Source: Calothrix sp. C42_A2020_038
GTDB lineage: Bacteria > Cyanobacteriota > Cyanobacteriia > Cyanobacteriales > Nostocaceae
NCBI GenBank assembly: GCA_015272395.1
Contig: JACYLQ010000011.1
Coordinates: forward strand, 1 to 64,000
Reading direction: 5' to 3'
Length of the DNA stretch: 64,000 nt
Positions 1 through 64,000 of the stretch are shown here, one piece after another. The notes under the pieces were generated by a model. That model ran no database searches. It was not told the DNA's origin and saw only the letters and a program-made list of their open reading frames with translations. Numbering within the stretch: the first letter of the stretch is position 1; every line of letters begins with the position of its first letter. A program made the position numbers and the translations under genes.

Positions 1-842
1 TCATCCCCAAACTTGACTCGAATTAAAGTACTTGCCAACTCAATCTTGCCTTCTAGCTTGCCTTCTAACTTAGCGTTGTTAATTTCGGCTTCATACCAAG
101 CATCGATTTCTGCCATCGTTCTCATAAAATCTTCGTCCTCTGGAGTTAAATTATCACTAGGTATGTCTCGTAGATAAACACAGTATCTAACACATGCACT
201 GATTATATCATTTTTCTCCCTACGGTCTGGCGATAGCTGCTTGATTGATTCAAAAGCGATTTTCGCACTTTCTTTGTTTCCCAACATTTTCAACCAAATC
301 GTATCAGAACTATCAACTAATTGCTCAATAATCACAATTCCCATCCGTAATATTTGGGGAAGTCGATATACACCGCTACCTAATTCCAGTGCTGGTTGAG
401 CGTTACATAAATTCAATAATTTTTCACTGCAATTAACCGTCAGTATCCAGGTAAATGGATTTTGATTTTCTATTTGTTGCTTTGCTTGTTTCGACAGTCG
501 TCCAGAAGCTGTTAGTTCCTGTTTTGTTTTGGATTTTTCTACCAGTTCTTTTTGCTTTTGTGTCCAATATAGGTTCTTTCTAGTAATCGATTTATTAATA
601 TCAGTTTCTTCTAAATATGAGCTATAATGTTCGATGATAATTGTTGGATGCTCTTGCATTAATCGGTCGAATAAACCTAACTTCTCTTGCTGCCATCCGG
701 GATTTTCTCGTCTTATAAAAATTAAATCAATTTCCAGGTCTTCATCATTATGGACTTGGATATTTTGTAGAGTATCCCCTTTGGTTTTATATAAAGATTG
801 AATATAAAATTTGAAGAATCGGTCGTGTTTATATTGAGGCAT
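1..842 (-). CDS. Rpn/YhgA-like protein with DUF4351 (copy A, 3' end outside window)
   Basis: This is the first of two near-identical genes; the other is at 1594-2559. It starts with ATG at 842 and runs leftwards off the window, so the C-terminus is missing. The N-terminus has the HDRFFK start and the EIDLIF / IIIEHYSSY strands expected of the Rpn/YhgA branch of PD-(D/E)XK nucleases, and the end visible here enters the DUF4351 segment. Compared with copy B there is a 12-base insertion near position 55-66 that duplicates the residues KLEG in frame, so the reading frame is intact. Members of this family are linked to transposase-like or recombination-promoting nucleases, but the nuclease activity of this branch is unproven. 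The fold assignment is inferred from motifs; the duplication is seen directly. Confidence 0.8.
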   Translation of the reverse strand, partial: MPQYKHDRFFKFYIQSLYKTKGDTLQNIQVHNDEDLEIDLIFIRRENPGWQQEKLGLFDRLMQEHPTIIIEHYSSYLEETDINKSITRKNLYWTQKQKELVEKSKTKQELTASGRLSKQAKQQIENQNPFTWILTVNCSEKLLNLCNAQPALELGSGVYRLPQILRMGIVIIEQLVDSSDTIWLKMLGNKESAKIAFESIKQLSPDRREKNDIISACVRYCVYLRDIPSDNLTPEDEDFMRTMAEIDAWYEAEINNAKLEGKLEGKIELASTLIRVKFGD

Positions 843-891
843 TTAAATTTATCTATTTGTTGACAATGATATCCTATTGTTTAATTTACTT
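1..891. repeat. Direct repeat copy A (about 0.9 kb or longer)
   Basis: Positions 1-891 match 1730-2608 in the same orientation, apart from one 12-base insertion in copy A. Identity ends abruptly at 891/2608, about 49 bases upstream of the shared start codon. The left end of this copy lies outside the window, so its full length is unknown. No terminal inverted repeats or transposase gene are visible at the junction, which argues for segmental duplication rather than a simple insertion sequence. Confidence 0.93.
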
Positions 892-933
892 TTAAGCGAG
901 AAAAATATTGTTAAACCATTATAACCAAAATTA

Positions 934-1371
934 GTGTTCAATATTTACAACTTTATCGTTTCTGATGGTGACAAGGGTAGTAAGTCTCAAGTTATCGGCG
1001 CCGATACTCCGTGTGAAATTAGACGAGACGCCGAAATTATAGAAAAATTACCCAATATTCCGACCCAAGTAGAGTTAGGAGACAAATTTCAACAGTCGCA
1101 CGACCTGATATTACTTCAAAACCCCGATAGTTTAAAAGAATGCGATCTCGGCGCCAGTGAATGTATTCGTAAATTAGAGCAAAACCAGGACACAGAAATT
1201 TTCGCCGACTATACAGGTGGAACTAAAACAATGTCAGCAGCGTTAGTTTTAGCAGCAATTGATTGTGGCATACCTCTTTATCTTACCGTTGCAGGCGCCA
1301 GAGAAAACTTGATTAAATTTGAACGTGGAGAATCTACACAACAGGTAGATACAAACTTTCGGCACGTTTAA
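934..1371 (+). pseudogene. Truncated CARF-domain (CRISPR-associated Rossmann fold) remnant
   Basis: The 145-residue frame opens with GTG and contains DYTGGTKTMSAALVLAA (about residues 93-109), the signature of CARF domains of the TIGR02710/Csx1-Card1 kind that sense cyclic oligoadenylates. The SDGDKGSKSQVIG segment near the N-terminus also fits strand 2 of that fold. The first beta strand and its VTVGGSP-type loop, expected about 30 residues upstream, are absent: the sequence there is the end of repeat copy A. No HEPN or nuclease effector domain follows the stop at 1369-1371. Between 1470 and 1593 another open frame carries LFDPVLVFIKLLIGLD-like residues and could be more of the same degraded gene. 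No CRISPR array or other cas gene is seen. I read it as a dead fragment; a stand-alone CARF ring-nuclease-like protein is a less likely alternative. Confidence 0.7.
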
Positions 1372-1593
1372 TTTATTTAGGAGTTAGAAATTAAATCGCG
1401 CTTTACAGCTTCACAAAGTTAACTTGGATATAATTTCTGATGGAAAGTAAAAACTGTCTATGCTAAACCTTAAAAACGACAAGGAGATTAGATAACCGAA
1501 AACAGAAACGGGCGCCGTAGATTGTTCGATCCAGTATTGGTTTTTATCAAGCTATTAATCGGATTGGATGCTCCCAGACAACAACGTAAGGGT

Positions 1594-2559
1594 TTAAACT
1601 TTTTCGCCACGAGTCAGCCATTCGGACATCTCAATCGGTTGTTGCCAATTAAGCATTGCTACCGTAAAATCATCAAGTTGCTTGGTATTTAACTTTTGAA
1701 GTTGACTAATTATCTGTGGTGTGAGAATCTCATCCCCAAACTTGACTCGAATTAAAGTACTTGCCAACTCAATCTTGCCTTCTAACTTAGCGTTGTTAAT
1801 TTCGGCTTCATACCAAGCATCGATTTCTGCCATCGTTCTCATAAAATCTTCGTCCTCTGGAGTTAAATTATCACTAGGTATGTCTCGTAGATAAACACAG
1901 TATCTAACACATGCACTGATTATATCATTTTTCTCCCTACGGTCTGGCGATAGCTGCTTGATTGATTCAAAAGCGATTTTCGCACTTTCTTTGTTTCCCA
2001 ACATTTTCAACCAAATCGTATCAGAACTATCAACTAATTGCTCAATAATCACAATTCCCATCCGTAATATTTGGGGAAGTCGATATACACCGCTACCTAA
2101 TTCCAGTGCTGGTTGAGCGTTACATAAATTCAATAATTTTTCACTGCAATTAACCGTCAGTATCCAGGTAAATGGATTTTGATTTTCTATTTGTTGCTTT
2201 GCTTGTTTCGACAGTCGTCCAGAAGCTGTTAGTTCCTGTTTTGTTTTGGATTTTTCTACCAGTTCTTTTTGCTTTTGTGTCCAATATAGGTTCTTTCTAG
2301 TAATCGATTTATTAATATCAGTTTCTTCTAAATATGAGCTATAATGTTCGATGATAATTGTTGGATGCTCTTGCATTAATCGGTCGAATAAACCTAACTT
2401 CTCTTGCTGCCATCCGGGATTTTCTCGTCTTATAAAAATTAAATCAATTTCCAGGTCTTCATCATTATGGACTTGGATATTTTGTAGAGTATCCCCTTTG
2501 GTTTTATATAAAGATTGAATATAAAATTTGAAGAATCGGTCGTGTTTATATTGAGGCAT
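1594..2559 (-). CDS. Rpn/YhgA-like PD-(D/E)XK protein with C-terminal DUF4351 (copy B, complete)
   Basis: This complete 321-residue copy begins MPQYKHDRFFKFYIQ. Residues 1-100 resemble the Rpn/YhgA nuclease-like fold, with DLEIDLIF (about 35-42) and IIIEHYSS (about 69-76) as the probable active-site strands. Residues 262-316 (RVKFGDEILTPQIISQLQ and following) match the DUF4351 helical tail found at the end of many cyanobacterial Rpn-like proteins. The start ATG at 2559 is shared with copy A. It is the only copy whose C-terminus can be read here. Function is unproven: relatives promote recombination or accompany transposons. The gene contains no GGCGCC palindrome, which weakly fits recent arrival. 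Confidence 0.82.
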   Translation of the reverse strand: MPQYKHDRFFKFYIQSLYKTKGDTLQNIQVHNDEDLEIDLIFIRRENPGWQQEKLGLFDRLMQEHPTIIIEHYSSYLEETDINKSITRKNLYWTQKQKELVEKSKTKQELTASGRLSKQAKQQIENQNPFTWILTVNCSEKLLNLCNAQPALELGSGVYRLPQILRMGIVIIEQLVDSSDTIWLKMLGNKESAKIAFESIKQLSPDRREKNDIISACVRYCVYLRDIPSDNLTPEDEDFMRTMAEIDAWYEAEINNAKLEGKIELASTLIRVKFGDEILTPQIISQLQKLNTKQLDDFTVAMLNWQQPIEMSEWLTRGEKV

Positions 2560-2608
2560 TTAAATTTATCTATTTGTTGACAATGATATCCTATTGTTTA
2601 ATTTACTT
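1730..2608. repeat. Direct repeat copy B
   Basis: This is the second copy of the segment at 1-891, lacking 12 bases. It covers the gene from its 5' flank to at least residue 277. The part of the gene at 1594-1729 probably belongs to the repeat too but has no counterpart inside the window. Immediately right of the 2608 junction the sequence enters an unrelated coding remnant (2611-2736). Confidence 0.93.
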
Positions 2609-2610
2609 CG

Positions 2611-2736
2611 CCAGGTTATTACCTAGCTGATATTGTTGAGAGAAAGTACTACTATTGTGGTACCCAGTGGGATGATATAAAATGTACTTTACGAGAGGAA
2701 TTGGGTATTGGGTGCCTTGACCCTTCAATAGGATGA
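2611..2736 (+). pseudogene. 5'-truncated small cyanobacterial protein remnant
   Basis: A 41-codon frame directly abuts the end of repeat copy B and reads PGYYLADIVERKYYYCGTQW, then a GIGCLDP-like ending and a TGA stop. It has no start codon because the upstream bases belong to the repeat. The PGYYL / RYYYCGT pattern looks like the C-terminal half of short cyanobacterial proteins with that motif, known to me only as uncharacterised. I infer that the duplication or insertion of the DUF4351 segment removed the 5' part. Confidence 0.5.
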
Positions 2737-2876
2737 GTTATTTTATCAATAAATTCAGGTTCCTTATTGAAAGCCAGGAATCGAGCCAATACTCCAATAC
2801 TGCCTAAGTTTTAGGGAACAGGGGAAGAGGAAAAGGCGTAAAGACTATACAGTAAATTGCATTTTAACGGCATACA

Positions 2877-2906
2877 TGTAGAGACGTTATGTGTAACGTC
2901 TCTACA
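2877..2906. repeat. GTAGAGAC-family hairpin 1
   Basis: TGTAGAGACGTTA and TAACGTCTCTACA form a perfect 13-bp stem around the loop TGTG. It is one of five intergenic hairpins in this window sharing the arm GTAGAGAC/GTCTCTAC but with different inner stems. It lies between the DUF4351 patch and the GHL10 gene and could act as that gene's 3' terminus on the minus strand. Confidence 0.85.
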
Positions 2907-2956
2907 AGATTTTGGATATTATTCGTATTAAATACAACAAGCACATCGCAGTCGTA

Positions 2957-4372
2957 TTAGTCAACCCTCGCGCGCAGCGCTGGAGACGGGAAAATAGCTT
3001 GAAAACCTTGCTGCCTCTGACTTGGGTCTTCAGGACCAGTGTCCCATAAACTTTCATAGTAGAAAAACGCTACACCCAAACCGCGTTGCTGGGCAGCTTG
3101 AACTTGTGTTTTAATTTGCTGTATTGGTACGCGGCGCGTCCGTAAACCTGCCATAATGCCGATACCTGTTGGTATATTAAGTTGTTGTGTTTCTAAAACT
3201 TCTGCACGGGTAAGCTTAGAAGTGAACGAATTTAAATCGTCACGGTAGACTTGCATAACCAACTCGTCAACAATATTCAATCGCACCCAATTCAACCAGT
3301 CTTGAAGTTGAAATTTGTAAGCGAAGTTGTAGTAATTAGGAGAGACCGAAAAAATAGCGTTCGGTTTGCGTGCTTTCACAGCTTGGTTTAGTTGCAACAT
3401 AAAAGCTGTAATTTTATCCGCGCGCCAACGCATCCAAGCTTGGTCTTGAGAGTTAGATGGAGGAGCTTTTCCTGTTTCTTGGGTATACAAAGATACTGTA
3501 TATCTATCGTAACCAAATTCGTGAGGTAAACTCATGTGGTCATCGAACTGAATACCATCGGCATCGTATTTCGTAACGATTTCTAGCACGAGGTCACTGA
3601 TAAATCTTTGTACTTCTGGATGAAAAGGATTGAGCCATGCCACTTCACCCGCCGCACTGATTGATGTCATGGTACCATCACGCTTGCGTGTTAACCATTC
3701 GGGATGATTTAAAGCTAACTCCGAAGTCTCAGGCGCCATAAAACCAAACTCAAACCAAGGAATTGCCAGTAACCCACGACGGTGTGCTTGATTGACGACA
3801 TCGGCGATAATATCCTGCCCCTCTGTACCCCTATACACAAAGGGTTGAATTTGTGCGCGCTGTGCAACAGCACTAGGATACATTACATATCCTGAATTCC
3901 AAACAACAGGATAAACCGTATTAAAGTTCAATTGGCGCAGCTTATCCATCGCTTCGCCAAGTCTTTTCCTATCCCTTACTACACCGAGGTCATTATTAGT
4001 AATCCACACACCCCGAATTTCTTGCCGTGGTCGCTGCACTCGTTGAACTGGTTGCGGTACTGGTTGTGGTACTGGTTGTGGTACTGGTTGTGGTTGCGGA
4101 GATGAAGGAGGTAATGGAATTGGTTGGGGAAATTGCGGTGGTGGTGGAACTGGTTGTGGTACTGGAAATTGTGGTGGTGGTGGAACTGGTTGTGGTACTG
4201 GAAATTGTGGTTGAGGTGGAACTGGTTGTGGTACTGGGAACTGTGCTAAAGCTGGAGCAAAAGTATCCAGTGTTACTACCGTCACAAACGACAATAAACA
4301 TAAAATTGGTGCAAATGACTTTAGCGAGTACCGCCACCGAAAAATAAAATTGAACATCGACTTTAATGACAT
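2957..4372 (-). CDS. Exported glycoside hydrolase family 10-like (GHL10) protein with Pro-rich linker
   Basis: The catalytic-like domain begins REIRGVWITNNDLGVV and continues through NFNTVYPVVWN, PWFEFGFMAP, WLNPFHPEVQ and YDADGIQFDDHM, the pattern of the GHL10 (DUF187) TIM-barrel family, presumably acting on cell-wall or extracellular polysaccharide. Before it lies a Pro/Gln/Phe/Val-rich linker of repeated PQPVP and PQFP units. The open frame extends to 4489, but residues upstream (MASREALPIARG) look non-functional. I chose the ATG at 4372 because it gives a proper signal peptide: basic start, hydrophobic core LKSFAPILCLLSFVTVV, then ALA before the linker. Other in-frame ATGs lie at 4399 and 4426. 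No clear Shine-Dalgarno decides. The Pro-rich linker suggests the domain is held away from the membrane or spans the wall. Family call is confident; substrate unknown. Confidence 0.85.
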   Translation of the reverse strand: MSLKSMFNFIFRWRYSLKSFAPILCLLSFVTVVTLDTFAPALAQFPVPQPVPPQPQFPVPQPVPPPPQFPVPQPVPPPPQFPQPIPLPPSSPQPQPVPQPVPQPVPQPVQRVQRPRQEIRGVWITNNDLGVVRDRKRLGEAMDKLRQLNFNTVYPVVWNSGYVMYPSAVAQRAQIQPFVYRGTEGQDIIADVVNQAHRRGLLAIPWFEFGFMAPETSELALNHPEWLTRKRDGTMTSISAAGEVAWLNPFHPEVQRFISDLVLEIVTKYDADGIQFDDHMSLPHEFGYDRYTVSLYTQETGKAPPSNSQDQAWMRWRADKITAFMLQLNQAVKARKPNAIFSVSPNYYNFAYKFQLQDWLNWVRLNIVDELVMQVYRDDLNSFTSKLTRAEVLETQQLNIPTGIGIMAGLRTRRVPIQQIKTQVQAAQQRGLGVAFFYYESLWDTGPEDPSQRQQGFQAIFPSPALRARVD

Positions 4373-4733
4373 GTTAGTTACCCACGCACGCCATCGCATA
4401 TTTTTGTGATGGAATCTACTCGCCATATAGTTTACATTTAATGTATGTTTACTCCCACGAGCAATTGGCAATGCTTCTCTTGATGCCATGCCGCGCGCCT
4501 AAGTGCTGTATCAATTTACTTGACACACCACTAGGGCAAACTACCAGCCTTGACGCAACTAATTCGTGAGTAGTGCCCACAATATATTTATTTGTGATAA
4601 TTGTGCTAATTAATACTCTTCTCACCAAATGCTACAGGACTTACGTAAATCACCCCTTAAAAAGCTAGGGGTAATTCGGATTGTAATATTACGTTAGTGT
4701 AAGAGGATGTTTGAAAAATCGTATTTTCTTATT

Positions 4734-4756
4734 CCCCTTCCCTGGTAGGGAAGGGG
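4734..4756. repeat. Perfect 9-bp hairpin, CCCCTTCCC/GGGAAGGGG
   Basis: CCCCTTCCC and GGGAAGGGG pair perfectly across TGGTA. Such GC-rich palindromes are common in filamentous cyanobacterial spacers. The rest of the 4490-4893 spacer holds one further hairpin (4833-4858), a short CCCCT...AGGGG imperfect pair near 4655-4673, and no recognisable gene. Confidence 0.7.
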
Positions 4757-4832
4757 TTAGAGGTTCTTAGACCTACTTTCGGACTAACTGAACCGTATTG
4801 AGCATTAGGCGCAATTTTTTACACATACAATA

Positions 4833-4858
4833 TAGAGACGCAAAATTTTGCATCTCTA
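4833..4858. repeat. GTAGAGAC-family hairpin 2
   Basis: TAGAGACGCAAAA pairs with TTTTGCATCTCTA with one mismatch and no loop beyond the AT centre. It sits 35 bases past the stop codon of the gene at 4894-5619, where it could end transcription from the right. Confidence 0.75.
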
Positions 4859-4893
4859 CATTTATATTATTCACGACTATTTTTTAACTCTGC

Positions 4894-5619
4894 TTACAGT
4901 TTTGCAGCAGTAGATTCTAGAATTGTTTTGAGTTGCTTTCTAATTACTTGTTCAGTTTGAGCAACTGTCGCTCCGGCTTTAGCAGCTTTTTTGTCTGCTT
5001 CTGTTTGATATTCCTCTACAGGAGAAGGTTCACCGTTGGCTATTTTTGTTTTCGTAGCATTGTATGAAGTTTGTGCTGCTTCCCAACGTTGCTTAACTTG
5101 GGTGTAACGGTCGCCATATTGTACTGTTAGCTTACCATCCCAGTTAGCCAATAGTTCTTTCAGGGAAACATAATCTTTTTGTAGGCTTCTAAAAAATCTT
5201 GCTTTTAGAGCATTGAAAGCTGCGATGAGTAAAGACTTAAAAGTACGAGGTTCTTTTTGTTGAGTACTTTCGACTGCAACAAGGGCGCCATCAACTGCTT
5301 CAAAAATTTGTTGTTCACCAATAACTTGGCTAGTAACTGTTTGCTGTTTACTATTGCTATCTTTTACACCTGCAATGGCGCCTTCCATTGCAGCCATTGC
5401 TTCATCCTTGGCTTGTTGACCCTTTGTCTTAAAATTCTCGATAACTGTTGTCACAGCATCTTTTGCAATATTGCGAATTTCTCCAGAACCATCTTTGATT
5501 TCATTTACAGCATCAGTAACTGCAACTTGAACAATTTCACGAATTCTTTTAGTTCTGGCGCCGCCTGTTTCTTTAACTTGCGCTAAATCTTGAGCGATGC
5601 GTTCTTTGATTGTAGACAT
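4894..5619 (-). CDS. Uncharacterised cyanobacterial helical protein
   Basis: The 241-residue protein has no signal peptide or membrane span. It is rich in Lys, Glu, Ala and Gln and predicted by eye to be almost wholly helical: residues 1-90 contain spaced IxxxV heptad-like patterns (KRIREIVQVAVTDAVNEI), and residues 140-240 form a second helical region with NWDGKLTVQYGDRYTQVK in the middle. A strong ribosome site GGAGG lies seven bases before the ATG at 5619. It follows the YkvA-family gene by 76 bases on the same strand, so the two are probably co-transcribed. I do not recognise the family. A structural or membrane-peripheral role, perhaps apolipoprotein- or late-embryogenesis-like, is only a guess from the repeated amphipathic helices. 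Confidence 0.75.
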   Translation of the reverse strand: MSTIKERIAQDLAQVKETGGARTKRIREIVQVAVTDAVNEIKDGSGEIRNIAKDAVTTVIENFKTKGQQAKDEAMAAMEGAIAGVKDSNSKQQTVTSQVIGEQQIFEAVDGALVAVESTQQKEPRTFKSLLIAAFNALKARFFRSLQKDYVSLKELLANWDGKLTVQYGDRYTQVKQRWEAAQTSYNATKTKIANGEPSPVEEYQTEADKKAAKAGATVAQTEQVIRKQLKTILESTAAKL

Positions 5620-5695
5620 AAATATTCCTCCAAATTTAAATAATGAAGTGTTTTTAGAATGTACACAGATAATAAAAAATTAATTGTAATTGTGT

Positions 5696-6007
5696 TTAAT
5701 TTACAGTGACAGCTTCAACATCAATTACATTATTGATTTTGGTTGTATCTACTTCAGCATAGTCACCACGCTTTTTGCGTTGTTTTTGAAGTTGCCCCAT
5801 AACAATTTGGGATACTTCCGCGACTAAAAAGCTTGCAATCAAACCATCATCAATTAGCCCTAAAATTGGTATAGCATCTGGCACAATATCTATAGGACTA
5901 ATAAAATAAAACAACGCTGCAACAATTGCTGCCCAACGATACTTAGGATTACGTAGTGCTTTACGAATTCCGTTTTGTAATAGTTGCGTTACAAAATTCT
6001 TTCTCAT
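5696..6007 (-). CDS. YkvA family (DUF1232) small membrane protein
   Basis: The 103-residue protein carries YFISPIDIVPDAIPILGLIDDGLIA (about 38-62), the hallmark of DUF1232/YkvA proteins, in which a conserved SPIDxIPD loop joins two hydrophobic helices. The N-terminus is basic (RKALRNPKYRW), as expected for the cytoplasmic face; the tail is polar. Homologues are widespread and functionally undefined, though often tied to envelope stress. Start at ATG 6007 gives the usual family length. It probably leads a two-gene unit with the helical protein at 4894-5619. Confidence 0.88.
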   Translation of the reverse strand: MRKNFVTQLLQNGIRKALRNPKYRWAAIVAALFYFISPIDIVPDAIPILGLIDDGLIASFLVAEVSQIVMGQLQKQRKKRGDYAEVDTTKINNVIDVEAVTVN

Positions 6008-6204
6008 TTATTGTTCCTTTATCTCACAAATTTATATTGACAGATATGTCTCCAAAAATCTGGTGTGGATAACCATCTAGAAGTTCGTAAAAATACACCG
6101 TCCAATTTTTGTAGTGCTGACCGTACATACAAACAATCTGTCGAGCAAAGCATGATTGCTTTGCTCACTTAACTCAACTAAAGCTGTTTATCAATGGAGG
6201 GTGA

Positions 6205-6423
6205 ATAATTATTTATGATGGAGGCAAAAATGCTTATGTTTATAAGGTTCCACAACTACTTGTTGATACAATCAAGACAAAGTATGAAGAAGGGAAGCGC
6301 TTAACAGGTATAGCTTTTACCCCTAGTAATGGTTGGGTATTATTATTGGGTAGGTCAATACCGCCAGTTCCTGCCCATATAACAACCTTCGACCATTTTC
6401 CGGCTCCAATTGTAATCCCATAA
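6205..6423 (+). pseudogene. Startless coding remnant of a GWVLL-type repeat protein
   Basis: A 72-codon open frame between in-frame stops at 6202 and 6421 reads IIIYDGGKNAYVYKVPQ, then DTIKTKYEEGKRLTGIAFTP and NGWVLLLGRS, ending with FPAPIVIP. There is no ATG, GTG or TTG upstream in frame. The pattern of an aromatic strand, a helix with GKR, and a GWVLL strand resembles one unit of repeat proteins with GW(V/I)(L/V)L motifs, known to me only as uncharacterised. It is most likely the last unit of a lost gene; an unusual start codon is possible but improbable. Confidence 0.4.
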
Positions 6424-6500
6424 TAAAATATCGCTTTTTGACCTGTTTAGTGAGCTATATGCTTGAAACGACTGCTACACAAACAGGTAAAAACTTAGGA

Positions 6501-6530
6501 ATCCTGACTTTTTAGATAAGTCAGGATTTT
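6501..6530 (+). terminator. Rho-independent terminator
   Basis: ATCCTGACTT pairs perfectly with AAGTCAGGAT across a short AT loop and is followed by TTT. It stands 78 bases downstream of the coding remnant at 6205-6423, supporting the idea that a real plus-strand gene once ended here. Confidence 0.65.
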
Positions 6531-6636
6531 GGAATGTTGGGTTGCGAAGAGAAGATAACTTCAACACCACTTCCCAAAGGTGGGGGGAACCTCCGCACTC
6601 ACGCTCGACTCTCCAACCTAGGTTTTATCTGAGGGT

Positions 6637-7557
6637 TTAGAGGTCAGGAGGCAACATTAATTTGTTAATAACGTGAATTACACCGTTACTAGCTTTAACA
6701 TCAGCCTGAACAACTGTGGCATCATTGACTGTTACACCAGTAGAGGGGTCTACTTTGACACCAATGGGCCCGCCTTGCAGACTCTTAACTTCGCCAGCTT
6801 TTAAGTCTGTAGAAAGTACTTGACCAGGTACTACATGGTAGGTGAGAATCTTCACTAGTACTTCCTTATTTTCTGGCTTTAACAAGTCTCTCACTGCATC
6901 TTGCGGTAACTCAGCAAAGGCTTCATCTGTTGGTGCAAAAACAGTGAAAGGACCTTCGCCTTGTAAAGTTTTATCTAGTCCAGCAGCTTTGAGCGCTTGG
7001 GTCAAAGTTTTAAACGAACCATTTGCTTCAGCTATTGCAAAAATGTTTTTGTTTGAGTCACTCTGGCTTCCTGGTGCTGGTGTTCTAGGCGCCGTCTCAG
7101 GTGGAGTGGGTACACCTGGTTCTGGTGTTGTTGGTACTGTTGGAGTTGCTCCAGGTTCGGTAGGAAGTGGAGTTAGTTCGCCTCCAGGTGCAGGTGCAGG
7201 TAGTGTAGTTGGAGGTGTAGAAGTACCTGCACCAGGACAAGCACTACGGTTATAAGGACACTCCTGTAAAATACTTGGGGATGGATTTAATTTAGCCCCC
7301 GGAGTTGTCACCTGAGCAGTTTGACTTTTCTTCTTCTTAGAATTTTGCTTCTGTGTATCAAACGCTGGCTCACTTCCTAAGTACTGTGTGTTAATCAGGA
7401 CACGCTGACTACGGTTGTAAGTTGTCTCAGAAAAAATACTAGGATTTGGGTTGAGTTTCTCTTGTGCCCCCGCAGGCAAGTTAATCAAGAGACCAATGCC
7501 CGTTACTCCCACTACGCCAGCCATAAAAAGCAGCAAACTGCTGTTATTAACCTTCAT
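6637..7557 (-). CDS. Exported fasciclin (FAS1) domain protein with Pro/Thr-rich linker
   Basis: From the ATG at 7557 the protein starts MKVNNSSLLLFMAGVVGVTG and has a hydrophobic core ending PAGAQ, a signal peptide. A GTG 30 bases upstream extends the frame but would spoil the signal, so I rejected it. Two short similar segments (LNPNPSIFSETTYNRSQ and LNPSPSILQECPYNRSA) follow, then a Pro/Thr/Ala-rich linker. The C-terminal 130 residues are a single FAS1 domain: SFKTLTQALKAAGLDKTLQ, the FTVFAPTDEAFAELP strand and the NGVIHVINKLMLPP ending. FAS1 domains mediate adhesion at the cell surface. The duplicated NPSPSI..YNRS motif before the linker is an oddity. Function in adhesion or sheath is inferred from the family. 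Confidence 0.92.
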   Translation of the reverse strand: MKVNNSSLLLFMAGVVGVTGIGLLINLPAGAQEKLNPNPSIFSETTYNRSQRVLINTQYLGSEPAFDTQKQNSKKKKSQTAQVTTPGAKLNPSPSILQECPYNRSACPGAGTSTPPTTLPAPAPGGELTPLPTEPGATPTVPTTPEPGVPTPPETAPRTPAPGSQSDSNKNIFAIAEANGSFKTLTQALKAAGLDKTLQGEGPFTVFAPTDEAFAELPQDAVRDLLKPENKEVLVKILTYHVVPGQVLSTDLKAGEVKSLQGGPIGVKVDPSTGVTVNDATVVQADVKASNGVIHVINKLMLPPDL

Positions 7558-8325
7558 AAATCTATAGTTTGGCTTAGGTTTCCACACATTACATAGAAGA
7601 CTTATAACATTTTTTTACCCATAAAATCTAACTTTGAGAATAATATTTTTACTCATCAACTGCTTAATTATTGATGATCTACGAATTTCAGACACAATAT
7701 TTTCATGCTGGATGTACCTATATAAATTATTCACATATGTGAGAATCTAACTGGTAATACGTCCAATTGCCTCTTAAATCCAATAATCAACTGTAATTCG
7801 ACTATTTTTCGGCTTTTGTTATTAGTTCATTAGCTGTACTGAAATGACTAAATCTATCCAATCTGAATACTAGTAATATTAAGCACCTTTTTTTTAGATA
7901 ATCATCAGTAGTGTTTGAAATATATTAACATTTTAAGCACTTCTAAACCATTCAATCTTAGCTAAATTAAGTAATTTATGTATTTATTGTTACAACAAAA
8001 ATGTTTATGTATTGATTTGATCGGATTTAGGAAGAGATTGTAACGATGAAAAATATTATTTCGACTCACGCAATAGTCTAATTGTTCCTATGGTTTTAAA
8101 TTTTCTATAAATAGTTGTGTGAGTATAAGTATTTTTTAGCCGGCAATTATTACTTGGTGTAATATTCTGTGTATACACTTAGCCTGAATCTATCAACTTT
8201 CGATTTTAACTATATCGCCCGATAGTTGTGCGGTAAAAATTAGCAAAACATATAATGAATCGAGCTAATTTAAACAAAGGTAAAATTGTACAATCTGCCA
8301 GTCAATTAGTAGCAAGGAATACAAA
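7558..8325. other. Gene-free AT-rich spacer
   Basis: No supported gene lies in this 768-base spacer between divergent genes. It is AT-rich with stops in all frames. A TATAAT at 8251-8256, with TTGTGC 19 bases upstream, might be the promoter of the GST gene; this is a weak match. Confidence 0.5.
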
Positions 8326-9123
8326 ATGTTAGAACTGTACCAATTTGAACTGTCGCAATACTCAGAAAAGGTGCGATTAATTTTGGATTACAAAGGGCTT
8401 AGTTATCGTAAAATTGAAGTAACTCCTGGAATTGGTCAAGTTGAGCTATTTCGCCTTACCGGGCAACGGCAAGTGCCTGTACTCAAGGATGGTAGTAGAT
8501 ACATTGTGGATTCTACTGAGATTGCTAAATATTTGGATTCAGTATATCCGGAACGCCCATTAATACCATTTGATACTAGACGACGTGGTTTAACCTTAAT
8601 GATGGAGGAATGGGCAGATGAGTCGATTGGTATAAAAGGAAGGAAAGCATTATTCGGCGCCATTAGCCAAGACCAGTATTTCCGCAAATCATTGTTACCA
8701 ACCACCACACCCGATATCGTAAGGACATTAGTAGAAGGAGTACCGAGTGATCTATTCAAAGCTCTAGGTATAGGAGTAGGTTATAGCCAGGACGCGATCA
8801 AGAGCGCGATCGAAGACTTAAAACAAGATTTGGAAGCATTATGTTTGATATTGCAGGATAGTCCTTATCTAACAGGAGATGAACCAACTCTGGCCGACTT
8901 TGCTGTAGCTGGTTTATCTATATTATTAAAATTTCCTGAAGGCGATTACTTAGATTTGCCAATTGGTGTTAGAGGTAAAGGTGTTCCAGAATTAGCTAAC
9001 AACATCGCTTTTCAACGCTTTTTTACTTGGCGTGATAATTTGTACGCGCGCTACCGCAAACCTCTAGCTTACAGTACAACTCCTTCAGATAGCGGCGCCC
9101 CAACTTCTATTCAAATCGAGTAG
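8326..9123 (+). CDS. Glutathione S-transferase family protein
   Basis: The 265-residue protein starts with a thioredoxin-fold N-domain: LYQFELSQYSEKVRLILDYKGL (helix 1 and the Ser/Tyr catalytic position near 10-12), then RQVPVLKDG with the cis-Pro and DSTEIAKYLDSVYP with the glutathione gamma-glutamyl-binding Ser. The C-terminal helical domain carries the family N-capping region YLTGDEPTLADFAVAG (about 184-199). AAGGA lies eight bases before the ATG. It stands alone, with no partner gene on the same strand nearby. Likely a cytosolic detoxifying or disulfide-handling enzyme; the substrate cannot be told. The last 20 residues are a polar tail. Confidence 0.92.
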   Translation: MLELYQFELSQYSEKVRLILDYKGLSYRKIEVTPGIGQVELFRLTGQRQVPVLKDGSRYIVDSTEIAKYLDSVYPERPLIPFDTRRRGLTLMMEEWADESIGIKGRKALFGAISQDQYFRKSLLPTTTPDIVRTLVEGVPSDLFKALGIGVGYSQDAIKSAIEDLKQDLEALCLILQDSPYLTGDEPTLADFAVAGLSILLKFPEGDYLDLPIGVRGKGVPELANNIAFQRFFTWRDNLYARYRKPLAYSTTPSDSGAPTSIQIE

Positions 9124-9148
9124 CGACCCTAGTTTTATTTCTCTACGT

Positions 9149-9182
9149 CTCTGTGGTAGCATCTATAGTTTTTACCACAGAG
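9149..9182. terminator. Hairpin downstream of the GST gene
   Basis: CTCTGTGGTA pairs perfectly with TACCACAGAG across 14 bases. It begins 26 bases after the GST stop codon. No U-run follows, so it may be a repeat that only incidentally ends transcription. Confidence 0.5.
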
Positions 9183-9307
9183 GCACAAATGAGCAACCTC
9201 CGCAGAGGAGAGTGGTGTTACATATAGCAATATGTAAAGTAAAATTCATTTTGTCAATCAAGAACTAGCATTTCATATCATTAATTTTGGTAGTATAAAA
9301 AATGTAT

Positions 9308-9363
9308 TGTGGAGCAGGCATCCTTGCCTGAACAACAAAACAGGCATCTTGCCTATTCCACAA
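9308..9363. repeat. Imperfect palindromic repeat with CAGGCA/TGCCTG cores
   Basis: Arms of about 22 bases (TGTGGAGCAGGCATCCTTGC and its approximate complement) face each other across AACAACAAAA. Each arm also contains its own smaller palindrome CAGGCATC..TTGCCTG, so two alternative folds are possible. This resembles mobile palindromic repeats of filamentous cyanobacteria; no second copy is in the window. Confidence 0.65.
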
Positions 9364-9498
9364 CACCCCAAAATGAATGACATAAACCACTAGTAATTAG
9401 TAATTACAATTTTGGGAATAGTACATTTTTTCTGAACTTTTTAACATTAATATTAAAATTCGATTTAATATATATCAAAACGTTATGTGCTTATTAAC

Positions 9499-11232
9499 AT
9501 GCAGTTGGGACAACCGTTAGGTTCAGTAATTCAAGGTTCGCTTACAGGTGGACTAGAAGTGCGTTTGCACCCGGATATTTCTGTTGAAGATATGCGCGTC
9601 GGCAAATTTTTAGTAGTGCAGGGGATACGATCGCGCTTCTTTTGTATGTTGACCGATGTTGCACTTGGTACTGCGAACCAACGAATTGTTGCAAATCCTC
9701 CAAGTTGGGAAGATACTTTTTTACGTGAAGTATTGGCAGGTAGTGGTACTTATGGCACGATTAACTTGGCGCCAATGTTAATGTTTACCCCCGAAGTTGA
9801 AGAAAAAACAACATTCACAAATGGTAAATCTGCAAACTCCTTTGTACCGAATGGAATAAAAGGTTTGGCATCGTTTCAACCCCAAACCAGCACAACAATG
9901 GAATTGTTACCAGTAAAAACGATTCCTAGTCACTTTAGTCAAGTTTACGAAGCATCCGAAGAAGATTTTCGTCGCGTTTTTGGTTGGGAAGACGATATTC
10001 ATCGCAAGAACTTTTCTATAGGCAAACCATTAGACATGGATGTCCCGGTTTGTATTGACTTAGACAGGTTTGTTGAACGCAGTAATGGTGTATTTGGTAA
10101 ATCAGGTACTGGTAAATCTTTCTTAACCCGTTTACTGTTAGCTGGGATAGTTCGCAAAAATGCCGGGGTTAATCTTATATTTGATATGCACTCCGAGTAC
10201 GGTTGGCAAGCTGTTTGCGAAGGTAAACAATATAGTACAGTTAAAGGATTAAAGCAATTATTTCCAGATAAAGTCGAAGTATATACCCTTGACCCAGCTT
10301 CTACAAAACGTCGAGGTGTACAAAACGCTCAAGAACTATACCTTAGCTATGACCAAATCGAAGTCGAAGATATTCGACTTTGCAGTCGTGACCTCGGACT
10401 TTCAGAAGCTAGTCTTGATAACGCGAATATACTCTTTGCCGAATTTGGTAAATCTTGGATTCTTCAATTAATCAATATGACCAACGAAGAAATCAAAACA
10501 TTTTGTGAGGAAAAGCGTGGACACCAAGGTTCTATCACCGCATTGCAACGCAAACTTTTACGAATGGAAAATTTGAAATATATGCGTTCTGCATGTCCAC
10601 AGAATTATGTCAACCAAATTTTAAAAACTCTCGAAGCTGGCAAAAATGTTGTAATTGAGTTTGGTTCGCAGTCAGATATGCTATCTTATATGCTCGTTAC
10701 GAATATGATTACACGTCGTATTCACCAACATTATGTATCGAAAGCCGAGAAATTTCTTCAATCTGGGAATGTAGTAGATAAACCGAACCAATTAGTAATT
10801 ACTATTGAAGAAGCACACCGTTTTCTCGACCCTGCAATTGTTGCTAGTACCATTTTTGGAACCATTGCGCGCGAAATGCGGAAATATTTCGTCACCTTAT
10901 TAGTAGTAGACCAGCGTCCATCCGGAATTGATAATGAAGTTATGTCTCAAATTGGTACGCGCGTTACTGCTTTACTAAACGACGAGAAAGATATCGAAGC
11001 TATATTTACTGGGGTATCAGGTGGCGCCGCACTACGTTCTGTATTAGCAAAATTAGACTCGAAGCAACAAGCATTAATTCTAGGTCACGCAGTACCTATG
11101 CCAGTAGTTGTGCGTACACGTGCTTACGATGAGCAATTCTACCGCGAAATTGGCGACCCAATATGGGAAGAAAAAGATGATGAAGAAGTATTTGCTGCAG
11201 CAGAGTTAGCAAAAGCTGATTTAGGATTTTAA
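9499..11232 (+). CDS. HerA-like DUF87 family ATPase
   Basis: The first 90 residues form a HAS-barrel-like beta domain (LGSVIQGSLTGGLEVRLHPD) typical of HerA. GVFGKSGTGKSFLTRLLLAG is the Walker A region, about residues 197-216 counted from this start. NLIFDMHSEYGW and the LVITIEEAHRFLDP Walker B (about 431-444) follow, then REMRKYFVTLLVVDQRPSGI and an arginine-containing segment. HerA proteins form hexameric DNA translocases, usually with the nuclease NurA in DNA-end processing, but no nurA lies beside it. The GTG at 9487 would add only MLIN; the ATG at 9499 matches the conserved start. The gene converges with the glycosyltransferase, six bases separating their stops. DNA translocation is inferred from the family. 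Confidence 0.88.
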   Translation: MQLGQPLGSVIQGSLTGGLEVRLHPDISVEDMRVGKFLVVQGIRSRFFCMLTDVALGTANQRIVANPPSWEDTFLREVLAGSGTYGTINLAPMLMFTPEVEEKTTFTNGKSANSFVPNGIKGLASFQPQTSTTMELLPVKTIPSHFSQVYEASEEDFRRVFGWEDDIHRKNFSIGKPLDMDVPVCIDLDRFVERSNGVFGKSGTGKSFLTRLLLAGIVRKNAGVNLIFDMHSEYGWQAVCEGKQYSTVKGLKQLFPDKVEVYTLDPASTKRRGVQNAQELYLSYDQIEVEDIRLCSRDLGLSEASLDNANILFAEFGKSWILQLINMTNEEIKTFCEEKRGHQGSITALQRKLLRMENLKYMRSACPQNYVNQILKTLEAGKNVVIEFGSQSDMLSYMLVTNMITRRIHQHYVSKAEKFLQSGNVVDKPNQLVITIEEAHRFLDPAIVASTIFGTIAREMRKYFVTLLVVDQRPSGIDNEVMSQIGTRVTALLNDEKDIEAIFTGVSGGAALRSVLAKLDSKQQALILGHAVPMPVVVRTRAYDEQFYREIGDPIWEEKDDEEVFAAAELAKADLGF

Positions 11233-11238
11233 TATACT

Positions 11239-12318
11239 TTAACGTTGCAAAAAGTCAATTACGTTCTGAGCTATAACTTCATTACCGTCTTTGGCTATTA
11301 ATTCAGATTTTTTCGGTTGCTCAAACCTTTGGTTCAGAAAATCCCAGTCTCCTTCAAAAAATTCTTTTGGTGTCAGGATTTGATGTTGATTGTAGTTAAT
11401 GATACCTTCGATTAAGTATGCAGCTTCGGCGAAATTGTCGCGCGTGACAGTGACTATCGGTACATCAAGTTTAGTGGCTTCGGAAAAAGTTCCGTAACCA
11501 GGTTTGGAAATGACTTGTCCACAAATTGGCATTAAATCTACTGGACGGAATTTACGGTTTGTAATTTTGAGTAAATTTGGTAGCTCTGGCGCCGACGCAT
11601 CAAAAGTGATAAATTGCCAGTCTGAGAAGTTACTGAGGTTGTCATAAGGGAACTGTTTTAAACCCAAACCACCAAAGGTAAGTAGTGCAGTTTTTTCTCT
11701 GGGAGTATTAATTTTCCAAATTGAACTAATTTCTTCATTTGAGTAACGCGGAGAACCACCAGTCAAACCGACATCAGTAATATTGGCAAACATAGACATG
11801 GGTTCGTGGAAAGGAAGACGGAAAGTGCGTTCGACTTTGGTGTAGCATTCACTAATCCAGTCAGCAATTGCGATAAATTCTCCACCCCAGTCACGATAGA
11901 TAAAATCCCAACCAAAGTTAGTCATCATCCAACAGGGAATACCTGCTGTCTTAGCAATTGGCGCCGCAAGGAAGGGAACATCTGCCAAAATGAGATTAAC
12001 GCGATTTTGACGGATAAAGTTGACTTCTGATGCAATCAATGAATTTTGGTTTTTCTTGATTTCCAATAATTTTTCTTTTGTTGTATCTTTATCCATATTT
12101 AAGCTATCAGCTTGTACCACCCCTAAATCATATGCGCGCGGACGATGGATAAAATCACCATCGATGTAACAGTCCAACAACCATCGTGGTGCTGTTGTCA
12201 CCATAATTAGGAGAACTTCCGGAAATAGTTTTTGGATGCTAGCAGCAACAGCAGCTGTACGAGTCGCATGACCAAAGCCGTGATTCGTGATAGCGATATA
12301 TATAGTTGGACGTTGCAT
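11239..12318 (-). CDS. MurG/GT28-like glycosyltransferase
   Basis: The 359-residue protein begins TIYIAITNHGFGHATRTAAVAASI, the glycine-rich acceptor-side motif GHGxGHxTR of GT-B enzymes and L-arabinokinase-type N-domains. The C-terminal half has LLTFGGLGLKQFP, then VDLMPICGQVISKPGYGTFSEA (the donor nucleotide site) and PIVTVTRDNFAEAAYL. No signal or membrane segment is present, so it is cytosolic or membrane-peripheral. The likely reaction is transfer of a nucleotide sugar to a lipid or small acceptor; the substrate is unknown. It may be co-transcribed with the aminotransferase at 12397-13584 upstream (78-base gap). Confidence 0.82.
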   Translation of the reverse strand: MQRPTIYIAITNHGFGHATRTAAVAASIQKLFPEVLLIMVTTAPRWLLDCYIDGDFIHRPRAYDLGVVQADSLNMDKDTTKEKLLEIKKNQNSLIASEVNFIRQNRVNLILADVPFLAAPIAKTAGIPCWMMTNFGWDFIYRDWGGEFIAIADWISECYTKVERTFRLPFHEPMSMFANITDVGLTGGSPRYSNEEISSIWKINTPREKTALLTFGGLGLKQFPYDNLSNFSDWQFITFDASAPELPNLLKITNRKFRPVDLMPICGQVISKPGYGTFSEATKLDVPIVTVTRDNFAEAAYLIEGIINYNQHQILTPKEFFEGDWDFLNQRFEQPKKSELIAKDGNEVIAQNVIDFLQR

Positions 12319-12396
12319 AATAAATAGTAAATTAGGACAGGCTTTGCCACGATTTATAACGCATCATGGTGAACTATGTAAACCCGCCCTACTTAA

Positions 12397-13584
12397 TTAT
12401 TGATTACAAAATTCTTGAATTGCTGCAACCAATCTATCGATTTCAGATTCTAAAGTCAAATAGTGTACACAAGCACGTACACAATCAGGGTTTGCGATGG
12501 TACGAGTTAATATGTTGTGTTGTATTTCTAGATAGCTAACTAGTTTCTGGCTAGTAGTTTGCGGTTGCATGTTGATTAATTGAAATGAAACTAATCCGCT
12601 TTCAGGTGGAGATGTTAACAAGCATTTAACTTGGGGTATTAATTGTAATTTTCGCCATAGGTATTCACTATTTTTTAATATTTGCTGATAACGTTCTTCT
12701 GTACTTCCCCACTTCTGGTGAGTTGCCATCGCTTCCCGTAATCCTGCAAGTAGTGGAAAATCTGAAGTCGCGATTTCATAGCTTCGTCCATCTGGGTGCC
12801 ATGCTTGGGGATGACCTTGTACATCAGTGGAAACACTGCGCCATCCTACAAATGTAGGTAGTAAATTTACTTTTACTTCCGGACGCATATATAACCCACC
12901 TAATCCAGCGGCACCGCACATCCATTTATGTCCTGTAAATGCGTAAAAATCTACTCCCAGTTGATTTAAATTGAGGGGCATTGAACCAAAGGATTGTGCC
13001 GCATCGACTAATAATAATGTTTTGTTCTTATGGCATATTTCAGATATTTTGTCAACAGATAATATTTGACCAGTATTCCAAAGGATGTGACTAATCACAA
13101 GCAAACGAGTATTAGGACGTAAATTCTGTGCAATAACTTCGTACTGATTACTAGCTGTTAGAATTGGGCAAATTGTGACTTCGATTTGAAAACGGCGCCT
13201 TATGGCTTGGGCAATGGCTACGACTGCATGATGTTCGCAATCAGTAAGTAACAAGTGGTCGCCAGGTTGCCAATCAATACCCCACATCGCAATGTTACAA
13301 CCGATGGTAACATTTTCGGTAAGAGTAATTGTTTCAGGTGCAACATGTAAATGAGACGCTATGGCATTTCGTGTTGCAGTGATTTGTTGATTCATCCAGG
13401 GGGAAACAGCATTTCCGAACGGGCCTAGACGCTGCATTTCTAAATGAGCAGTACTTATTGCCTCGATAGCGGCTTGTGGCATTGGTCCTTGTCCGCCATA
13501 GTTAAAATAAGTTTTGTTTGCTAACCCTGGAAATGATGCCCGATGTTGATGCAGTTGGTTTGTTAAGTTAGAGATAGTATTCAT
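12397..13584 (-). CDS. Class V aminotransferase (cysteine desulfurase-like, PLP-dependent)
   Basis: The PLP lysine sits in FYAFTGHKWMCGAAGLGGLY (about residues 216-235), preceded by LLLVDAAQSFGSMPL with the pyridine-ring Asp. The N-terminus TYFNYGGQGPMPQ is the usual family opening. Length (395 residues) is normal. I used the ATG at 13584; a GTG at 13611 would add nine residues of no family character. The specific branch (isopenicillin N epimerase/CsdA-like) cannot be fixed, and the conserved C-terminal desulfurase Cys loop is not evident, so aminotransferase, epimerase or lyase activity are all possible. It diverges from the nuclease gene starting at 13669. Confidence 0.87.
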   Translation of the reverse strand: MNTISNLTNQLHQHRASFPGLANKTYFNYGGQGPMPQAAIEAISTAHLEMQRLGPFGNAVSPWMNQQITATRNAIASHLHVAPETITLTENVTIGCNIAMWGIDWQPGDHLLLTDCEHHAVVAIAQAIRRRFQIEVTICPILTASNQYEVIAQNLRPNTRLLVISHILWNTGQILSVDKISEICHKNKTLLLVDAAQSFGSMPLNLNQLGVDFYAFTGHKWMCGAAGLGGLYMRPEVKVNLLPTFVGWRSVSTDVQGHPQAWHPDGRSYEIATSDFPLLAGLREAMATHQKWGSTEERYQQILKNSEYLWRKLQLIPQVKCLLTSPPESGLVSFQLINMQPQTTSQKLVSYLEIQHNILTRTIANPDCVRACVHYLTLESEIDRLVAAIQEFCNQ

Positions 13585-13668
13585 TTTATATTGATGTGAT
13601 TTTACGAACACTGACTTTAGTTATTTGTGTTACTTCTATTCGTACCAAATTATTGTTAGCCTAGATGA

Positions 13669-15381
13669 ATGTTAATTAATGCTGAACTATTGCTGCAATA
13701 CCAACGCTGTAGGCGCCGGCCGTTTTTAGACATCTACGGTGACCACACACAGCGTTCACAACCAACTGATTTACTAGTCAAACTTCAACAAGATAAAATT
13801 ATCCACCAAAAAAGTATTCTACGAAACATAGAATATATTCGCCCAGTGTACCGACCAGGTGACTGGCGTATAGGGGCGATAAGAACCTTGGAATTGATGC
13901 AGGAAGGTGTTGACTATATTTACCAAGGAGTATTGGTAGGGAATTATGCTGATATTGAGTGGCGCCTCCAAGAAACAAATAGCTTAAACCAGGATGTATT
14001 AAATACTGAGTTGACTCCCACGCTTTTGGTTGCAGGTACCGATGCTCATAATGATAGTGCCTCTACCCTTACCTTACCGCTTGAGGATTTTAGCAACTAT
14101 ACAGCGCCACAATTATTTTCTCCTTTTGTCCCAAATCGTGAGTATACGTTAGTAAGTTGCCCTGATTTGCTGATTAAGCAACCAGGAAAATCACAATTTG
14201 GTGATTGGACATACATTCCCACAACTATCGAACTTGGTAAGCGCCCGAAACAAGAGTATCAAGTACTTGCCGCATATCATGCAGAACTACTAAGAATGGT
14301 ACAACAAGTAGAACCAGCAACTGCTTGCTTGATGCTCCGGTCAAAAGAAACGAGTTACCACGTTGATTTGCGAAGATGGACTGTGCAAATGCAACGAGTT
14401 TTGTCGCAATGCGTTCAATCATTAGAAGCGCCAACAGCGCCTGAAGTGTTCATCTCACGGCAAAAATGTACTCTTTGTCATTGGTATAGTGATTGTTATA
14501 GGGTTGCAAGTGCTTCACATCATCTCTCACTATTACCAGGAGTAACTCCTGTTCGCTTTGCTCAACTTCAAGCTCTCAATATTACTACTCCCGAATCTCT
14601 AGCAACCACGAATCCAGTTGATTTAGAAAATTTACCTGGGTTTGATAGTTATATTGCATCTAAGCTAGTAACACAAGCTCGATCAATTAGTGAAAATCGG
14701 GCATTGCTACTCCCTGTGGAGACACGCAAGCTAGAAGAAGATGACATTATTGATAATTCAGCGTATAATATAAGCCTCTCTTCGTTACGCCCTAGCCAAA
14801 TTGCTTTTTTAGATATTCGCATTAACTACCCTGTCGAATTATACTTTGATATCGAAGCACAGCCAGATTTAAATTTAAATTACTTGTTAGGAGTTTTAGT
14901 CGTTGATAATGTTGCACAAACAGAGCGTTTTTATTCGTTTTTGGCAGAAAAGCCTGAAGATGAACTATTTGTGTGGCAGCAATTTCTAAATTTAGTCAAC
15001 CAGTACCCACAGGCGCCGATTTTCCATTTTTGTGTGTATGAATTTGATACTGTAAAGCGACTAGCAAAACTATATGGCACTCAGAATCATGTGGTGTTAC
15101 CTATACTTAGCCGCTTTGTCGATGTCTACGAAGAATTGATTAAGAGCGTGACTTTACCCATAGAAAGCTATGCTCTCAAAGCTATTGCTAAGTGGTTAGG
15201 CTTTGAATGGCGTGATAGCAATGCTAGTGGAGCTAAGTGTATTTACTGGTATGACCAATGGTTGAAAACAGGAAATCATACTTTGCTCGAAATTATCCAG
15301 CGCTATAACGAAGATGACTGTCGTGCCACACACTGCGTCAAAGATTGGTTAGTTAAATTTTTGGAAGAAGCAAAAAATTAA
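13669..15381 (+). CDS. TM0106-family RecB-like nuclease with RNase H-type domain
   Basis: Of 570 residues, the first half carries a RecB-type nuclease fold: LLLQYQRCRRRPFLDIYG (first Fe-S Cys), IPTTIELGKRPKQEYQVLAAYHAEL (Asp/Glu-x-Lys region) and the cysteine cluster KCTLCHWYSDC (about 264-274), which fits a 4Fe-4S RecB domain. A helix-hairpin-helix segment (LPGVTPVRFAQLQALNITTPESL, about 285-330) follows. The C-terminal third is an RNase H-like exonuclease: VELYFDIEAQPDLNLNYLLG, HFCVYEFDTVKRLAK and YNEDDCRAT, which supplies the acidic residues. This order matches the TM0106 putative RecB family (TIGR03491). It acts on DNA or RNA in the cytosol, but its pathway is unknown. Confidence 0.9.
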   Translation: MLINAELLLQYQRCRRRPFLDIYGDHTQRSQPTDLLVKLQQDKIIHQKSILRNIEYIRPVYRPGDWRIGAIRTLELMQEGVDYIYQGVLVGNYADIEWRLQETNSLNQDVLNTELTPTLLVAGTDAHNDSASTLTLPLEDFSNYTAPQLFSPFVPNREYTLVSCPDLLIKQPGKSQFGDWTYIPTTIELGKRPKQEYQVLAAYHAELLRMVQQVEPATACLMLRSKETSYHVDLRRWTVQMQRVLSQCVQSLEAPTAPEVFISRQKCTLCHWYSDCYRVASASHHLSLLPGVTPVRFAQLQALNITTPESLATTNPVDLENLPGFDSYIASKLVTQARSISENRALLLPVETRKLEEDDIIDNSAYNISLSSLRPSQIAFLDIRINYPVELYFDIEAQPDLNLNYLLGVLVVDNVAQTERFYSFLAEKPEDELFVWQQFLNLVNQYPQAPIFHFCVYEFDTVKRLAKLYGTQNHVVLPILSRFVDVYEELIKSVTLPIESYALKAIAKWLGFEWRDSNASGAKCIYWYDQWLKTGNHTLLEIIQRYNEDDCRATHCVKDWLVKFLEEAKN

Positions 15382-15473
15382 AAATAAATAAAGTATTGTT
15401 TTTGCAATACAAAAGCTATTTGCTCCAACATACCTAGATTCACTTATGATATCGTGTTGGTGATTTTTATGAT

Positions 15474-16667
15474 ATGGCTATGGCTATGCAGCAAATCAAC
15501 AAACACTTTAGCTTACGATTAATTGTTTACTTTTTTATACCAATTCTAATTCTTAGCTTATTGTTTTCTAATGTACCTTCATCCGCAGTTGAAATCACAG
15601 ACATTGAATTTATCGGGGAAGCTACAATACCAACAGGTACAACTTTGAAAAATACAGCTGTTGGCGGATTGTCTGGCATTGCTTACGATGATATCGGCCA
15701 AATTTATTATGCTATCTCTGACGACCGCAGTGAAAAAGCTCCTGCACGTCTTACTACTCTTAAAATCGATTTAAGTCAAGAAGTATTGAAAGAAAGTGGA
15801 GCGGCGCCTGTTGGTGTGACTTTTCTGTTAGATAAAGATAATCAAAATTTTGCAAGGGGGACAATCGATCCTGAAGGAATTGCTTTAACAGGTCGTGGAA
15901 CCGCATTTATATCTTCTGAAGGTGATGCAGGAAAACTGATTAATCCATTTGTCAAAGAGTTTTCACTTGCTTCTGGTCAGGAGATTGTAAGCTTGCCAAT
16001 TCCAGATAGGTTTTTGCCTTCAAGTGGCGGGGACAGAGGTATTCGCAATAACTTGGCATTTGAAAGCCTTACTATTACCCCAGATAAAAAACGCTTATTT
16101 ACAGCTACCGAAAACGCACTCATCCAAGATGGTTCTGAGGCGAAATCAGGGATTAGTACAAATTGCCGTATTTTAGAATATAATCTTTCTAATAATCAAC
16201 TGGAAAAAGAATATTTATATCAAACCGAAGCGATTAAACCTTTGATTAATCTTACAGGTAGATATGCTCAAGGTTTAACAGATTTGTTGGCGATTGATAA
16301 TCAAGGGCATTTTCTCAGTATCGAGCGCGCGTTTACAGGTTTGGGATTTGCTGTCTCCCTATTTCAAGTTTCCTTAGAAGGTGCAACCAACATACACGAT
16401 ACTGATAGTCTTTTGAGTCTGGAGACAAACAAGGTAACACCTGTTCGGAAAAAACTATTGTTAGATTTACGTAAACTTGATGTCTTACTTGATAATATCG
16501 AAGGTTTAACATTTGGTCAGCCCCTATCCAATGGACAACCAACCTTAATTCTTGTTAGCGATAACAACTTTCAGAAAATCCAGCGTACACAATTTCTAGC
16601 TTTCAAGCTCAAAACTAAGTCACCATCACTGCTACAACAGTTATTACGTGGTATCACCCCTAGATAG
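15474..16667 (+). CDS. Exported phytase-like (esterase-like activity of phytase) beta-propeller protein
   Basis: The signal peptide is MAMAMQQINKHFSLRL followed by a long hydrophobic stretch and SSAVE. The mature part, GEATIPTGTTLKNTAVGGLSGIAYD and then YYAISDDRSEKAPARLTTL, FDPEGIA-like IDPEGIALTGRGTAFISSEGD and RGIRNNLAFESLTITPDKKRLFTATENAL, fits the PF13449 phytase-like family, a periplasmic beta-propeller often found near alkaline-phosphatase genes. Three closely spaced ATGs (15474, 15480, 15486) are possible starts. A terminator follows at 16725. Phosphoester hydrolysis is inferred; the family is poorly tested. Confidence 0.87.
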   Translation: MAMAMQQINKHFSLRLIVYFFIPILILSLLFSNVPSSAVEITDIEFIGEATIPTGTTLKNTAVGGLSGIAYDDIGQIYYAISDDRSEKAPARLTTLKIDLSQEVLKESGAAPVGVTFLLDKDNQNFARGTIDPEGIALTGRGTAFISSEGDAGKLINPFVKEFSLASGQEIVSLPIPDRFLPSSGGDRGIRNNLAFESLTITPDKKRLFTATENALIQDGSEAKSGISTNCRILEYNLSNNQLEKEYLYQTEAIKPLINLTGRYAQGLTDLLAIDNQGHFLSIERAFTGLGFAVSLFQVSLEGATNIHDTDSLLSLETNKVTPVRKKLLLDLRKLDVLLDNIEGLTFGQPLSNGQPTLILVSDNNFQKIQRTQFLAFKLKTKSPSLLQQLLRGITPR

Positions 16668-16724
16668 GAATAGGATTTTACTCTTATCACTCTCATATTA
16701 AGTATATATACTGAAGCCGAAAGA

Positions 16725-16746
16725 ACCGCTTGCCCAGCGGTTTTTA
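16725..16746 (+). terminator. Rho-independent terminator
   Basis: ACCGCT pairs with AGCGGT across TGCCC and is followed by TTTTT. It ends the phytase-like gene 58 bases after its stop. Confidence 0.85.
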
Positions 16747-16970
16747 TGTTTCAGTGAATTTTCTCATATGGATAGCTTCAAGTATGTGTTAAACCTTGTT
16801 TAGATAGTTTTACAGAGACTACTTTTTTACTTTATAGAGATTTTATATTTGCTTAAACTATATTTTATGTACTTTATCCAATTTGTAAATAATTGTGATT
16901 TATGTCACGTTATACTTAAAAATAAATATCTCTAAGGCAAATTCTAGCAATGAAATGAAAAATAATATTT

Positions 16971-18611
16971 ATGAATTTTATGAATTCTTTTATGTTATCA
17001 GATATTCAAGATGAAGTAATGCATAAAGCAGAACTCGACGGATATATAGGAAAATTTTTAAATAATCGTTATTTAATTAGAGACTTAATTGGTAAAGGTG
17101 GGATGGGTCGAGTTTACTTGGCTGAAGATGCTGCGAAGGGCGGTATGCCAGTAGCTGTTAAAATTTTATCTTTAAACCTTGATAGTCAACAAATATCACA
17201 ACGCTTTGGCAGAGAAATTTTTATTGGCGCCCAGTTAGGGCGTAAAAGTCAACACATAGCTCGTGTTCTTAGCTATGGTGTTACAGATAATAAAGTCCCT
17301 TTTTATGTAATGGAATATCTACAGGGAGAAAACCTTAAATCTATTATTAAGTCTAATAGTTTAAGTGTTTCTAAATGTTTAGAAATTATATATCAAATTT
17401 GCTTAGGCTTAGAATGCGCGCATCAAGGTATTAGCCTAAAAGGTGAAATTTATCCTGTTTTACATCGTGATATTAAACCTGAAAATATTTTTATCTCTGA
17501 AGATAAAAATAAAAATATAGTTAAAATACTTGACTTCGGCATTGCTAAGTTTTTGACTGAGCGTGCAGGGATGACGCTGACCGAATCCTTTATTGGCAGT
17601 TTACCCTATTGCTCTCCAGAGCATATGGAAGGGCGTAAGCTAATGGATGTACGTTCTGATATTTATAGCTTGGGAGTACTAATGTACGAAATGCTTGCAG
17701 GACAACACCCTTTTGCTCTTAAAAGCCATTCATTTGGAGATTGGTATCAAGCACATAAGTTTCAGGCGCCACCAGCATTTAAAGAAATTAATCCAGACCT
17801 TAGAATACCCAGAGAATTACAAGACTTAGTAATGAGTTGTTTGGCGAAGGAAGTGAAAGACCGTCCTCAAGATGTGAGTAAAATATTAACTGTTCTGGAG
17901 CATATTCAACAGCTGCAAAATGGAGAACTTTTTAGCTCAAATCACCAATCTTTTCAAAATCTAGCCAATCTACAATTAGTACCTGTAACATCGATTTCAG
18001 AAAAAATCTGCCTACAGAAAACATGGCCTATAAATAAACCAAAAGCACTCATTTGCTTTCCACACCTTTTACAAACTAGTCAAGGTTCTATCCCCACCTT
18101 GTGGGCAATGTTACCTAAAAAAGAGATAGATGTACTAGCTGGAAAAATTAGTAACACTGAATTCATACTTCAAAATATGTATCCTTTATTACTTTGGGTG
18201 ACAGTTTTATGTGACAATAAGTTTGATTTAACTCGATGGCTATCGTATTTCCTAGATTTGAAAGATAGCAAAAGTAAAAAAATAGTACAAGCTCTTGTCA
18301 GTACTGGTTACTATCATTTACTATTTTTTGCACTTGAGAATCCAAAAAAGTGTGAAAAAGTAATAACTCTAAGTTTATCTGCTCATCAACGTCAACAGCT
18401 TATAGACTGCTTAGAAGTATCAGAAAGGGAAACTTCAGTAATTCAGCTTAGTGAAAGCAAAAACGCATTGCGATTACATTTGGAAAGAAAAAAACCAGAA
18501 ATTATCAGTAAACTTATTGAAAACCAACGCAATCAAAAGAAAACTTTTCGAGAATGGCTTAATCAAGCTTTATCAAAAGTCTCCCGCCTAATGTCTCGTC
18601 CTGTATTGTAA
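16971..18611 (+). CDS. Serine/threonine protein kinase with uncharacterised C-terminal domain
   Basis: The Hanks-type catalytic domain (about residues 34-313) is complete: glycine loop GKGGMGRVY (41-49), VAVK lysine at 64, HRDIKPEN (catalytic Asp 167), DFG (188-190) and YCSPEHMEG. The kinase should therefore be active on Ser/Thr. Residues 330-546 form a soluble domain of no family I recognise, with helices such as LICFPHLLQTSQGSIPTLWAM and a basic tail. No transmembrane segment is present, unlike PASTA-type kinases. The upstream ATG options MNFMNSFM leave the exact start open. The stop codon TAA at 18609 is also the first three bases of a dispersed 77-base repeat, so the present C-terminus may have been set by the arrival of that repeat. 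Confidence 0.92.
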   Translation: MNFMNSFMLSDIQDEVMHKAELDGYIGKFLNNRYLIRDLIGKGGMGRVYLAEDAAKGGMPVAVKILSLNLDSQQISQRFGREIFIGAQLGRKSQHIARVLSYGVTDNKVPFYVMEYLQGENLKSIIKSNSLSVSKCLEIIYQICLGLECAHQGISLKGEIYPVLHRDIKPENIFISEDKNKNIVKILDFGIAKFLTERAGMTLTESFIGSLPYCSPEHMEGRKLMDVRSDIYSLGVLMYEMLAGQHPFALKSHSFGDWYQAHKFQAPPAFKEINPDLRIPRELQDLVMSCLAKEVKDRPQDVSKILTVLEHIQQLQNGELFSSNHQSFQNLANLQLVPVTSISEKICLQKTWPINKPKALICFPHLLQTSQGSIPTLWAMLPKKEIDVLAGKISNTEFILQNMYPLLLWVTVLCDNKFDLTRWLSYFLDLKDSKSKKIVQALVSTGYYHLLFFALENPKKCEKVITLSLSAHQRQQLIDCLEVSERETSVIQLSESKNALRLHLERKKPEIISKLIENQRNQKKTFREWLNQALSKVSRLMSRPVL

Positions 18612-18685
18612 TATCAAGTCTTGATGATTACTTGCAATAAAATTGTAACTGTAGGTTGGGTGTAAGCGTAGCATAACCCAACAAT
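18609..18685 (+). repeat. Dispersed 77-bp repeat, copy 1
   Basis: This segment is about 87% identical to the reverse complement of 28116-28191. Its right part folds as GTTGGGT...ACCCAAC around GTAAGCGTAGCAT. It begins exactly on the kinase stop codon and lies between the convergent kinase and zinc-operon genes, so it may also terminate both. Confidence 0.85.
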
Positions 18686-18717
18686 GATAAACGATATAAA
18701 ATGCGTTTTGAGTATGT

Positions 18718-19443
18718 TCAAAACCTTTCAAAACCTTTATTGTTTCCATAATATACAGTTTTGAAGTCAATGTGATTAGTGTTGGAGTTGTAAATGGTAT
18801 AAGTTGCTTGACCTGGGACTCTACCAACATTTCCCACCCCAACAATCTTACGGGGATGAGTATTGACGGTATGCGAGGAAGTTTGAGTATCAAGAGTTTT
18901 AACTGCACAAGTAACAGAACCATTAGTAATTTCGTACTCAAAATTTAAACCCGAACGACCACAAAATAAAGTATTTGCTTGCATTCGCATTACTCGGTCT
19001 AACATTTGTATTGGACAAGTTTCTGAAGTTAACTCTTCGCTTACAGAAACGGTAGAACCGTGAATCAACAAACAATCTAATTCAAAAAAACCAAAATCGA
19101 GTCTACTCAACCAGTGTACAGTTTGACGAGGTACATATTCCCATAGTTGCTGAACTGTTTCCTTACCATATCTTTCGATTAATTCTGTGGGTTCCCCATT
19201 CCCTGTTACAGCATGTAATATCAAGCATTGTTCTTCCCACCATCCTTTACAAACCAAGGGTTGCAGTTCACCACGACGGGGTTTACGCACCCGTTGAACC
19301 AAATGTTCTGATTCTTTGGTTGGTCCAATTAAATCGCCGATAATATATAGTGCTTCAACATAACGCTGGCGCCTGATATCTTGTAGAACAGCTTCATAAG
19401 CTGTAAGATTGCCTTCAACACCGCTCAAAATAGCCCATTTCAT
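18718..19443 (-). CDS. Degenerate metallophosphoesterase paralogue (metal ligands lost)
   Basis: It aligns end to end with the upstream gene product. That protein has SCIHGN, GDLVGYGP, GCWDED, VHGSPH and CGHTH; this one has SGVEGN, GDLIGPTK, GWWEEQ, IHGSTV and CGRSG. The first Asp and His and the final GHTH histidines are gone, so hydrolysis by the usual two-metal mechanism is unlikely. The C-terminal strands (GVGNVGRVPGQATYTIYNS) remain well kept, so the fold is under selection. It is the last gene of the five-gene minus-strand unit that starts behind the Zur box, 26 bases after its paralogue. A non-catalytic partner, regulator or metal-binding role is inferred. The bit of gene past residue 235 approaches the repeat at 18609-18685. 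Confidence 0.78.
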   Translation of the reverse strand: MKWAILSGVEGNLTAYEAVLQDIRRQRYVEALYIIGDLIGPTKESEHLVQRVRKPRRGELQPLVCKGWWEEQCLILHAVTGNGEPTELIERYGKETVQQLWEYVPRQTVHWLSRLDFGFFELDCLLIHGSTVSVSEELTSETCPIQMLDRVMRMQANTLFCGRSGLNFEYEITNGSVTCAVKTLDTQTSSHTVNTHPRKIVGVGNVGRVPGQATYTIYNSNTNHIDFKTVYYGNNKGFERF

Positions 19444-19469
19444 AATCTCAAATCAGTTCTCAATTTACT

Positions 19470-20279
19470 CTATCTAGTACAAACATGTGTGGGGTCATCT
19501 GCACGTTCAGCAAATTCTAAACCACGGGCTAGGCGCCAAGCAAAAATAGCAGGTAAACCGAGTTGAATAATTGCTGTGCAAGTTTTCTGATAATCATAAA
19601 CAACTTCACGCAAGGTGACTTTTTGAGTATCTGTATCATAAATGACATAAGTTGCATTTGGGCGCCCATGTCGTGGTTCACCAACAGAACCGACGTTAAC
19701 AATCTGTTTCAAAGTTGCGCTAAAGCTTCTGTTTTCTTGTTTTTTGGTTGTAACAAGTGAAAAATGCAAGTTTGCAGCATCAAGTGTACGGACGTATGGC
19801 ACATGAGTATGACCGCAAAAAAGCACATCAGCACCAGAAGAAAGTACCCTTTCAAGCGCGACAAAAGCATCAAGTTCGGGTAGCAAATATTCATGATTAC
19901 TGTGAGGACTACCATGAACAAAAGCTAAGTTATCGTGGCGTAAACTATGAGGTAAAGTTGCTAAAAACGCACGGTTATCTGGCTTAATTTGTTTTACAGT
20001 CCACTCATGCGCCCGAAGACTTCTTTTTTCTGCTAGTAATGAGGGATGACTACATTCACAAGCGTTCAAACCTTCAACAATATCCTCATCCCAGCAACCA
20101 ATACAGGAAGGGATATCTAAAGAACGAATTTTTTCTACTACTTCATTAGGGTAGGGACCATACCCAACTAAATCACCTAGACAAAAAACTTGATCACAAG
20201 AGTGTTGGTCAATATCAAGCAAAACTGCGTCTAGTGCCTCAAGATTACCATGAATACATGACATCACTGCTATTTTCAC
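19470..20279 (-). CDS. Metallophosphoesterase (YfcE-like) with Cys at two metal-ligand positions
   Basis: The 269-residue protein has the five calcineurin-type motifs: MSCIHGN (residues 6-12), GDLVGYGPYPNEV, GCWDED, FVHGSPHSN and FCGHTHVPYV. Two positions deviate from the usual form. DxH is CxH (Cys 8), and the Asn of the GN(H/W)D motif is Cys. Both are direct metal ligands in the family, so metal choice may be altered. It starts with GTG at 20279, sharing four bases (GTGA) with the end of the P-loop gene, so translation is probably coupled. It is gene four of the operon behind the Zur palindrome. The substrate is unknown: a phosphodiesterase or nucleotide phosphatase acting in zinc limitation is a reasonable inference. 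Confidence 0.85.
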   Translation of the reverse strand: MKIAVMSCIHGNLEALDAVLLDIDQHSCDQVFCLGDLVGYGPYPNEVVEKIRSLDIPSCIGCWDEDIVEGLNACECSHPSLLAEKRSLRAHEWTVKQIKPDNRAFLATLPHSLRHDNLAFVHGSPHSNHEYLLPELDAFVALERVLSSGADVLFCGHTHVPYVRTLDAANLHFSLVTTKKQENRSFSATLKQIVNVGSVGEPRHGRPNATYVIYDTDTQKVTLREVVYDYQKTCTAIIQLGLPAIFAWRLARGLEFAERADDPTHVCTR

Positions 20280-21079
20280 GGCGCCATTCCTTCTAATAAA
20301 ATCTGTTTAACTTCTTGTTGATATTGTCTAATTGCGGTTTCTGACAATAAACAATCTTGCAAAGTTTGTCCTAAAGAGACTTCATCAAGCTTTCCAACAA
20401 CTTCCAAACCGCTAAAGCGCTGAGGTCTTCCTTCCAAGTTGCGTGGTAAATCTAATTCAAGTAGCCCAGTCGATGGTAAACCTGTTACATACTCAGTATA
20501 AATTGACCGACCATCGTTGACATCGAAAATACCTTTGGCACGAGTAACATTTCCATAAGCGCCATTAGTAACTTCATACCAAAACTCAACCAAACTATCT
20601 TCATCAATAACTTCACCACTCAGAGGGACTCGCCATATCTGGGTAAGGTTATCTATATCAACTTGATCAACTGAGGCGCCGTATACAATATCTGATGCCC
20701 ATTGATGATAAACAGAATCTTCACTATCTGTAAAATCTGGTGGTAAAACAGCGACAGCACGGTAAGGTTGATTATCACCTAATATTTTTGCAATAGTAGC
20801 TAACTCTAAATAAAACCCGACTTCAATATACACAGCATTTGCAAATTTGATCTGGCTTATAAACTCTGCTTCTTGCCCATCATGAAAGACCTTTATCCCA
20901 GGAAATTCTGCTGCTATACGAACTTGGTCAATAGGAACTTTGCCCGTTCCTGGACTAAAATACAATATTTTTTCATAGGTAGATTTGTACTGATTGAATG
21001 CTACTAGCTGTTGAAAAATCCAAGTAGTTTTGCCACTACCTAAAGTTCCAGAAACAACTGTAATTTTTGGTGTATTCAT
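20276..21079 (-). CDS. Reduced CobW-like P-loop protein
   Basis: The protein opens KITVVSGTLGSGKTTWIFQQL, a Walker A of the G3E/COG0523 type, but at 267 residues it lacks the CxCC metal motif, the NKxD guanine motif and the usual C-terminal CobW domain. Later segments (SGEVIDEDSLVEFWYEVTNG and YGNVTRAKGIFDVNDG) resemble the end of COG0523 proteins, where a short C-terminal beta domain handles client contact. So it may be a COG0523 derivative that kept nucleotide binding but lost metal binding. It sits third in the zinc operon, 77 bases after folE with a GTAGAGAC hairpin in the gap, and overlaps the next gene by four bases. The exact function is unknown. Confidence 0.75.
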   Translation of the reverse strand: MNTPKITVVSGTLGSGKTTWIFQQLVAFNQYKSTYEKILYFSPGTGKVPIDQVRIAAEFPGIKVFHDGQEAEFISQIKFANAVYIEVGFYLELATIAKILGDNQPYRAVAVLPPDFTDSEDSVYHQWASDIVYGASVDQVDIDNLTQIWRVPLSGEVIDEDSLVEFWYEVTNGAYGNVTRAKGIFDVNDGRSIYTEYVTGLPSTGLLELDLPRNLEGRPQRFSGLEVVGKLDEVSLGQTLQDCLLSETAIRQYQQEVKQILLEGMAP

Positions 21080-21110
21080 GTAAATACGATTATTAAATCA
21101 CATTGAATGA

Positions 21111-21140
21111 TGTAGAGACATTACATGTAACATCTCTACA
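21111..21140. repeat. GTAGAGAC-family hairpin 3 (inside the zinc operon)
   Basis: TGTAGAGA and TCTCTACA are the outer arms, TTACATGTAA the inner palindrome, separated by a CA/CA internal mismatch. It lies between folE and the next operon gene and could reduce read-through or stabilise the upstream mRNA. Confidence 0.75.
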
Positions 21141-21156
21141 TTCCTTAAACCATGAC

Positions 21157-21798
21157 TTACCTGAAATTCGAGTTGTGACGAACTAAATTCATAAACTCCT
21201 CGCGCGTGCGTGCATCTTCGGAAAACACACCTCGCATTGCACTGGTGACAGTCCAAGAACCTGGTTTTTGTACACCTCGCATAACCATACACATATGAGT
21301 TGCTTCTACAACTACTGCGACACCTTGAGGTTTCAATAAACCTTGCAAAGCATCAGCTATTTGCAAAGTTAATCTTTCTTGCACCTGTAAACGACGCGCA
21401 TACATTTCACAAATACGGGCAATCTTCGATAAGCCAATAACTTTACCATTGGGAATATATGCTACATGCGCGCGTCCAATAATAGGCAGTATATGATGTT
21501 CGCATGAACTAAAGATATCAATATCTCTAACCAACACCATCTCGTTTGCATCTTCGGTGAAAACGGCGCCGTTAAGTAGTTCATCCAAAGATTCACTATA
21601 CCCTTTGGTTAAAAACTGTAAAGCTTTAACCACTCTTTTGGGTGTATCTTTTAACCCTTCCCGATCTGGATCTTCTCCTAACCCAAGTAGCAAAGTACGT
21701 ACAGCTTGAACCATTTCCGCTTCTGTAACTTCTGGCTTTTGCTTTGAAAGTGCAAGAAACTCTGCAGAATTAAACTCCGGATGAAATGATAAAGTCAT
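21157..21798 (-). CDS. folE: GTP cyclohydrolase I (FolE1)
   Basis: The 213-residue enzyme opens the GTP ring to dihydroneopterin triphosphate, the first step of folate and pterin synthesis. The diagnostic segments are present: [20 protein letters not shown] with zinc ligands Cys 99 and His 102, [24 protein letters not shown], and [12 protein letters not shown] with the third ligand Cys 170. It is thus the zinc-dependent type I enzyme with all ligands kept. It lies second in the minus-strand operon, 58 bases after the COG0523 GTPase gene. Pairing of folE with a COG0523 gene under Zur control is known from other bacteria (Bacillus ZagA delivers zinc to FolE), so this copy may be a zinc-starvation duplicate; whether another folE exists elsewhere cannot be seen here. 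Confidence 0.95.
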
Positions 21799-21856
21799 GT
21801 CTTTTGTTTGATGGCTGTTACTGTTAATGTAAGTTAAATTACTTAATATTTCTTAA

Positions 21857-22909
21857 TCATATCAGACATTCTTGCAAACGAGAATGAATTTTATTCGCAT
21901 CAAGATGGCGCCCAATAAAAACAAGCTGATTTTTGGGTGCAGTTTTCCATTCATCCGCATCCAAGTGGTAACGAGGACCGCTAAGTTGGAAAATATGACG
22001 TAAAGGACTATCATCGAACCAGAGAATACCCTTTGCACGAAATATGTCATCAGGCATTTCTTCAAGTAAAAAATGCTCAAACTTATGAACATCAAAGGGT
22101 TTATTAACCTGGAAAGAGACTGAGACAAACCCATCATTTTCTAAATGTTGCGAGTGATGATGGTGATGGTCATGATGATGGTCGTGATGTTCATGTTCAT
22201 GTTCATGTTCATGTTCGTGATGATGGTGATGATGCTCATCCTTTAAAAAAACATGCTCGTCATTCGGGGTTAATTCCACACCTAAAATTAGAGGTAAAGC
22301 AACTTTTCCATACTGAGTACGCAAAATTTTAGCTGTCTGTTTTGTATTACGTATAAAAGTTTCTAGCTCTAAAAGCTTTTCTTCGTGTACCAAATCGGTT
22401 TTATTGAGGAGGATGATATCACCGTATATAATTTGTTTTAGCGCTGCTTCACTCTCGAAATGGTCTTTGTCAAAACTTTCAGCATCAACAACAGTGAGTA
22501 TAGAATCTAAATTTGTTAAGTCTCTCAGTTCAGTTCCTAAAAACGTTAATACAATAGGCAAAGGGTCAGCAACACCAGTAGTCTCAATCACCAAATAATC
22601 GATACGGTCTTCTCGTTCCAAAACTCGATAAACCGCATCGACCAAACCATCATTGATAGTGCAGCAAATACAACCATTGCTCAGTTCTACCATGTCCTCG
22701 TCCATAGAAACGAGCAACTGACTATCAATATTAATATCACCGAACTCATTAACCAAAACAGCGACTTTTTTATCCTGCTTGTTTTGGAGTATTTGATTGA
22801 GCAACGTAGTTTTCCCACTGCCTAAAAACCCTGTAATGATAGTAACAGGCATCCCGCGCTTGGGAATCTCAATATTATTATCTAAGTTAATAGCAGTCGT
22901 ACTAGTCAT
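21857..22909 (-). CDS. COG0523 (CobW/ZagA-type) zinc metallochaperone GTPase, His-rich
   Basis: A G3E GTPase of 350 residues: GFLGSGKTTLLNQIL (27-41, Walker A), CICC at 80-83 (the CxCC metal motif between G1 and G3), ETTGVADP, and LLNKTDLV (guanine-specificity motif). Between the two domains, roughly residues 224-256, lies a tract dominated by His with alternating Glu/Asp, a metal-storage or delivery loop. The C-terminal CobW domain (VSVSFQVNKPFDVHKFEHFL) closes it. AAGGAG precedes the ATG by seven bases. The Zur-like palindrome 82 bases upstream makes it the head of a zinc-regulated operon. The likely role is GTP-dependent delivery of scarce zinc to clients, FolE being the obvious neighbour. 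Cobalamin-type CobW is a weaker alternative. Confidence 0.93.
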   Translation of the reverse strand: MTSTTAINLDNNIEIPKRGMPVTIITGFLGSGKTTLLNQILQNKQDKKVAVLVNEFGDINIDSQLLVSMDEDMVELSNGCICCTINDGLVDAVYRVLEREDRIDYLVIETTGVADPLPIVLTFLGTELRDLTNLDSILTVVDAESFDKDHFESEAALKQIIYGDIILLNKTDLVHEEKLLELETFIRNTKQTAKILRTQYGKVALPLILGVELTPNDEHVFLKDEHHHHHHEHEHEHEHEHHDHHHDHHHHHSQHLENDGFVSVSFQVNKPFDVHKFEHFLLEEMPDDIFRAKGILWFDDSPLRHIFQLSGPRYHLDADEWKTAPKNQLVFIGRHLDANKIHSRLQECLI

Positions 22910-22990
22910 AAACTCTCCTTATACACACATCTCTAATACTACTTAGTACATTCATGACTAAGTATATTAAAGTCACGTTGATATCATAAA

Positions 22991-23009
22991 AATGATAACT
23001 GTTATCATT
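22991..23009. promoter_or_regulatory. Zur-type operator
   Basis: AATGATAACTGTTATCATT is a perfect 9-1-9 palindrome. Its core TGATAAC-n-GTTATCA fits the Zur boxes described for cyanobacteria and other Fur-family proteins. It sits 82 bases before the COG0523 start codon, where zinc-loaded Zur would block the promoter. Site identity is inferred from the palindrome and the genes behind it; another Fur-family regulator is possible. Confidence 0.8.
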
Positions 23010-23096
23010 ATAACGTAAAAGTATTGAGTTTCCATATGAGCTATAAACGTAGGGTAAACTGAAAGCTCCCCAAATTTGTGTCTAGGAGATACATTA

Positions 23097-23426
23097 CTAA
23101 AATTCTGTTTGGGAACGGGTTTCATAAACAAGCTGCAAGCACTGTTCAAAGTCATTCCCTTGCCAAGTTCCCGCAAATTTTAACAAATCTTCTGCTTTTG
23201 AACCTCTAAGAATTGGTGTTGCTTCCTTTATTTCAGGTTTAGTTTTGCTCTCTTGTGGCAGGGAGTGACTACCCTCATCGGTACGATCATCTTTTGGTGA
23301 GGAATCTTCTTGTGCTTCCTCTGACCTTGTTTTTGTCTTGATAAAACGTAAAAAGTCTAGTATTTCAGCTAGGAGAACATCTTCCGAGAATTCAATTTCT
23401 TGAAGTAGTTGTTCTTTAATATCCAT
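23097..23426 (-). CDS. Orphan antitoxin-like protein (DUF2281-type N-terminus)
   Basis: The first 36 residues, DIKEQLLQEIEFSEDVLLAE then ILDFLRFIKTK, resemble the DUF2281/antitoxin helical start. The last 35, PILRGSKAEDLLKFAGTWQG then DDxEQC-like NDFEQCLQLVYETRSQTEF, have the pattern of cyanobacterial antitoxins that clamp PIN-type toxins. Between them is an acidic, polar linker. A toxin gene would be expected just downstream (leftwards), but that space holds only the Zur region. The gene may thus be a relic or a solitary antitoxin. The call rests on motif resemblance alone. Confidence 0.6.
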   Translation of the reverse strand: MDIKEQLLQEIEFSEDVLLAEILDFLRFIKTKTRSEEAQEDSSPKDDRTDEGSHSLPQESKTKPEIKEATPILRGSKAEDLLKFAGTWQGNDFEQCLQLVYETRSQTEF

Positions 23427-23894
23427 GCCAACTTATGCCGTTGTTTGAGTTAAGCTAATAGTAGTCTCATCCATCTTAAATATACTTGAGTTTTATGACC
23501 TTTGCTGACTGATTAAACAACACGCTCAGATCGCTGTGACATGAAAACTAAGTTTTTGTTAAAAATTAACCCATGTAAGCATTGTCAAAGTAAGTGTTTG
23601 GGAATTTAAATAGATTTTTTACCCCACTAAGTACGGAAGAGCCTTAATTGTCAGGGTTTTAAGTAGATTTCTGTTTCTTGGTACTCAGTCCACAATTATC
23701 TTTGCACGGAGATTGGCAGAGAATTATCTGAAATAATTGACAATAGTTTTCAAAAAAGCTTAAATATTTTCAGGTTTAGTATTTAGCAATAAAATACTTT
23801 CCCAATCCTGATTTAACCCCTTTTTACCTGCATTCACTGAGACCAGTGCAATGGGAGATGGGGGTTATTCCCGTGCAATTATCACTACCAACCA
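23427..23894. other. Spacer before the MFS gene
   Basis: No gene is supported. Close to the MFS start is a small palindrome CACTG-AGAC-CAGTG (about 23836-23849) followed by a G-rich stretch; I could not match it to a known riboswitch. Confidence 0.4.
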
Positions 23895-25061
23895 ATGAAA
23901 ACTCGAACCAACGCCCTGAAATTCGTCATCTTGCTCGGTATTGTTAGTCTTTGTGCTGATGCTACCTATGAAGGAGGACGCAGTATTGCTGGAGTTTATT
24001 TAGGAGTCTTAGGTGCAAGTGGTGCAGTTGTGGGATTTGTAGCAGGTGCAGGTGAGTCTATTGGTTTGGCTTTGCGCTTATTTATTGGTTATATCAGCGA
24101 CAAAACCCAAAAGTTTTGGGGGATTACAACCCTGGGATATATTCTCAACACTGGTGCAATCCCATTATTGGCTTTAACTGGACGTTGGGAAACAGCTGCG
24201 GCACTGCTAATTGTCGAGCGAACTGGTAGAGCTGTACGCAGCCCACCAAGAGATATTTTACTGTCTCACGCTGCAACTCAAGTTGGTAGAGGACTGGGTT
24301 TTGGTTTACACGAAGCACTCGATCAGGTGGGAGCGGTAGGCGGGCCTGTGCTGGTGTGGGTGATACTCTCATGGCAAAAAGGGTATCAGGTGGCTTTTGC
24401 GACTCTTGTAATTCCCGCATTAGTAGGGTTAGTAATTCTGCTGATTACCCAGAAAATCTATCCCAACCCCCGTGAATTTGAATCTGGAACGATGGAACTC
24501 ACAAGCGAAGGATTACCCCGTCTGTTCTGGGTTTATCTTGTCGCCGTCGCGTTAATTGCTTGTGGATATGCTGATTTTCCCCTAATTGCATTTCACTTTC
24601 AGAAAATTGGGCTAATGGAAAATAGTACCATCCCCCTATTTTATGCGGTGGCGATGGCAACTGATGCGCTCGCAGCCCTCTTACTTGGGCGATGGTTTGA
24701 CCGTAATCAAGTAGTAGCGATCGCAGGTGCAGTAATCATTGCAGCCTTCTTTGCTCCACTATCATTTCTGGGCAATTCTCAACTAGCCCTACTGGGTATG
24801 GGACTATGGGGTGTGGGTATGGGAGCGCAAGAGTCCATCTTAAAAGCTGCGGTAGCCGCAATGGTACCTATGGATAAACGAGGTTCTGCCTTTGGGATTT
24901 TTTACCTTTGCTATGGTTTAGCTTGGTTTGTGGGCAGCACTCTCATGGGTGTGTTATACGATCATTCGGTAATGGGACTAGTTATATTTTCCTTTGTGAC
25001 ACAACTAGCAGCAGTTCCAATACTGTTGTGGGTGAGCAAAAGATTTCATCTGACACAATAG
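23895..25061 (+). CDS. Major facilitator superfamily transporter
   Basis: The 388-residue protein has about twelve hydrophobic segments, the loop GYISDKTQKFWGIT after helix 2 and RTGRAVRSPPRDILLSHAA after helix 4, typical of MFS drug/metabolite exporters. The second half opens after a polar loop near residue 200. No neighbour indicates a substrate. The gene reads more GC-rich than its surroundings and contains HIP1 (GCGATCGC at 24717-24724) plus several GGCGATGG-like near-matches, while lacking GGCGCC, the palindrome frequent elsewhere here. That suggests transfer from a HIP1-bearing cyanobacterium. Confidence 0.88.
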   Translation: MKTRTNALKFVILLGIVSLCADATYEGGRSIAGVYLGVLGASGAVVGFVAGAGESIGLALRLFIGYISDKTQKFWGITTLGYILNTGAIPLLALTGRWETAAALLIVERTGRAVRSPPRDILLSHAATQVGRGLGFGLHEALDQVGAVGGPVLVWVILSWQKGYQVAFATLVIPALVGLVILLITQKIYPNPREFESGTMELTSEGLPRLFWVYLVAVALIACGYADFPLIAFHFQKIGLMENSTIPLFYAVAMATDALAALLLGRWFDRNQVVAIAGAVIIAAFFAPLSFLGNSQLALLGMGLWGVGMGAQESILKAAVAAMVPMDKRGSAFGIFYLCYGLAWFVGSTLMGVLYDHSVMGLVIFSFVTQLAAVPILLWVSKRFHLTQ

Positions 25062-25205
25062 GTTGTGAATCGTGAATCGCTGATGAGTTACCAAAATTGC
25101 GGTTTGAATAGCTGAGTATATCTTATAACTTAGACTCAATCCGACCAGACTTGACAACTGTAGCAATACTAAAAGATGCTCCACTAGGGGAAAGATTGTA
25201 TATGT

Positions 25206-27455
25206 TCACGATATCCCTTTTGCTTTAATTGACTTATAAAGCTTAATCGGAATTTCAATCATAAATTTACTTCCTTGATTAACTTGTGGCATGTAGTAAA
25301 GCTTTCCCCCATGTTGCTCAATAATTTGATAGCTAATTGATAACCCTAGTCCGGTACCTTTGCCAACAGGTTTGGTTGTAAAAAACGGGTCGAACAGCTT
25401 GTTGCGAATATCTTCTTTAATTCCTCTACCGTTATCCTCAATTGATATTTGTATATATTTTTTGTCCAATATTGAAGTAGTAATAACAATCTGTTTATTA
25501 TTGCTATTGCATACCTTCAACTCATCGATTGCATTAATTAGCAAATTCATAAATACTTGATTTAACTGGCTTGCAAAGCATTCAATCAAAGGAAGTTTAC
25601 TGTATTTTTTGATAATTTCTATACTTTGTTCTGTTGAATCAGCCTCTAATTTATGCTTTAATAGTAAAATTGTGCTATCCAAGCCTTCGTGAATATCAAC
25701 TTCTTTGATCTCAGATTGGTCAAAACGTGAAAAAATGCGTAAAGATTTTACCAATTCGCTAATACGTTCGGCGCCGCATTTTAGAGACTGACATAATTGA
25801 GGCAAGTCTTGAACTATATAATCGATATCTGCTTGCTCAATTTCTTCTTGCAAGCTTTGGCTGAGTTCCGGACAGTTTTGCTTATACTTAGCAAGTAAAG
25901 CTAATAAAGTTTGAGTATGAGTATTAATATGGCTGATATTGCCATATATAAAGTTAATTGGATTATTAATCTCGTGAGCAATACCAGCTACAAGATGTCC
26001 TAAACTGGACATTTTCTCACTTTGGATCAGCTGACTCTGAGTTAACTTGAGATGATTAGTACGTTCTTGAACCTGAAGTTCCAAATTTACATTTAACGCT
26101 TGTATTTGCTGGTAAAGGCGATATTGTTTTAAAGCAGTAGCAAACCTTTCACCTAATGCTTGAGCATATCGAACTTCACCTTCAGTCCAAACTTGTGCTT
26201 GATTTTTTTTAATTTGGCGCCAGACTTCAAAAGACTGTCGTGGCATTAATTGCCTAGTATCAGGGTTGTGATACCCAGCCCAGGCTATCTCAGTATCAAT
26301 TTCTGAACGAAAAATAGTCAAACAACCGAGAACTTGATTAGCAAAAACCAAAGGAATAATTAATAAACTGCGAATTCGAGTAGACTCAAAATAAGGAGCT
26401 AAAGTCCGAAACAATTGTTCACGGTATAAATCGTTAATTACCCATAACGTATTAGCAACTTGCTCATCTAATACCTCAGTAATATCATACACACTTCGCA
26501 TCCACTGTACTGACCAAGGTTTATAGCCAGTTTGGTCAACAGATGTTTCTACTGCTGAATACAAGTACTTTTGCCACAGTCGATTTTCTTCAATTACCCG
26601 ACTTTCTTCTATATCGATTAAATCTGGCTGGATGCCACAAGTGTAAATTTCTACTGGTTGGTCATCATCTTTCAATAAATATAATCTTCCTCCTGAACCA
26701 TCAAAGGTTTTAACTGCCTCTTCAAGAGCTGGTTGTAATTTAACAGTAGGAGAAGTGTAAAGAATTTTGGTTAAACTATTTATATTTGCTTCTTGACGTG
26801 CTTGGTCACGAACTTGATTTAATAAAATAGAATGCGAAATCGCAACACACACTTGATCAACAACCGCTTGAATCAATTGTAGTTCTTCCTCTGTAACTTT
26901 GTAGGGTTCAGAGTGATGTGATACAAGTAACCCCCATAATTGAGCATCTCCAGACAGCGAAGGAGGTTGGTATTTACCTGTTTGTTCGCTTTCTAAAACA
27001 ATTGGCACAACTATAGATGATTTTACTCCCATCGCAGTCAAATACTCAACATGACAAGGGTCAACAGGACGATAACGAATATCTTGATCTTGGTTAATTT
27101 CTCCATTTGGGCTATTTAAAGGACTAATACCAATTTCATGCGATGTTAAATCAACAACACTACGCTGTCGTGCCCTGACAAACAATTCGCGTGCGTATAA
27201 AGGTATATCATCTGCGGGAAAATTTAGTCCAATTAGCGAAGGTAATCGATTCTCTGCAAGTGATTCTGCAATTACAACCCCACTACCATCTGAATTAAAC
27301 TGATAAATTTTTACACGGTCTGTACCAAGATATGCGCGCATTTCTGCAACCATTGCACTCAAAATTTCTTTTAGTTCCAATGATTGCCTGACACGGTTAG
27401 CAATCCGATGTAGTAAAATTTCCTGCTTTAATATTAATTTTTGATCAGATTTCAT
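25206..27455 (-). CDS. Cyanobacteriochrome-like GAF-GAF sensor histidine kinase
   Basis: Residues 15-210 are a phytochrome-type GAF domain: LNFPADDIPLYARELFVRARQ, then RPVDPCHVEYLTAMGVKSSI, in which Cys 134 followed by His 135 is the canonical bilin-attachment pair. Residues 230-450 form a second, weaker GAF-like region without the Cys. A coiled coil precedes the kinase core: GIAHEINNPINFIYGN (phosphoacceptor His about 493), NLLINAIDEL, DNGRGI and the FFTTKPVGKGTGLGLSISY ATP lid. No receiver domain is attached and no response regulator lies adjacent, so the output partner is elsewhere. Light sensing is inferred from the Cys-His pair; without bilin-binding data a redox or generic role remains possible. 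Confidence 0.87.
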   Translation of the reverse strand: MKSDQKLILKQEILLHRIANRVRQSLELKEILSAMVAEMRAYLGTDRVKIYQFNSDGSGVVIAESLAENRLPSLIGLNFPADDIPLYARELFVRARQRSVVDLTSHEIGISPLNSPNGEINQDQDIRYRPVDPCHVEYLTAMGVKSSIVVPIVLESEQTGKYQPPSLSGDAQLWGLLVSHHSEPYKVTEEELQLIQAVVDQVCVAISHSILLNQVRDQARQEANINSLTKILYTSPTVKLQPALEEAVKTFDGSGGRLYLLKDDDQPVEIYTCGIQPDLIDIEESRVIEENRLWQKYLYSAVETSVDQTGYKPWSVQWMRSVYDITEVLDEQVANTLWVINDLYREQLFRTLAPYFESTRIRSLLIIPLVFANQVLGCLTIFRSEIDTEIAWAGYHNPDTRQLMPRQSFEVWRQIKKNQAQVWTEGEVRYAQALGERFATALKQYRLYQQIQALNVNLELQVQERTNHLKLTQSQLIQSEKMSSLGHLVAGIAHEINNPINFIYGNISHINTHTQTLLALLAKYKQNCPELSQSLQEEIEQADIDYIVQDLPQLCQSLKCGAERISELVKSLRIFSRFDQSEIKEVDIHEGLDSTILLLKHKLEADSTEQSIEIIKKYSKLPLIECFASQLNQVFMNLLINAIDELKVCNSNNKQIVITTSILDKKYIQISIEDNGRGIKEDIRNKLFDPFFTTKPVGKGTGLGLSISYQIIEQHGGKLYYMPQVNQGSKFMIEIPIKLYKSIKAKGIS

Positions 27456-28509
27456 ATAATTTGTATGTATACTTTTTTAAAGTCTAAAAATTTTGCGTGT
27501 CAAACTTGTAGTCAGATACCGCGACACGTTATGAATCGCGCAATATTAGGAGTTAGTTATTTTAAAAATAATTGTGAATTGCGTTTTATCTAGTGGTGTT
27601 TATGACTCTCAGACGTTAGATCCCTGCAAATAAAGAGGAGGGAAGTTGGCAAATACCCAATTTAAAACGTGTAGAGTCATAAAATCAATATGTATCTGAC
27701 ACAATTATGCAGTAGATTAAACAGTACTATTGATGAAAGGCATGAAAATAATTTTGTTTACGTTCAAAACCCAATTAATTCAAGCCAATCAATAAACTAA
27801 GCAACATAATACTAGCCAAATTCCAGATTTATTGACTTCAGCATAATTACACAAATTGAACCTTATATTAAAAAAATATTACAAGGTTTGGGATAGTACG
27901 GAATACCTTAGATGTAGCGTTCCGTTCATAATTCTTATTAAATTTTCAAACATGTAGTTGTCTACCTTAGATGATGTTTGGAAAACGAAAGATAGTATAA
28001 ATTTTCCTAAGCGAGTGAAGCTTAGGAAGTTGATTGTTACAAGAAAGGACACTTTTCAAACAACTTTTTATATCATGTCTGGTTAAACACTTAGTTATAT
28101 TTATAAACTGAGATAATTGTTGGGTTACGCTACGCTCCACCCAACCTACAGTTAGAATCTTATCACAAGTAATCATTAGGGCTTGATATTAAAGCATTAT
28201 AAAATTGTCTTACAAAAATCTGCTAAGACTCATGTATCTAGTTATTTACGTTGGTAAGTGTGCAAGTTTGATTCTTGAATTGCTTTTTAATTGCAACTAA
28301 TGATTTTTGGGAAGAGATTGATTGTAAAGTTGATCGAATTGTCCCTAAGCTTTAATCAGTTACAACGAAAACACGCAGCAACTTTAACGTTAGGATTTCT
28401 TCTATTCAAAATGATGCTGTTTGTTTTGATCTTGCTTTGAGGATTTTCTCGCAAGCTTGATAAAGAAGCCAGCTTTTTTGGTCTTAAGCTTTTATTTACA
28501 AATACACCC
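27456..28509. other. Long gene-free spacer with one dispersed repeat
   Basis: I see no credible gene in this kilobase. A 69-codon frame at 27967-28176 is mostly the translated repeat at 28116-28191 and is not a gene. The rest is AT-rich with no terminator or RNA that I can name. Confidence 0.55.
28116..28191 (-). repeat. Dispersed 77-bp repeat, copy 2 (inverted)
   Basis: It matches 18609-18685 in reverse orientation, with about eight substitutions and one or two gaps. The internal palindrome GTTGGGT...ACCCAAC is retained in both. Confidence 0.85.
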
Positions 28510-29844
28510 TTAGAAGTTTTGCCCAGCATAAATTGAGCGAACTTCACCGTTACGACGAATGACAGCTTCACCGTTAGTAACTTCTACTAAACTCCATCCA
28601 CTGGCGCCAATGCTTTCGCCAATTTCAATACGGCGAGTGACACCATTGATTTTAAACAGAGCAGCAGATTTGTCACCCAGTTCGAGTAATCCCTCAAGAA
28701 CATGGGATGTATTAGTCGGAGCAACAGCAACGGTTTGTGGTGATGCTTCTTGTCTTGCTTCAGGTTTGACTGATGGGGTAGGTGTTGTTGATTTTGGTTT
28801 TGTAGTTGGGAGTTGCGGTGGAATTGCTCGGAATGCCGACAGATTTACGCTCGGTGGTTTTGGTTGACGTACTGTGATTGGAGTATTTGCAACAGTTAGT
28901 GGTTTGAGTGCAGGACGTACCGCAGCAAAAACATTCAAAGGCTTTGTGGCATCACTAACTTTTTGTCCAACGTTATTTAATGCGGTTTTAACTGAAGTAG
29001 CTTTAGGTAATGAGTTAGCTTGTGATTGTGTCTGACTCGGTACTGGTGGTAAAGTCCCACGAACACCGGGAATTGGTGGTGGTGCGTAACGCATCGGTAA
29101 AGGCGCCTGATAAACAGGGATATAAATGCGTTCAACCACAGTTGTAGAGCGGCTATTTACTGGAACTGTATTATTCGCAGCCATTGGCGGTGGCAATTGT
29201 CCGGCGCCTTGACTACTTGCCATTGTGATTGGCTGAGGTGTTGCAACAGCCATGTATGCAGTTCTCGCAGATTGAACATCTGACCTAATACCTTGTCTGT
29301 CGATTGCTGCTAGGGCACCAAGCATATAATTAACTAAGTCTGTTTGTAGATCAACTTCAGCAACAGTTTCAGCTTGTTCATTTGGAGATGGTAATGACTG
29401 TTGGAATGAACGCAATACTAAACGATTTAACAACCCAGAATTATTTATACAAATAATTCCTGCAACCGCTACACCAACAGTGGCGCCTAAAGAAAGCAAT
29501 TTGTTTAACCAACGTCGAGGTTTGCGGCGTAACTTAGTAGTAGTGGGAACAGGCTTCTTTGTATTAGTTTTCGCAGTCTGAACCCTACTCAACTTTTGAT
29601 TAGGTGTTAACTGCTCTGTGGTGTGAATCACAACAGGTGGCACTTTTACAGTTTGCAAGCGAACATACTCTGGTTCAATTGTGTGTACTGGAATATCACC
29701 TTTACCATCAAGAATATGGTCGATATCAGCAAAAAGTTCATCCATCAAACCATCAGCATAATTGTCAATAGACCAGGGTTCACTGACGATTAGATCCTCT
29801 GATGGTTCTGAAAGCAGGATATGGGTACTAGCTTCGGTAGACAT
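28510..29844 (-). CDS. Pro-rich single-span membrane protein (cyanobacterial, unknown)
   Basis: From the ATG at 29844 (a TTG four codons earlier is less likely), the protein has an acidic cytoplasmic N-terminus, a basic KLRRKPRRWLNK followed by a transmembrane span SLGATVGVAVAGIICI (about 118-133), a helix, a long Pro/Thr/Ala-rich stalk, and a C-terminal beta-rich domain of about 60 residues: GLLELGDKSAALFKINGV, then ESIGASGWSLVEV and RNGEVRSIYAGQNF. The tail resembles the small beta domains of PilP/GspC-like secretion proteins. The topology would place stalk and beta domain in the periplasm. A role in envelope spanning or secretion is a guess from this arrangement. The 300-base space to mnmG holds nothing recognisable. 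Confidence 0.78.
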   Translation of the reverse strand: MSTEASTHILLSEPSEDLIVSEPWSIDNYADGLMDELFADIDHILDGKGDIPVHTIEPEYVRLQTVKVPPVVIHTTEQLTPNQKLSRVQTAKTNTKKPVPTTTKLRRKPRRWLNKLLSLGATVGVAVAGIICINNSGLLNRLVLRSFQQSLPSPNEQAETVAEVDLQTDLVNYMLGALAAIDRQGIRSDVQSARTAYMAVATPQPITMASSQGAGQLPPPMAANNTVPVNSRSTTVVERIYIPVYQAPLPMRYAPPPIPGVRGTLPPVPSQTQSQANSLPKATSVKTALNNVGQKVSDATKPLNVFAAVRPALKPLTVANTPITVRQPKPPSVNLSAFRAIPPQLPTTKPKSTTPTPSVKPEARQEASPQTVAVAPTNTSHVLEGLLELGDKSAALFKINGVTRRIEIGESIGASGWSLVEVTNGEAVIRRNGEVRSIYAGQNF

Positions 29845-30144
29845 AACGACTTTCAATTATAAAATTTTGGAGCGGTTGCGATTTTTAGCCTCACCGCACT
29901 CTAAGGTACTTTTAAGAGGATGAGTAGGTTAAGCATCGATGCTCTTATCCATACTCAACTTAGCCGTTTGTGAACTTGTAATAAATTCAACATTGACTAA
30001 TTCTTTACCAGAGAATATACTGATAAATCAATCGGCTTTCTGAAGGGAATAAGTGATAATAACTAGAAATGTTTTGTGCTATATATCGCATCAATCCCTT
30101 AGATGTATACCTTACTACTATACTCGCGCTTTACAAAGCTTTTT

Positions 30145-32067
30145 TTAAGCCAATGCTGGAAATTCGCTTCCAGACTGGTTTGTACGAATTTCTAAAAATA
30201 TTAGCAAAGCATTAATATCGGCTGGGTTGACTCCGCCGATACGTGCGGCTTGACCAATGGTAAGTGGTTTGACCTTGGATAACTTTTCACGTGCCTCCTT
30301 GGATAAAGTATCAATCGTTGTATAATCTAAGTCAGCAGGTAACTGTCTATTTGCTTGACGAGCAATTTGTTCGATTTGACTTTGCTGACGTGCTAAATAT
30401 CCTGAGTACTTGATATCGATTTCAGCACCTTCGGTTTCAGTTCTATCAAGTTCAGAGTTGCCAAGTTGATATTTCTTTAAATCAGCATAATGAAAACCTG
30501 GGCGCCGGAGTAGATCGGCAAGAGTTATCGAACCTTTGATAGCTTGCCCGGTAGCGTGAGCAATAGCGCGTCCCTTTTCATCGTTCTCTTTGACTCTGGT
30601 TGCATACAACCGTTCTTTTTCAGCAGTAATATTAGCTTGCTTGCGAACGTAAAGCGAATAGCGACGGTCATCAATTAAACCAATTTCTCGCCCTAAAGGA
30701 GTTAGACGTTGATCTGCATTATCTGAACGTAGAACGAGTCGGTACTCAGAACGACTCGTCAGCATTCGGTAAGGTTCCCGTAAATCTTTCGTACACAAAT
30801 CGTCAACCAAAGTACCTAAATAACTTTGTTCACGAGGAAAAATAATCATTGATTGACCACGTACAAACCTGGCAGCATTGATTCCTGCCACAATTCCTTG
30901 AGCAGCGGCTTCTTCATAACCTGTTGTACCATTTATCTGTCCTGCACAAAACAAACCTTGAATTTTCTTAGTCATTAGCGTCGGGAAACACTGAGTTGCA
31001 GGCAAGTAATCATACTCAACTGCATATGCCGGACGCAGCATGACGCATTTTTCTAGTCCTGGTAAACTTCGCAGCATTTGAAGCTGTAAGTTTTCAGGTA
31101 GTCCTGTTGAAAATCCTTGAATATAAAGTTCTGGTATGTCACGTCCTTCAGGTTCGATAAATATTTGGTGGCTATCTTTGTCAGCAAAGCGCACAATTTT
31201 ATCTTCGATACTCGGACAGTAGCGTGGGCCTTTTGCTTCTACCCAACCACCATATACAGGTGACAAATGTAAATTTTCTCTAATTAACCGATGCGTTTCT
31301 GATGTTGTGCGTGTCATGTGACATGGAATTTGTTCGCGTTCCACCCATACCTCTGGGTCAAAGCTAAACCAGCGCACATCTTCGTCGCCTGGTTGAAGTT
31401 CCATTTTGCTGTAGTCTACTGACCGCTTATCAACGCGCGCAGGTGTCCCTGTTTTCAGGCGCCCAGTTTCAAAACCAAGTCTATTAAGAGTTTGCGTCAA
31501 TCCTTCAGCAGCAAATTCTCCCGCACGTCCTGCTGCCATCGACTTATTACCAACCCAGATTTTTCCACCTAAGAAAGTACCTGTTGTTAAAATTACGGCT
31601 TTACATTCAAAGGCAACGCCGAAATATGTTTGAACTCCAATAACTTCATCGTTTTTACCCAGTACCAAATCCGTAACCATACCCTCGCGAACCAACAAAT
31701 TTTCTTGGTTCTCAACAATACCTTTCATAATTGCTGCATATTCGCGCTTATCCGTTTGCGCGCGTAATGCCCAAACCGCAGGACCACGGGAAGAATTGAG
31801 AATGCGTTTCTGTAGGTAGGTACGGTCAGCCATTTTCCCAATTTCGCCACCCAGTGCATCAACTTCGTGTGTCAACTGCGATTTTGCAGGACCACCAACT
31901 GCGGGGTTGCAGGGTTGCCAAGCAATTTTATCTAGGTTCAACGTCAACAGTAGGGTACGACATCCAAGACGTGCTGTCGCAAGCGCAGCTTCACAACCAG
32001 AGTGACCTGCACCAACAACGATAACATCGAAAGCGTCTTGGAATTCTACGGAATTGTGCATGGTCAT
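30145..32067 (-). CDS. mnmG: tRNA uridine 5-carboxymethylaminomethyl modification enzyme MnmG (GidA)
   Basis: FAD-dependent partner of MnmE that installs cmnm5 at U34 of tRNAs. The FAD site [21 protein letters not shown] is followed by [16 protein letters not shown] (with the conserved Cys), [11 protein letters not shown] and the GidA signature [13 protein letters not shown]. The C-terminal helical region ending [21 protein letters not shown] binds MnmE/tRNA. Length (640 residues) is typical. Of three early starts I prefer ATG 32067 (MTMHNS); a TTG lies six bases upstream and another ATG at 32061. mnmE is not in the window. Confidence 0.97.
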
Positions 32068-32228
32068 AAACAAACAACAAACATGGAGATATTGTTGATT
32101 TTAACTGAAATAAACCACCTTTTGTAATTCAGCTTGCCTCTAGTTTGAGTCAAATTTATTACAATAATATTTCATACATAAGGCTATTTTATCGATTACT
32201 AGTTAGTTATCAATATTCACTAATAGTT

Positions 32229-32267
32229 AAGCCTTAATTTAGAAACATGGTTTCTAAATTAAGGCTT
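32229..32267. repeat. Perfect 18-bp inverted repeat with 3-base loop
   Basis: AAGCCTTAATTTAGAAAC pairs without error with its complement across ATG. It lies between the divergent mnmG and M15 peptidase genes, so it is not a simple terminator for either. The surrounding 32068-32439 spacer has no gene. Confidence 0.85.
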
Positions 32268-32439
32268 GTGACAAAAATGAAAATTAATACATTAAGCTAC
32301 TATGACGAAAAAAATAGAATGGCGCCTAGAGCCAATTGTTTAGAATCTGTGAGAATAAGTATCATTTAGTAAGTGTTAAAACATTTATAGAGTTCTTTAA
32401 TTTGATCAAAAGCAAATTAAACACTTATCAAGAAAATTC

Positions 32440-33321
32440 ATGATTATTTGGAATAAAATTCTCAAAAAAAGTATATATCTTTGTTTAGTTATATTCACTA
32501 GCTTATCCTTAGTAGCTAGTAGTGACAATTTTAAGAGTGTGACGGGTTCTAATGACATCAGACTCAATGAAAATTGTTTAATTCAAGGTGCCTCGCAAAA
32601 TTCCACAAGTCAAAACCGTCCATGTATCTTTATCAGTCCAACACCATCGCCTAACTTAACACCGACTCCGAATTTAGCACTGCCAAAAAAAGAACGTTTC
32701 TTAGCTTCAATCACAAACAAATTACCATCTATACCAACTCCAGGTTCGTTTGAATATATCATACTACGTCAATATGGGGCGCCTTTTATTAATTTTGACT
32801 CTGCGATCAAACTTCCACAAACAGTTTTTTTCCCTAATTCTCAAGAAACAAGAAACTATCAAGCCAGTTTAGTAATGGGCAAAGTCAATAGTGGAAATAA
32901 CTGCTTTCTTCAGAAAGTTGCCGCTGATGCCTTTAACATAGCTGACAAACAAATCGATATCCCACTAAAATCTGGGTATGGTTCTAGTGACTGTACTCGT
33001 ACTTACGAAACCAATCTCAGATTTTGGCGAAAATACACAAACAACAAGACTTTGGAACGAGTCAAGCAAGGAAGAGAAACTGCAATTTTAAATGTAGTGG
33101 CGCCACCAGGTACATCGCAGCATTTATGGGGTTTGGCAATTGATTTAAGAGTTTCAAAACCAGCACAAAGAAAAGCATTGAACCAAAACGGTTGGTTCCA
33201 AACAGTAGAAACAGATGTACCTCACTGGACTTATTTAGGTGTACCAGAGGAAAAATTACCTGAATTTGGCTTTAACAAGAAAATTGTCAGAGGAATTACT
33301 TATTGGTTAACGCCATTGTAA
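32440..33321 (+). CDS. Exported M15-family D-Ala-D-Ala carboxypeptidase-like protein
   Basis: An N-terminal signal (ILKKSIYLCLVIFTSLSLVASS) and a Pro/Thr-rich linker lead to a domain with SQHLWGLAIDLR, the SxHxxGxAxD zinc motif of M15B peptidases, and ETDVPHWTYLG, which supplies the later His of the ExPWH region. These keep the two His and one Asp needed for zinc. The usual Glu is represented by ETDVPH rather than E-x-x-H/W in strict form, so activity is likely but not certain. Peptidoglycan trimming in the periplasm is the family role. It stands alone on the plus strand. Confidence 0.85.
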   Translation: MIIWNKILKKSIYLCLVIFTSLSLVASSDNFKSVTGSNDIRLNENCLIQGASQNSTSQNRPCIFISPTPSPNLTPTPNLALPKKERFLASITNKLPSIPTPGSFEYIILRQYGAPFINFDSAIKLPQTVFFPNSQETRNYQASLVMGKVNSGNNCFLQKVAADAFNIADKQIDIPLKSGYGSSDCTRTYETNLRFWRKYTNNKTLERVKQGRETAILNVVAPPGTSQHLWGLAIDLRVSKPAQRKALNQNGWFQTVETDVPHWTYLGVPEEKLPEFGFNKKIVRGITYWLTPL

Positions 33322-33443
33322 AAATTTTGATTTGCACATAGTTTTTTTCAAGTATATATGACTCAAGTGCGATGCCCTACTTTCCGGACGTTAGCGATAA
33401 TTATTACAATGTTATATGACATCTCAATCCTGGAGTTCTAACA

Positions 33444-34031
33444 GTGGGCTTATTCGATGATTTAAGTCGGTTTCTGGAAAACCGTTTGGAAGAATTTTTA
33501 AAAAACAACCCGCACCTAGAGTTGGAGGCACTGTTAGATCAGTTACGTCAACAGGAGGGGGATACTTTAAAATTGATTACGGACTTGCAATTACAGGAAA
33601 AGCGTTCTCAAGATGAAATTCTTGCTACAGCTACTGAAATTCAGAAATGGCATCAGCGGGTACAAAAAGCTAAAGCTGCCAACCGTCAAGACTTAGCTTC
33701 CGCTGCTCAAGAACGTGAAGCCGCACTACTGCGTCAAGGTAACCAGCAGTGGGCGAAGATGCAAGGCATAAAAGAACGCATTCAGCAAGCCAAGGAACTA
33801 CATCAAAAAATTCAAGTCCGGCGCCAAGAAGTTCAAATCAAAGCAAGTCAAGCACAAGCAGCACGCGCGCAAGCTCAAACACAAGCAAGAACTCAGCAGC
33901 GCATAGAAAGTGACGGTTGGTGGAAATCAACCAGTAGTACTTCAAGCAGTTTTGATGATTTAGAAGAACAGTTTCGTCGCTTAGAAACCGATGAAGAACT
34001 GCAAAGAATGAAACGCCAAATGGGGAAATAA
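33444..34031 (+). CDS. Coiled-coil cyanobacterial protein (probably TIGR04376 family)
   Basis: Starting with GTG after a GGAG ribosome site, the 195-residue protein begins MGLFDDLSRFLENRLEEFLK and then is almost all helix, with Gln/Lys/Arg/Ala-rich heptads from about 25 to 150 (QLRQQEGDTLKLITDLQLQ and following). The Ser-rich linker near SSTSSSFDDLEEQFRRLE and the short C-terminal helix are conserved-looking features of a small cyanobacterial family. Overall it resembles PspA-like or vesicle-inducing coiled coils in architecture, but not in motif. Soluble; function unknown. Confidence 0.75.
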   Translation: MGLFDDLSRFLENRLEEFLKNNPHLELEALLDQLRQQEGDTLKLITDLQLQEKRSQDEILATATEIQKWHQRVQKAKAANRQDLASAAQEREAALLRQGNQQWAKMQGIKERIQQAKELHQKIQVRRQEVQIKASQAQAARAQAQTQARTQQRIESDGWWKSTSSTSSSFDDLEEQFRRLETDEELQRMKRQMGK

Positions 34032-34086
34032 AAGTTAGAAGTTAGGATTTAATTGTTGGCGCCTTTACTAGGTTTACATCATAAAT

Positions 34087-34129
34087 TTTCCTAGAGGATA
34101 TTTGCTTATCTCATTTATCCTCTAGGAAA
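34087..34129. repeat. CTAGAGGATA hairpin, copy 1
   Basis: TTTCCTAGAGGATA pairs with TATCCTCTAGGAAA across TTTGCTTATCTCATT. It lies 56 bases after the stop of the coiled-coil gene. Copy 2 is 165 bases to the right. Confidence 0.88.
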
Positions 34130-34251
34130 TTGAGTAAATAGTATGCATGATTACCATTCTCTGGACTAACACTGCCAAGCGGTCACTCTTTGCCCACTGC
34201 ACAACTGTTTGATTTTAATCTATGTACTTCCCGCAACCTAAAAATTACTGT

Positions 34252-34298
34252 AAATTCCTAGAGGATATTTGCTTATCTGGTTTATCCTCTAGGAATTT
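34252..34298. repeat. CTAGAGGATA hairpin, copy 2
   Basis: AAATTCCTAGAGGATA pairs perfectly with its complement (16 bp). The loop TTTGCTTATCTGGTT shares its first ten bases TTTGCTTATC with copy 1. Relative to copy 1 the stem base changes on both sides, keeping the pairing. Confidence 0.88.
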
Positions 34299-34449
34299 TC
34301 CAGCCACTCGCTTGCCGATAATCCAAAATATTTCTTTAATTTCACCTTGAACTATTTTGAGTTGTTTTTATACTGCCAAAGGTAAAATAAATTACCTACA
34401 ATCTTCGCCAAAAATTATTAAATGACGATTTTACATTGTTTCAGACGAA

Positions 34450-34480
34450 GTAGAGACAAGTATTCAACCCTTGTCTCTAC
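34450..34480. repeat. GTAGAGAC-family hairpin 4
   Basis: GTAGAGACAAG and CTTGTCTCTAC form a perfect 11-bp stem across nine bases. It sits 32 bases past the stop of the small membrane protein at 34513. Confidence 0.85.
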
Positions 34481-34512
34481 AAAGTGATTTATTCTTTTCA
34501 AGGGAAGCCAAT

Positions 34513-34833
34513 CTAATCATTAGCTTGCGGTAAGCTATGTTCTGCAGGATGTGTTGTTCCAAAGGCAAGCGCTTTATCAGTTGGATCAAGTTGTGCTTTT
34601 TCAGGGATAATATCGCGGACTAAGTTATGATTCGGCGCCTGGTTGAAATATGAACCCGTGAGCTTATTGTAATTGGAAGCAACTGCAAGGAAGGCACCAC
34701 CCAATATATATATAGGTAAAGGCAGGGTGAAGTCCTTTACCCAGTCGAATAGTTCTGCCAGAGCAAACAGTACAAAGAAACAAGCAAACCAAATTCTCAT
34801 GCCTCTACCCAAAAGCTGCCAGTAAGTATACAT
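34513..34833 (-). CDS. Small membrane protein (cyanobacterial, unknown)
   Basis: The 106-residue protein has two hydrophobic helices: IWFACFFVLFALAELFDWV (about 14-32) and LPIYILGGAFLAVAS (about 39-53). A polar tail, NYNKLTGSYFNQAPNHN and then PEKAQLDPTDKAL, follows. No motif points to a function. Both ends are flanked by hairpins. The start ATG at 34833 has no strong Shine-Dalgarno but gives balanced topology. It looks like a genuine conserved small gene rather than noise, based on composition. Confidence 0.65.
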   Translation of the reverse strand: MYTYWQLLGRGMRIWFACFFVLFALAELFDWVKDFTLPLPIYILGGAFLAVASNYNKLTGSYFNQAPNHNLVRDIIPEKAQLDPTDKALAFGTTHPAEHSLPQAND

Positions 34834-35031
34834 ATTAATGCAACTTCAAGACTAGTGCATTACTACCAAAATATCGTATTTAATTACAAAACCATAACTC
34901 GTATCATGTCCGGTTAATGGTTGATAATACTTACAAGGATTTTTTATAGTTATGCTACCGACTGCAATATTTAATACGTACACCCATATAAATTTTAATC
35001 TTGGAGTAGATGCACAGTTATTAGTACATTT

Positions 35032-35655
35032 CTACTTTAAAGACAAAGCTTGTCGTAAATTTTTTAATTGTGCAAATAAGTCTTGAAAGTATGGATGTTG
35101 AGAAATCTTGACTAAAACAGCAGGTGGGCTTGTTCGTACAAGTTGATTGTGAACTGTAATTAATTGATTCAACTTATTAATATCTATGGATTTACAAGTT
35201 GGCAATGACTGAGACTGACAATCTGGTAGTAAATCTGATAATGCATTTTTGAGTTTATCAACTGTATCTGGATCAGCTCCTAATTCTACTAATGCTGTTT
35301 TGAACTGTAATCCTGCAACGCCTGCATCTGCGTTGCCAAGCATAAGGTTAATAACAACATTATTTTGGTTCTGAAAAGATTCCCTGATTTGAGAGTTAAT
35401 TTTATCAAATTCCTTTAATGTTTCGTTTGATACTTTCAACAAGCCAGTATCATCAAATTTAATACTAGTATTAGGTGCTACTTGAGGAATAGTTTGTTGA
35501 TTTGATGGGTGAAACGTACCTGAATAGCCTGATGAATCGACACTTGCTCCTGTAACGTTATTGATTCCAGCATGTGCAAATTTTGGCATTGTCAGTAAAG
35601 CAGTATAGACAATAAATACTGCGCTCAAAGAATTGAAAATACACTGTTTTTTCAT
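35032..35655 (-). CDS. Exported helical protein, partner of the barrel gene
   Basis: A signal peptide MKKQCIFNSLSAVFIVYTA ending KFAHAG leads into a Ser/Thr/Gly-rich start and then a mainly helical body: LKEFDKINSQIRESFQNQNN and DINKLNQLITVHNQLV. Two cysteines (DCQSQSLPTCK, about 144-154) could form a disulfide. It ends LKNLRQALSLK. It begins 37 bases after the stop of the larger gene upstream, so the pair is one transcript. I do not recognise the family. Periplasmic location is inferred from the signal. Confidence 0.68.
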   Translation of the reverse strand: MKKQCIFNSLSAVFIVYTALLTMPKFAHAGINNVTGASVDSSGYSGTFHPSNQQTIPQVAPNTSIKFDDTGLLKVSNETLKEFDKINSQIRESFQNQNNVVINLMLGNADAGVAGLQFKTALVELGADPDTVDKLKNALSDLLPDCQSQSLPTCKSIDINKLNQLITVHNQLVRTSPPAVLVKISQHPYFQDLFAQLKNLRQALSLK

Positions 35656-35692
35656 TTGCTTTAGTTCTTAGTTAAACTCATTCATTCAAACT

Positions 35693-36994
35693 TTAAAATT
35701 GGAATGTAGAACCAGCCACAATTGTCAAACCGGAACCACCATTCAAATTATCGGTGACATCAGAAAAAATTGCATTAATTACAAGAGGAATTTTCCTGAT
35801 TGGTACAACAGATGCACCAACATTTAAGCGGTTTCCAGTCCAGCTACTAACTAAAGAAATTTCGGGTGTAATTTGTAAACCCAAACTTGCAAATAGGTTA
35901 GGAGAGTTTTCATCAGCTAAAATTGCACCTTTAGAACGGAATACACCACTTCCGACACCAACAGAAATTGTTAAAGGTAGTTGATTAGATAAAAGTGGGA
36001 ATGCTTGGGTAACTACACCATAAACAGTAGCTTTGGATGCATTGCTATCTCCCCAACGAATTGGGTTTGACCATCCAAAAGCAGCAGCTGTACCTCGTCC
36101 AAAATATTTATGTAGCTTGAAACCTATCGTACCACTATCACCAAAATCAAAATCATTAAAACTACCACCAACGCTAGTAATATTAAAGTTAAACTCAACA
36201 CCTAGGGAATTAATAGCATCTCCTTCACCAAAACCAAACGACAGCGAACCATCAACTCTATCGCGTTTACGATCGAAGGGAAATCTTAACCCTCCACCAA
36301 TGTAAGCTTGTCTGGAACTTGCACCGTAAGCAGTTGGAGTTCCTGCACTGGAAGCTGGAGCTATCGTGCGACTAGTTCTAGCTTCAATGATAATAGGTTC
36401 AATGAGAAGGTCTTGACGTAACTTATTAATTTCGCCAAAACTATCGCCAACAGTTCCCGAAGAATCTATTTGAGCAACTGAGTTTTTCTGTATTACAAAT
36501 GGTTTATTGCTGTTAAGAATATTCAATAGCTTCTGCACACGCTTAGACTGTTCTAATAATTCTTGTTGTATGGAATCTTTCTGTCTTGCTTTTTTTTGAC
36601 TGCCATCTTGATTACGCGCATGAACGCGCAATTTTTCAATAAGTTGATTTCGTGGTAAGGTTTTTATATTATCAGCTACAAGCTCAAGCTCTTTAGAGTT
36701 TGTGACAGTAGGAAGCGTGTCAACTGTACTAACCTTCGGCAAGTCTTTGCGATCTACAACAGAAAGGGAAGGTAAGGAATTTTCTGTCCAAACTATTTTC
36801 TTTGCTGGCAAACTTTCAAACTCAAAGGGTAAATTTGAAATTCTTTCCTTTACAAAACCATAAGTAGCTGTGTTGTTGAGCCAAACAGCCATAGTACATA
36901 ATACTCCAGATAAAAGTATCCTACTAGTGCTGTATCTTAAGCTGCTATACAAAAGTGACAATACAATTGTATCTAGTTTTGTATTCCGATTCAT
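35693..36994 (-). CDS. Putative outer-membrane beta-barrel protein
   Basis: The 433-residue product has a hydrophobic start (LLSGVLCTMAVWL), a coiled helical stretch around 150-200 (QQELLEQSKRVQKLLNILN), and a C-terminal 200 residues of alternating short strands: GGGLRFPFDRKRDRVDGSL, then SFGFGEGDAINSLGVEFNF, KLHKYFGRGTAAAFGWSNP and PLTISVGVGSGVF. The last residues are STFQF, ending with the aromatic Phe typical of Omp85-inserted barrels. The coiled coil plus barrel could be a trimeric or periplasm-spanning channel. No family name is assigned. It starts a two-gene operon with 35032-35655 and lacks GGCGCC. Confidence 0.66.
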   Translation of the reverse strand: MNRNTKLDTIVLSLLYSSLRYSTSRILLSGVLCTMAVWLNNTATYGFVKERISNLPFEFESLPAKKIVWTENSLPSLSVVDRKDLPKVSTVDTLPTVTNSKELELVADNIKTLPRNQLIEKLRVHARNQDGSQKKARQKDSIQQELLEQSKRVQKLLNILNSNKPFVIQKNSVAQIDSSGTVGDSFGEINKLRQDLLIEPIIIEARTSRTIAPASSAGTPTAYGASSRQAYIGGGLRFPFDRKRDRVDGSLSFGFGEGDAINSLGVEFNFNITSVGGSFNDFDFGDSGTIGFKLHKYFGRGTAAAFGWSNPIRWGDSNASKATVYGVVTQAFPLLSNQLPLTISVGVGSGVFRSKGAILADENSPNLFASLGLQITPEISLVSSWTGNRLNVGASVVPIRKIPLVINAIFSDVTDNLNGGSGLTIVAGSTFQF

Positions 36995-37225
36995 TTTAGG
37001 GACTCCTCACACTAGATTTAGATTTGGTATGCAATTTGTAGATTTTGCCCTACACCTCTAAGGTTGTTATGGAAAGTTCAACACACAAAATTGAAAATAA
37101 TCTAATCAAGCAGGTGTCTTTCATAACATGAGCATGTACATAGAATTCCCAAAAAATTTACAAAAATAACAATGAGTCCTGTAATTTTAGTGATAGATAT
37201 ATGAAAGCTTGAGTAATTAAGTAAA

Positions 37226-37263
37226 AAATAGCGGTCTGTACTAATTCGTACAAACCGCTATTT
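37226..37263 (-). terminator. Terminator of the GH57 gene
   Basis: AAATAGCGGT and ACCGCTATTT pair, with an inner TGTAC/GTACA continuation, and A-rich bases to the left become a U-run on the minus strand. It lies 23 bases after the stop codon at 37286. Confidence 0.8.
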
Positions 37264-37285
37264 GACTTAACTCATTCTTGACTAC

Positions 37286-39937
37286 TTACATTGACTTGTT
37301 TAACCAAGGACTTACACAAACGTTTAGTTTCTCACCCAATTTAAGTATCTGTCGGTATTGAGTAAGTTCTTCAGTGTTTCGGTCAACAAGTTTGGCGCCT
37401 TGAAGGTTATTCTCGTTAATCTGTTGATGACTTGCAAGAATCGCAGTAAATTCAGGTAATAGGTAATTTTGCAAGTAATAGAAGTAAAGTTCTTGCGCCC
37501 GGTCTATGGAAATACCTATATTAAGTTGATGGGCAACATCAACTAATCGCTCGAACTGTTGAATATCAGTCTCTAGGTTGCTTTTAGCATCGTGCAACAA
37601 TTGCCAGAGATTTCGTAGAAGAACTTGTTCTAATACAACTTTACCTTCTGGAATGTTGAGTTGACTTCGCAGGTGTTTAGCCTCAGTAACCACAGCTTCT
37701 AATTCTGCTAAATGATTTGTGATTTGTCCGCTGTCGGCAATATCTTGCTCCATTGCGCGTAGTATAATCATGCATCGATACCCCAAGGCAATATCTGCGG
37801 CCACCTGTAATTCTTGCGGTGCTGGCAGGCCATCCCGATGAAATGCCATTAAGATACCGTAATTATCCCTATAAGTTTGTGTGTAAAGTTGGTCTAATCG
37901 GCTTAATGTTTCTTGGCTCAATAACCGCATAATCCGGTGCCGTTCTTCAGCGAAGAGATTTTGCAAATTGTACGATTCTTCACCGAATAACTGTGTCATA
38001 GCTAAAATTGTGCTAGCTGCCGAAGCCTTTTGTAGCGCGTTGAACAATTTTTCTTTCAAATCAGTATAAGCGCGTCTTCCTTCAAATGGCTGAATACAGC
38101 AGTGAAAATCCCATCCACCTAAATGCAAAACTGCAAACTGTAAATGCTCGCTTTCCCAAGTCACTTCAGATACTAGATTTAAATGCCCAACTGCCAAAGT
38201 CATGGCGCCCATGCGTTGCAACTGGTAGTCTTGCTCTGAGACTGTATAACAATAGAGATGTTTTTGGTAATTTGGGGACTGGTGCTGTGAAAGTTGTTTG
38301 TTAAATAGCGAGGTAATCGCATATTGAGCAGCAACTTGTCTGAAGTTTACCTGGGCTGTAATTACAAGCTGCCGATAAACTTCAGCACCATGCCTAAACA
38401 ACTCAATATTACTGGGAGCAGCTGCTAAACGTTGGATAAAAGCTTTTTCAAGTTGTATTCCTGCAACATCACCAGCAAGTTCTAGCGCACGAGCCGCGTA
38501 GCGAAGAATTTGTGTACCTTCAGGACGCGAAAGTTCTTCAAAGAACCAGCCACAACTTGTAAACATTAGTAAAGCATGGCGTTGCATTTCTAATAAACGC
38601 AGCGCATCAACTTGTTCATCTGAATTAAGTTTGTGAGTTTGATGACGAGCAAGAAAACGATTGATATTTTCTGGACTACGGTCGCGGATAACAGCAATAT
38701 ACTCATCGCGCGCTTGCCAAGGGTTAATAAATAATTTCCCACCGTGGTCTTCATAAACTTTTATTAACTGGTCGCGCAACCAATTTAGAGCATCGCGCAA
38801 CGGGCGCCGCCATTTCAAATGCCATCCAGGGGCACCACCACAGCCACAATCATCTTGCCATCGATCAACACCGTGGGCACAACTCCAAGCAGTAACAGGT
38901 TTCAACTCAACTTCCCAAGTTGGAGTATTTAAACTCAGATAATGAGCAAAGTTTGTTACAGTCCAACCACGATTAGGAAATTCGTTCTTAAAAGCAAAAG
39001 CGAGTGTCTTTTCTGTTCCAGCTTTGTGGTGTCCAAAGGTTTCACCATCAGTTGCCACCGAAATTAACTGTGCTTGACGGTGATCCCCGCGTACTGCTGC
39101 ACCTATCCGTCCCGCCAAATGACCTGAATTGTAAACAACATCGCTAAATCCCATATCGCGCGAAATCGGGCCATCATAGAAAAAGATGTCTATATACTTT
39201 TCCCTTTCCCCTTTCAAATAACACCGATATGGGCGTGTGGGATCAATCTGACTTCCACCTACTTCTTGCCATTCGGGGTTGGGATTATCATGACTGGATA
39301 AAAGACGACAGCGCTGTGCTTGTGATGGAGCTAATACTATAAACTTGATCCCTTCAGCTACGAGAGCTTCTAAAGTTGCATAGTCTACACCAGCCTCAGC
39401 CAACCACATTCCTTCGGGATCATGCCCAAATCTTGATTGAAAATCAGCTTTACCCCAGCGAATCTGCGTATATTTATCACGCTCATTTGCCAGTGGCATG
39501 ATGATGTGATTGTAAACTTGTGCTATGGCATTCCCATGACCATTGAGCCGCGCGCTCGATTTCTGATCCGCTTCTAAAATCCGTTGGTATACCTCAACAT
39601 CGTGCTTTTCCAGCCACGACATCAGCGTGGGGCCAATGTTAAAACTCAAGTATTCGTAATTATTAACGATCCCCACTACTTCGCCCCGTTCATTCAGCAC
39701 TCTCGCAAACGCATTTGGGCGATAGCACTCATAGTGAATTCGCTCGTTCCAATCGTGAAACGGTGCGGCACCGCTTTGGCGTTCAATCGCATCTAAATAA
39801 GGGTTTTCTCGCGGAGGTTGGTAGAAATGCCCGTGTACCGCAACATAAACGCCCGCAGCAGTTAAGAGCGGATTCGCATTATTGAGCGGCATCGAATGTG
39901 AGCCAGAGCTAGCTGGCAGTTCAGCAGCAGAAGTCAT
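37286..39937 (-). CDS. GH57-type glycoside hydrolase with DUF3536 C-terminal region
   Basis: The 883-residue protein starts its catalytic part with VYVAVHGHFYQPPRENPYLDAIE, the standard GH57 first strand, and continues with NNYEYLSFNIGPTLMSWLEKH, RFGHDPEGMWLAEAGVDY and SVATDGETFGHHKAGTEKT, where the nucleophile/acid Glu-Asp regions lie. From about 350 the DUF3536 part follows (CAHGVDRWQDDCGCGGAPGW), a helical region found in cyanobacterial members. Substrate is probably an alpha-glucan such as glycogen. The ATG at 39937 gives a Ser/Pro-rich start of about 25 residues before the first strand; a Met at residue 16 would also work. No signal peptide, so cytosolic. Confidence 0.9.
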   Translation of the reverse strand: MTSAAELPASSGSHSMPLNNANPLLTAAGVYVAVHGHFYQPPRENPYLDAIERQSGAAPFHDWNERIHYECYRPNAFARVLNERGEVVGIVNNYEYLSFNIGPTLMSWLEKHDVEVYQRILEADQKSSARLNGHGNAIAQVYNHIIMPLANERDKYTQIRWGKADFQSRFGHDPEGMWLAEAGVDYATLEALVAEGIKFIVLAPSQAQRCRLLSSHDNPNPEWQEVGGSQIDPTRPYRCYLKGEREKYIDIFFYDGPISRDMGFSDVVYNSGHLAGRIGAAVRGDHRQAQLISVATDGETFGHHKAGTEKTLAFAFKNEFPNRGWTVTNFAHYLSLNTPTWEVELKPVTAWSCAHGVDRWQDDCGCGGAPGWHLKWRRPLRDALNWLRDQLIKVYEDHGGKLFINPWQARDEYIAVIRDRSPENINRFLARHQTHKLNSDEQVDALRLLEMQRHALLMFTSCGWFFEELSRPEGTQILRYAARALELAGDVAGIQLEKAFIQRLAAAPSNIELFRHGAEVYRQLVITAQVNFRQVAAQYAITSLFNKQLSQHQSPNYQKHLYCYTVSEQDYQLQRMGAMTLAVGHLNLVSEVTWESEHLQFAVLHLGGWDFHCCIQPFEGRRAYTDLKEKLFNALQKASAASTILAMTQLFGEESYNLQNLFAEERHRIMRLLSQETLSRLDQLYTQTYRDNYGILMAFHRDGLPAPQELQVAADIALGYRCMIILRAMEQDIADSGQITNHLAELEAVVTEAKHLRSQLNIPEGKVVLEQVLLRNLWQLLHDAKSNLETDIQQFERLVDVAHQLNIGISIDRAQELYFYYLQNYLLPEFTAILASHQQINENNLQGAKLVDRNTEELTQYRQILKLGEKLNVCVSPWLNKSM

Positions 39938-40553
39938 GCAATATTATTCCAGTGTTTAAATAAACTTGCGCTTGTTTCAAAGACAATCGATATAAAATTC
40001 TCTACAGTTGCGTTCCAACAGAATCAGTAAAGGTAACAACTTTCCAACAGTAAATCTTCATTCTCCTATAATAACCCGACTTTTACAGGTAAAGAAAGTC
40101 ACTTTGCAGGTAGATTTTTGAAGTGCATAAGCATATTCAAATATTTGATAATGCCTTTACTTGAGGTATTACTCTATAAACAACACTAATTTTAATAGTG
40201 TCTTAATTTATTAAACAGCATAAATTGATATATAATTGCAATCTTTATTTAAAATTTTGCTAAATATAATTATGAAACTGAATCAAAATATAACTTAACT
40301 TTACAAAAAGACGCAAAATTAAAAAAACAGTAGAAATTCGGAGACACTTTCGCACGCGCGAAAGACTATGCTAGAGGTTTAGTAATTGAGTTATGAGTTG
40401 TGAGTTATGAAACAAATTTTAAAATCCACCATTGCGGTCATAATTCAGCGTTATCAACTTCCAGTTTTGTACAGATGTGACACGCAAAGCGTCTATACAA
40501 CTCCTAACTCCTAACTCTTAACTCTTAACTCTTAATTTTAAACTAGGTGAAAT
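39938..40553. other. Gene-free spacer with heptamer repeats
   Basis: No gene is supported. Noted structures: a small hairpin CTTTCGC/GCGAAAG around ACGC at 40347-40364, GAGTTAT/GAGTTGT heptamers near 40384-40410, and the array at 40495-40537. Confidence 0.5.
40495..40537. repeat. Short tandem heptamer repeat (AACTCCT/AACTCTT)
   Basis: Five to six head-to-tail heptamers (AACTCCT twice, then AACTCTT) run up to the ribosome-binding region of the CAX gene. Such degenerate heptamers are the STRR class described in heterocystous cyanobacteria. Confidence 0.85.
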
Positions 40554-41642
40554 ATGTCAGTCAAAGATAAAGTATTTTTAGTGCTATTGCTATTTATCCC
40601 AATTTCTCTTGCTGCACATTATTTAGAATGGGGAGAGTTGACGATTTTTATTACGGCAGGATTGGCAATATTACCTTTAGCAGCTTGGATGGGTACAGCA
40701 ACAGAAGAGATTGCTGTCGTTGTTGGCCCCGTACTTGGTGGTTTGCTCAACGCGACCTTCGGTAACGCAACAGAATTAATCATCGCGCTTGTAGCACTAA
40801 ATGCTGGTTTAGTTGATGTAGTTAAAGCAAGTATCACTGGTTCAATTATTGGTAACTTGCTGCTTGTAATGGGTTTGGCAATGCTACTGGGTGGGTTGCG
40901 CTATAAAGAGCAAAAGTTTCAGCCAATTGTGGCACGGGTAAATGCTGCTTCAATGAATTTAGCTGTAATTGCCATATTATTACCAACAGCGATGAACTAT
41001 ACATCGCAAGGAATTAGCGAAAAAACGCTGCAAAATTTCTCATTTGCTGTGGCAATAGTATTAATAGCAGTCTATGCACTTACCTTATTATTTTCAATGA
41101 AAACTCATTCGTATTTGTATGAGGTGGGTGTTGCGGAAACTGAAGTATTAGAAACACCGCACCAAAAACCAAATATGTGGCTTTGGACAGGAGTTTTACT
41201 TGTTTGTACTCTGTTTGTGGCAGTTGAGTCTGAGCTTCTAGTCGATTCCTTGGAAACTGCCACATCACAACTTGGTTTAACTGCATTATTTACTGGGGTA
41301 ATATTGCTACCTATTGTGGGTAATGCTGCCGAACATGCAACAGCTGTTACTGTTGCCATGAAAGATAAAATGGACTTATCATTATCAGTCGCAGTTGGTT
41401 CGAGTATGCAAATTGCCCTCTTTGTGGCGCCTGTACTCGTAATTACAGGTAAACTACTTGGTCAACCAATGGACTTAGATTTTAATCCGTTTGAGTTAGT
41501 AGCAGTGGCTGTATCAGTACTAATCGCGAATACTATCAGTTCTGACGGAAAATCAAATTGGCTAGAAGGCATTTTATTATTAGCGGCTTATACAGTCTTA
41601 GGATTTGCCTTTTTCTTTCATCCTGTAGCACCTGTTAACTAA
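40554..41642 (+). CDS. Calcium/proton exchanger (CAX family)
   Basis: The 362-residue membrane protein has eleven or so hydrophobic segments and the two inverted cation-binding repeats of CAX antiporters: GGLLNATFGNATELIIALVAL (first alpha-repeat, about 62-82) and PIVGNAAEHATAVTVAMKDKM (second, about 254-274). The acidic residues of GNATE and GNAAEHA are the transport ligands. It would move Ca2+ out of the cytosol in exchange for H+. AGGTGA lies seven bases before the ATG, just after the heptamer array. It stands alone. Confidence 0.95.
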   Translation: MSVKDKVFLVLLLFIPISLAAHYLEWGELTIFITAGLAILPLAAWMGTATEEIAVVVGPVLGGLLNATFGNATELIIALVALNAGLVDVVKASITGSIIGNLLLVMGLAMLLGGLRYKEQKFQPIVARVNAASMNLAVIAILLPTAMNYTSQGISEKTLQNFSFAVAIVLIAVYALTLLFSMKTHSYLYEVGVAETEVLETPHQKPNMWLWTGVLLVCTLFVAVESELLVDSLETATSQLGLTALFTGVILLPIVGNAAEHATAVTVAMKDKMDLSLSVAVGSSMQIALFVAPVLVITGKLLGQPMDLDFNPFELVAVAVSVLIANTISSDGKSNWLEGILLLAAYTVLGFAFFFHPVAPVN

Positions 41643-41760
41643 GTATTACGGTGTTTTTATTTCATAATCTTTACCAGGATGCGTCTTTTGATAGATTTTC
41701 TGTAAAAAGCTAGTGCGACACGTGTATATATAGAGAAAATACCTAGCTCCTCAATCTGAA

Positions 41761-43524
41761 ATGCGTATGCCTGAACAACAAAGTAACCAAAACAACAGTC
41801 CTGTATTTGAAGGTTTTTTCCTCCAAATGGTTATGCCTAGTCAGGAATATCAATGCCGGGAAATCGTTACTCAAGTTCTTGGTTCAGATTGGGAAGTTAG
41901 ACTTATCGGCGATCATGGCACTGAGTTTGAAATCATACCGAATCAAATAGATCTATCACTAAAAGAAGCTTGGGATAAAGCCTATTGTTTACGTTCTCAA
42001 CCTGGAGTAGTAGATGCAGAACCATTGTTTGCTGTTCCTGTAATCATGCGTGTGGACTTAGAACAACAGTTCGGACGACAACTAAAAGGATTTGGTAATC
42101 AAAATCAACCAGATTTGATAGATGAAAGTCGCGATGTTGATTGGAGTCTGAAGCAACTTCGTGTTTTTGAAGCATGGCAACGTTTTTTCCCTGACTCGAA
42201 CAAGTTACCAGGGGAAGGAATTTTAGTTGCACATCCAGATACTGGTTATACTTTACACCCAGAAATTGCTAACAACCTACTAATCGATAAAGGTTACGAT
42301 TTTCTGAAAAGAGATAACAATCCTGAAGACGAACTCGAAATATCTCCAAATGAAATTATTAATAATCCAGGTCACGGTACATCAACCGCCAGTGTTATTG
42401 TTAGCCCTGTAGGAAAACAAGCGAATTATCCCAGTGGCAAAGCAATAACAGGTGTAGCACCAGGCGCCAAGTTAGTACCCCTACGAGTTTCCTTATCAGT
42501 TGTACTAATTAGTATACGAAATCTTTCGGAGGCAATTGAATACTCAGCAAACAAAGGATTTCACGTCATCTCCATTAGTCTAGGAACTGCGTTTCCAAGC
42601 CAACGGTTGCGTAGTGCAATCATTTATGCTCAAAAGCGAGGTGTAATAATTGTTGCTGCATCTGGTACTGCGGTTCCATTTGTAGTCTGGCCTGCTGCTT
42701 ATGATGAAGTCATTGCTGTTACAGGTAGTAATGTCCGACGTGAAGTTTGGAGAGGTGCATCGCGCGGAAGGCAAGTAGATGTTACAGCACCAGGTGATGG
42801 CGTTTGGTATGCAAAAACAGCAAAAGTCAACGAAGGGTTACAGTATGATATCGACCAAGGTTCTGGTACTTCTTTCTCTGCTCCGTTTATTGCGGGAGTA
42901 GCAGCATTATGGCTTTCATATCACGGTAGAGACAAACTTATCCAACGTTACGGCGCTGAAAAAATTCCTTTTATCTTTAATCAAATATTACGCGACAGCT
43001 GTGAAAAGTTTCCAACGTGGAGACCAAATCAATTTGGTGAAGGTATTGTAAATACAGAAAAATTACTTTCTGCCCCATTACCTGATAGCGTTCATCAATC
43101 AGTAATGGCGCCAGCATTTGCATTACAACAACATTCACCACTCGATACTGGTAGTATCAACACGTTTACTCATCTGTTTGAGCAACAACTAGTAAACAAC
43201 CAACAAACTACTCAACCAGAAGCAGATTCATCAGCAATTCAACAAATCCAATTAGAATCATACCTGGCTCAGTTATTAAAAATAACTGAAACTGAGTTAC
43301 CAAACAGGTTAAAAGAAGTAGGACAAGAACTAGCCTTTCACTTTGCATCAGATCCCGAACTATATAACCAATTTGCTCAGGCTGTGCGTGAGCCAGAACT
43401 AAAATTTACAAGTTTTAGAGCAAATCAAGACAAATCATCCGATAACCTAAGTGACTTACGCACACGATTATTATCACATGGTGTCTCCGATGTATTAAAT
43501 CACAAAATGCAGTCTAAAAAATAA
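41761..43524 (+). CDS. Subtilisin-like (S8) serine protease
   Basis: The catalytic triad is visible: Asp in VAHPDTGYTLHP (about 160), His in NPGHGTSTASV (about 205) and Ser in GSGTSFSAPFIAGVAALW (about 370). There is no clear signal peptide; the first 110 residues (EGFFLQMVMPSQEYQCREIV and following) look like an inhibitor-type prodomain. After the protease domain, from about 440, a Gln-rich helical tail (QQIQLESYLAQLLKITETEL) extends for 140 residues. The absence of a signal suggests a cytosolic or non-classically exported enzyme. A broad-specificity endopeptidase; client unknown. Confidence 0.92.
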   Translation: MRMPEQQSNQNNSPVFEGFFLQMVMPSQEYQCREIVTQVLGSDWEVRLIGDHGTEFEIIPNQIDLSLKEAWDKAYCLRSQPGVVDAEPLFAVPVIMRVDLEQQFGRQLKGFGNQNQPDLIDESRDVDWSLKQLRVFEAWQRFFPDSNKLPGEGILVAHPDTGYTLHPEIANNLLIDKGYDFLKRDNNPEDELEISPNEIINNPGHGTSTASVIVSPVGKQANYPSGKAITGVAPGAKLVPLRVSLSVVLISIRNLSEAIEYSANKGFHVISISLGTAFPSQRLRSAIIYAQKRGVIIVAASGTAVPFVVWPAAYDEVIAVTGSNVRREVWRGASRGRQVDVTAPGDGVWYAKTAKVNEGLQYDIDQGSGTSFSAPFIAGVAALWLSYHGRDKLIQRYGAEKIPFIFNQILRDSCEKFPTWRPNQFGEGIVNTEKLLSAPLPDSVHQSVMAPAFALQQHSPLDTGSINTFTHLFEQQLVNNQQTTQPEADSSAIQQIQLESYLAQLLKITETELPNRLKEVGQELAFHFASDPELYNQFAQAVREPELKFTSFRANQDKSSDNLSDLRTRLLSHGVSDVLNHKMQSKK

Positions 43525-43738
43525 CATCATAAGCGTTGTTTGTCCAAGTACTCCCGTGTGAAGAGAGTAATATCAGGCGCCTAAATGTACGTAGTAATTA
43601 TTCTTAAGACTTTTTGAAAAAGTTATTACAAGTAAGGAGTTAATGTTGAGGAATCTTAAGTCTTGAGTCACAACGCTGGGAAAGGCGCTATCTCTGGTAA
43701 AATATCTTGGTTGTTTAAGAAGTGCGAAGCGTCCGTCT

Positions 43739-44245
43739 TTGAGCCAGTCAACAGACCTTATTAATAATATCGACACATTAGCGCAAGAACTGGCGACTAT
43801 CCAGCAAACAGGTTCCAAGCGAATTGCATTGCTGGGTTCGCGTCATGTCCCAATTACGCATCAGAATCTGATAGAGATGATGACTTATGCCTTGGTTTTA
43901 TCAGGCAATCGCATCATCACTTCGGGTGCAACCGGTACCAATTCTGCTGCGATTAGGGGAGCAATGCGTGCTGACCCCAATTTTTTGACGGTAATATTAC
44001 CGCAAAGTCTGGAACGTCAACCGCTAGAATCGCGCCAACAACTTGAACAGGTAATGCATCTTGTGGAAAATCCGAGTAATGATAGTTTGTCGTTGGCTGA
44101 AGCCAGCTATCTGTGCAATAAGGAGATAGTCTCCCGTTGCCAACAACTTATTTGCTTTGCGTTTCACGATAGCCGCACCCTGCTACAAACATGTAGAGAA
44201 GCCGAAGATCAAAGAAAGGTGGTGACTTTATTTTACTTTGATTGA
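43739..44245 (+). CDS. DprA-like Rossmann protein (cyanobacterial DNA recombination-mediator protein A family)
   Basis: The 168-residue protein contains KRIALLGSRHVPITHQNLIE and GNRIITSGATGTNSAAIRGAM, which is the DprA/Smf and LOG-type Rossmann core with the SGxxxGxN binding loop. It lacks the extra domains of full DprA. Cyanobacterial members of this length are usually annotated as DNA recombination-mediator protein A. The start is TTG at 43739: no ATG or GTG lies in frame upstream, and the residues MSQSTDLINNIDTLAQEL fit. DNA binding is plausible; a nucleotide-binding role is an alternative. Confidence 0.82.
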   Translation: MSQSTDLINNIDTLAQELATIQQTGSKRIALLGSRHVPITHQNLIEMMTYALVLSGNRIITSGATGTNSAAIRGAMRADPNFLTVILPQSLERQPLESRQQLEQVMHLVENPSNDSLSLAEASYLCNKEIVSRCQQLICFAFHDSRTLLQTCREAEDQRKVVTLFYFD

Positions 44246-44348
44246 TTAACAGTCAGCAGTCCAGTAGTCAATAGTCAAGAGATAACTACTTAGACTCTCG
44301 ATTATAGACTTTAGACTGAAGACTTTTAACCTTTTAAATGCATCACAA

Positions 44349-44774
44349 ATGACTATTAACATTTTACAGCTGCCCGTGTCTGCCATTTTTTTATACTCGA
44401 TTTTTGCTAGTTTTTTGCTGATTTACGCGCCATTTTTAGTAGTCAGCTACGCTCGTTTTCGTGTAGGGTACGATATAGCTTCTCCTCGCACAATGTTTGA
44501 TAAATTACCACCTTATGGACAACGAGCAACTTGGGCACACCAAAATTCGTTTGAAACGTTTATGGTGTTTTCCGCAGCAGCTTTAATGGCTTATGTAACT
44601 GGTGTTAATTCACAGACTTCAGCGGTAGCGGCAGTCGCGTTTGTTGTAGCTCGACTGCTTTACTCAATTTTCTATATTTTGAATATACCCATTTTGCGCT
44701 CTTTGATGTTTGCTGTGGGTGGACTCTGTTCATTAACTTTGTTTGTACAGAGTCTAATTCAAGTTAGGGGTTAG
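44349..44774 (+). CDS. MAPEG family membrane protein
   Basis: The 141-residue protein has four hydrophobic helices and the MAPEG core RATWAHQNSFETFMVFSAAA (about 59-78) with the conserved Asn-x-x-Glu. Family members are glutathione transferases/peroxidases or leukotriene synthase relatives of the membrane. Its stop codon TAG at 44772-44774 lies inside the left arm of a long heptamer hairpin (44769-44810). The spacer upstream (44246-44348) is made of AGTC-rich short repeats. Confidence 0.92.
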   Translation: MTINILQLPVSAIFLYSIFASFLLIYAPFLVVSYARFRVGYDIASPRTMFDKLPPYGQRATWAHQNSFETFMVFSAAALMAYVTGVNSQTSAVAAVAFVVARLLYSIFYILNIPILRSLMFAVGGLCSLTLFVQSLIQVRG

Positions 44775-44810
44775 GAGTTAGGGACTATACCTAGTCCCTA
44801 ACTCCTAACC
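44769..44810. repeat. 19-bp perfect hairpin built of GTTAGGA heptamers
   Basis: GGTTAGGAGTTAGGGACTA pairs perfectly with TAGTCCCTAACTCCTAACC across TACC. The heptamers resemble the array at 40495-40537, so this is an STRR that has folded back on itself. It contains the MAPEG stop codon and probably serves as the terminator. Confidence 0.9.
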
Positions 44811-44856
44811 TCTAACACAAAACACCAAACACCCAATTCCTCATCTAAAATCTCTT

Positions 44857-45348
44857 ATGGCTTCAACATATTCATTTGACATTGTGAGTGATTTTGACAG
44901 GCAAGAATTGGTCAATGCAATAGACCAAGTTGTACGAGATGTCAAAAGTCGTTACGACCTTAAGGATACAAATACAACTGTTGAGTTAGGTGAGCAAAGT
45001 ATCACTATTAATACTGATAGTGAATTTACCTTAGAAACAGTACAAGGTATTCTGCGGGAAAAAGCTGCAAAGCGCAATTTATCACAAAAAATCTTTGAGT
45101 TTGGTAAAATTGAATCCGCAAGTGGTAACCGTGTTCGTCAGGAAGTAACCCTTAAAAAGGGTATAAGCCAAGAAATCGGCAAACAGATATCTAAGTTAAT
45201 TCGTGACGAATTCAAGAAAGTTCAAGCATCGATTCAAGGTGATGCTGTACGTGTCAGTGCTAAAAGTAAAGATGATTTACAAACTGTGATTACCAGACTT
45301 AAGCAGGAAGATTATCCCGTTGCTTTGCAGTTTACAAATTATCGCTAG
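44857..45348 (+). CDS. YajQ family nucleotide-binding protein
   Basis: The 163-residue protein starts [20 protein letters not shown] and continues [14 protein letters not shown] and [20 protein letters not shown], a full-length YajQ (DUF520) with two ferredoxin-like domains. Homologues bind cyclic di-GMP or RNA/tRNA and interact with regulators. It follows the MAPEG gene by 82 bases, on the same strand but separated by the long hairpin. In the cytosol. Role here unknown. Confidence 0.95.
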
Positions 45349-45388
45349 GTTTGATTCTCCAAGGAAAGCATATTATGCCTTACCTACT

Positions 45389-45841
45389 CTAATAGTTTGG
45401 CATATTTACCTTATCTCCCGTTATTTTAAATTCGTTGACAAAAAAAGTTGCCGTTTCTGCTTCATGCGATTGTCCTGTTTGTATAATTTTAACCTTACCA
45501 GTCAAAACCACCTTCTGCTCAGATTGGTAATACTCGGCTTTTTCTGCAGTCGCTGTGATTTTTTGCAGCTCGCATCTAAACTCTACATCCCCTAACCACG
45601 TAATTACATCATGTCGTGTTAATACTGTTGCTGGTTCTACTATGACATTTATGGAAACTGCCTGGTTGGCTGGAGTTTGAATTGTGTTAACAGTCGGCGC
45701 CTGATTTTCTAAAGTTTGAGCATAAATACTGTTGGCAGTTGCATGTAGCAAAACTACATAAGTCAAAACTCCTGGTAGTAAAAATGATAAATGCAGGCGC
45801 CGTAGCCATGCAAAGTTATTGAACCCATACTTCTCGAACAT
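45389..45841 (-). CDS. Exported LptA/OstA-like protein
   Basis: From the ATG at 45841 the protein begins FEKYGFNNFAWLRRLHLSFL and a hydrophobic segment ending NSIYAQ, a signal peptide. The open frame upstream to 45931 adds 30 residues that would bury the signal. After a Thr/Asn/Pro-rich linker comes VITWLGDVEFRCELQKITAT, then AEYYQSEQKVVLTGKVKIIQ and HEAETATFFVNEFKITGD, the strand-turn ladder of OstA/LptA-like LPS-transport proteins. Only about 75 residues of ladder are present, shorter than LptA. A periplasmic bridge or accessory role is inferred. Confidence 0.7.
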   Translation of the reverse strand: MFEKYGFNNFAWLRRLHLSFLLPGVLTYVVLLHATANSIYAQTLENQAPTVNTIQTPANQAVSINVIVEPATVLTRHDVITWLGDVEFRCELQKITATAEKAEYYQSEQKVVLTGKVKIIQTGQSHEAETATFFVNEFKITGDKVNMPNY

Positions 45842-46570
45842 TTTAGCTTCTCGTGATTTACCAGAAATATAACTGCAACATCTTGGCACGACATCTCGGT
45901 TAATGACCACGTTTTGCCAAAATGCCAACACAATAACTGTACAAGCTGCACCTCTAAAATATTCAGATTGATTTCAGGCGCCCATTTTTTAAGAAACCCA
46001 GTGTCTTAAAGAAGTTGAAAAGATTAGATATAAAATACTAAATAAAACTCAAGTACATATTATCTATGAAGTTAAAAACATGCATATAATTTCAATATTT
46101 AGTATTTGAATATACACAGTATTTATGATTTTATTTGGTTTCAGTTAATTTTGAAAATATTAGTGTAAATAATTTGACTGACTAAACAAATGAATTCGGG
46201 ACAAAAAATAGTATAAATACAGAGTAATAGTTTTAACAAGTATGTATGAATACTAGTGTTAAGTGTATTATCTTGAGCAGAAGATTTCATGCACATGAAA
46301 CATCTTCAAATAGTTTTATAGTAAACTCAATTATGGTATATATTGATTACCTACGATTGATGATCTAGCTTGAAAAAGTCAGAAAAATATTAAGAATAAT
46401 TTTATTGTTGGATACACCTACTATCTAGCAAATTTATTTTTCCCTATTAATAGCGTTATGACCTAGTTGGGTTGTATAGGTTCATTACGACAATTGATGT
46501 GTTCGTAGGTGTTTAGGAATACATACTGAAAGTTTTTAGTCCATGTATAAAATAATTTGGTTGTGTTGCC
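45842..46570. other. Gene-free AT-rich spacer
   Basis: Apart from the unlikely N-terminal extension of the LptA-like gene, this 729-base stretch has no gene, repeat or terminator that I can support. One GGCGCC lies at 45978. Confidence 0.5.
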
Positions 46571-47782
46571 ATGAATAAGACTACTTTAAATCAGGGTCAA
46601 TTGAACACAATTAACCTCGGTAGGCAAAAATTTTTTCAACCTATAGAACACCTATCATTTTTACGAAAAATTTCTCAAGATTATGTTAATGGGAAATTAC
46701 AGGTATTTAGTATTTCGCAGCAGTGGTCAATATATTTTGAGGAAGGGAAGCTGGTATATGTTTGTCAATTAAATCAAATGTGGGATATTTTTGACAAGCA
46801 GTTACAACAGAGAAATCCTCATTTAAAAAATTTAGATAGTCAAGTAATTAACCAATTGAAAGCAATTTTTTCTAGTAGTAATGACGACATTGGTTACTCA
46901 AGTTATTTAGCAATATGCTGGTTAATGGAGCAGCAGTATTTAAATTCTTTGCAAGTGAAACAGCTAATTGAGGAATTAGCGATCGAAGTTATGGAGTCAT
47001 TTTTAAAGCTGCGAGATGGAATTTATGAACTACTGCCCAACAGTTTTTTGGATGATTTGCCGAAATTCACTTATATTGATATTTCTACCATAGCTAAACT
47101 TTGCCAACAACGGTCGCACAAAGCAGGTAAATTTATTCGTTCTGGTAGCAGTTATGTATTTTCTGACTCAAGTGAACCTGAACCTGTTAACCAAAATAAG
47201 CAACTATTACCTAATGAGCCAGATCTAAGTAATAGCTCTCAAGAGATTTATCAGCATAATCGAACAACAGTAACTTCTGTTAAGCAAGTTAATAATTATA
47301 TTAATCCAGACATTAATACAACAACCAAAACACATATAAAAGAAGTTGACCGTATTGAGACAGAATTAAAGGCGCCAGTAAAGGAAGTTAGTTCAAAGCA
47401 GGGGCAAATTTATAAGGTCATGTGTATTGATGATAGTCCAACAATACTTAAAGCGGTGAGAGGGTTTTTAGATGAAGAGTTATTTCAGGTTGTAGGGCTT
47501 ACTGATCCACTCAAGGCATTAATGCAAATTCTTCGTATAAAACCAGACGTTATTCTACTTGATATTTCAATGCCAAATTTGGATGGCTATGAACTTTGCT
47601 CTTTGATACGTAAGCATCCAGAATTTCGACAAACACCAGTAATAATGGTTACTGGCAAGACCGGATTTATCGACAAAGCGCGCGCGAAACTAGTAAAAGC
47701 ATCAGGATATTTAACCAAACCCTTTAGCCAAGCTGAATTGATAAAAATAGTATTTCAACAAATTGCCTGCTTGAATATATAA
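46571..47782 (+). CDS. PatA/PixG-type response regulator (PATAN domain plus receiver)
   Basis: Residues 15-190 form a PATAN (DUF4388-like) domain: FFQPIEHLSFLRKISQDYVN, then GKLQVFSISQQWSIYFEEGK and WLMEQQYLNSLQVKQLIEEL. A Ser/Asn/Thr-rich linker follows, then a C-terminal receiver: VMCIDDSPTILKAVRGFLD (acidic pair), VILLDISMPNLDGYELC with phospho-acceptor Asp about 341, VTGKTGF and the GYLTKPF lysine. PatA itself affects heterocyst patterning, and relatives control motility. Usually a CheY-, CheW- and CheA-like cluster follows; here the gene is alone. Output is therefore likely protein-protein, not DNA binding. Confidence 0.9.
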   Translation: MNKTTLNQGQLNTINLGRQKFFQPIEHLSFLRKISQDYVNGKLQVFSISQQWSIYFEEGKLVYVCQLNQMWDIFDKQLQQRNPHLKNLDSQVINQLKAIFSSSNDDIGYSSYLAICWLMEQQYLNSLQVKQLIEELAIEVMESFLKLRDGIYELLPNSFLDDLPKFTYIDISTIAKLCQQRSHKAGKFIRSGSSYVFSDSSEPEPVNQNKQLLPNEPDLSNSSQEIYQHNRTTVTSVKQVNNYINPDINTTTKTHIKEVDRIETELKAPVKEVSSKQGQIYKVMCIDDSPTILKAVRGFLDEELFQVVGLTDPLKALMQILRIKPDVILLDISMPNLDGYELCSLIRKHPEFRQTPVIMVTGKTGFIDKARAKLVKASGYLTKPFSQAELIKIVFQQIACLNI

Positions 47783-48383
47783 GCATACAGTTTTGCTCAT
47801 ACGCCCTCGATGGCATTGATAATTAGGGTACGTAAACAAGTTTTTCTCTTTCCAAGCTAAATTCTCAGATAAATCAATGTTTAGATAAAGTTAACAATTC
47901 TCAGATAGTTTAAGTGTATTTTAGAAAACGTGACTTTAGTCATGTTGATTGATGACTAAAGTCTATGGAGTTAGGTCAAATTTTTGAGTTAGGCTACTTG
48001 ATGAAGTTGGTTTAAAATCAAGACATACGGATATATAAGGTTTCTGAAAGATATCGAGTCAGTTGATTAACACATCCGTTATTTTCTGACTATAAGGGTT
48101 CTTACCCCTTTTTAACGTCAGTTCGACGGATCTAAAAAACTCCTCTGGTAAACCCCTCCCCTGCAAGGTCTTAGGCTTTGAAATACCTATTTTTCGTTGA
48201 AAATGGGAAATATATCCGCCCCTCTCCCTCCGCCTCTCTTGAGGAGTTGGGGAAAGGTTCGTCGAACTCAGGTCTTTTGAGAGTGGATAATCTTTTCAGG
48301 TACCTGTTTATTGAGAAGGCTAATGATTTATTGAAACCAACTTAATCGGTAGAACCCCCGGCTAAATTAAGGTACGTGGCGTG
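47783..48383. other. Spacer with a degenerate palindromic element
   Basis: No gene before the small peptide at 48384. Between 48118 and 48270, TCAGTTCGACGGATC at the left faces GGTTCGTCGAACTCA at the right (imperfect complements). They enclose C-rich and G-rich stretches such as CCCCTCTCCC. This looks like a MITE-like or degraded palindromic repeat. Confidence 0.5.
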
Positions 48384-48557
48384 ATGAATCTTGATTATAA
48401 AATTGGGCTAATAGTCATATTCGTAACAGCTTTATGTATAACGATTCCAAAATCATTTCATGCTGCGATCGCAAGTGATCGTTTATGTCCAATAGTAGAG
48501 GAACCAAGTAATAAGCAAGTATATTATTCTCAAAACTTTGCTCTCGAAACTCAGTAA
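48384..48557 (+). CDS. Small putative exported peptide (57 residues)
   Basis: ATG at 48384 opens MNLDYKIGLIVIFVTALCIT, a signal-like segment ending FHAAIA, then a short polar part with one Cys (SDRLCPIVEEPSNKQ). The stop at 48555 is followed five bases later by a strong terminator. The gene includes one of only two HIP1 octamers in the window (48465-48472). A single long-lived frame with signal logic and terminator supports it, but no homologue is known to me and the ribosome site is weak. Confidence 0.5.
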   Translation: MNLDYKIGLIVIFVTALCITIPKSFHAAIASDRLCPIVEEPSNKQVYYSQNFALETQ

Positions 48558-48561
48558 CAGA

Positions 48562-48594
48562 AAGGGAAAAGGTTTTACCTATTCCTTTTCCCTT
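48562..48594. terminator. Bidirectional terminator
   Basis: AAGGGAAAAGG pairs perfectly with CCTTTTCCCTT across an 11-base loop. It lies between the convergent small peptide gene and the BioD/DRTGG gene. It has a modest T-run on either side. Confidence 0.78.
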
Positions 48595-48605
48595 AATTCT
48601 TCCAG

Positions 48606-49700
48606 CTATGATAAAGCTGCTGCCGGAGTTAAGCCCAACGATGACAGCAGGCGATTAACATCGAAATGTTGAGCCATTAATTGGCGAATACATTCAACTT
48701 TAATCGGTTCATGAACGCGCACCTGTCCAAAAGCTTTATCAACAATTTCCACAGTTGTTAACGTATCTAAATCTACTGATAAAATAGGTATTTCAAGTTC
48801 TTCCGCACGATTCAGAATAAAATCTGGGGGTGGTAGCTGTCCTGTAAGAATAAGACATTGAGTTGAAGTCTCCAGGGCTGCCTGCTGTATTTCTACACGG
48901 TCTCCACCTGTAACGACAGCCATATTGCGACGCTTGCGGAAATACCTAACAGCGGAATTGACGTTCATAGCCCCAATTGCTAAACTCTCAACCATCAAAT
49001 CTAAACGGTCGCTTCTGCACAAGACTTGAGCATTCAGTTGATTGACTAGTTCTTTAACACTGACGCTGCGTAACAAGTCGTTTTTAGGTAGAACCCCTAG
49101 TACAGGAATTGAGATAGCTTCTAAATAAGCGCGAATTGTTGTATCTACTACTTGAAGTTGGGGACTCGGAATATCGTTGATCACAACACCAACTAAGCGA
49201 TTTCCGATACGCTGCTTGGCACAAATTAGCGACTCCACTAAAAGTAGTGAACTATAGCGGCAGACTAATAGTATTTTTGCATCAACAGCTTCTGCAATAG
49301 AAATCAAAGACATATCGAACAAACTACCTTCATCCAGACTACCTGCTCCTTCGAGCAATACTAAGTCTCCTGCTTGCAATTTTGAATATTGCTCGATCAG
49401 CGACTGTTTATAATTCAATTTATCTTCGCCACGCAGGCGTTTCTTTACAGCTAACTCGTCTAAAGCAAGCAAGGTTGGCGCCAGACGATTTACAGACAGA
49501 TTTAGACTAGAGCCAATAAACTCAACATCTTCCTCCACCAAGCTACCTTCCGATTCACTTAAACAGGTGCCCAGAGGTTTGCCATAAGCGATATCAAGTC
49601 CTTTTTGAATTAGCTGATCTGATAAACCTAAAACTGTTGTTGATTTACCGCTGTAAGCCTCAGTAGAACCTACTAGCAAGTATTTAGGGGATTTTGGCAT
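48606..49700 (-). CDS. BioD-like P-loop protein with DRTGG domain (phosphotransacetylase-family)
   Basis: The 364-residue protein starts KYLLVGSTEAYSGKSTTVLG, a deviant Walker A of the dethiobiotin-synthetase (BioD/CobB) class, and LVLLEGAGSLDEG supplies the switch region. From about 215, a DRTGG domain follows: VLCRSDRLDLMVESLAIGAM and RNMAVVTGGDRVEIQQAAL. This is the arrangement annotated as phosphotransacetylase family in cyanobacteria, without the acetyltransferase domain itself. It is likely regulatory or nucleotide-sensing. EbsA lies 290 bases upstream on the same strand. Confidence 0.85.
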   Translation of the reverse strand: MPKSPKYLLVGSTEAYSGKSTTVLGLSDQLIQKGLDIAYGKPLGTCLSESEGSLVEEDVEFIGSSLNLSVNRLAPTLLALDELAVKKRLRGEDKLNYKQSLIEQYSKLQAGDLVLLEGAGSLDEGSLFDMSLISIAEAVDAKILLVCRYSSLLLVESLICAKQRIGNRLVGVVINDIPSPQLQVVDTTIRAYLEAISIPVLGVLPKNDLLRSVSVKELVNQLNAQVLCRSDRLDLMVESLAIGAMNVNSAVRYFRKRRNMAVVTGGDRVEIQQAALETSTQCLILTGQLPPPDFILNRAEELEIPILSVDLDTLTTVEIVDKAFGQVRVHEPIKVECIRQLMAQHFDVNRLLSSLGLTPAAALS

Positions 49701-49990
49701 TTGGCACTCCTAATGTGATTCCAGAACGTAGCAGAGAGCGCTTTTGAAAAAGAGGGCAATAGGCACAGACTTAGGAATTGCAGCAAACACAAGCGCAAGC
49801 TGCTGACATCATTCTCAATGTAAGTGCATATCAATTTTATGTCTAACTACGCTTTTAAAGTTGTTACCCGCTCTGTCTATCTACATGGTCTGCAACCGCT
49901 CACCACATGGAAATTAATTACCAATTCTGGGTTTATATCGCCAAAATTTCCAATAAATCGCAAATCAGGCTAAATAATCAGCATTTATTC

Positions 49991-50371
49991 TTAATTAGAT
50001 TCATCTAGACGAAGTAATTTGCGGTAAAAAGGCTGGGAAAAGTCAGTTATACGGTTACGTTTGTAACTTTCCAATAATTCAATCAAATAATTAACAAACT
50101 CGAAACTAGCTGTCATAAATTCATAGCTCAGTTCCGCATTACCATCAAACTGTATCCGGCAACGTGTTAAATCTGAAGGTAAGCTTGCAACATTCCAGGT
50201 TGCAACAAAAGGAACTCCATCACCCCCCTCTATTTTGCGCTCTCCCTCCAAAACTCCTTTTTGGTAGAGGCTAATAGCATAAGGTAAAAAATTACGCTTT
50301 GGACCCTGAACATAAGGCATGTAGACGCTTGCTTGCTGTTGCGTAGCAGGCTGAAGATTATCAATTGCCAT
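49991..50371 (-). CDS. ebsA: EbsA-like type IV pilus/biofilm protein
   Basis: The 126-residue protein begins MAIDNLQPATQQQASVYMPY and has LPYAISLYQKGVLEGERKIE and LTRCRIQFDGNAELSYEFM. This is the EbsA pattern known from Synechococcus elongatus, where it is needed for type IV pilus assembly and biofilm self-suppression. It is soluble with mixed alpha/beta predicted. The start ATG at 50371 has an AGGAAG ribosome site. The symbol rests on recalled family features, not a search. No other pilus genes are nearby. The 50372-50708 space has no feature. Confidence 0.72.
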   Translation of the reverse strand: MAIDNLQPATQQQASVYMPYVQGPKRNFLPYAISLYQKGVLEGERKIEGGDGVPFVATWNVASLPSDLTRCRIQFDGNAELSYEFMTASFEFVNYLIELLESYKRNRITDFSQPFYRKLLRLDESN

Positions 50372-50708
50372 ACTTAATCTTCCTTTGATGATGAATTAAC
50401 GAGTTTTGGTTTAGTTAGTCTTAGTATTCCCAGAAATGCCTAATTAATCACACAAAACCACGAGCAGGGGAGGGCGGTAATCAAAGCAACTACAAGAAAT
50501 GTGAAAATGTCGGGTACAATAGGGCTGCACTTGCTTTTAAGCAGAAGCTGTAAACAACGGTGCCAAAAATCTCTGCTCACTAGAGTAGTAGATACAGTCT
50601 TTGAATTTCTCAATCAGTGAGATTTACAAGGGTTACACAGTTGGCACTACTGCTTACCAACTTGCTTTACAGGTGTAGACAAGTACTGGTGGTTGATAAG
50701 AGTGGCTT

Positions 50709-52124
50709 ATGCCAGCAGCGAATTCCTGGTCCGATAACGATTCTTACAGCGAGTTTGATCCGCTGAATTCCTTGTTATCTGAATTAACAGTAGACGAGGA
50801 TTCTGTGGAAGAGATAAATCATACCCTGTCTCTTCCATCCCGATTTAAAAATCGAAGACGCAAAGCTGCTATCGCCTTAACTATAGTTTGGAGTAGCACG
50901 ATTGCGCTGCATTTAGCTTCTTGGGGCTATTTGTTTGTGCTGGGATTGTCTACTATTGTGGGGCTTCATGCTCTTGTAGTAGTTTTTGCCAGACCTAGAA
51001 TTTATCCAGAAGCAATTCAAGGTGAATTACCTTTTATTTCTTTGCTAGTAGCAGCAAAGAATGAAGAAGCTGTTATTGGTAACCTCGCCAAAAATCTTTG
51101 TAGCTTGAAGTATCCTCAAGATCAATACGAAGTTTGGATTGTTGACGATAATAGCAGCGATAATACTCTCTCTGTATTATCCAAAGTCGCAAAAGAATAC
51201 AGCAATTTAAAGATTTTGCGACGTTCCCCTGATGCAACTGGTGGAAAATCCGGCGCCCTCAACCAAGTTTTGCCACTAACCAAAGGCGAAATTATTGCTG
51301 TGTTTGATGCCGATGCCCAAGTTGACCCTGATTTACTTACCCATGTAGTACCAATATTTCAACGTAAACAAGTTGGTGCAGTCCAGGTAAGGAAAGCAAT
51401 AGCCAACAGCAAAGATAATTTTTGGACTCAGGGACAAGCAGCTGAAATGGCTCTTGATACTTTCTTGCAGTCGCATCGAAGTGCGATTGGTGGAATTGGA
51501 GAACTGCGAGGCAACGGTCAATTTGTTCGTCGTCAAGCATTAAATCGTTGTGGTGGTTGGAATGAAGAAACTATTACTGACGATTTAGATTTAACTTTAC
51601 GATTACATCTTGATAAATGGGATATTGAATGCGTCTTTGACCCATCAGTAAAAGAGGAAGGTGTCACCAGCGCTTTAGCACTTTGGCACCAGCGCAACCG
51701 ATGGGCAGAAGGTGGATACCAAAGATATCTAGATTACTGGGATTTGCTTTTTCGGAATCGTCTTGGCACCCGCAAAACCCTAGATATGTTGGTATTTATG
51801 TTGACGATGTATATTTTTCCCACAGCAGCAGTACCGGATTTATTTATGGCGGCAATTCGCCATCGTCCACCGATGTTTGCTCCAGTTACGAGCATTGTGG
51901 TCAGCATGTCGATGACGGGAATGTTCGCTGGATTATCACGAATACGTAAAGATAAAAAATTTAGAATCTCCTCGTATTTATTAATCTTGCTTCAAACCCT
52001 GCATGGAACTATATATATGCTCCACTGGTTCTTTGTAATTAGTAGCGCCGCTGCGCGTATGTCAGTAAGACCTAAAAGGTTAAAGTGGGTAAAAACAGTA
52101 CACCAAGGAAAGGTCAATAGTTAA
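50709..52124 (+). CDS. Membrane glycosyltransferase family 2
   Basis: Two hydrophobic segments near residues 55-95 precede the GT-A domain: PFISLLVAAKNEEAVIGNL, VWIVDDNSSDNTLSVLS, EIIAVFDADAQVDPDLL (DxD) and the TDDLDLTLRL acidic motif. The processive signature QRNRWAEGG (QxxRW, about 324-332) follows. C-terminal membrane spans (LDMLVFMLTMYIFPTAAVP and YLLILLQTLHGTIYML) complete a cellulose-synthase-like architecture. It likely makes or extends an exopolysaccharide at the inner membrane. It starts 337 bases after, and divergently from, ebsA. Confidence 0.92.
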   Translation: MPAANSWSDNDSYSEFDPLNSLLSELTVDEDSVEEINHTLSLPSRFKNRRRKAAIALTIVWSSTIALHLASWGYLFVLGLSTIVGLHALVVVFARPRIYPEAIQGELPFISLLVAAKNEEAVIGNLAKNLCSLKYPQDQYEVWIVDDNSSDNTLSVLSKVAKEYSNLKILRRSPDATGGKSGALNQVLPLTKGEIIAVFDADAQVDPDLLTHVVPIFQRKQVGAVQVRKAIANSKDNFWTQGQAAEMALDTFLQSHRSAIGGIGELRGNGQFVRRQALNRCGGWNEETITDDLDLTLRLHLDKWDIECVFDPSVKEEGVTSALALWHQRNRWAEGGYQRYLDYWDLLFRNRLGTRKTLDMLVFMLTMYIFPTAAVPDLFMAAIRHRPPMFAPVTSIVVSMSMTGMFAGLSRIRKDKKFRISSYLLILLQTLHGTIYMLHWFFVISSAAARMSVRPKRLKWVKTVHQGKVNS

Positions 52125-52423
52125 TTTCAGGCAAAAGTAAAAAGTAAAAAGGCAAAAATAAAGCTTATTTTACGAGCCGATTAGTTCATTACAAAAAAGG
52201 CAGAGGGCAGATGGCAGAAGGAAATAAAGTATCAATAAAAACTTTAGTTCTGGGTTTAAAGCCAGGTTGAAATCAATAATTATACTGAGACTACTTGCAG
52301 CTAGGTATAAAACTTCCTTGTTTCAACCCCACTATGAGTAAGAGTGGGTATATAAATGCCCTCTGCCTAAGCGCATAGATGCCTTCTAAATGGTCTTGTA
52401 TTAACCACAAACCATAATTTGAA

Positions 52424-54502
52424 TTAATCATCATCACTTTCAACCACATCTATTAAATCAGACGATGCAGCATCACTAAACTCTGCTGCATCTTCGTTAT
52501 AACCAATTATTTGCCCATCAAAAAATTGCGCTAAACGTTCAGCTGCATACCAAACTTTCTCAACATCAGCGTCTGATGTTGTTGGTAAAGCAATGGTAGG
52601 CTGTGTATTTTCTGGAACAATCTCTTGTGCTTCAAGTCTCCCATTTCCGTTTGTTGTATTTACATCAGGTTTCGGTAATGATTCCTTTATGAGTGAAGGT
52701 GGTGTAATATTCGATGACGCATTTTCACTGGGTAAACCGTTTTTTTGGAGATTATTTTGTAAATTATTTTGTAAATTATGATTTTGCGCGATGTGATTTT
52801 GTAAAGTTTCTTTAGTTTGATGTGATGCAGTATTCTGTAGATTATTTGCATCATGGCTAATTAATTTGCCATTACTGGAATTCGATTGAGGAGATTCCAC
52901 CTGCGAAGATTCAATTGTTTTGATTTTGCCAGAATCTTCAGTTACGTAAGTTGGACTTTCTTCTTTGATGCTATGCAAAGTTGAAGAACCAATAATTTCC
53001 AGATTGACAATAATTTCACGATTGAAGGTAGCTTTAAAGGCTTTTGTAATAATCGGTAAATCTTCTTGAACTCGTTTATGCCAAGCTTGCCTGACACCTA
53101 GTCTGGCTGTTTCGGAACGAATATCAATTACATTACACATTTGACGCAGCAACTCACGTCTTGATACAGGTTCGAGATAAGATAGTACTTGCTGCCAAGT
53201 TTGTGTCAAGTCGTTTTGCTGATTGCTAGTTTGCGGTTGATGATTTTGAGTTGATGATTTGTGATTCTTAGCTTGTGGTTCTACTTGTACTTGATGGTTA
53301 TTAGCACTTTGATTTACGGATAACTGATTATTACTATTATTATTGCTTGATGGTTGAGGAGTAAAAACTGTTGCCGTATTAGCAGTATTATTGCTTGGTA
53401 ATATTTGCTGCTGTGCGCAAGGAAGTAAACCAAGTAGTGTTATCTCTAACCACAAACGCGGTTGGCTAGTATTTTTGAGTTGAACTTCGGCGCCTCTCAG
53501 GTGTTGTTGTCCTGTCAAAATCAAGCTAATATCCATGTATTGCGCCAATTCAACAAGCGCTTGCCAAGTTTGTTGTGTACAAGCCACTAAATCACCACGA
53601 TTCTTTGCTGTTTTGGCAATCAGCAAATCTCGGTAAAAACCAGCTAGGTTTTGCAATATAGTTAACGGTTCGCGTCCTCTATCCAAAATTTTGCGGGTAT
53701 ACCCAATCAAAGCTTCAGCATCATTAGCAGTTATAGCTTTGAGCAACAAATACAAATCATGTTCACTAACTGTACCTACTAAATCCCAAACATTGTTAGG
53801 ATTTATTTGCTCAGGCAATAAACTCAATTGGTCAAGTAAACTTTCCGCATCACGTAACCCACCCTGAGACAACTGTGCTACTAATGTAATCGCTTCAGTT
53901 GTGATATTTATGTTTTCTTTGATAGCTATTTCTGTTAAATGAGCTACCATTGATTCTAAAGGAATTCGACGAAAATCAAATCTTTGACAGCGAGAAATAA
54001 TTGTAGGTAAAACTCTTTGCGGGTCAGTTGTAGCAAGAACAAACACAATATGTTTAGGTGGTTCTTCTAATGTTTTCAGTAGCGCATTAAACGCTTGTAC
54101 TGAAAGCATATGACATTCGTCGATAACGTAAACTTTGTAACGACATTGTACTGGTGCGAACTGTGCTTTCTCAATGATGTCGCGGACATTCTCAACACCT
54201 GTGTTACTAGCTGCGTCTATCTCGATTACATCAACAGTGTACCCCTTGGTAATTCCCTGACATACATCACATACACCACAAGGTGTAGCAGTCGGCTTTG
54301 AGCTACTAAGGCAGTTTAAGGATTTGGCGAGAATACGCGCGCTTGAGGTTTTGCCTGTACCTCGTGGTCCAGTAAATAGATACGCAGGCGCAATTCTGGA
54401 TGTGTTGATAGCATTAGTAAGAGTCGTAGCTATAGCTTGCTGCCCCACCAGCTCTGCAAAGCTTTTTGGGCGATACTTGTGGTGTAGGGGTTCGTAAGAC
54501 AT
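52424..54502 (-). CDS. dnaX: DNA polymerase III subunit gamma/tau
   Basis: The clamp-loader ATPase has GPRGTGKTSSARILAKSLNC (Walker A, 45-64), the zinc knuckle Cys 64, 75, 78 and 81, YVIDECHMLSVQAFNALLKT (Walker B/sensor) and LATTDPQRVLPTIISRCQRF. The Walker A block is uninterrupted, so no intein is present there, unlike some cyanobacterial dnaX. The domain III region ends near 370. The tail is Gln/Asn/Ser-rich with a small repeat of LQNN, then a conserved C-terminal helix VEKVWYAAERLAQFFDGQI. The last 16 residues are very acidic. At 692 residues it is within the cyanobacterial range. Confidence 0.95.
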   Translation of the reverse strand: MSYEPLHHKYRPKSFAELVGQQAIATTLTNAINTSRIAPAYLFTGPRGTGKTSSARILAKSLNCLSSSKPTATPCGVCDVCQGITKGYTVDVIEIDAASNTGVENVRDIIEKAQFAPVQCRYKVYVIDECHMLSVQAFNALLKTLEEPPKHIVFVLATTDPQRVLPTIISRCQRFDFRRIPLESMVAHLTEIAIKENINITTEAITLVAQLSQGGLRDAESLLDQLSLLPEQINPNNVWDLVGTVSEHDLYLLLKAITANDAEALIGYTRKILDRGREPLTILQNLAGFYRDLLIAKTAKNRGDLVACTQQTWQALVELAQYMDISLILTGQQHLRGAEVQLKNTSQPRLWLEITLLGLLPCAQQQILPSNNTANTATVFTPQPSSNNNSNNQLSVNQSANNHQVQVEPQAKNHKSSTQNHQPQTSNQQNDLTQTWQQVLSYLEPVSRRELLRQMCNVIDIRSETARLGVRQAWHKRVQEDLPIITKAFKATFNREIIVNLEIIGSSTLHSIKEESPTYVTEDSGKIKTIESSQVESPQSNSSNGKLISHDANNLQNTASHQTKETLQNHIAQNHNLQNNLQNNLQKNGLPSENASSNITPPSLIKESLPKPDVNTTNGNGRLEAQEIVPENTQPTIALPTTSDADVEKVWYAAERLAQFFDGQIIGYNEDAAEFSDAASSDLIDVVESDDD

Positions 54503-54771
54503 GGTATCAGTGATTTCAATGCCAAAAAGGCGACTAAATTACACAAGTGCCCACGGTGGGACTATCTGGGAATATATATTTTAAGCAAAGGCGGGTACAA
54601 AAATTTCGACTCTAAAATATTTTTCTATATCTAATAAAATTTAAATATTGTATAAATTATTTAAAATAACCAAAATTCCGCCTTTAGATTTTATTTAATT
54701 GATACACCCTATTAGTGCGGCCCCATCGCTACAATCTTAGGGTACACACCAACAAGTAAAGGTGCATGTAG

Positions 54772-55452
54772 ATGTTCAGACGGCTCATTCAGTGGATTAA
54801 AAAATTCTTCCAACGTTTGCTTGGAAGAAAAAAAACTCCAACCACAATCACTTCTCGTATTGAGACAAAACCCGCTCCTCCTCTCAACGACACAGATTTG
54901 GAATTTTTGTTTACCGAACTTTTGGAAGGGGTCAATCAAGCACGAGGACAAACTTGGGCACTGAAATGGCTGCATAATATAGAACACCGTGTTTCTACTG
55001 AACGTTGGGTGGAATGGCTACGTCGATTTGGCAATAAACTATTGGCATCCACCGCATCGAATAATGAATTAGCTGTACGACTAGTTCAACTTGGTGAATT
55101 AGAAGTTGGCGAGGTGGGTGATACCGCCTATGACATCGGCATGCAACTACTAACACGCAATCAGACTGAGCCTATTTGGGAATACACCGGACCTGATGCC
55201 GAATCAAACCTGGAATCAACCTCGCCTGATACAAATGGGCATAGGGAATTTCAACCACAACAGCCAGAAAATCCTCCTGAAGGTGAATTTCAAACCATTA
55301 CTCTTGAACAACTCTATGAACTAATGCACCAAGACCCAAACCTGCGCGCTTCAGTCGCTCAACAAGTTGGTACCGAAAGCGATGACCCAGATGTCATTAT
55401 TCAAGCATTAGTTGACCAATTTCAAGCAGCTAATCAAAGCGACACAGAATAA
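54772..55452 (+). CDS. Short paralogue of the pseudo-CHAT protein N-terminus
   Basis: The first 20 residues, MFRRLIQWIKKFFQRLLGRK, form a highly basic amphipathic helix suited to lie on a membrane. Residues 35-130 (DTDLEFLFTELLEGVNQARG, then QTWALKWLHNIEHRV and NELAVRLVQLGELEVGEVGD) match the first 130 residues of the next gene at 55724 almost position by position. An acidic, Pro/Glu-rich tail with a possible helix (LEQLYELMHQDPNLRASVAQ) completes 226 residues. The two genes are 271 bases apart on the same strand and begin with nearly the same nucleotides. The shared module is of no family I recognise. It may be a stand-alone adapter or competitor of the large protein. Confidence 0.78.
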   Translation: MFRRLIQWIKKFFQRLLGRKKTPTTITSRIETKPAPPLNDTDLEFLFTELLEGVNQARGQTWALKWLHNIEHRVSTERWVEWLRRFGNKLLASTASNNELAVRLVQLGELEVGEVGDTAYDIGMQLLTRNQTEPIWEYTGPDAESNLESTSPDTNGHREFQPQQPENPPEGEFQTITLEQLYELMHQDPNLRASVAQQVGTESDDPDVIIQALVDQFQAANQSDTE

Positions 55453-55723
55453 CACGTTTAGTTCAATTGTACCATTTGGGGTTAAATTTGGGAAGGGGGT
55501 ATGAAGAAAAAGTTAGGTAAAGTTGATTAATTCTTGTCAGCAAAAATATAGCGTATAAATCGAATGAATGGTATGGTATCTTTTGTTTCTCAAGACAATG
55601 TTCTGACTGATTTGCTACATATGTATTTTGATGAAAATATTTGTAACTAAGCGAACATATAGCGGTCATCAAATTCTTGAGTATCGCTAAAATCGATGAG
55701 AAACATCCAGAGTATAAAGGTAG

Positions 55724-58700
55724 ATGCTCAGGCGGTTAGTAAAGTTGCTTAGAAAGATTTTCCAACAACTCTTTGGCAAGAAAAAAGAGCGTTCCACCCA
55801 GTTAGTAACGCAACATACTGTGGTGCAATCACCACCTATGTTAACTAATGCGGATTTAGAATATTTGTTTACCCAGTTATTGGAAGGTGTGTGTCAAGCG
55901 CGCGGACAAACTTGGGCAATCAAATTCTTAGAAAGAATGGAAAATCGTATTAGTGAACAACGTTGGTTAGAGTGGTTGCAAGTTTTTGGTGAACGGTTAC
56001 TAGCTTCCCCAGCACCAAATGAAGAGTTAGCCTTTCGATTGGTACAATTGGGAGAACTACAAATTGGAACTGTAGGAGATTTTGCTCACGATATTGGAAT
56101 GCGACTTCTTGCACGCAATTCCGGTGTCATGTGGCAAGATATTCGTGAAGACGAAGTTACGGAAGGAAGTATCGAAATAATTGTACCCAACCCTAACTAT
56201 GAAGCTCCAACTTTAGACGAAGATCTAAAATCTCAAGATTTGGATTTTGTTGATTCCTCTGTAGATTTAGAAATACCATTAGAAATATCAGGGCAAGATT
56301 TGCTCGATGTTTATAGTGAAGATTTGCAGGAGTTTGAACAACCTGTATCTACACCTAGTTCAATTTACTACTCTAATTTAATTGATAACACAGCAATAAC
56401 CTCAGTATCTGAAGATACTAATATTAGTTTTTCGGATACGCCTGGGCAAGGTTTACTTCGTCAGTTCGGTGAAGATTTATGGGGTGTAGAACCAGAGCCC
56501 ATGCAACCCCAACTTACAAACAATACGCCAATTACAGCGAACGATTACGCAAGCTCTACAACTGACGATGTAGAAGATGCCGAAAGTTTGGACAACATAA
56601 GCGATTTAGATAATTTAGGCAATATACAAGGTATATTTAATACTTCAGGGCAGGATTTATTGCGTCAGTACGGTGAGGAATTATGGGAATCTGAACCTGC
56701 GGCGCCGGTACAGCCCATAGTATATGAATCAAATTTAGGGAATGAGGAAATTTCCTCCCCACCAGAGGTAGAATCAGACGATTTTTCCACATTGTTAAAT
56801 ACTCCTGGACAAGATTTAATTAGTGAGCTAGGAGAGAATTTGTGGTCTGACGATACCGAAGTAACAGAAGTAACAGAAGTAACAGAAGAGGAAACGGCAC
56901 CTACTGCTAATGAGTGGACAAAGATTATAGACGAAAACTATGACGAAAACTATATTGAGTTTCGTGCCCCTGAAGCTTCATTAACATTAGGAGAAGAAAT
57001 CCGCACTCATAATTTTAATGAGTTGCTATCTAATGATAATTACATTAGTAGTGACGAATTAGACTTATCGCAACTGGAGAAAAATGACACCGATTCTGTT
57101 TCTGAAGAAACAGAAGTAGTTAGTGCTATTGAGGATATTCGACAGAACAACCAAGAAAATGAGCAGAATATTATTATATCGTTTGATGATACACATGAGC
57201 TAAATGAAGACCCTGTTGAGGTATTTACTGAGGCATTTGTTGAATCAACAGAACAAACAGAACAAGAAATAGATTTAGATTCGCCAATTATCCCTGTTCA
57301 ACGCGACTTGGCGCCAAGCACACAAAGTTGGGATGATGTACCACTTGCCGACATGTCTCCGACTGTCGCGGTTACTCTTGATGAACTTTGGGTAAGGTTA
57401 CAACAAAGTGCAAACTTAGTTGAACAATTAGCATCTGGGTTGCTGTCTCAAGCAAATACTTCACAAATTTTTGTGGATCTCCCGAACCAAGCGTCTAAAC
57501 AATTGGAAGCACAGGCTTGGTTTTACCAAGCTTTAGCGCAAACTAAAGCAGGTAATTTATCAGCAGCTATTTTTTCTTATGACCAAGCAATTGCTTTGGC
57601 ACCTGATGCCTACGAATATTGGTTCAACCGAGGTTTAGCGTTGTTCCATTTAAAAGATTTACCTATGGCGATTGCATCGTATGAAAATGCGATTGCCATC
57701 AAACCTGATTATTATAAGGCTTGGTTCAATCGAGGTGCTAGTTTAGGAGAACTGGAACGGTATGACGAAGCAATTGCTTCCTTTGATAAAGCTATCGAAA
57801 TTAGACCAGACTACGGTGATGCATGGGCGAGCAAAGGATTAGCATTATTAAAACTCTGGCAAATACCCGAAGCAATTAGTTGTTATGACCGCGCCACCCA
57901 ACTCGAACCAATGGATCCAGAAAATTGGTACTATCGTGGTGTTGCACTATCGCAAAACAAACAGTATTTAGAAGCAATTACCTCTTTGGAAGAGGCTATC
58001 GAAATTCAACCACAACATCCAGGCGCCTGGTACCAACGTGGTTTGGCTATGGCCCAGTTGGAAAAATGGGAAGATGCTGTCATCTCATATCAAAAAGCAC
58101 TAAAATCACATCCTGGTTCATATGAACTATGGTATCTTCGTGGGGTTGCGCTTGATAAATGTAATAGACACGAAGATGCAGTTGAGTCTTATGACAATGC
58201 TCTTGCTTTAAATCCTGAATTTTACGAAATTTGGATTGACCGAGGTGTACTCCAAGCAAGTCTTGGGGAATGGCGTGAAGCAATAGCATCGTGGGATAAA
58301 GCTCTTGATATTAACCCCAATGTATACCTAGCTTGGTTTAACAAAGCTATTGCATGGGAACAACTGGGAGAGCGAGAACAAGCTATTGCCTGCTACGACC
58401 AAACGGTGGATAGGGAACCAAACCTCTATGCTGCTTGGTACAACCGAGGTTTACTTTTAATGGCATTATCCAAATTTGAAGATGCTATTTTATCGTTTGA
58501 TTATGCAATTCAACTCCTACCTGATAGCACTGAAGCATGGATAGCGCGTGCGAATGCCGTCGAAAAATCTACCGTCTTTGATTATTACCTAAGCTCGCAT
58601 AGTTTGATCGCAAATCAAAATCCAAGCTTAAATGCTCGTGGTGAGGAAGGTAAACTCGCAACTTATGCAGTAGCTATTAACTACATTAATAAAGATGCGA

Positions 58701-60349
58701 ACCCTGAAGTTTGGGGTAAATTACATATTTCCCTTGGTAATGCTTACTATGACAGAGGTAAGCGCTACACTTACATATCAGATGATTGGTCGCTAGCTAT
58801 CTACGCTTATAATCAGGCTCTCTCAACTGTTGCTTCTGAACAATTCCTCGAATTACACCTAGAAGTACTACAAAATATTGTTAGAGTCTTATTAGGATTT
58901 GGTGATACAGCCCAAGCACAACAATTTCAAACCTATGCTGCAACTTTGCTGTCCAATGCGTTAAACGACTCGAAACTTTCAGATGATCGCAAAAAAGAAT
59001 TAGCATTGAAATTTGCTGGGTTAGGACAACTGGCTGTAGATATAGCGGTGCAATCTGGCGAATTAGTTCAAGCTTTAGAACTTGCAGAATTTGGTAAAAA
59101 TGCTTGTTTGAATTGGCTACAGTATGGTTTTGTAGACAAATTTTATTCTCCAAGCTACAAATCGATTCAAAACCTAGTTAACCCATTCACTGCTATTGTT
59201 TATTGGCATATAAGTCCCTCTGGTTTACGCAGCTTTATTGTTAAAAATAGTCATCCAGAACCAATACTTGTATTTACACCAATGTTGAATATTGGTGATA
59301 TGAATGAAATTCCAATACCCGAAGTCATTGAAAATTTAACAGCATTTGAAGACTGGGTTAAGGAGTGGAATCAACAATACCAAGATTTTCGTAATTCTAC
59401 TTTAGAACAACATTCTTGGCTGTACAACATGGAAGCGCGTCTGCTCCAGCTTCGCGATATTCTTAGTATTGGCGCCATTGAGCAGGAACTCGAAGGTATT
59501 AGTAAATTAATACTAATTCCTCATCGCGACTTATTCAGATATCCGCTTCATGCGCTTTTTTCAGTAGAAAGTGTAAAAACAATTACATATCTTCCTTGTG
59601 CTGAGTTAGGACTAGTACCTCAAGATCAGCCTGTGCTATATGATACACAGTCATTACTAAGTATAGAAGCACTAAGTTATTCGACAATTGAGTCAGTTAA
59701 AATAGAAACAGAAGGAATTACCAATCTTTTTAGTAGAGTTAAACGTCTTCAGACAACAAAAGTCACAAAGCAAGAAATATTACAAGAATTAGAAAATCAT
59801 AGCATTCTGCACTTTACTGGCTATACCATTGACAACCCTAACAACCCCAAAAAATCACAATTATTCTTAGCAGAAGAAGATAAACTCTCACTAGAAGAAA
59901 TTAATCATCGAATTCTTTCTAATTATTATTTAATTACTCTGTCGGCTGGTGAAACAATAATTACCACAGATGAAACGATTACTACCGAATATGTGGGTAT
60001 AGTCAGCGGGTTTCTCAAAGCAGGAGTCAACCATATTGTGACAACACAGTGGATGGTTGATAATACTGCAAATGCACTCGTCATGACAGAGTTTTATCGA
60101 CGACTCAAACAAGGTAAATCTGTCCCTACAGCATTAAATGAAGCCATCACATGGTTAAAAGAATTAACTGCTGGTGAATTGAAGCGATGGTACGAAGATT
60201 TACTACGTAAATCACCTTTGGGAGGAGTTAGAGTTCAGGCGCCTATCGCTGAACAACTACACAAGTTAAACAGCATTGCAGCCAACCAAAAGCTTTATAA
60301 CCATCCTTATTACTGGGCAGCTTTCAAAGTTATCGGTAATTTAGATTAA
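55724..60349 (+). CDS. TPR-repeat protein with catalytically dead CHAT domain
   Basis: The 1541-residue product has, in order: a basic amphipathic helix (MLRRLVKLLRKIFQQLFGKK); the module shared with the preceding gene (35-140); an acidic, disordered-looking linker (140-560) carrying four copies of a (S/P)GQDLLxxxGEDLW motif near residues 188, 241, 305 and 358; about ten TPRs (597-944; WFNRG..AIxSYDxAIxxxP); a helical spacer; and a CHAT (caspase-HetF-associated-with-TPR) domain to the end. In CHAT proteases the His lies in HFAxHG and the Cys in LSACETG. Here these read HFTGYT and LSAGET, so both catalytic residues are replaced. TPRs could hold partners. It is followed by the terminator of the ribosomal cluster. 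Confidence 0.88.
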   Translation: MLRRLVKLLRKIFQQLFGKKKERSTQLVTQHTVVQSPPMLTNADLEYLFTQLLEGVCQARGQTWAIKFLERMENRISEQRWLEWLQVFGERLLASPAPNEELAFRLVQLGELQIGTVGDFAHDIGMRLLARNSGVMWQDIREDEVTEGSIEIIVPNPNYEAPTLDEDLKSQDLDFVDSSVDLEIPLEISGQDLLDVYSEDLQEFEQPVSTPSSIYYSNLIDNTAITSVSEDTNISFSDTPGQGLLRQFGEDLWGVEPEPMQPQLTNNTPITANDYASSTTDDVEDAESLDNISDLDNLGNIQGIFNTSGQDLLRQYGEELWESEPAAPVQPIVYESNLGNEEISSPPEVESDDFSTLLNTPGQDLISELGENLWSDDTEVTEVTEVTEEETAPTANEWTKIIDENYDENYIEFRAPEASLTLGEEIRTHNFNELLSNDNYISSDELDLSQLEKNDTDSVSEETEVVSAIEDIRQNNQENEQNIIISFDDTHELNEDPVEVFTEAFVESTEQTEQEIDLDSPIIPVQRDLAPSTQSWDDVPLADMSPTVAVTLDELWVRLQQSANLVEQLASGLLSQANTSQIFVDLPNQASKQLEAQAWFYQALAQTKAGNLSAAIFSYDQAIALAPDAYEYWFNRGLALFHLKDLPMAIASYENAIAIKPDYYKAWFNRGASLGELERYDEAIASFDKAIEIRPDYGDAWASKGLALLKLWQIPEAISCYDRATQLEPMDPENWYYRGVALSQNKQYLEAITSLEEAIEIQPQHPGAWYQRGLAMAQLEKWEDAVISYQKALKSHPGSYELWYLRGVALDKCNRHEDAVESYDNALALNPEFYEIWIDRGVLQASLGEWREAIASWDKALDINPNVYLAWFNKAIAWEQLGEREQAIACYDQTVDREPNLYAAWYNRGLLLMALSKFEDAILSFDYAIQLLPDSTEAWIARANAVEKSTVFDYYLSSHSLIANQNPSLNARGEEGKLATYAVAINYINKDANPEVWGKLHISLGNAYYDRGKRYTYISDDWSLAIYAYNQALSTVASEQFLELHLEVLQNIVRVLLGFGDTAQAQQFQTYAATLLSNALNDSKLSDDRKKELALKFAGLGQLAVDIAVQSGELVQALELAEFGKNACLNWLQYGFVDKFYSPSYKSIQNLVNPFTAIVYWHISPSGLRSFIVKNSHPEPILVFTPMLNIGDMNEIPIPEVIENLTAFEDWVKEWNQQYQDFRNSTLEQHSWLYNMEARLLQLRDILSIGAIEQELEGISKLILIPHRDLFRYPLHALFSVESVKTITYLPCAELGLVPQDQPVLYDTQSLLSIEALSYSTIESVKIETEGITNLFSRVKRLQTTKVTKQEILQELENHSILHFTGYTIDNPNNPKKSQLFLAEEDKLSLEEINHRILSNYYLITLSAGETIITTDETITTEYVGIVSGFLKAGVNHIVTTQWMVDNTANALVMTEFYRRLKQGKSVPTALNEAITWLKELTAGELKRWYEDLLRKSPLGGVRVQAPIAEQLHKLNSIAANQKLYNHPYYWAAFKVIGNLD

Positions 60350-60513
60350 TGTATACAGTTATGCCATTGCCTTGTAGGATACTGTTGGTTCCGAACGGGG
60401 TGGCGCCCCACACTTGAATGAGAAATCAGTTTTATAGCTACATTTTTGTTCAAAAGTTCTACCTGCCCATTTAAAAGGAACGGGTAAGTATGCCCATTTC
60501 ACAAGACAATAAA

Positions 60514-60536
60514 AAAGCCTGTTTATCACAGGCTTT
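60514..60536 (-). terminator. Terminator of the ribosomal protein operon
   Basis: AAAGCCTGT and ACAGGCTTT pair perfectly across TTATC; on the minus strand it is followed by six U. It lies 74 bases after the rplL stop. Confidence 0.9.
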
Positions 60537-60609
60537 GTATTGCTTCACTTTTGAGGGTGAAGCTTATTTCCACAGATTATTACAGAACATTTAGGCGCCG
60601 AAGCTGAAA

Positions 60610-61005
60610 TTACTTAACGGTAACTTTACCACCAGCTTCTTCGATACGCTTCTTAGCATCTTCTGCTTTATCTTTAGCGACTGCTTCAAAGATTGGCTTA
60701 GGCGCCGCTTCTACCAAGTCTTTAGCTTCTTTCAAACCTAAGCCGGTCAATTCGCGAACAATCTTAAGAACTGCAATCTTCTTATCAGCAGGTACAGAAT
60801 CAAGAATCGCATCAAATTCGGTTTTCTCTTCAACAGGTTCAGCAGCAGCAGCAGCAGCAGCACCAGGTGCCATCATCATCATGCCACCAGCAGGTGCAGC
60901 AGCGCTAACACCAAAAGCTTCTTCGATTTGCTTAACGAGTTCAGCAGCTTCAAGAAGGGTAAGACCTTTCAATTTTTCTAAAATTTCATCAGTTGCAGTT
61001 GACAT
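60610..61005 (-). CDS. rplL: 50S ribosomal protein L7/L12
   Basis: The 131-residue stalk protein recruits translation factors to the ribosome. It has the N-terminal dimerisation segment [20 protein letters not shown], an Ala/Gly/Met hinge ([16 protein letters not shown]), and the C-terminal factor-binding domain [20 protein letters not shown], then LVEAAPKPI. The long Met run in the hinge is a mild oddity. It is the last gene of the operon, 120 bases after rplJ, with heptamer repeats and a GTAGAGAC hairpin in the gap. GGAG lies upstream of ATG 61005. Confidence 0.98.
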
Positions 61006-61101
61006 TTTTCCATCTCCTAGTAATGCGTTGATTTTTAGTACTTAATTAACAGTCAGTGTTAGCAATTAATCGTTAACTGTTTAACTCCTAACTCATAACT
61101 T

Positions 61102-61129
61102 GTAGAGACATCATCCAGGATGTCTCTAC
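61102..61129. repeat. GTAGAGAC-family hairpin 5, overlapping the rplJ stop
   Basis: GTAGAGACATC pairs with GATGTCTCTAC across ATCCAG. The rplJ stop codon (61126-61128) lies inside the right arm. It separates rplJ from rplL and could modulate their ratio. Confidence 0.85.
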
Positions 61130-61680
61130 TCAGCAGCACCTTCAGTGGCGCCTTCTTTGTCCTTGTCAGCGTAAGCTTGCAAAGCACGTCCCAACGAACT
61201 TGGTACTTCGTTGATACCCACTGCAATTTTCGTTGCCAATGCGTTGATGGCACCAGCAATTTGCGCGATAAGTTGTTCCTTGGAAGGTAAATCTCCCAGT
61301 GCTTTGACATCTGCTTCCTTAAGCAGCTTGCCTTCCATTACACCACCACGGAGTTTAGTTTTATCCTTGGTGGCTTTTTGAAAGTCTTGATATGCCTTAA
61401 TTGCTGATGAAAAATCTTCTTTTACCAGCAAAAAGGCATTAGAACCCTTGAGCAACTCTGACATTGGTTGCCATTTTTGATCATCTTGAATGGCAATACC
61501 CATGAGAGTATTTTTGGTGACTTTACAAACTGTACCACTAGGGCGTAATTTGCGTCTTAAGTCAGTAATTTCAGCAACTGTTAGTCCTTGATAATCAATG
61601 ACTAGTGCCAAACTTGACTCACCCAAAGTATCTTTGAGTTCACTAACAATTTCTCTTTTGTCCTCAACCGTTCTTCCCAT
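61126..61680 (-). CDS. rplJ: 50S ribosomal protein L10
   Basis: L10 anchors L7/L12 dimers on 23S rRNA. The 184-residue sequence opens [20 protein letters not shown] and has the typical [20 protein letters not shown] and [14 protein letters not shown]. The C-terminal helix ([16 protein letters not shown]) holds the L12 sites. A ribosome site AAGGAGG is optimal. A leader and attenuator precede it (61793-61966). The extreme C-terminus and its stop lie inside a GTAGAGAC hairpin. Confidence 0.97.
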
Positions 61681-61792
61681 TTTGCTTCACCTCCTTGGAG
61701 GATTTTAGATTTTGAATTTAGTGCAATTCACAAACCAAACCTGAATTGCGCGCTGAAGCTATAAAATCGTCCAACAAATAACTAAAAACAAT

Positions 61793-61820
61793 AAACCCCA
61801 GCTACAACAAGCCAGGGTTT
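61793..61820 (-). terminator. Attenuator terminator in the rplJ leader
   Basis: On the minus strand, AAACCCUGGCU pairs with AGCUGGGGUUU across UGUUGU using two G-U wobbles, then a U-rich run. The wobbles pair only in minus-strand RNA, so the structure belongs to the rplA-rplJ transcript. It sits between the L10 leader and the rplJ start codon and would reduce transcription of rplJL. Confidence 0.8.
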
Positions 61821-61915
61821 TAGATCGAGGTCGATATAAAATAACATCGAAATACATCTCGCACCAGTTGCTTTCACACTGTTCTCAAGTGTAAGCACAC
61901 CGTAATTAATAAGAC

Positions 61916-61966
61916 GTAAACCTCGGCAGGATATTAAGCATGAAAGCACCTGCTGTCTCTGGCTAC
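61916..61966 (-). ncRNA. Ribosomal protein L10 leader
   Basis: Read on the minus strand, CCAGAGACAGCAGGTGC and TTAATATCCTGCCGAGG match the conserved sides of the L10 leader, the mRNA site that L10(L12)4 binds to repress its own synthesis. It lies in the 348-base gap between rplA and rplJ, upstream of the attenuator. Recognition is by motif recall. Confidence 0.82.
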
Positions 61967-62028
61967 TTATTTAGTTTTTTAGTTATGAGTTAAAACTCCT
62001 AAGTTCTGGCTCTTAACTCCTAACTTTA

Positions 62029-62742
62029 TTAGGCTTCACTCATTTTCAAATCGCGCAAGGCGTTAATATCAACTCGGATTGATGGTCCCATTGTTGAAGA
62101 GACATACAAACTTCGCCAGTAACGACCTTTGGCGCCGCTTGGGCGGTTACGGTCAACAGTTTCTTGCAACGCCTTCAAGTTTACCAATAAATCATCAGGT
62201 GTAAACGAGACCTTACCAAACATAACATGAACAATACCAGTTTTGTCTGCTCGGAATTCTAATTTACCTGCTTTAAATTCAGAAATCGCACTTGCTAAGT
62301 CAAAAGTAACAGTACCACCTTTAGGCGATGGCATCAACCCACGCGGACCGAGTAATTTACCAAGTTTAGCAACTTGGGGCATGACATCAGGTGTTGCAAT
62401 CAACTTATCGAAATCCATCATACCTTTCTGGATTTCATCAATTAGTTCTTCTGAACCAACAATATCGGCACCTGCATTGTTGGCTTCTGTAACTTTTTCA
62501 CCTCGTGCAATGACTGCCACTCGAACTTCGTTACCTGTTCCTTTAGGCAGTGCTACGGTTGTCCGTAATTGTTGGTCAGAATATTTTGGGTCAATTCCTA
62601 AACGGATATGAGCTTCTGCTGCTTCAGGAAATTTTGCTGTTGCGGTTTCTTTTAGCAGCGACAAAGCATCTAATGGAGCGTAATCTTTATCTTCAACTAG
62701 AGCAAGCAAGGCTTGCATTCGACGTGATACTTTCTTTGCCAT
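62029..62742 (-). CDS. rplA: 50S ribosomal protein L1
   Basis: The 237-residue L1 binds 23S rRNA at the L1 stalk. Its core [39 protein letters not shown] and [20 protein letters not shown] are all typical. The segment [20 protein letters not shown] closes the fold. It begins 148 bases after rplK; the gap holds heptamer repeats. GGAG precedes the ATG. Confidence 0.98.
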
Positions 62743-62864
62743 TTTTATCTCCTGGGGTCAATTACGAAGCTTTGCCTCTCCCCCAATACAATTTACTCAA
62801 GTCAAAAGTGAAAACTTCAAAACCAAAAAGTTACTCGACAGTTATAAAAGTTATAAATCTTATT

Positions 62865-62890
62865 AACTCATAACTCATAACTCATAACTT
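62865..62890. repeat. Short tandem heptamer repeat (AACTCAT)
   Basis: Three perfect AACTCAT units plus a partial one run directly up to the rplK stop codon complement. It belongs to the same class as the array at 40495-40537. Similar single heptamers (AACTCCT, AACTCAT) occur in the gaps after rplA and rplJ. Confidence 0.88.
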
Positions 62891-63316
62891 TTAATCAACT
62901 ATCGCCACACCCATATTTTTTGCAGTACCTGCAATAATTTTCATTGCAGCTTCAACATCGTTAGCGTTAAGGTCAGGTAGCTTAGTTTGAGCAATTTCAC
63001 GTAACTGGTTTGTAGTAATCGAACCAACTTTCTTCTTGTTAGGTTCGTTCGAGCCAGTTTCGATTTTAGCTGCCTTTTTAATTAAAACTGAAGCCGGAGG
63101 AGTTTTAAGAATAAACGTAAAACTTCGGTCTTCAAACACAGAAATTTCTACAGGGATAACCATCCCAGCTTGATCAGCTGTTTTGGCATTATATTCCTTG
63201 CAAAACATCATGATATTAACACCGTGCTGACCTAGCGCGGGACCGACAGGCGGTGCTGGGTTGGCTTTACCTGCGTTTAGTGCCAACTTAATAACCGCTA
63301 CAACTTTCTTCGCCAT
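62891..63316 (-). CDS. rplK: 50S ribosomal protein L11
   Basis: The 141-residue L11 forms the GTPase-associated centre with 23S r[38 protein letters not shown] and [17 protein letters not shown] (N-domain), and the C-domain rRNA-binding helix [17 protein letters not shown], all match. It starts five bases after the nusG stop. Confidence 0.98.
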
Positions 63317-63321
63317 TTGTT

Positions 63322-63963
63322 TTAGCTCTGTTTCTCAACCTGATTGAATTCTAATTCGACTGGTGTATCCCGTCCAAAAATCGAAAGCAAGGCTTTCAGT
63401 TTACTCCGTTCTGGGCTAACTTCAATAACCTCACCTTCAAAATCTTTAAATGGACCAGAAAGCACAATTATTTTATCACCCGTAGCCATATCAATTTTGA
63501 CGACAGCTTCTTGTTCGGTAGCTTGCTTGAAGATACGTTCAACTTCAGAATTACTTAACGGTACGGGTTTTACGTGACCACGGCTTTTACCTGTTCCCCG
63601 TTTTTGCTCTGCTCCCACGAAGTTAATTACGTGGGTAGTGTTGCGTACCACCTGCCAGACATCATCATCCATTATCATCCTCACTAGTACATAGCCAGGG
63701 AAGACTTTTTCTTCAGTTTGATGACGACTACCATCTTTACGAATTTTGACGGCTGGCGTGTGCGGAATTTCTACCTGGAGTATCTTATCAGCTACATCAA
63801 AAGTTTGAATACGCTGCTCCAAATTTGTTTTAACACGTTTTTCACACCCCGACGCCACTTGCACTGCATACCAGCGAGAGGATTTCTGAGAAGAGGTGCC
63901 GTCAGTTCCTTCTTCTGAGTGCAAAGCTTGTTCGTTGTGACCTTCATCTGTTGCAAAAGTCAT
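63322..63963 (-). CDS. nusG: Transcription antitermination factor NusG
   Basis: NusG couples RNA polymerase to ribosomes or Rho. The N-terminal NGN domain, [20 protein letters not shown] and then [20 protein letters not shown], is followed by the KOW domain, [21 protein letters not shown] prefer the ATG at 63963 to a GTG 24 bases earlier because the ATG overlaps the secE stop as ATGA. A polar N-terminal extension ([15 protein letters not shown]) before the NGN domain is usual in cyanobacteria. Confidence 0.97.
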
Positions 63964-64000
63964 CCAAATACCTGTTGTGCTGCCCACGTAAAGAGTCTAT
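63960..64000 (-). CDS. secE: Preprotein translocase SecE, C-terminal end (partial)
   Basis: The last twelve codons read [12 protein letters not shown] and end in TGA, overlapping the nusG start by four bases (ATGA). The sequence and position fit the C-terminus of SecE, which normally precedes nusG. The body of the gene lies outside the window. Confidence 0.72.
   Translation of the reverse strand, partial: RLFTWAAQQVFG

Follow-up and report, generated by a model that had tools for sequence, protein, structure and literature searches.

The window analysed here, a 64,000-nucleotide (64-kb) stretch of the Calothrix sp. C42_A2020_038 genome, carries five genes on the minus strand downstream of a perfect 19-base palindrome. 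The first (21857–22909) encodes a COG0523 (CobW-type) GTPase of 350 residues in which Walker A, CxCC, NKxD, CobW_C and a His-rich stretch are all present (Pfam cobW plus CobW_C), and the second (21157–21798) is folE, the genome's second copy of the GTP cyclohydrolase I gene (213 residues; Pfam GTP_cyclohydroI, with CEHH and CxxxRG). They are followed by a 267-residue P-loop protein, by its sequence of a reduced CobW/COG0523 type that lacks CxCC and NKxD (20276–21079), by a calcineurin-like phosphoesterase of 269 residues with cysteines C8 and C62 at two metal-ligand positions (MPE, 19470–20279; Pfam Metallophos_2), and by a degenerate MPE paralogue of 241 residues in which SGVEGN, GWWEEQC and CGRSG replace the metal motifs (DMPE, 18718–19443). 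Coordinates and translations agree with the five-gene order behind a perfect palindrome reported in the initial annotation, as do the two tight junctions it noted, a 4-base overlap between the P-loop and MPE genes and 26 bases between MPE and DMPE; the two preceding junctions are 58 and 77 bases. The palindrome does lie close upstream of the COG0523 gene, but the distance is 81 bases (ATG at 22909) and not the 82 originally counted. Co-transcription of all five genes is assumed. Against this, the 77-base gap between folE and the P-loop gene contains a stem-loop palindrome (21110–21141; z −2.76) without a terminator call, and also a promoter-like site (21116–21089; a 9/12 consensus match). Palindromes comparable to this stem-loop occur at other places in the window.

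The 19-base palindrome, AATGATAAC-A-GTTATCATT on the minus strand (22991–23009; Zur-type core TGATAACAGTTATCA), has arms that are 100% complementary and is the sole odd palindrome with arms of at least 8 bases in the window. A first-order Markov simulation predicts 0.57 palindromes with arms of at least 9 bases per 64-kb window, and for this reason the palindrome was rejected as evidence by itself. The box overlaps the second hexamer (−10) of a promoter-like site, TGGAAA-16-TATAAT (23007–23034, minus strand), which is a consensus match only and whose score of 10/12 is equalled by two further sites on that strand of the region; all told, the region has 17 promoter-like sites against 14.6 expected from shuffles, which is no excess. 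The 6.53-Mb genome has two perfect matches to the Zur-type 15-mer TGATAAYNRTTATCA, the one at 22993–23007 and one within an ORF, and 16 of the 22 one-mismatch sites inspected are also inside ORFs (25 such sites were among the matches listed). With two mismatches the pattern is not enriched across the whole genome and is in fact rarer than its reversed control (306 against 413 sites), so that the genome-wide search is weak evidence. The thrS paralogue of this genome carries the motif with one mismatch 36 bases upstream. Since neither the palindrome nor the promoter-like site exceeds chance, support for the box comes from its position and from comparison with relatives.

Such comparison drew on a first set of 60 P-loop loci, fetched from 60 of the 79 other matching genomes, a second set of 80 named loci, and a third of 20 loci picked from other families among the 72 phylum-sample genomes with a P-loop match. 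Between −200 and +15 of the P-loop start, the first set has a box with no mismatch in 20 of 60 loci, with at most one in 35 and with at most two in 45, against 0.9, 2.1 and 3.4% of random windows, respectively, and the reversed pattern in none of the 60. Boxes with at most one mismatch in the second set are found at 30 of 77 P-loop genes, 16 of 29 hemB, four of nine znuA, four of eight thrS and seven of 25 COG0523 genes, and at none of 14 znuB, 79 MPE or 70 DMPE genes (random, 2.0%); given the relatedness of the loci and the overlap between the two sets, these counts are not independent. The box is conserved at orthologous promoters of the P-loop gene and more weakly at those of COG0523. P-loop-start boxes with at most one mismatch come from loci of 16 families of the order, and 25 of the 60 relatives have none at this gene. 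Dolichospermum DET69 shows no box with up to two mismatches over the 130 bases upstream of its P-loop gene, and T. variabilis shows one with two. No box of its own was found at the P-loop gene of the window, where the best match has four mismatches at −16; this is near the usual box place in many relatives, but with a chance expectation of ∼3.5% over 15 positions the site is at most a decayed box.

The trio of P-loop, MPE and DMPE genes is conserved across cyanobacteria, picocyanobacteria included. The P-loop gene is directly upstream of MPE in 77 of the 80 loci of the second set (the three without a P-loop match are L152 and two that start at or near a contig end, L160 and L194), and 63 of these 77 have DMPE no more than 2 kb downstream. 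The trio stands in a row in 14 of 16 picocyanobacterial loci. Genomes in which no P-loop gene was found number 68 of 148 in the order and 220 of 292 in the phylum sample, and a search for phage-borne copies gave 36 pattern matches in viral contigs, none of them a relative. No fusion between trio genes was found among 140 loci. The fusion scan returned one thrS/COG0523 match, in L146. The full order seen in the window is far rarer, COG0523-folE standing immediately before P-loop-MPE in six of the 60 fetched loci (L070, L073, L075, L100, L107 and L111), of which only L075 and L100 carry, no more than 100 bases from the start of COG0523, a box with one mismatch or none. The proposal of one Zur box serving five genes therefore fits the window but not a general layout, and conservation of gene order, the check suggested for it, holds widely for the trio and seldom for the COG0523-folE pair in front.

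What surrounds the trio is often zinc-related, and plasmid zinc islands that contain it add to the case for a zinc role. Within the fetched stretch of the 80 loci, COG0523 occurs in 31, hemB in 29, folE in 18, znuA in 13, hisI in 11 and thrS in nine, where hemB, thrS and hisI were counted whichever copy was present; in the first set folE occurs in 21 of 60. These folE frequencies, and its position immediately ahead of the trio in the window as in some relatives, would suit a low-zinc pterin route in which MPE/DMPE completes the FolE branch by stripping phosphates from 7,8-dihydroneopterin triphosphate, as would the action on nucleotides given in the structure entry title of SapH, a relative of MPE. 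This is nevertheless quite unlikely, given that COG0523 and hemB are commoner neighbours than folE, as any zinc-regulon cluster predicts, and that no folE was found in the fetched stretch of the 16 picocyanobacterial loci. In those 16 stretches the zinc-gene queries gave nothing beyond three weak, generic znuC matches (56–66 bits, uncounted), and yet 14 have a looser box (at most three mismatches) at the P-loop gene, against 3.0% of random windows. Together with the spread of stricter boxes over 16 families, this makes it extremely improbable that the trio merely hitch-hikes in zinc gene islands behind a chance palindrome, for which one could cite the expectation of about 0.6 palindromes this long per 64 kb and the clustering of zinc genes on plasmids typed as conjugative.

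The closest expression evidence comes from Synechococcus PCC 7002, whose pAQ7 cluster resembles the window in combining a perfect box, P-loop and DMPE fragments and zinc-limitation genes. In the PCC 7002 study, hemB-II, folE-II, a GTPase-like gene and an FAD oxidoreductase gene of pAQ7 are up in a zur mutant and with TPEN (PMC4628125). The perfect box lies ahead of a truncated P-loop gene, and we infer that the gene at this place, up in both conditions (PMC4628125), is the P-loop remnant, its locus tag having been matched via gene order. The PCC 7002 trio differs from that of the window in that the C-terminus of the P-loop protein and the whole of MPE are missing, an unrelated gene lies between, and only the C-terminal part of DMPE is left; in PCC 7117 the trio is intact. 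Because it is broken in PCC 7002 the trio was not described there as a module, and the downstream phosphoesterase fragment is not induced (PMC4628125). The claim that the last three partners lie outside known zinc systems needs qualifying, because the published PCC 7002 data already imply Zur control of one of these 'new' partners.

Palindromes of the 7-1-7 type and of related sequence are used by the whole FUR family, five genes of which are present in this genome, and the box might accordingly be a Fur (iron) or PerR site. A TonB-dependent siderophore receptor among the PCC 7002/7117 neighbours would agree with this, as would the induction of iron genes too by TPEN in PCC 7002 (PMC4628125). 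We consider such an assignment very unlikely, as the same motif precedes the thrS paralogue here and znuA, hemB and thrS in relatives, and the PCC 7002 gene at the P-loop place is also up in the zur deletion mutant (PMC4628125). The operon is probably Zur-repressed and the trio probably a real member of the zinc-limitation regulon; the zinc link first suggested for the last three genes is well supported by the conserved trio, the P-loop boxes in relatives, the zinc-gene neighbours and the PCC 7002 remnant.

The third gene product, first described as a reduced CobW-like P-loop protein, merits that description. Its Pfam cobW match is below the cut-off (14.2 against 20.7 bits), and CobW_C is matched at E 0.01 in 21 of 24 P-loop members, the window's own protein not among them, and over the curated cut-off in three of four picocyanobacterial P-loop proteins; the profile match to COG0523 (E 3.8e-7) lies in the C-terminal domain. 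Length-filtered alignments, window included, comprised 60 P-loop, 59 MPE and 50 DMPE sequences. Walker A (GxxxxGK[ST]) is present in 54 of the 60 P-loop sequences and CxCC in none, against 20 of 20 COG0523 proteins; NKxD is absent at the G4 place, [NTS]KxD occurring in four of 60, always at residues 212–224 in the C-terminal domain. To judge from these motifs, the protein, shorter than COG0523 (267 against 350 residues), is one that has lost the COG0523 metal and guanine motifs. The best Foldseek match of its model is a YjiA/COG0523 G3E GTPase (4ixm; full length, E 1.3e-6), but with a TM of only 0.28/0.24 and an rmsd of 18. The best 50 matches of a second structural comparison feature SRP-type GTPases over residues 1–135 (Z up to 12.3, rmsd 2.8, 131 aligned) and no COG0523 chain, an absence given no weight here, and searching its sequence against solved structures gave nothing useful (best E 0.75).

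MPE matches Metallophos_2 at 77.3 bits against a cut-off of 27 and departs from the canonical ligands, with Cys for the motif I Asp and Cys-Trp for the motif III Asn-His. The exchanges at C8 and C62, which we take to be dimetal ligand positions (motif I Asp and motif III Asn), are nearly invariant, and the other ligand positions are kept; two orthologues, L203 and L205, retain the motif I Asp, and one motif I in the second set was unreadable, probably that of L160, which starts at residue 6. DMPE has no Pfam family above cut-off, and a profile-profile comparison (E 2.9e-32) agrees with its annotation as a degenerate paralogue, near full-length, of MPE; motifs I, III and V are altered across the 50 sequences, and most metal ligands are lost. 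Metallophosphoesterases of arsenic-resistance operons (Adhaeribacter, Hymenobacter and Rubrobacter plasmids) are 34–36% identical to MPE and share with it a CxC after motif III, but their motif I has Asp and their motif III (GNYD) has Asn; their neighbours are arsenic genes, and the annotation within 4 kb shows neither a P-loop nor a DMPE partner. The metallophosphoesterase 3rqz has the same fold as MPE (Z 24.5, rmsd 4.4, 213 aligned), and another of the closest structures in the search is that of SapH, an asymmetric Ap4A hydrolase from Streptococcus (3qfm; Foldseek E 2.4e-14; VIA Z 22.6, rmsd 3.2, 223 aligned), which shares the Trp at the motif III His position. This likeness, and thrS as a neighbour in nine of the 80 loci, could suggest that MPE is a low-zinc dinucleoside-polyphosphate (Ap4A) hydrolase linked to stress signalling, perhaps together with the ThrRS paralogue of the zinc regulon. 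Such a role is unlikely: a common fold says nothing on substrate, the nearest structure (3rqz) names none in its title, and 3rqz and SapH both have the motif I Asp and motif III Asn where MPE has Cys.

The initial annotation had also raised a new zinc-sparing pathway. This stays conjectural: both FolE copies keep CEHH and CxxxRG, which we take to be the Cys/His motifs expected of zinc-type FolE, and the Zur-controlled one shows none of the ligand loss that would mark a zinc-independent replacement enzyme. Zur control of a COG0523 chaperone and of a second folE copy is a published arrangement, in regulons that also include hemB2, thrS2 and znu, and the passages on it name no metallophosphoesterase or CxCC-less CobW-like partner (PMC6103462, PMC2770081). 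The Zur-site list belonging to the latter may already name the P-loop gene (PMC2770081). Among the zinc- or Zur-regulated genes named for WH8102 in the passages compared, a check that covers these genes and not the genome, there is no trio. No paper joining Zur, Anabaena and metallophosphoesterase was found in the open-licence literature, the PCC 7002 study being nearest (PMC4628125).

With zinc plentiful, Zn-Zur would sit on the palindrome and cover the −10 of the promoter, and falling zinc would lead to production of COG0523, FolE-II and P-loop/MPE/DMPE. The trio would be a separate conserved zinc-limitation module, elsewhere often with its own Zur-type promoter and here placed behind COG0523-folE. 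MPE and a non-catalytic DMPE may pair up, with a dinuclear metal site modified by thiolates that would keep its metal when free zinc is very low, or work with iron, and would hydrolyse a nucleotide-like phosphoester, while the CobW-derived NTPase, its own metal motif lost, may load or gate the pair. We propose only tentatively that these proteins form such a low-zinc metal-handling phosphoesterase complex. That they amount to an undescribed, ancient cyanobacterial zinc-starvation machine, a phosphoesterase-pseudoenzyme pair whose dinuclear site was remade with two cysteines so as to keep metal as free zinc runs out, run by a single-client CobW-derived NTPase that has surrendered its own metal site, is less likely than not.

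The picture of Zur regulons so far is mainly one of transporters, COG0523 chaperones and proteins that replace zinc enzymes. A three-gene unit conserved in them from Nostocales to picocyanobacteria hints at an unnamed zinc-sensitive step, and the exchange of Cys for Asp and Asn in a dimetal phosphoesterase offers a ready test of metal-site adaptation to scarcity. The pairing of a CobW-derived NTPase with MPE would likewise put forward MPE as a specific candidate client of a COG0523-like protein, a question that concerns the whole family.

Behind the perfect 19-base palindrome at 22991–23009 lie five minus-strand genes, encoding in order a COG0523 protein (21857–22909), FolE (21157–21798), a P-loop protein of the reduced CobW/COG0523 type (20276–21079), a metallophosphoesterase (MPE, 19470–20279) and its degenerate paralogue (DMPE, 18718–19443); the last three are referred to here as the trio. 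The successive junctions measure 58, 77, −4 and 26 bases, and recomputed coordinates bore out the genes and distances of the initial annotation to within one base. A promoter-like site scoring 10/12 shares part of its −10 hexamer with the palindrome; two other minus-strand promoter-like sites in the region reach the same score. The minus-strand stretch immediately upstream of the box holds an ORF of 109 aa (window 23097–23426) with no family match over the cut-off. Palindromic GTAGAGAC...GTCTCTAC stem-loops are repeated in the window at 21110–21141, between folE and the P-loop gene, and at about 2878, 34450 and 61102.

Taken alone, the palindrome is barely above chance, 0.57 palindromes this long being expected per 64 kb under a first-order Markov model. 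Its 15-mer core, TGATAAYNRTTATCA, has the 7-1-7 form of a Zur-type box and is matched perfectly twice in the 6.53-Mb genome, at the window's box and inside a response-regulator-like ORF (L238:11482; G000:C6:249481–249495); the two-mismatch pattern showed no enrichment over the reversed control in this genome. The RegPrecise cyanobacterial Zur consensus, as quoted in PMC9337993, is a longer palindrome, which on our own reading of that quotation fits the 7-1-7 form. A one-mismatch box lies 36 bases before thrS, followed by a DUF1636 gene, in the same genome (L239:8722–10980; G000:C6:280721 onwards), and these two genes are likely to be a second Zur unit of that genome. A review lists thrS2 among the Zur targets of Anabaena PCC 7120 (PMC6103462).

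Across relatives the three genes of the trio keep together as a unit. Searches recovered the P-loop gene from 80 of 148 genomes from the order and, when an alignment was used, from 72 of a phylum sample of 292. Among 60 fetched loci, MPE accompanies it in 60 and DMPE in 51. In the named loci (the best 80 of 578 relatives, sharing some contigs with the fetched set and so not independent of it), MPE comes after the P-loop gene in 77, with DMPE at most 2 kb downstream in 63 of those 77. The three genes stand in a row in 14 of 16 loci from small genomes (1.7–2.9 Mb) of another family, judged by their size and placement to be picocyanobacteria, the remainder being one locus with P-loop and MPE alone and one with a broken P-loop gene. 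The window's arrangement, with COG0523-folE immediately ahead of the trio, recurs in 6 of the 60 fetched loci; of these six, two carry a box near the COG0523 start that deviates at no more than one position, and a third carries a two-mismatch box.

A box with at most one mismatch precedes the P-loop start in 35 of the 60 fetched loci, as against 2.1% of random windows and 0/60 for the reversed pattern; these 35 span 16 families, as labelled by a search of the order's genomes. The same test, applied to the named loci, found the box at the P-loop start in 30/77 and before hemB (16/29), znuA (4/9), znuC (2/7), thrS (4/8), COG0523 (7/25), hisI (2/11) and folE (1/18), and did not find it before znuB (0/14), MPE (0/79) or DMPE (0/70). 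On these gene-by-gene counts the P-loop start behaves as a Zur promoter would, with MPE and DMPE in the role of its downstream genes. In picocyanobacteria a looser box, with at most three mismatches, occupies the same place in 14 of 16 loci, as against 3.0% of random windows. On these patterns the trio very probably belongs to the zinc regulon. In the picocyanobacterial loci (L218–L233) the trio usually forms a compact operon by itself, and the looser box is spelled differently, TGAGAATGATTCTC-like in several.

The neighbours of the trio often belong to zinc-limitation kinds. The stretches of the best 80 of 578 relatives hold COG0523 in 31, hemB in 29, folE in 18, znuA in 13, hisI in 11 and thrS in 9, with hemB, thrS and hisI counted by gene kind, first and second copies alike. 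The link of folE to the trio is not specific, hemB and COG0523 being commoner neighbours. Plasmid A of Trichormus variabilis ATCC 29413 carries znuC, znuA, hemB, thrS, DUF1636, COG0523, a methyltransferase, hisI, a small gene and the trio, with a two-mismatch box before the P-loop gene; a Dolichospermum DET69 plasmid carries thrS, COG0523, folE and the trio, with a one-mismatch box before thrS and none before the P-loop gene. Both plasmids are typed as conjugative. Such zinc-limitation islands on conjugative-type plasmids (L130 and L133) hold znu, thrS, COG0523 and the trio, and in L130 hemB as well. In a further family, hemB-folE-P-loop-MPE-DMPE stand in one row (L235:4290–8943) behind a one-mismatch box before hemB.

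Ludwig et al. (2015, PMC4628125) reported that hemB-II, folE-II, G0131 (GTPase-like) and G0132 were up in a Synechococcus PCC 7002 zur mutant and with TPEN; they remarked that the mutant showed no rise in G0129 (phosphoesterase) or G0130, two genes within the cluster. With old and new locus tags matched by inference from gene order, the pAQ7 gene at the G0131 place is a 165-aa P-loop fragment behind a perfect box, 147 residues of which are 99% identical to the P-loop protein of PCC 7117; the G0130-place gene, unrelated to the trio, occupies the MPE position of PCC 7117, and the G0129-place gene preserves only the C-terminal part of DMPE (96%). The PCC 7002 trio is therefore broken (L243:217–1988; pAQ7 148716–150487), with the P-loop gene cut after about 147 residues and MPE missing, and that of PCC 7117 is intact (L132). 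This would account for the module having been overlooked and for the lack of response of its tail; within the published account, one P-loop remnant had already been seen as a Zur target and was not recognized as part of a module. For marine Synechococcus WH8102, the zinc- or Zur-regulated genes named in the relevant part of PMC9337993 do not include the trio, the comparison being by named genes only.

The P-loop protein model is confident (pLDDT 92.1); Foldseek ranks the COG0523 protein YjiA first (E 1.3e-6), but with a whole-length TM of 0.28 and an rmsd of 18. A profile comparison pairs the C-terminal part of the P-loop protein with COG0523 (E 3.8e-7), and at E 0.01 the CobW_C profile finds 21 of 24 P-loop members, the window's own protein not being one of the 21. 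CxCC is missing in 60/60 P-loop sequences, and NKxD is missing from its expected place in the same set.

Relative to 3rqz, its nearest solved relative, the trio MPE has SCIHGN for SDVHAN in motif I (Asp to Cys) and GCWD for GNHD in motif III (Asn-His to Cys-Trp), and keeps GD, the motif IV His and GHTH; these motif positions are those of the family's metal ligands. GCWD is found in 80/80 and the motif I Cys in 77/80 of the best 80 of 578 relatives (two have Asp, one an unreadable start), and both are kept in 19/19 further loci. Two Crocosphaera loci (L203 and L205) encode a natural half-way form, with Asp in motif I and GCWD in motif III. Four outgroup proteins, three from arsenic operons, carry Asp in motif I and Asn in motif III; the arsenic-operon metallophosphoesterases, on plasmids of Adhaeribacter, Hymenobacter and Rubrobacter (L214:4001–4780, L215:4001–4774, L216:4001–4768), resemble MPE in having a CxC but not in these two residues. 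We read the Cys changes as a probable rebuilt metal site, metal binding by these residues being suggested by the alignment, because mere decay would be expected to erode the remaining ligands as well. The MPE model, of middling confidence (pLDDT 79.6; residues 65–79 and 256–269 under 50), matches 3rqz and SapH, and DMPE is without motifs I, III and V.

Zur control of COG0523 and folE is already known, and we regard the trio as the new part of the operon; no paper naming it was found among those listed in the open-licence literature searched. The box, gene order, conservation and ligand changes can be read from the sequences themselves. Zn-Zur would repress the operon and zinc loss would release it; the trio may then form a single complex in which MPE is catalytic, DMPE structural and the P-loop NTPase loads or gates the complex. 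Judged by its relatives, the MPE substrate may be nucleotide-like. The role that fits best is that of a putative low-zinc phosphoesterase.
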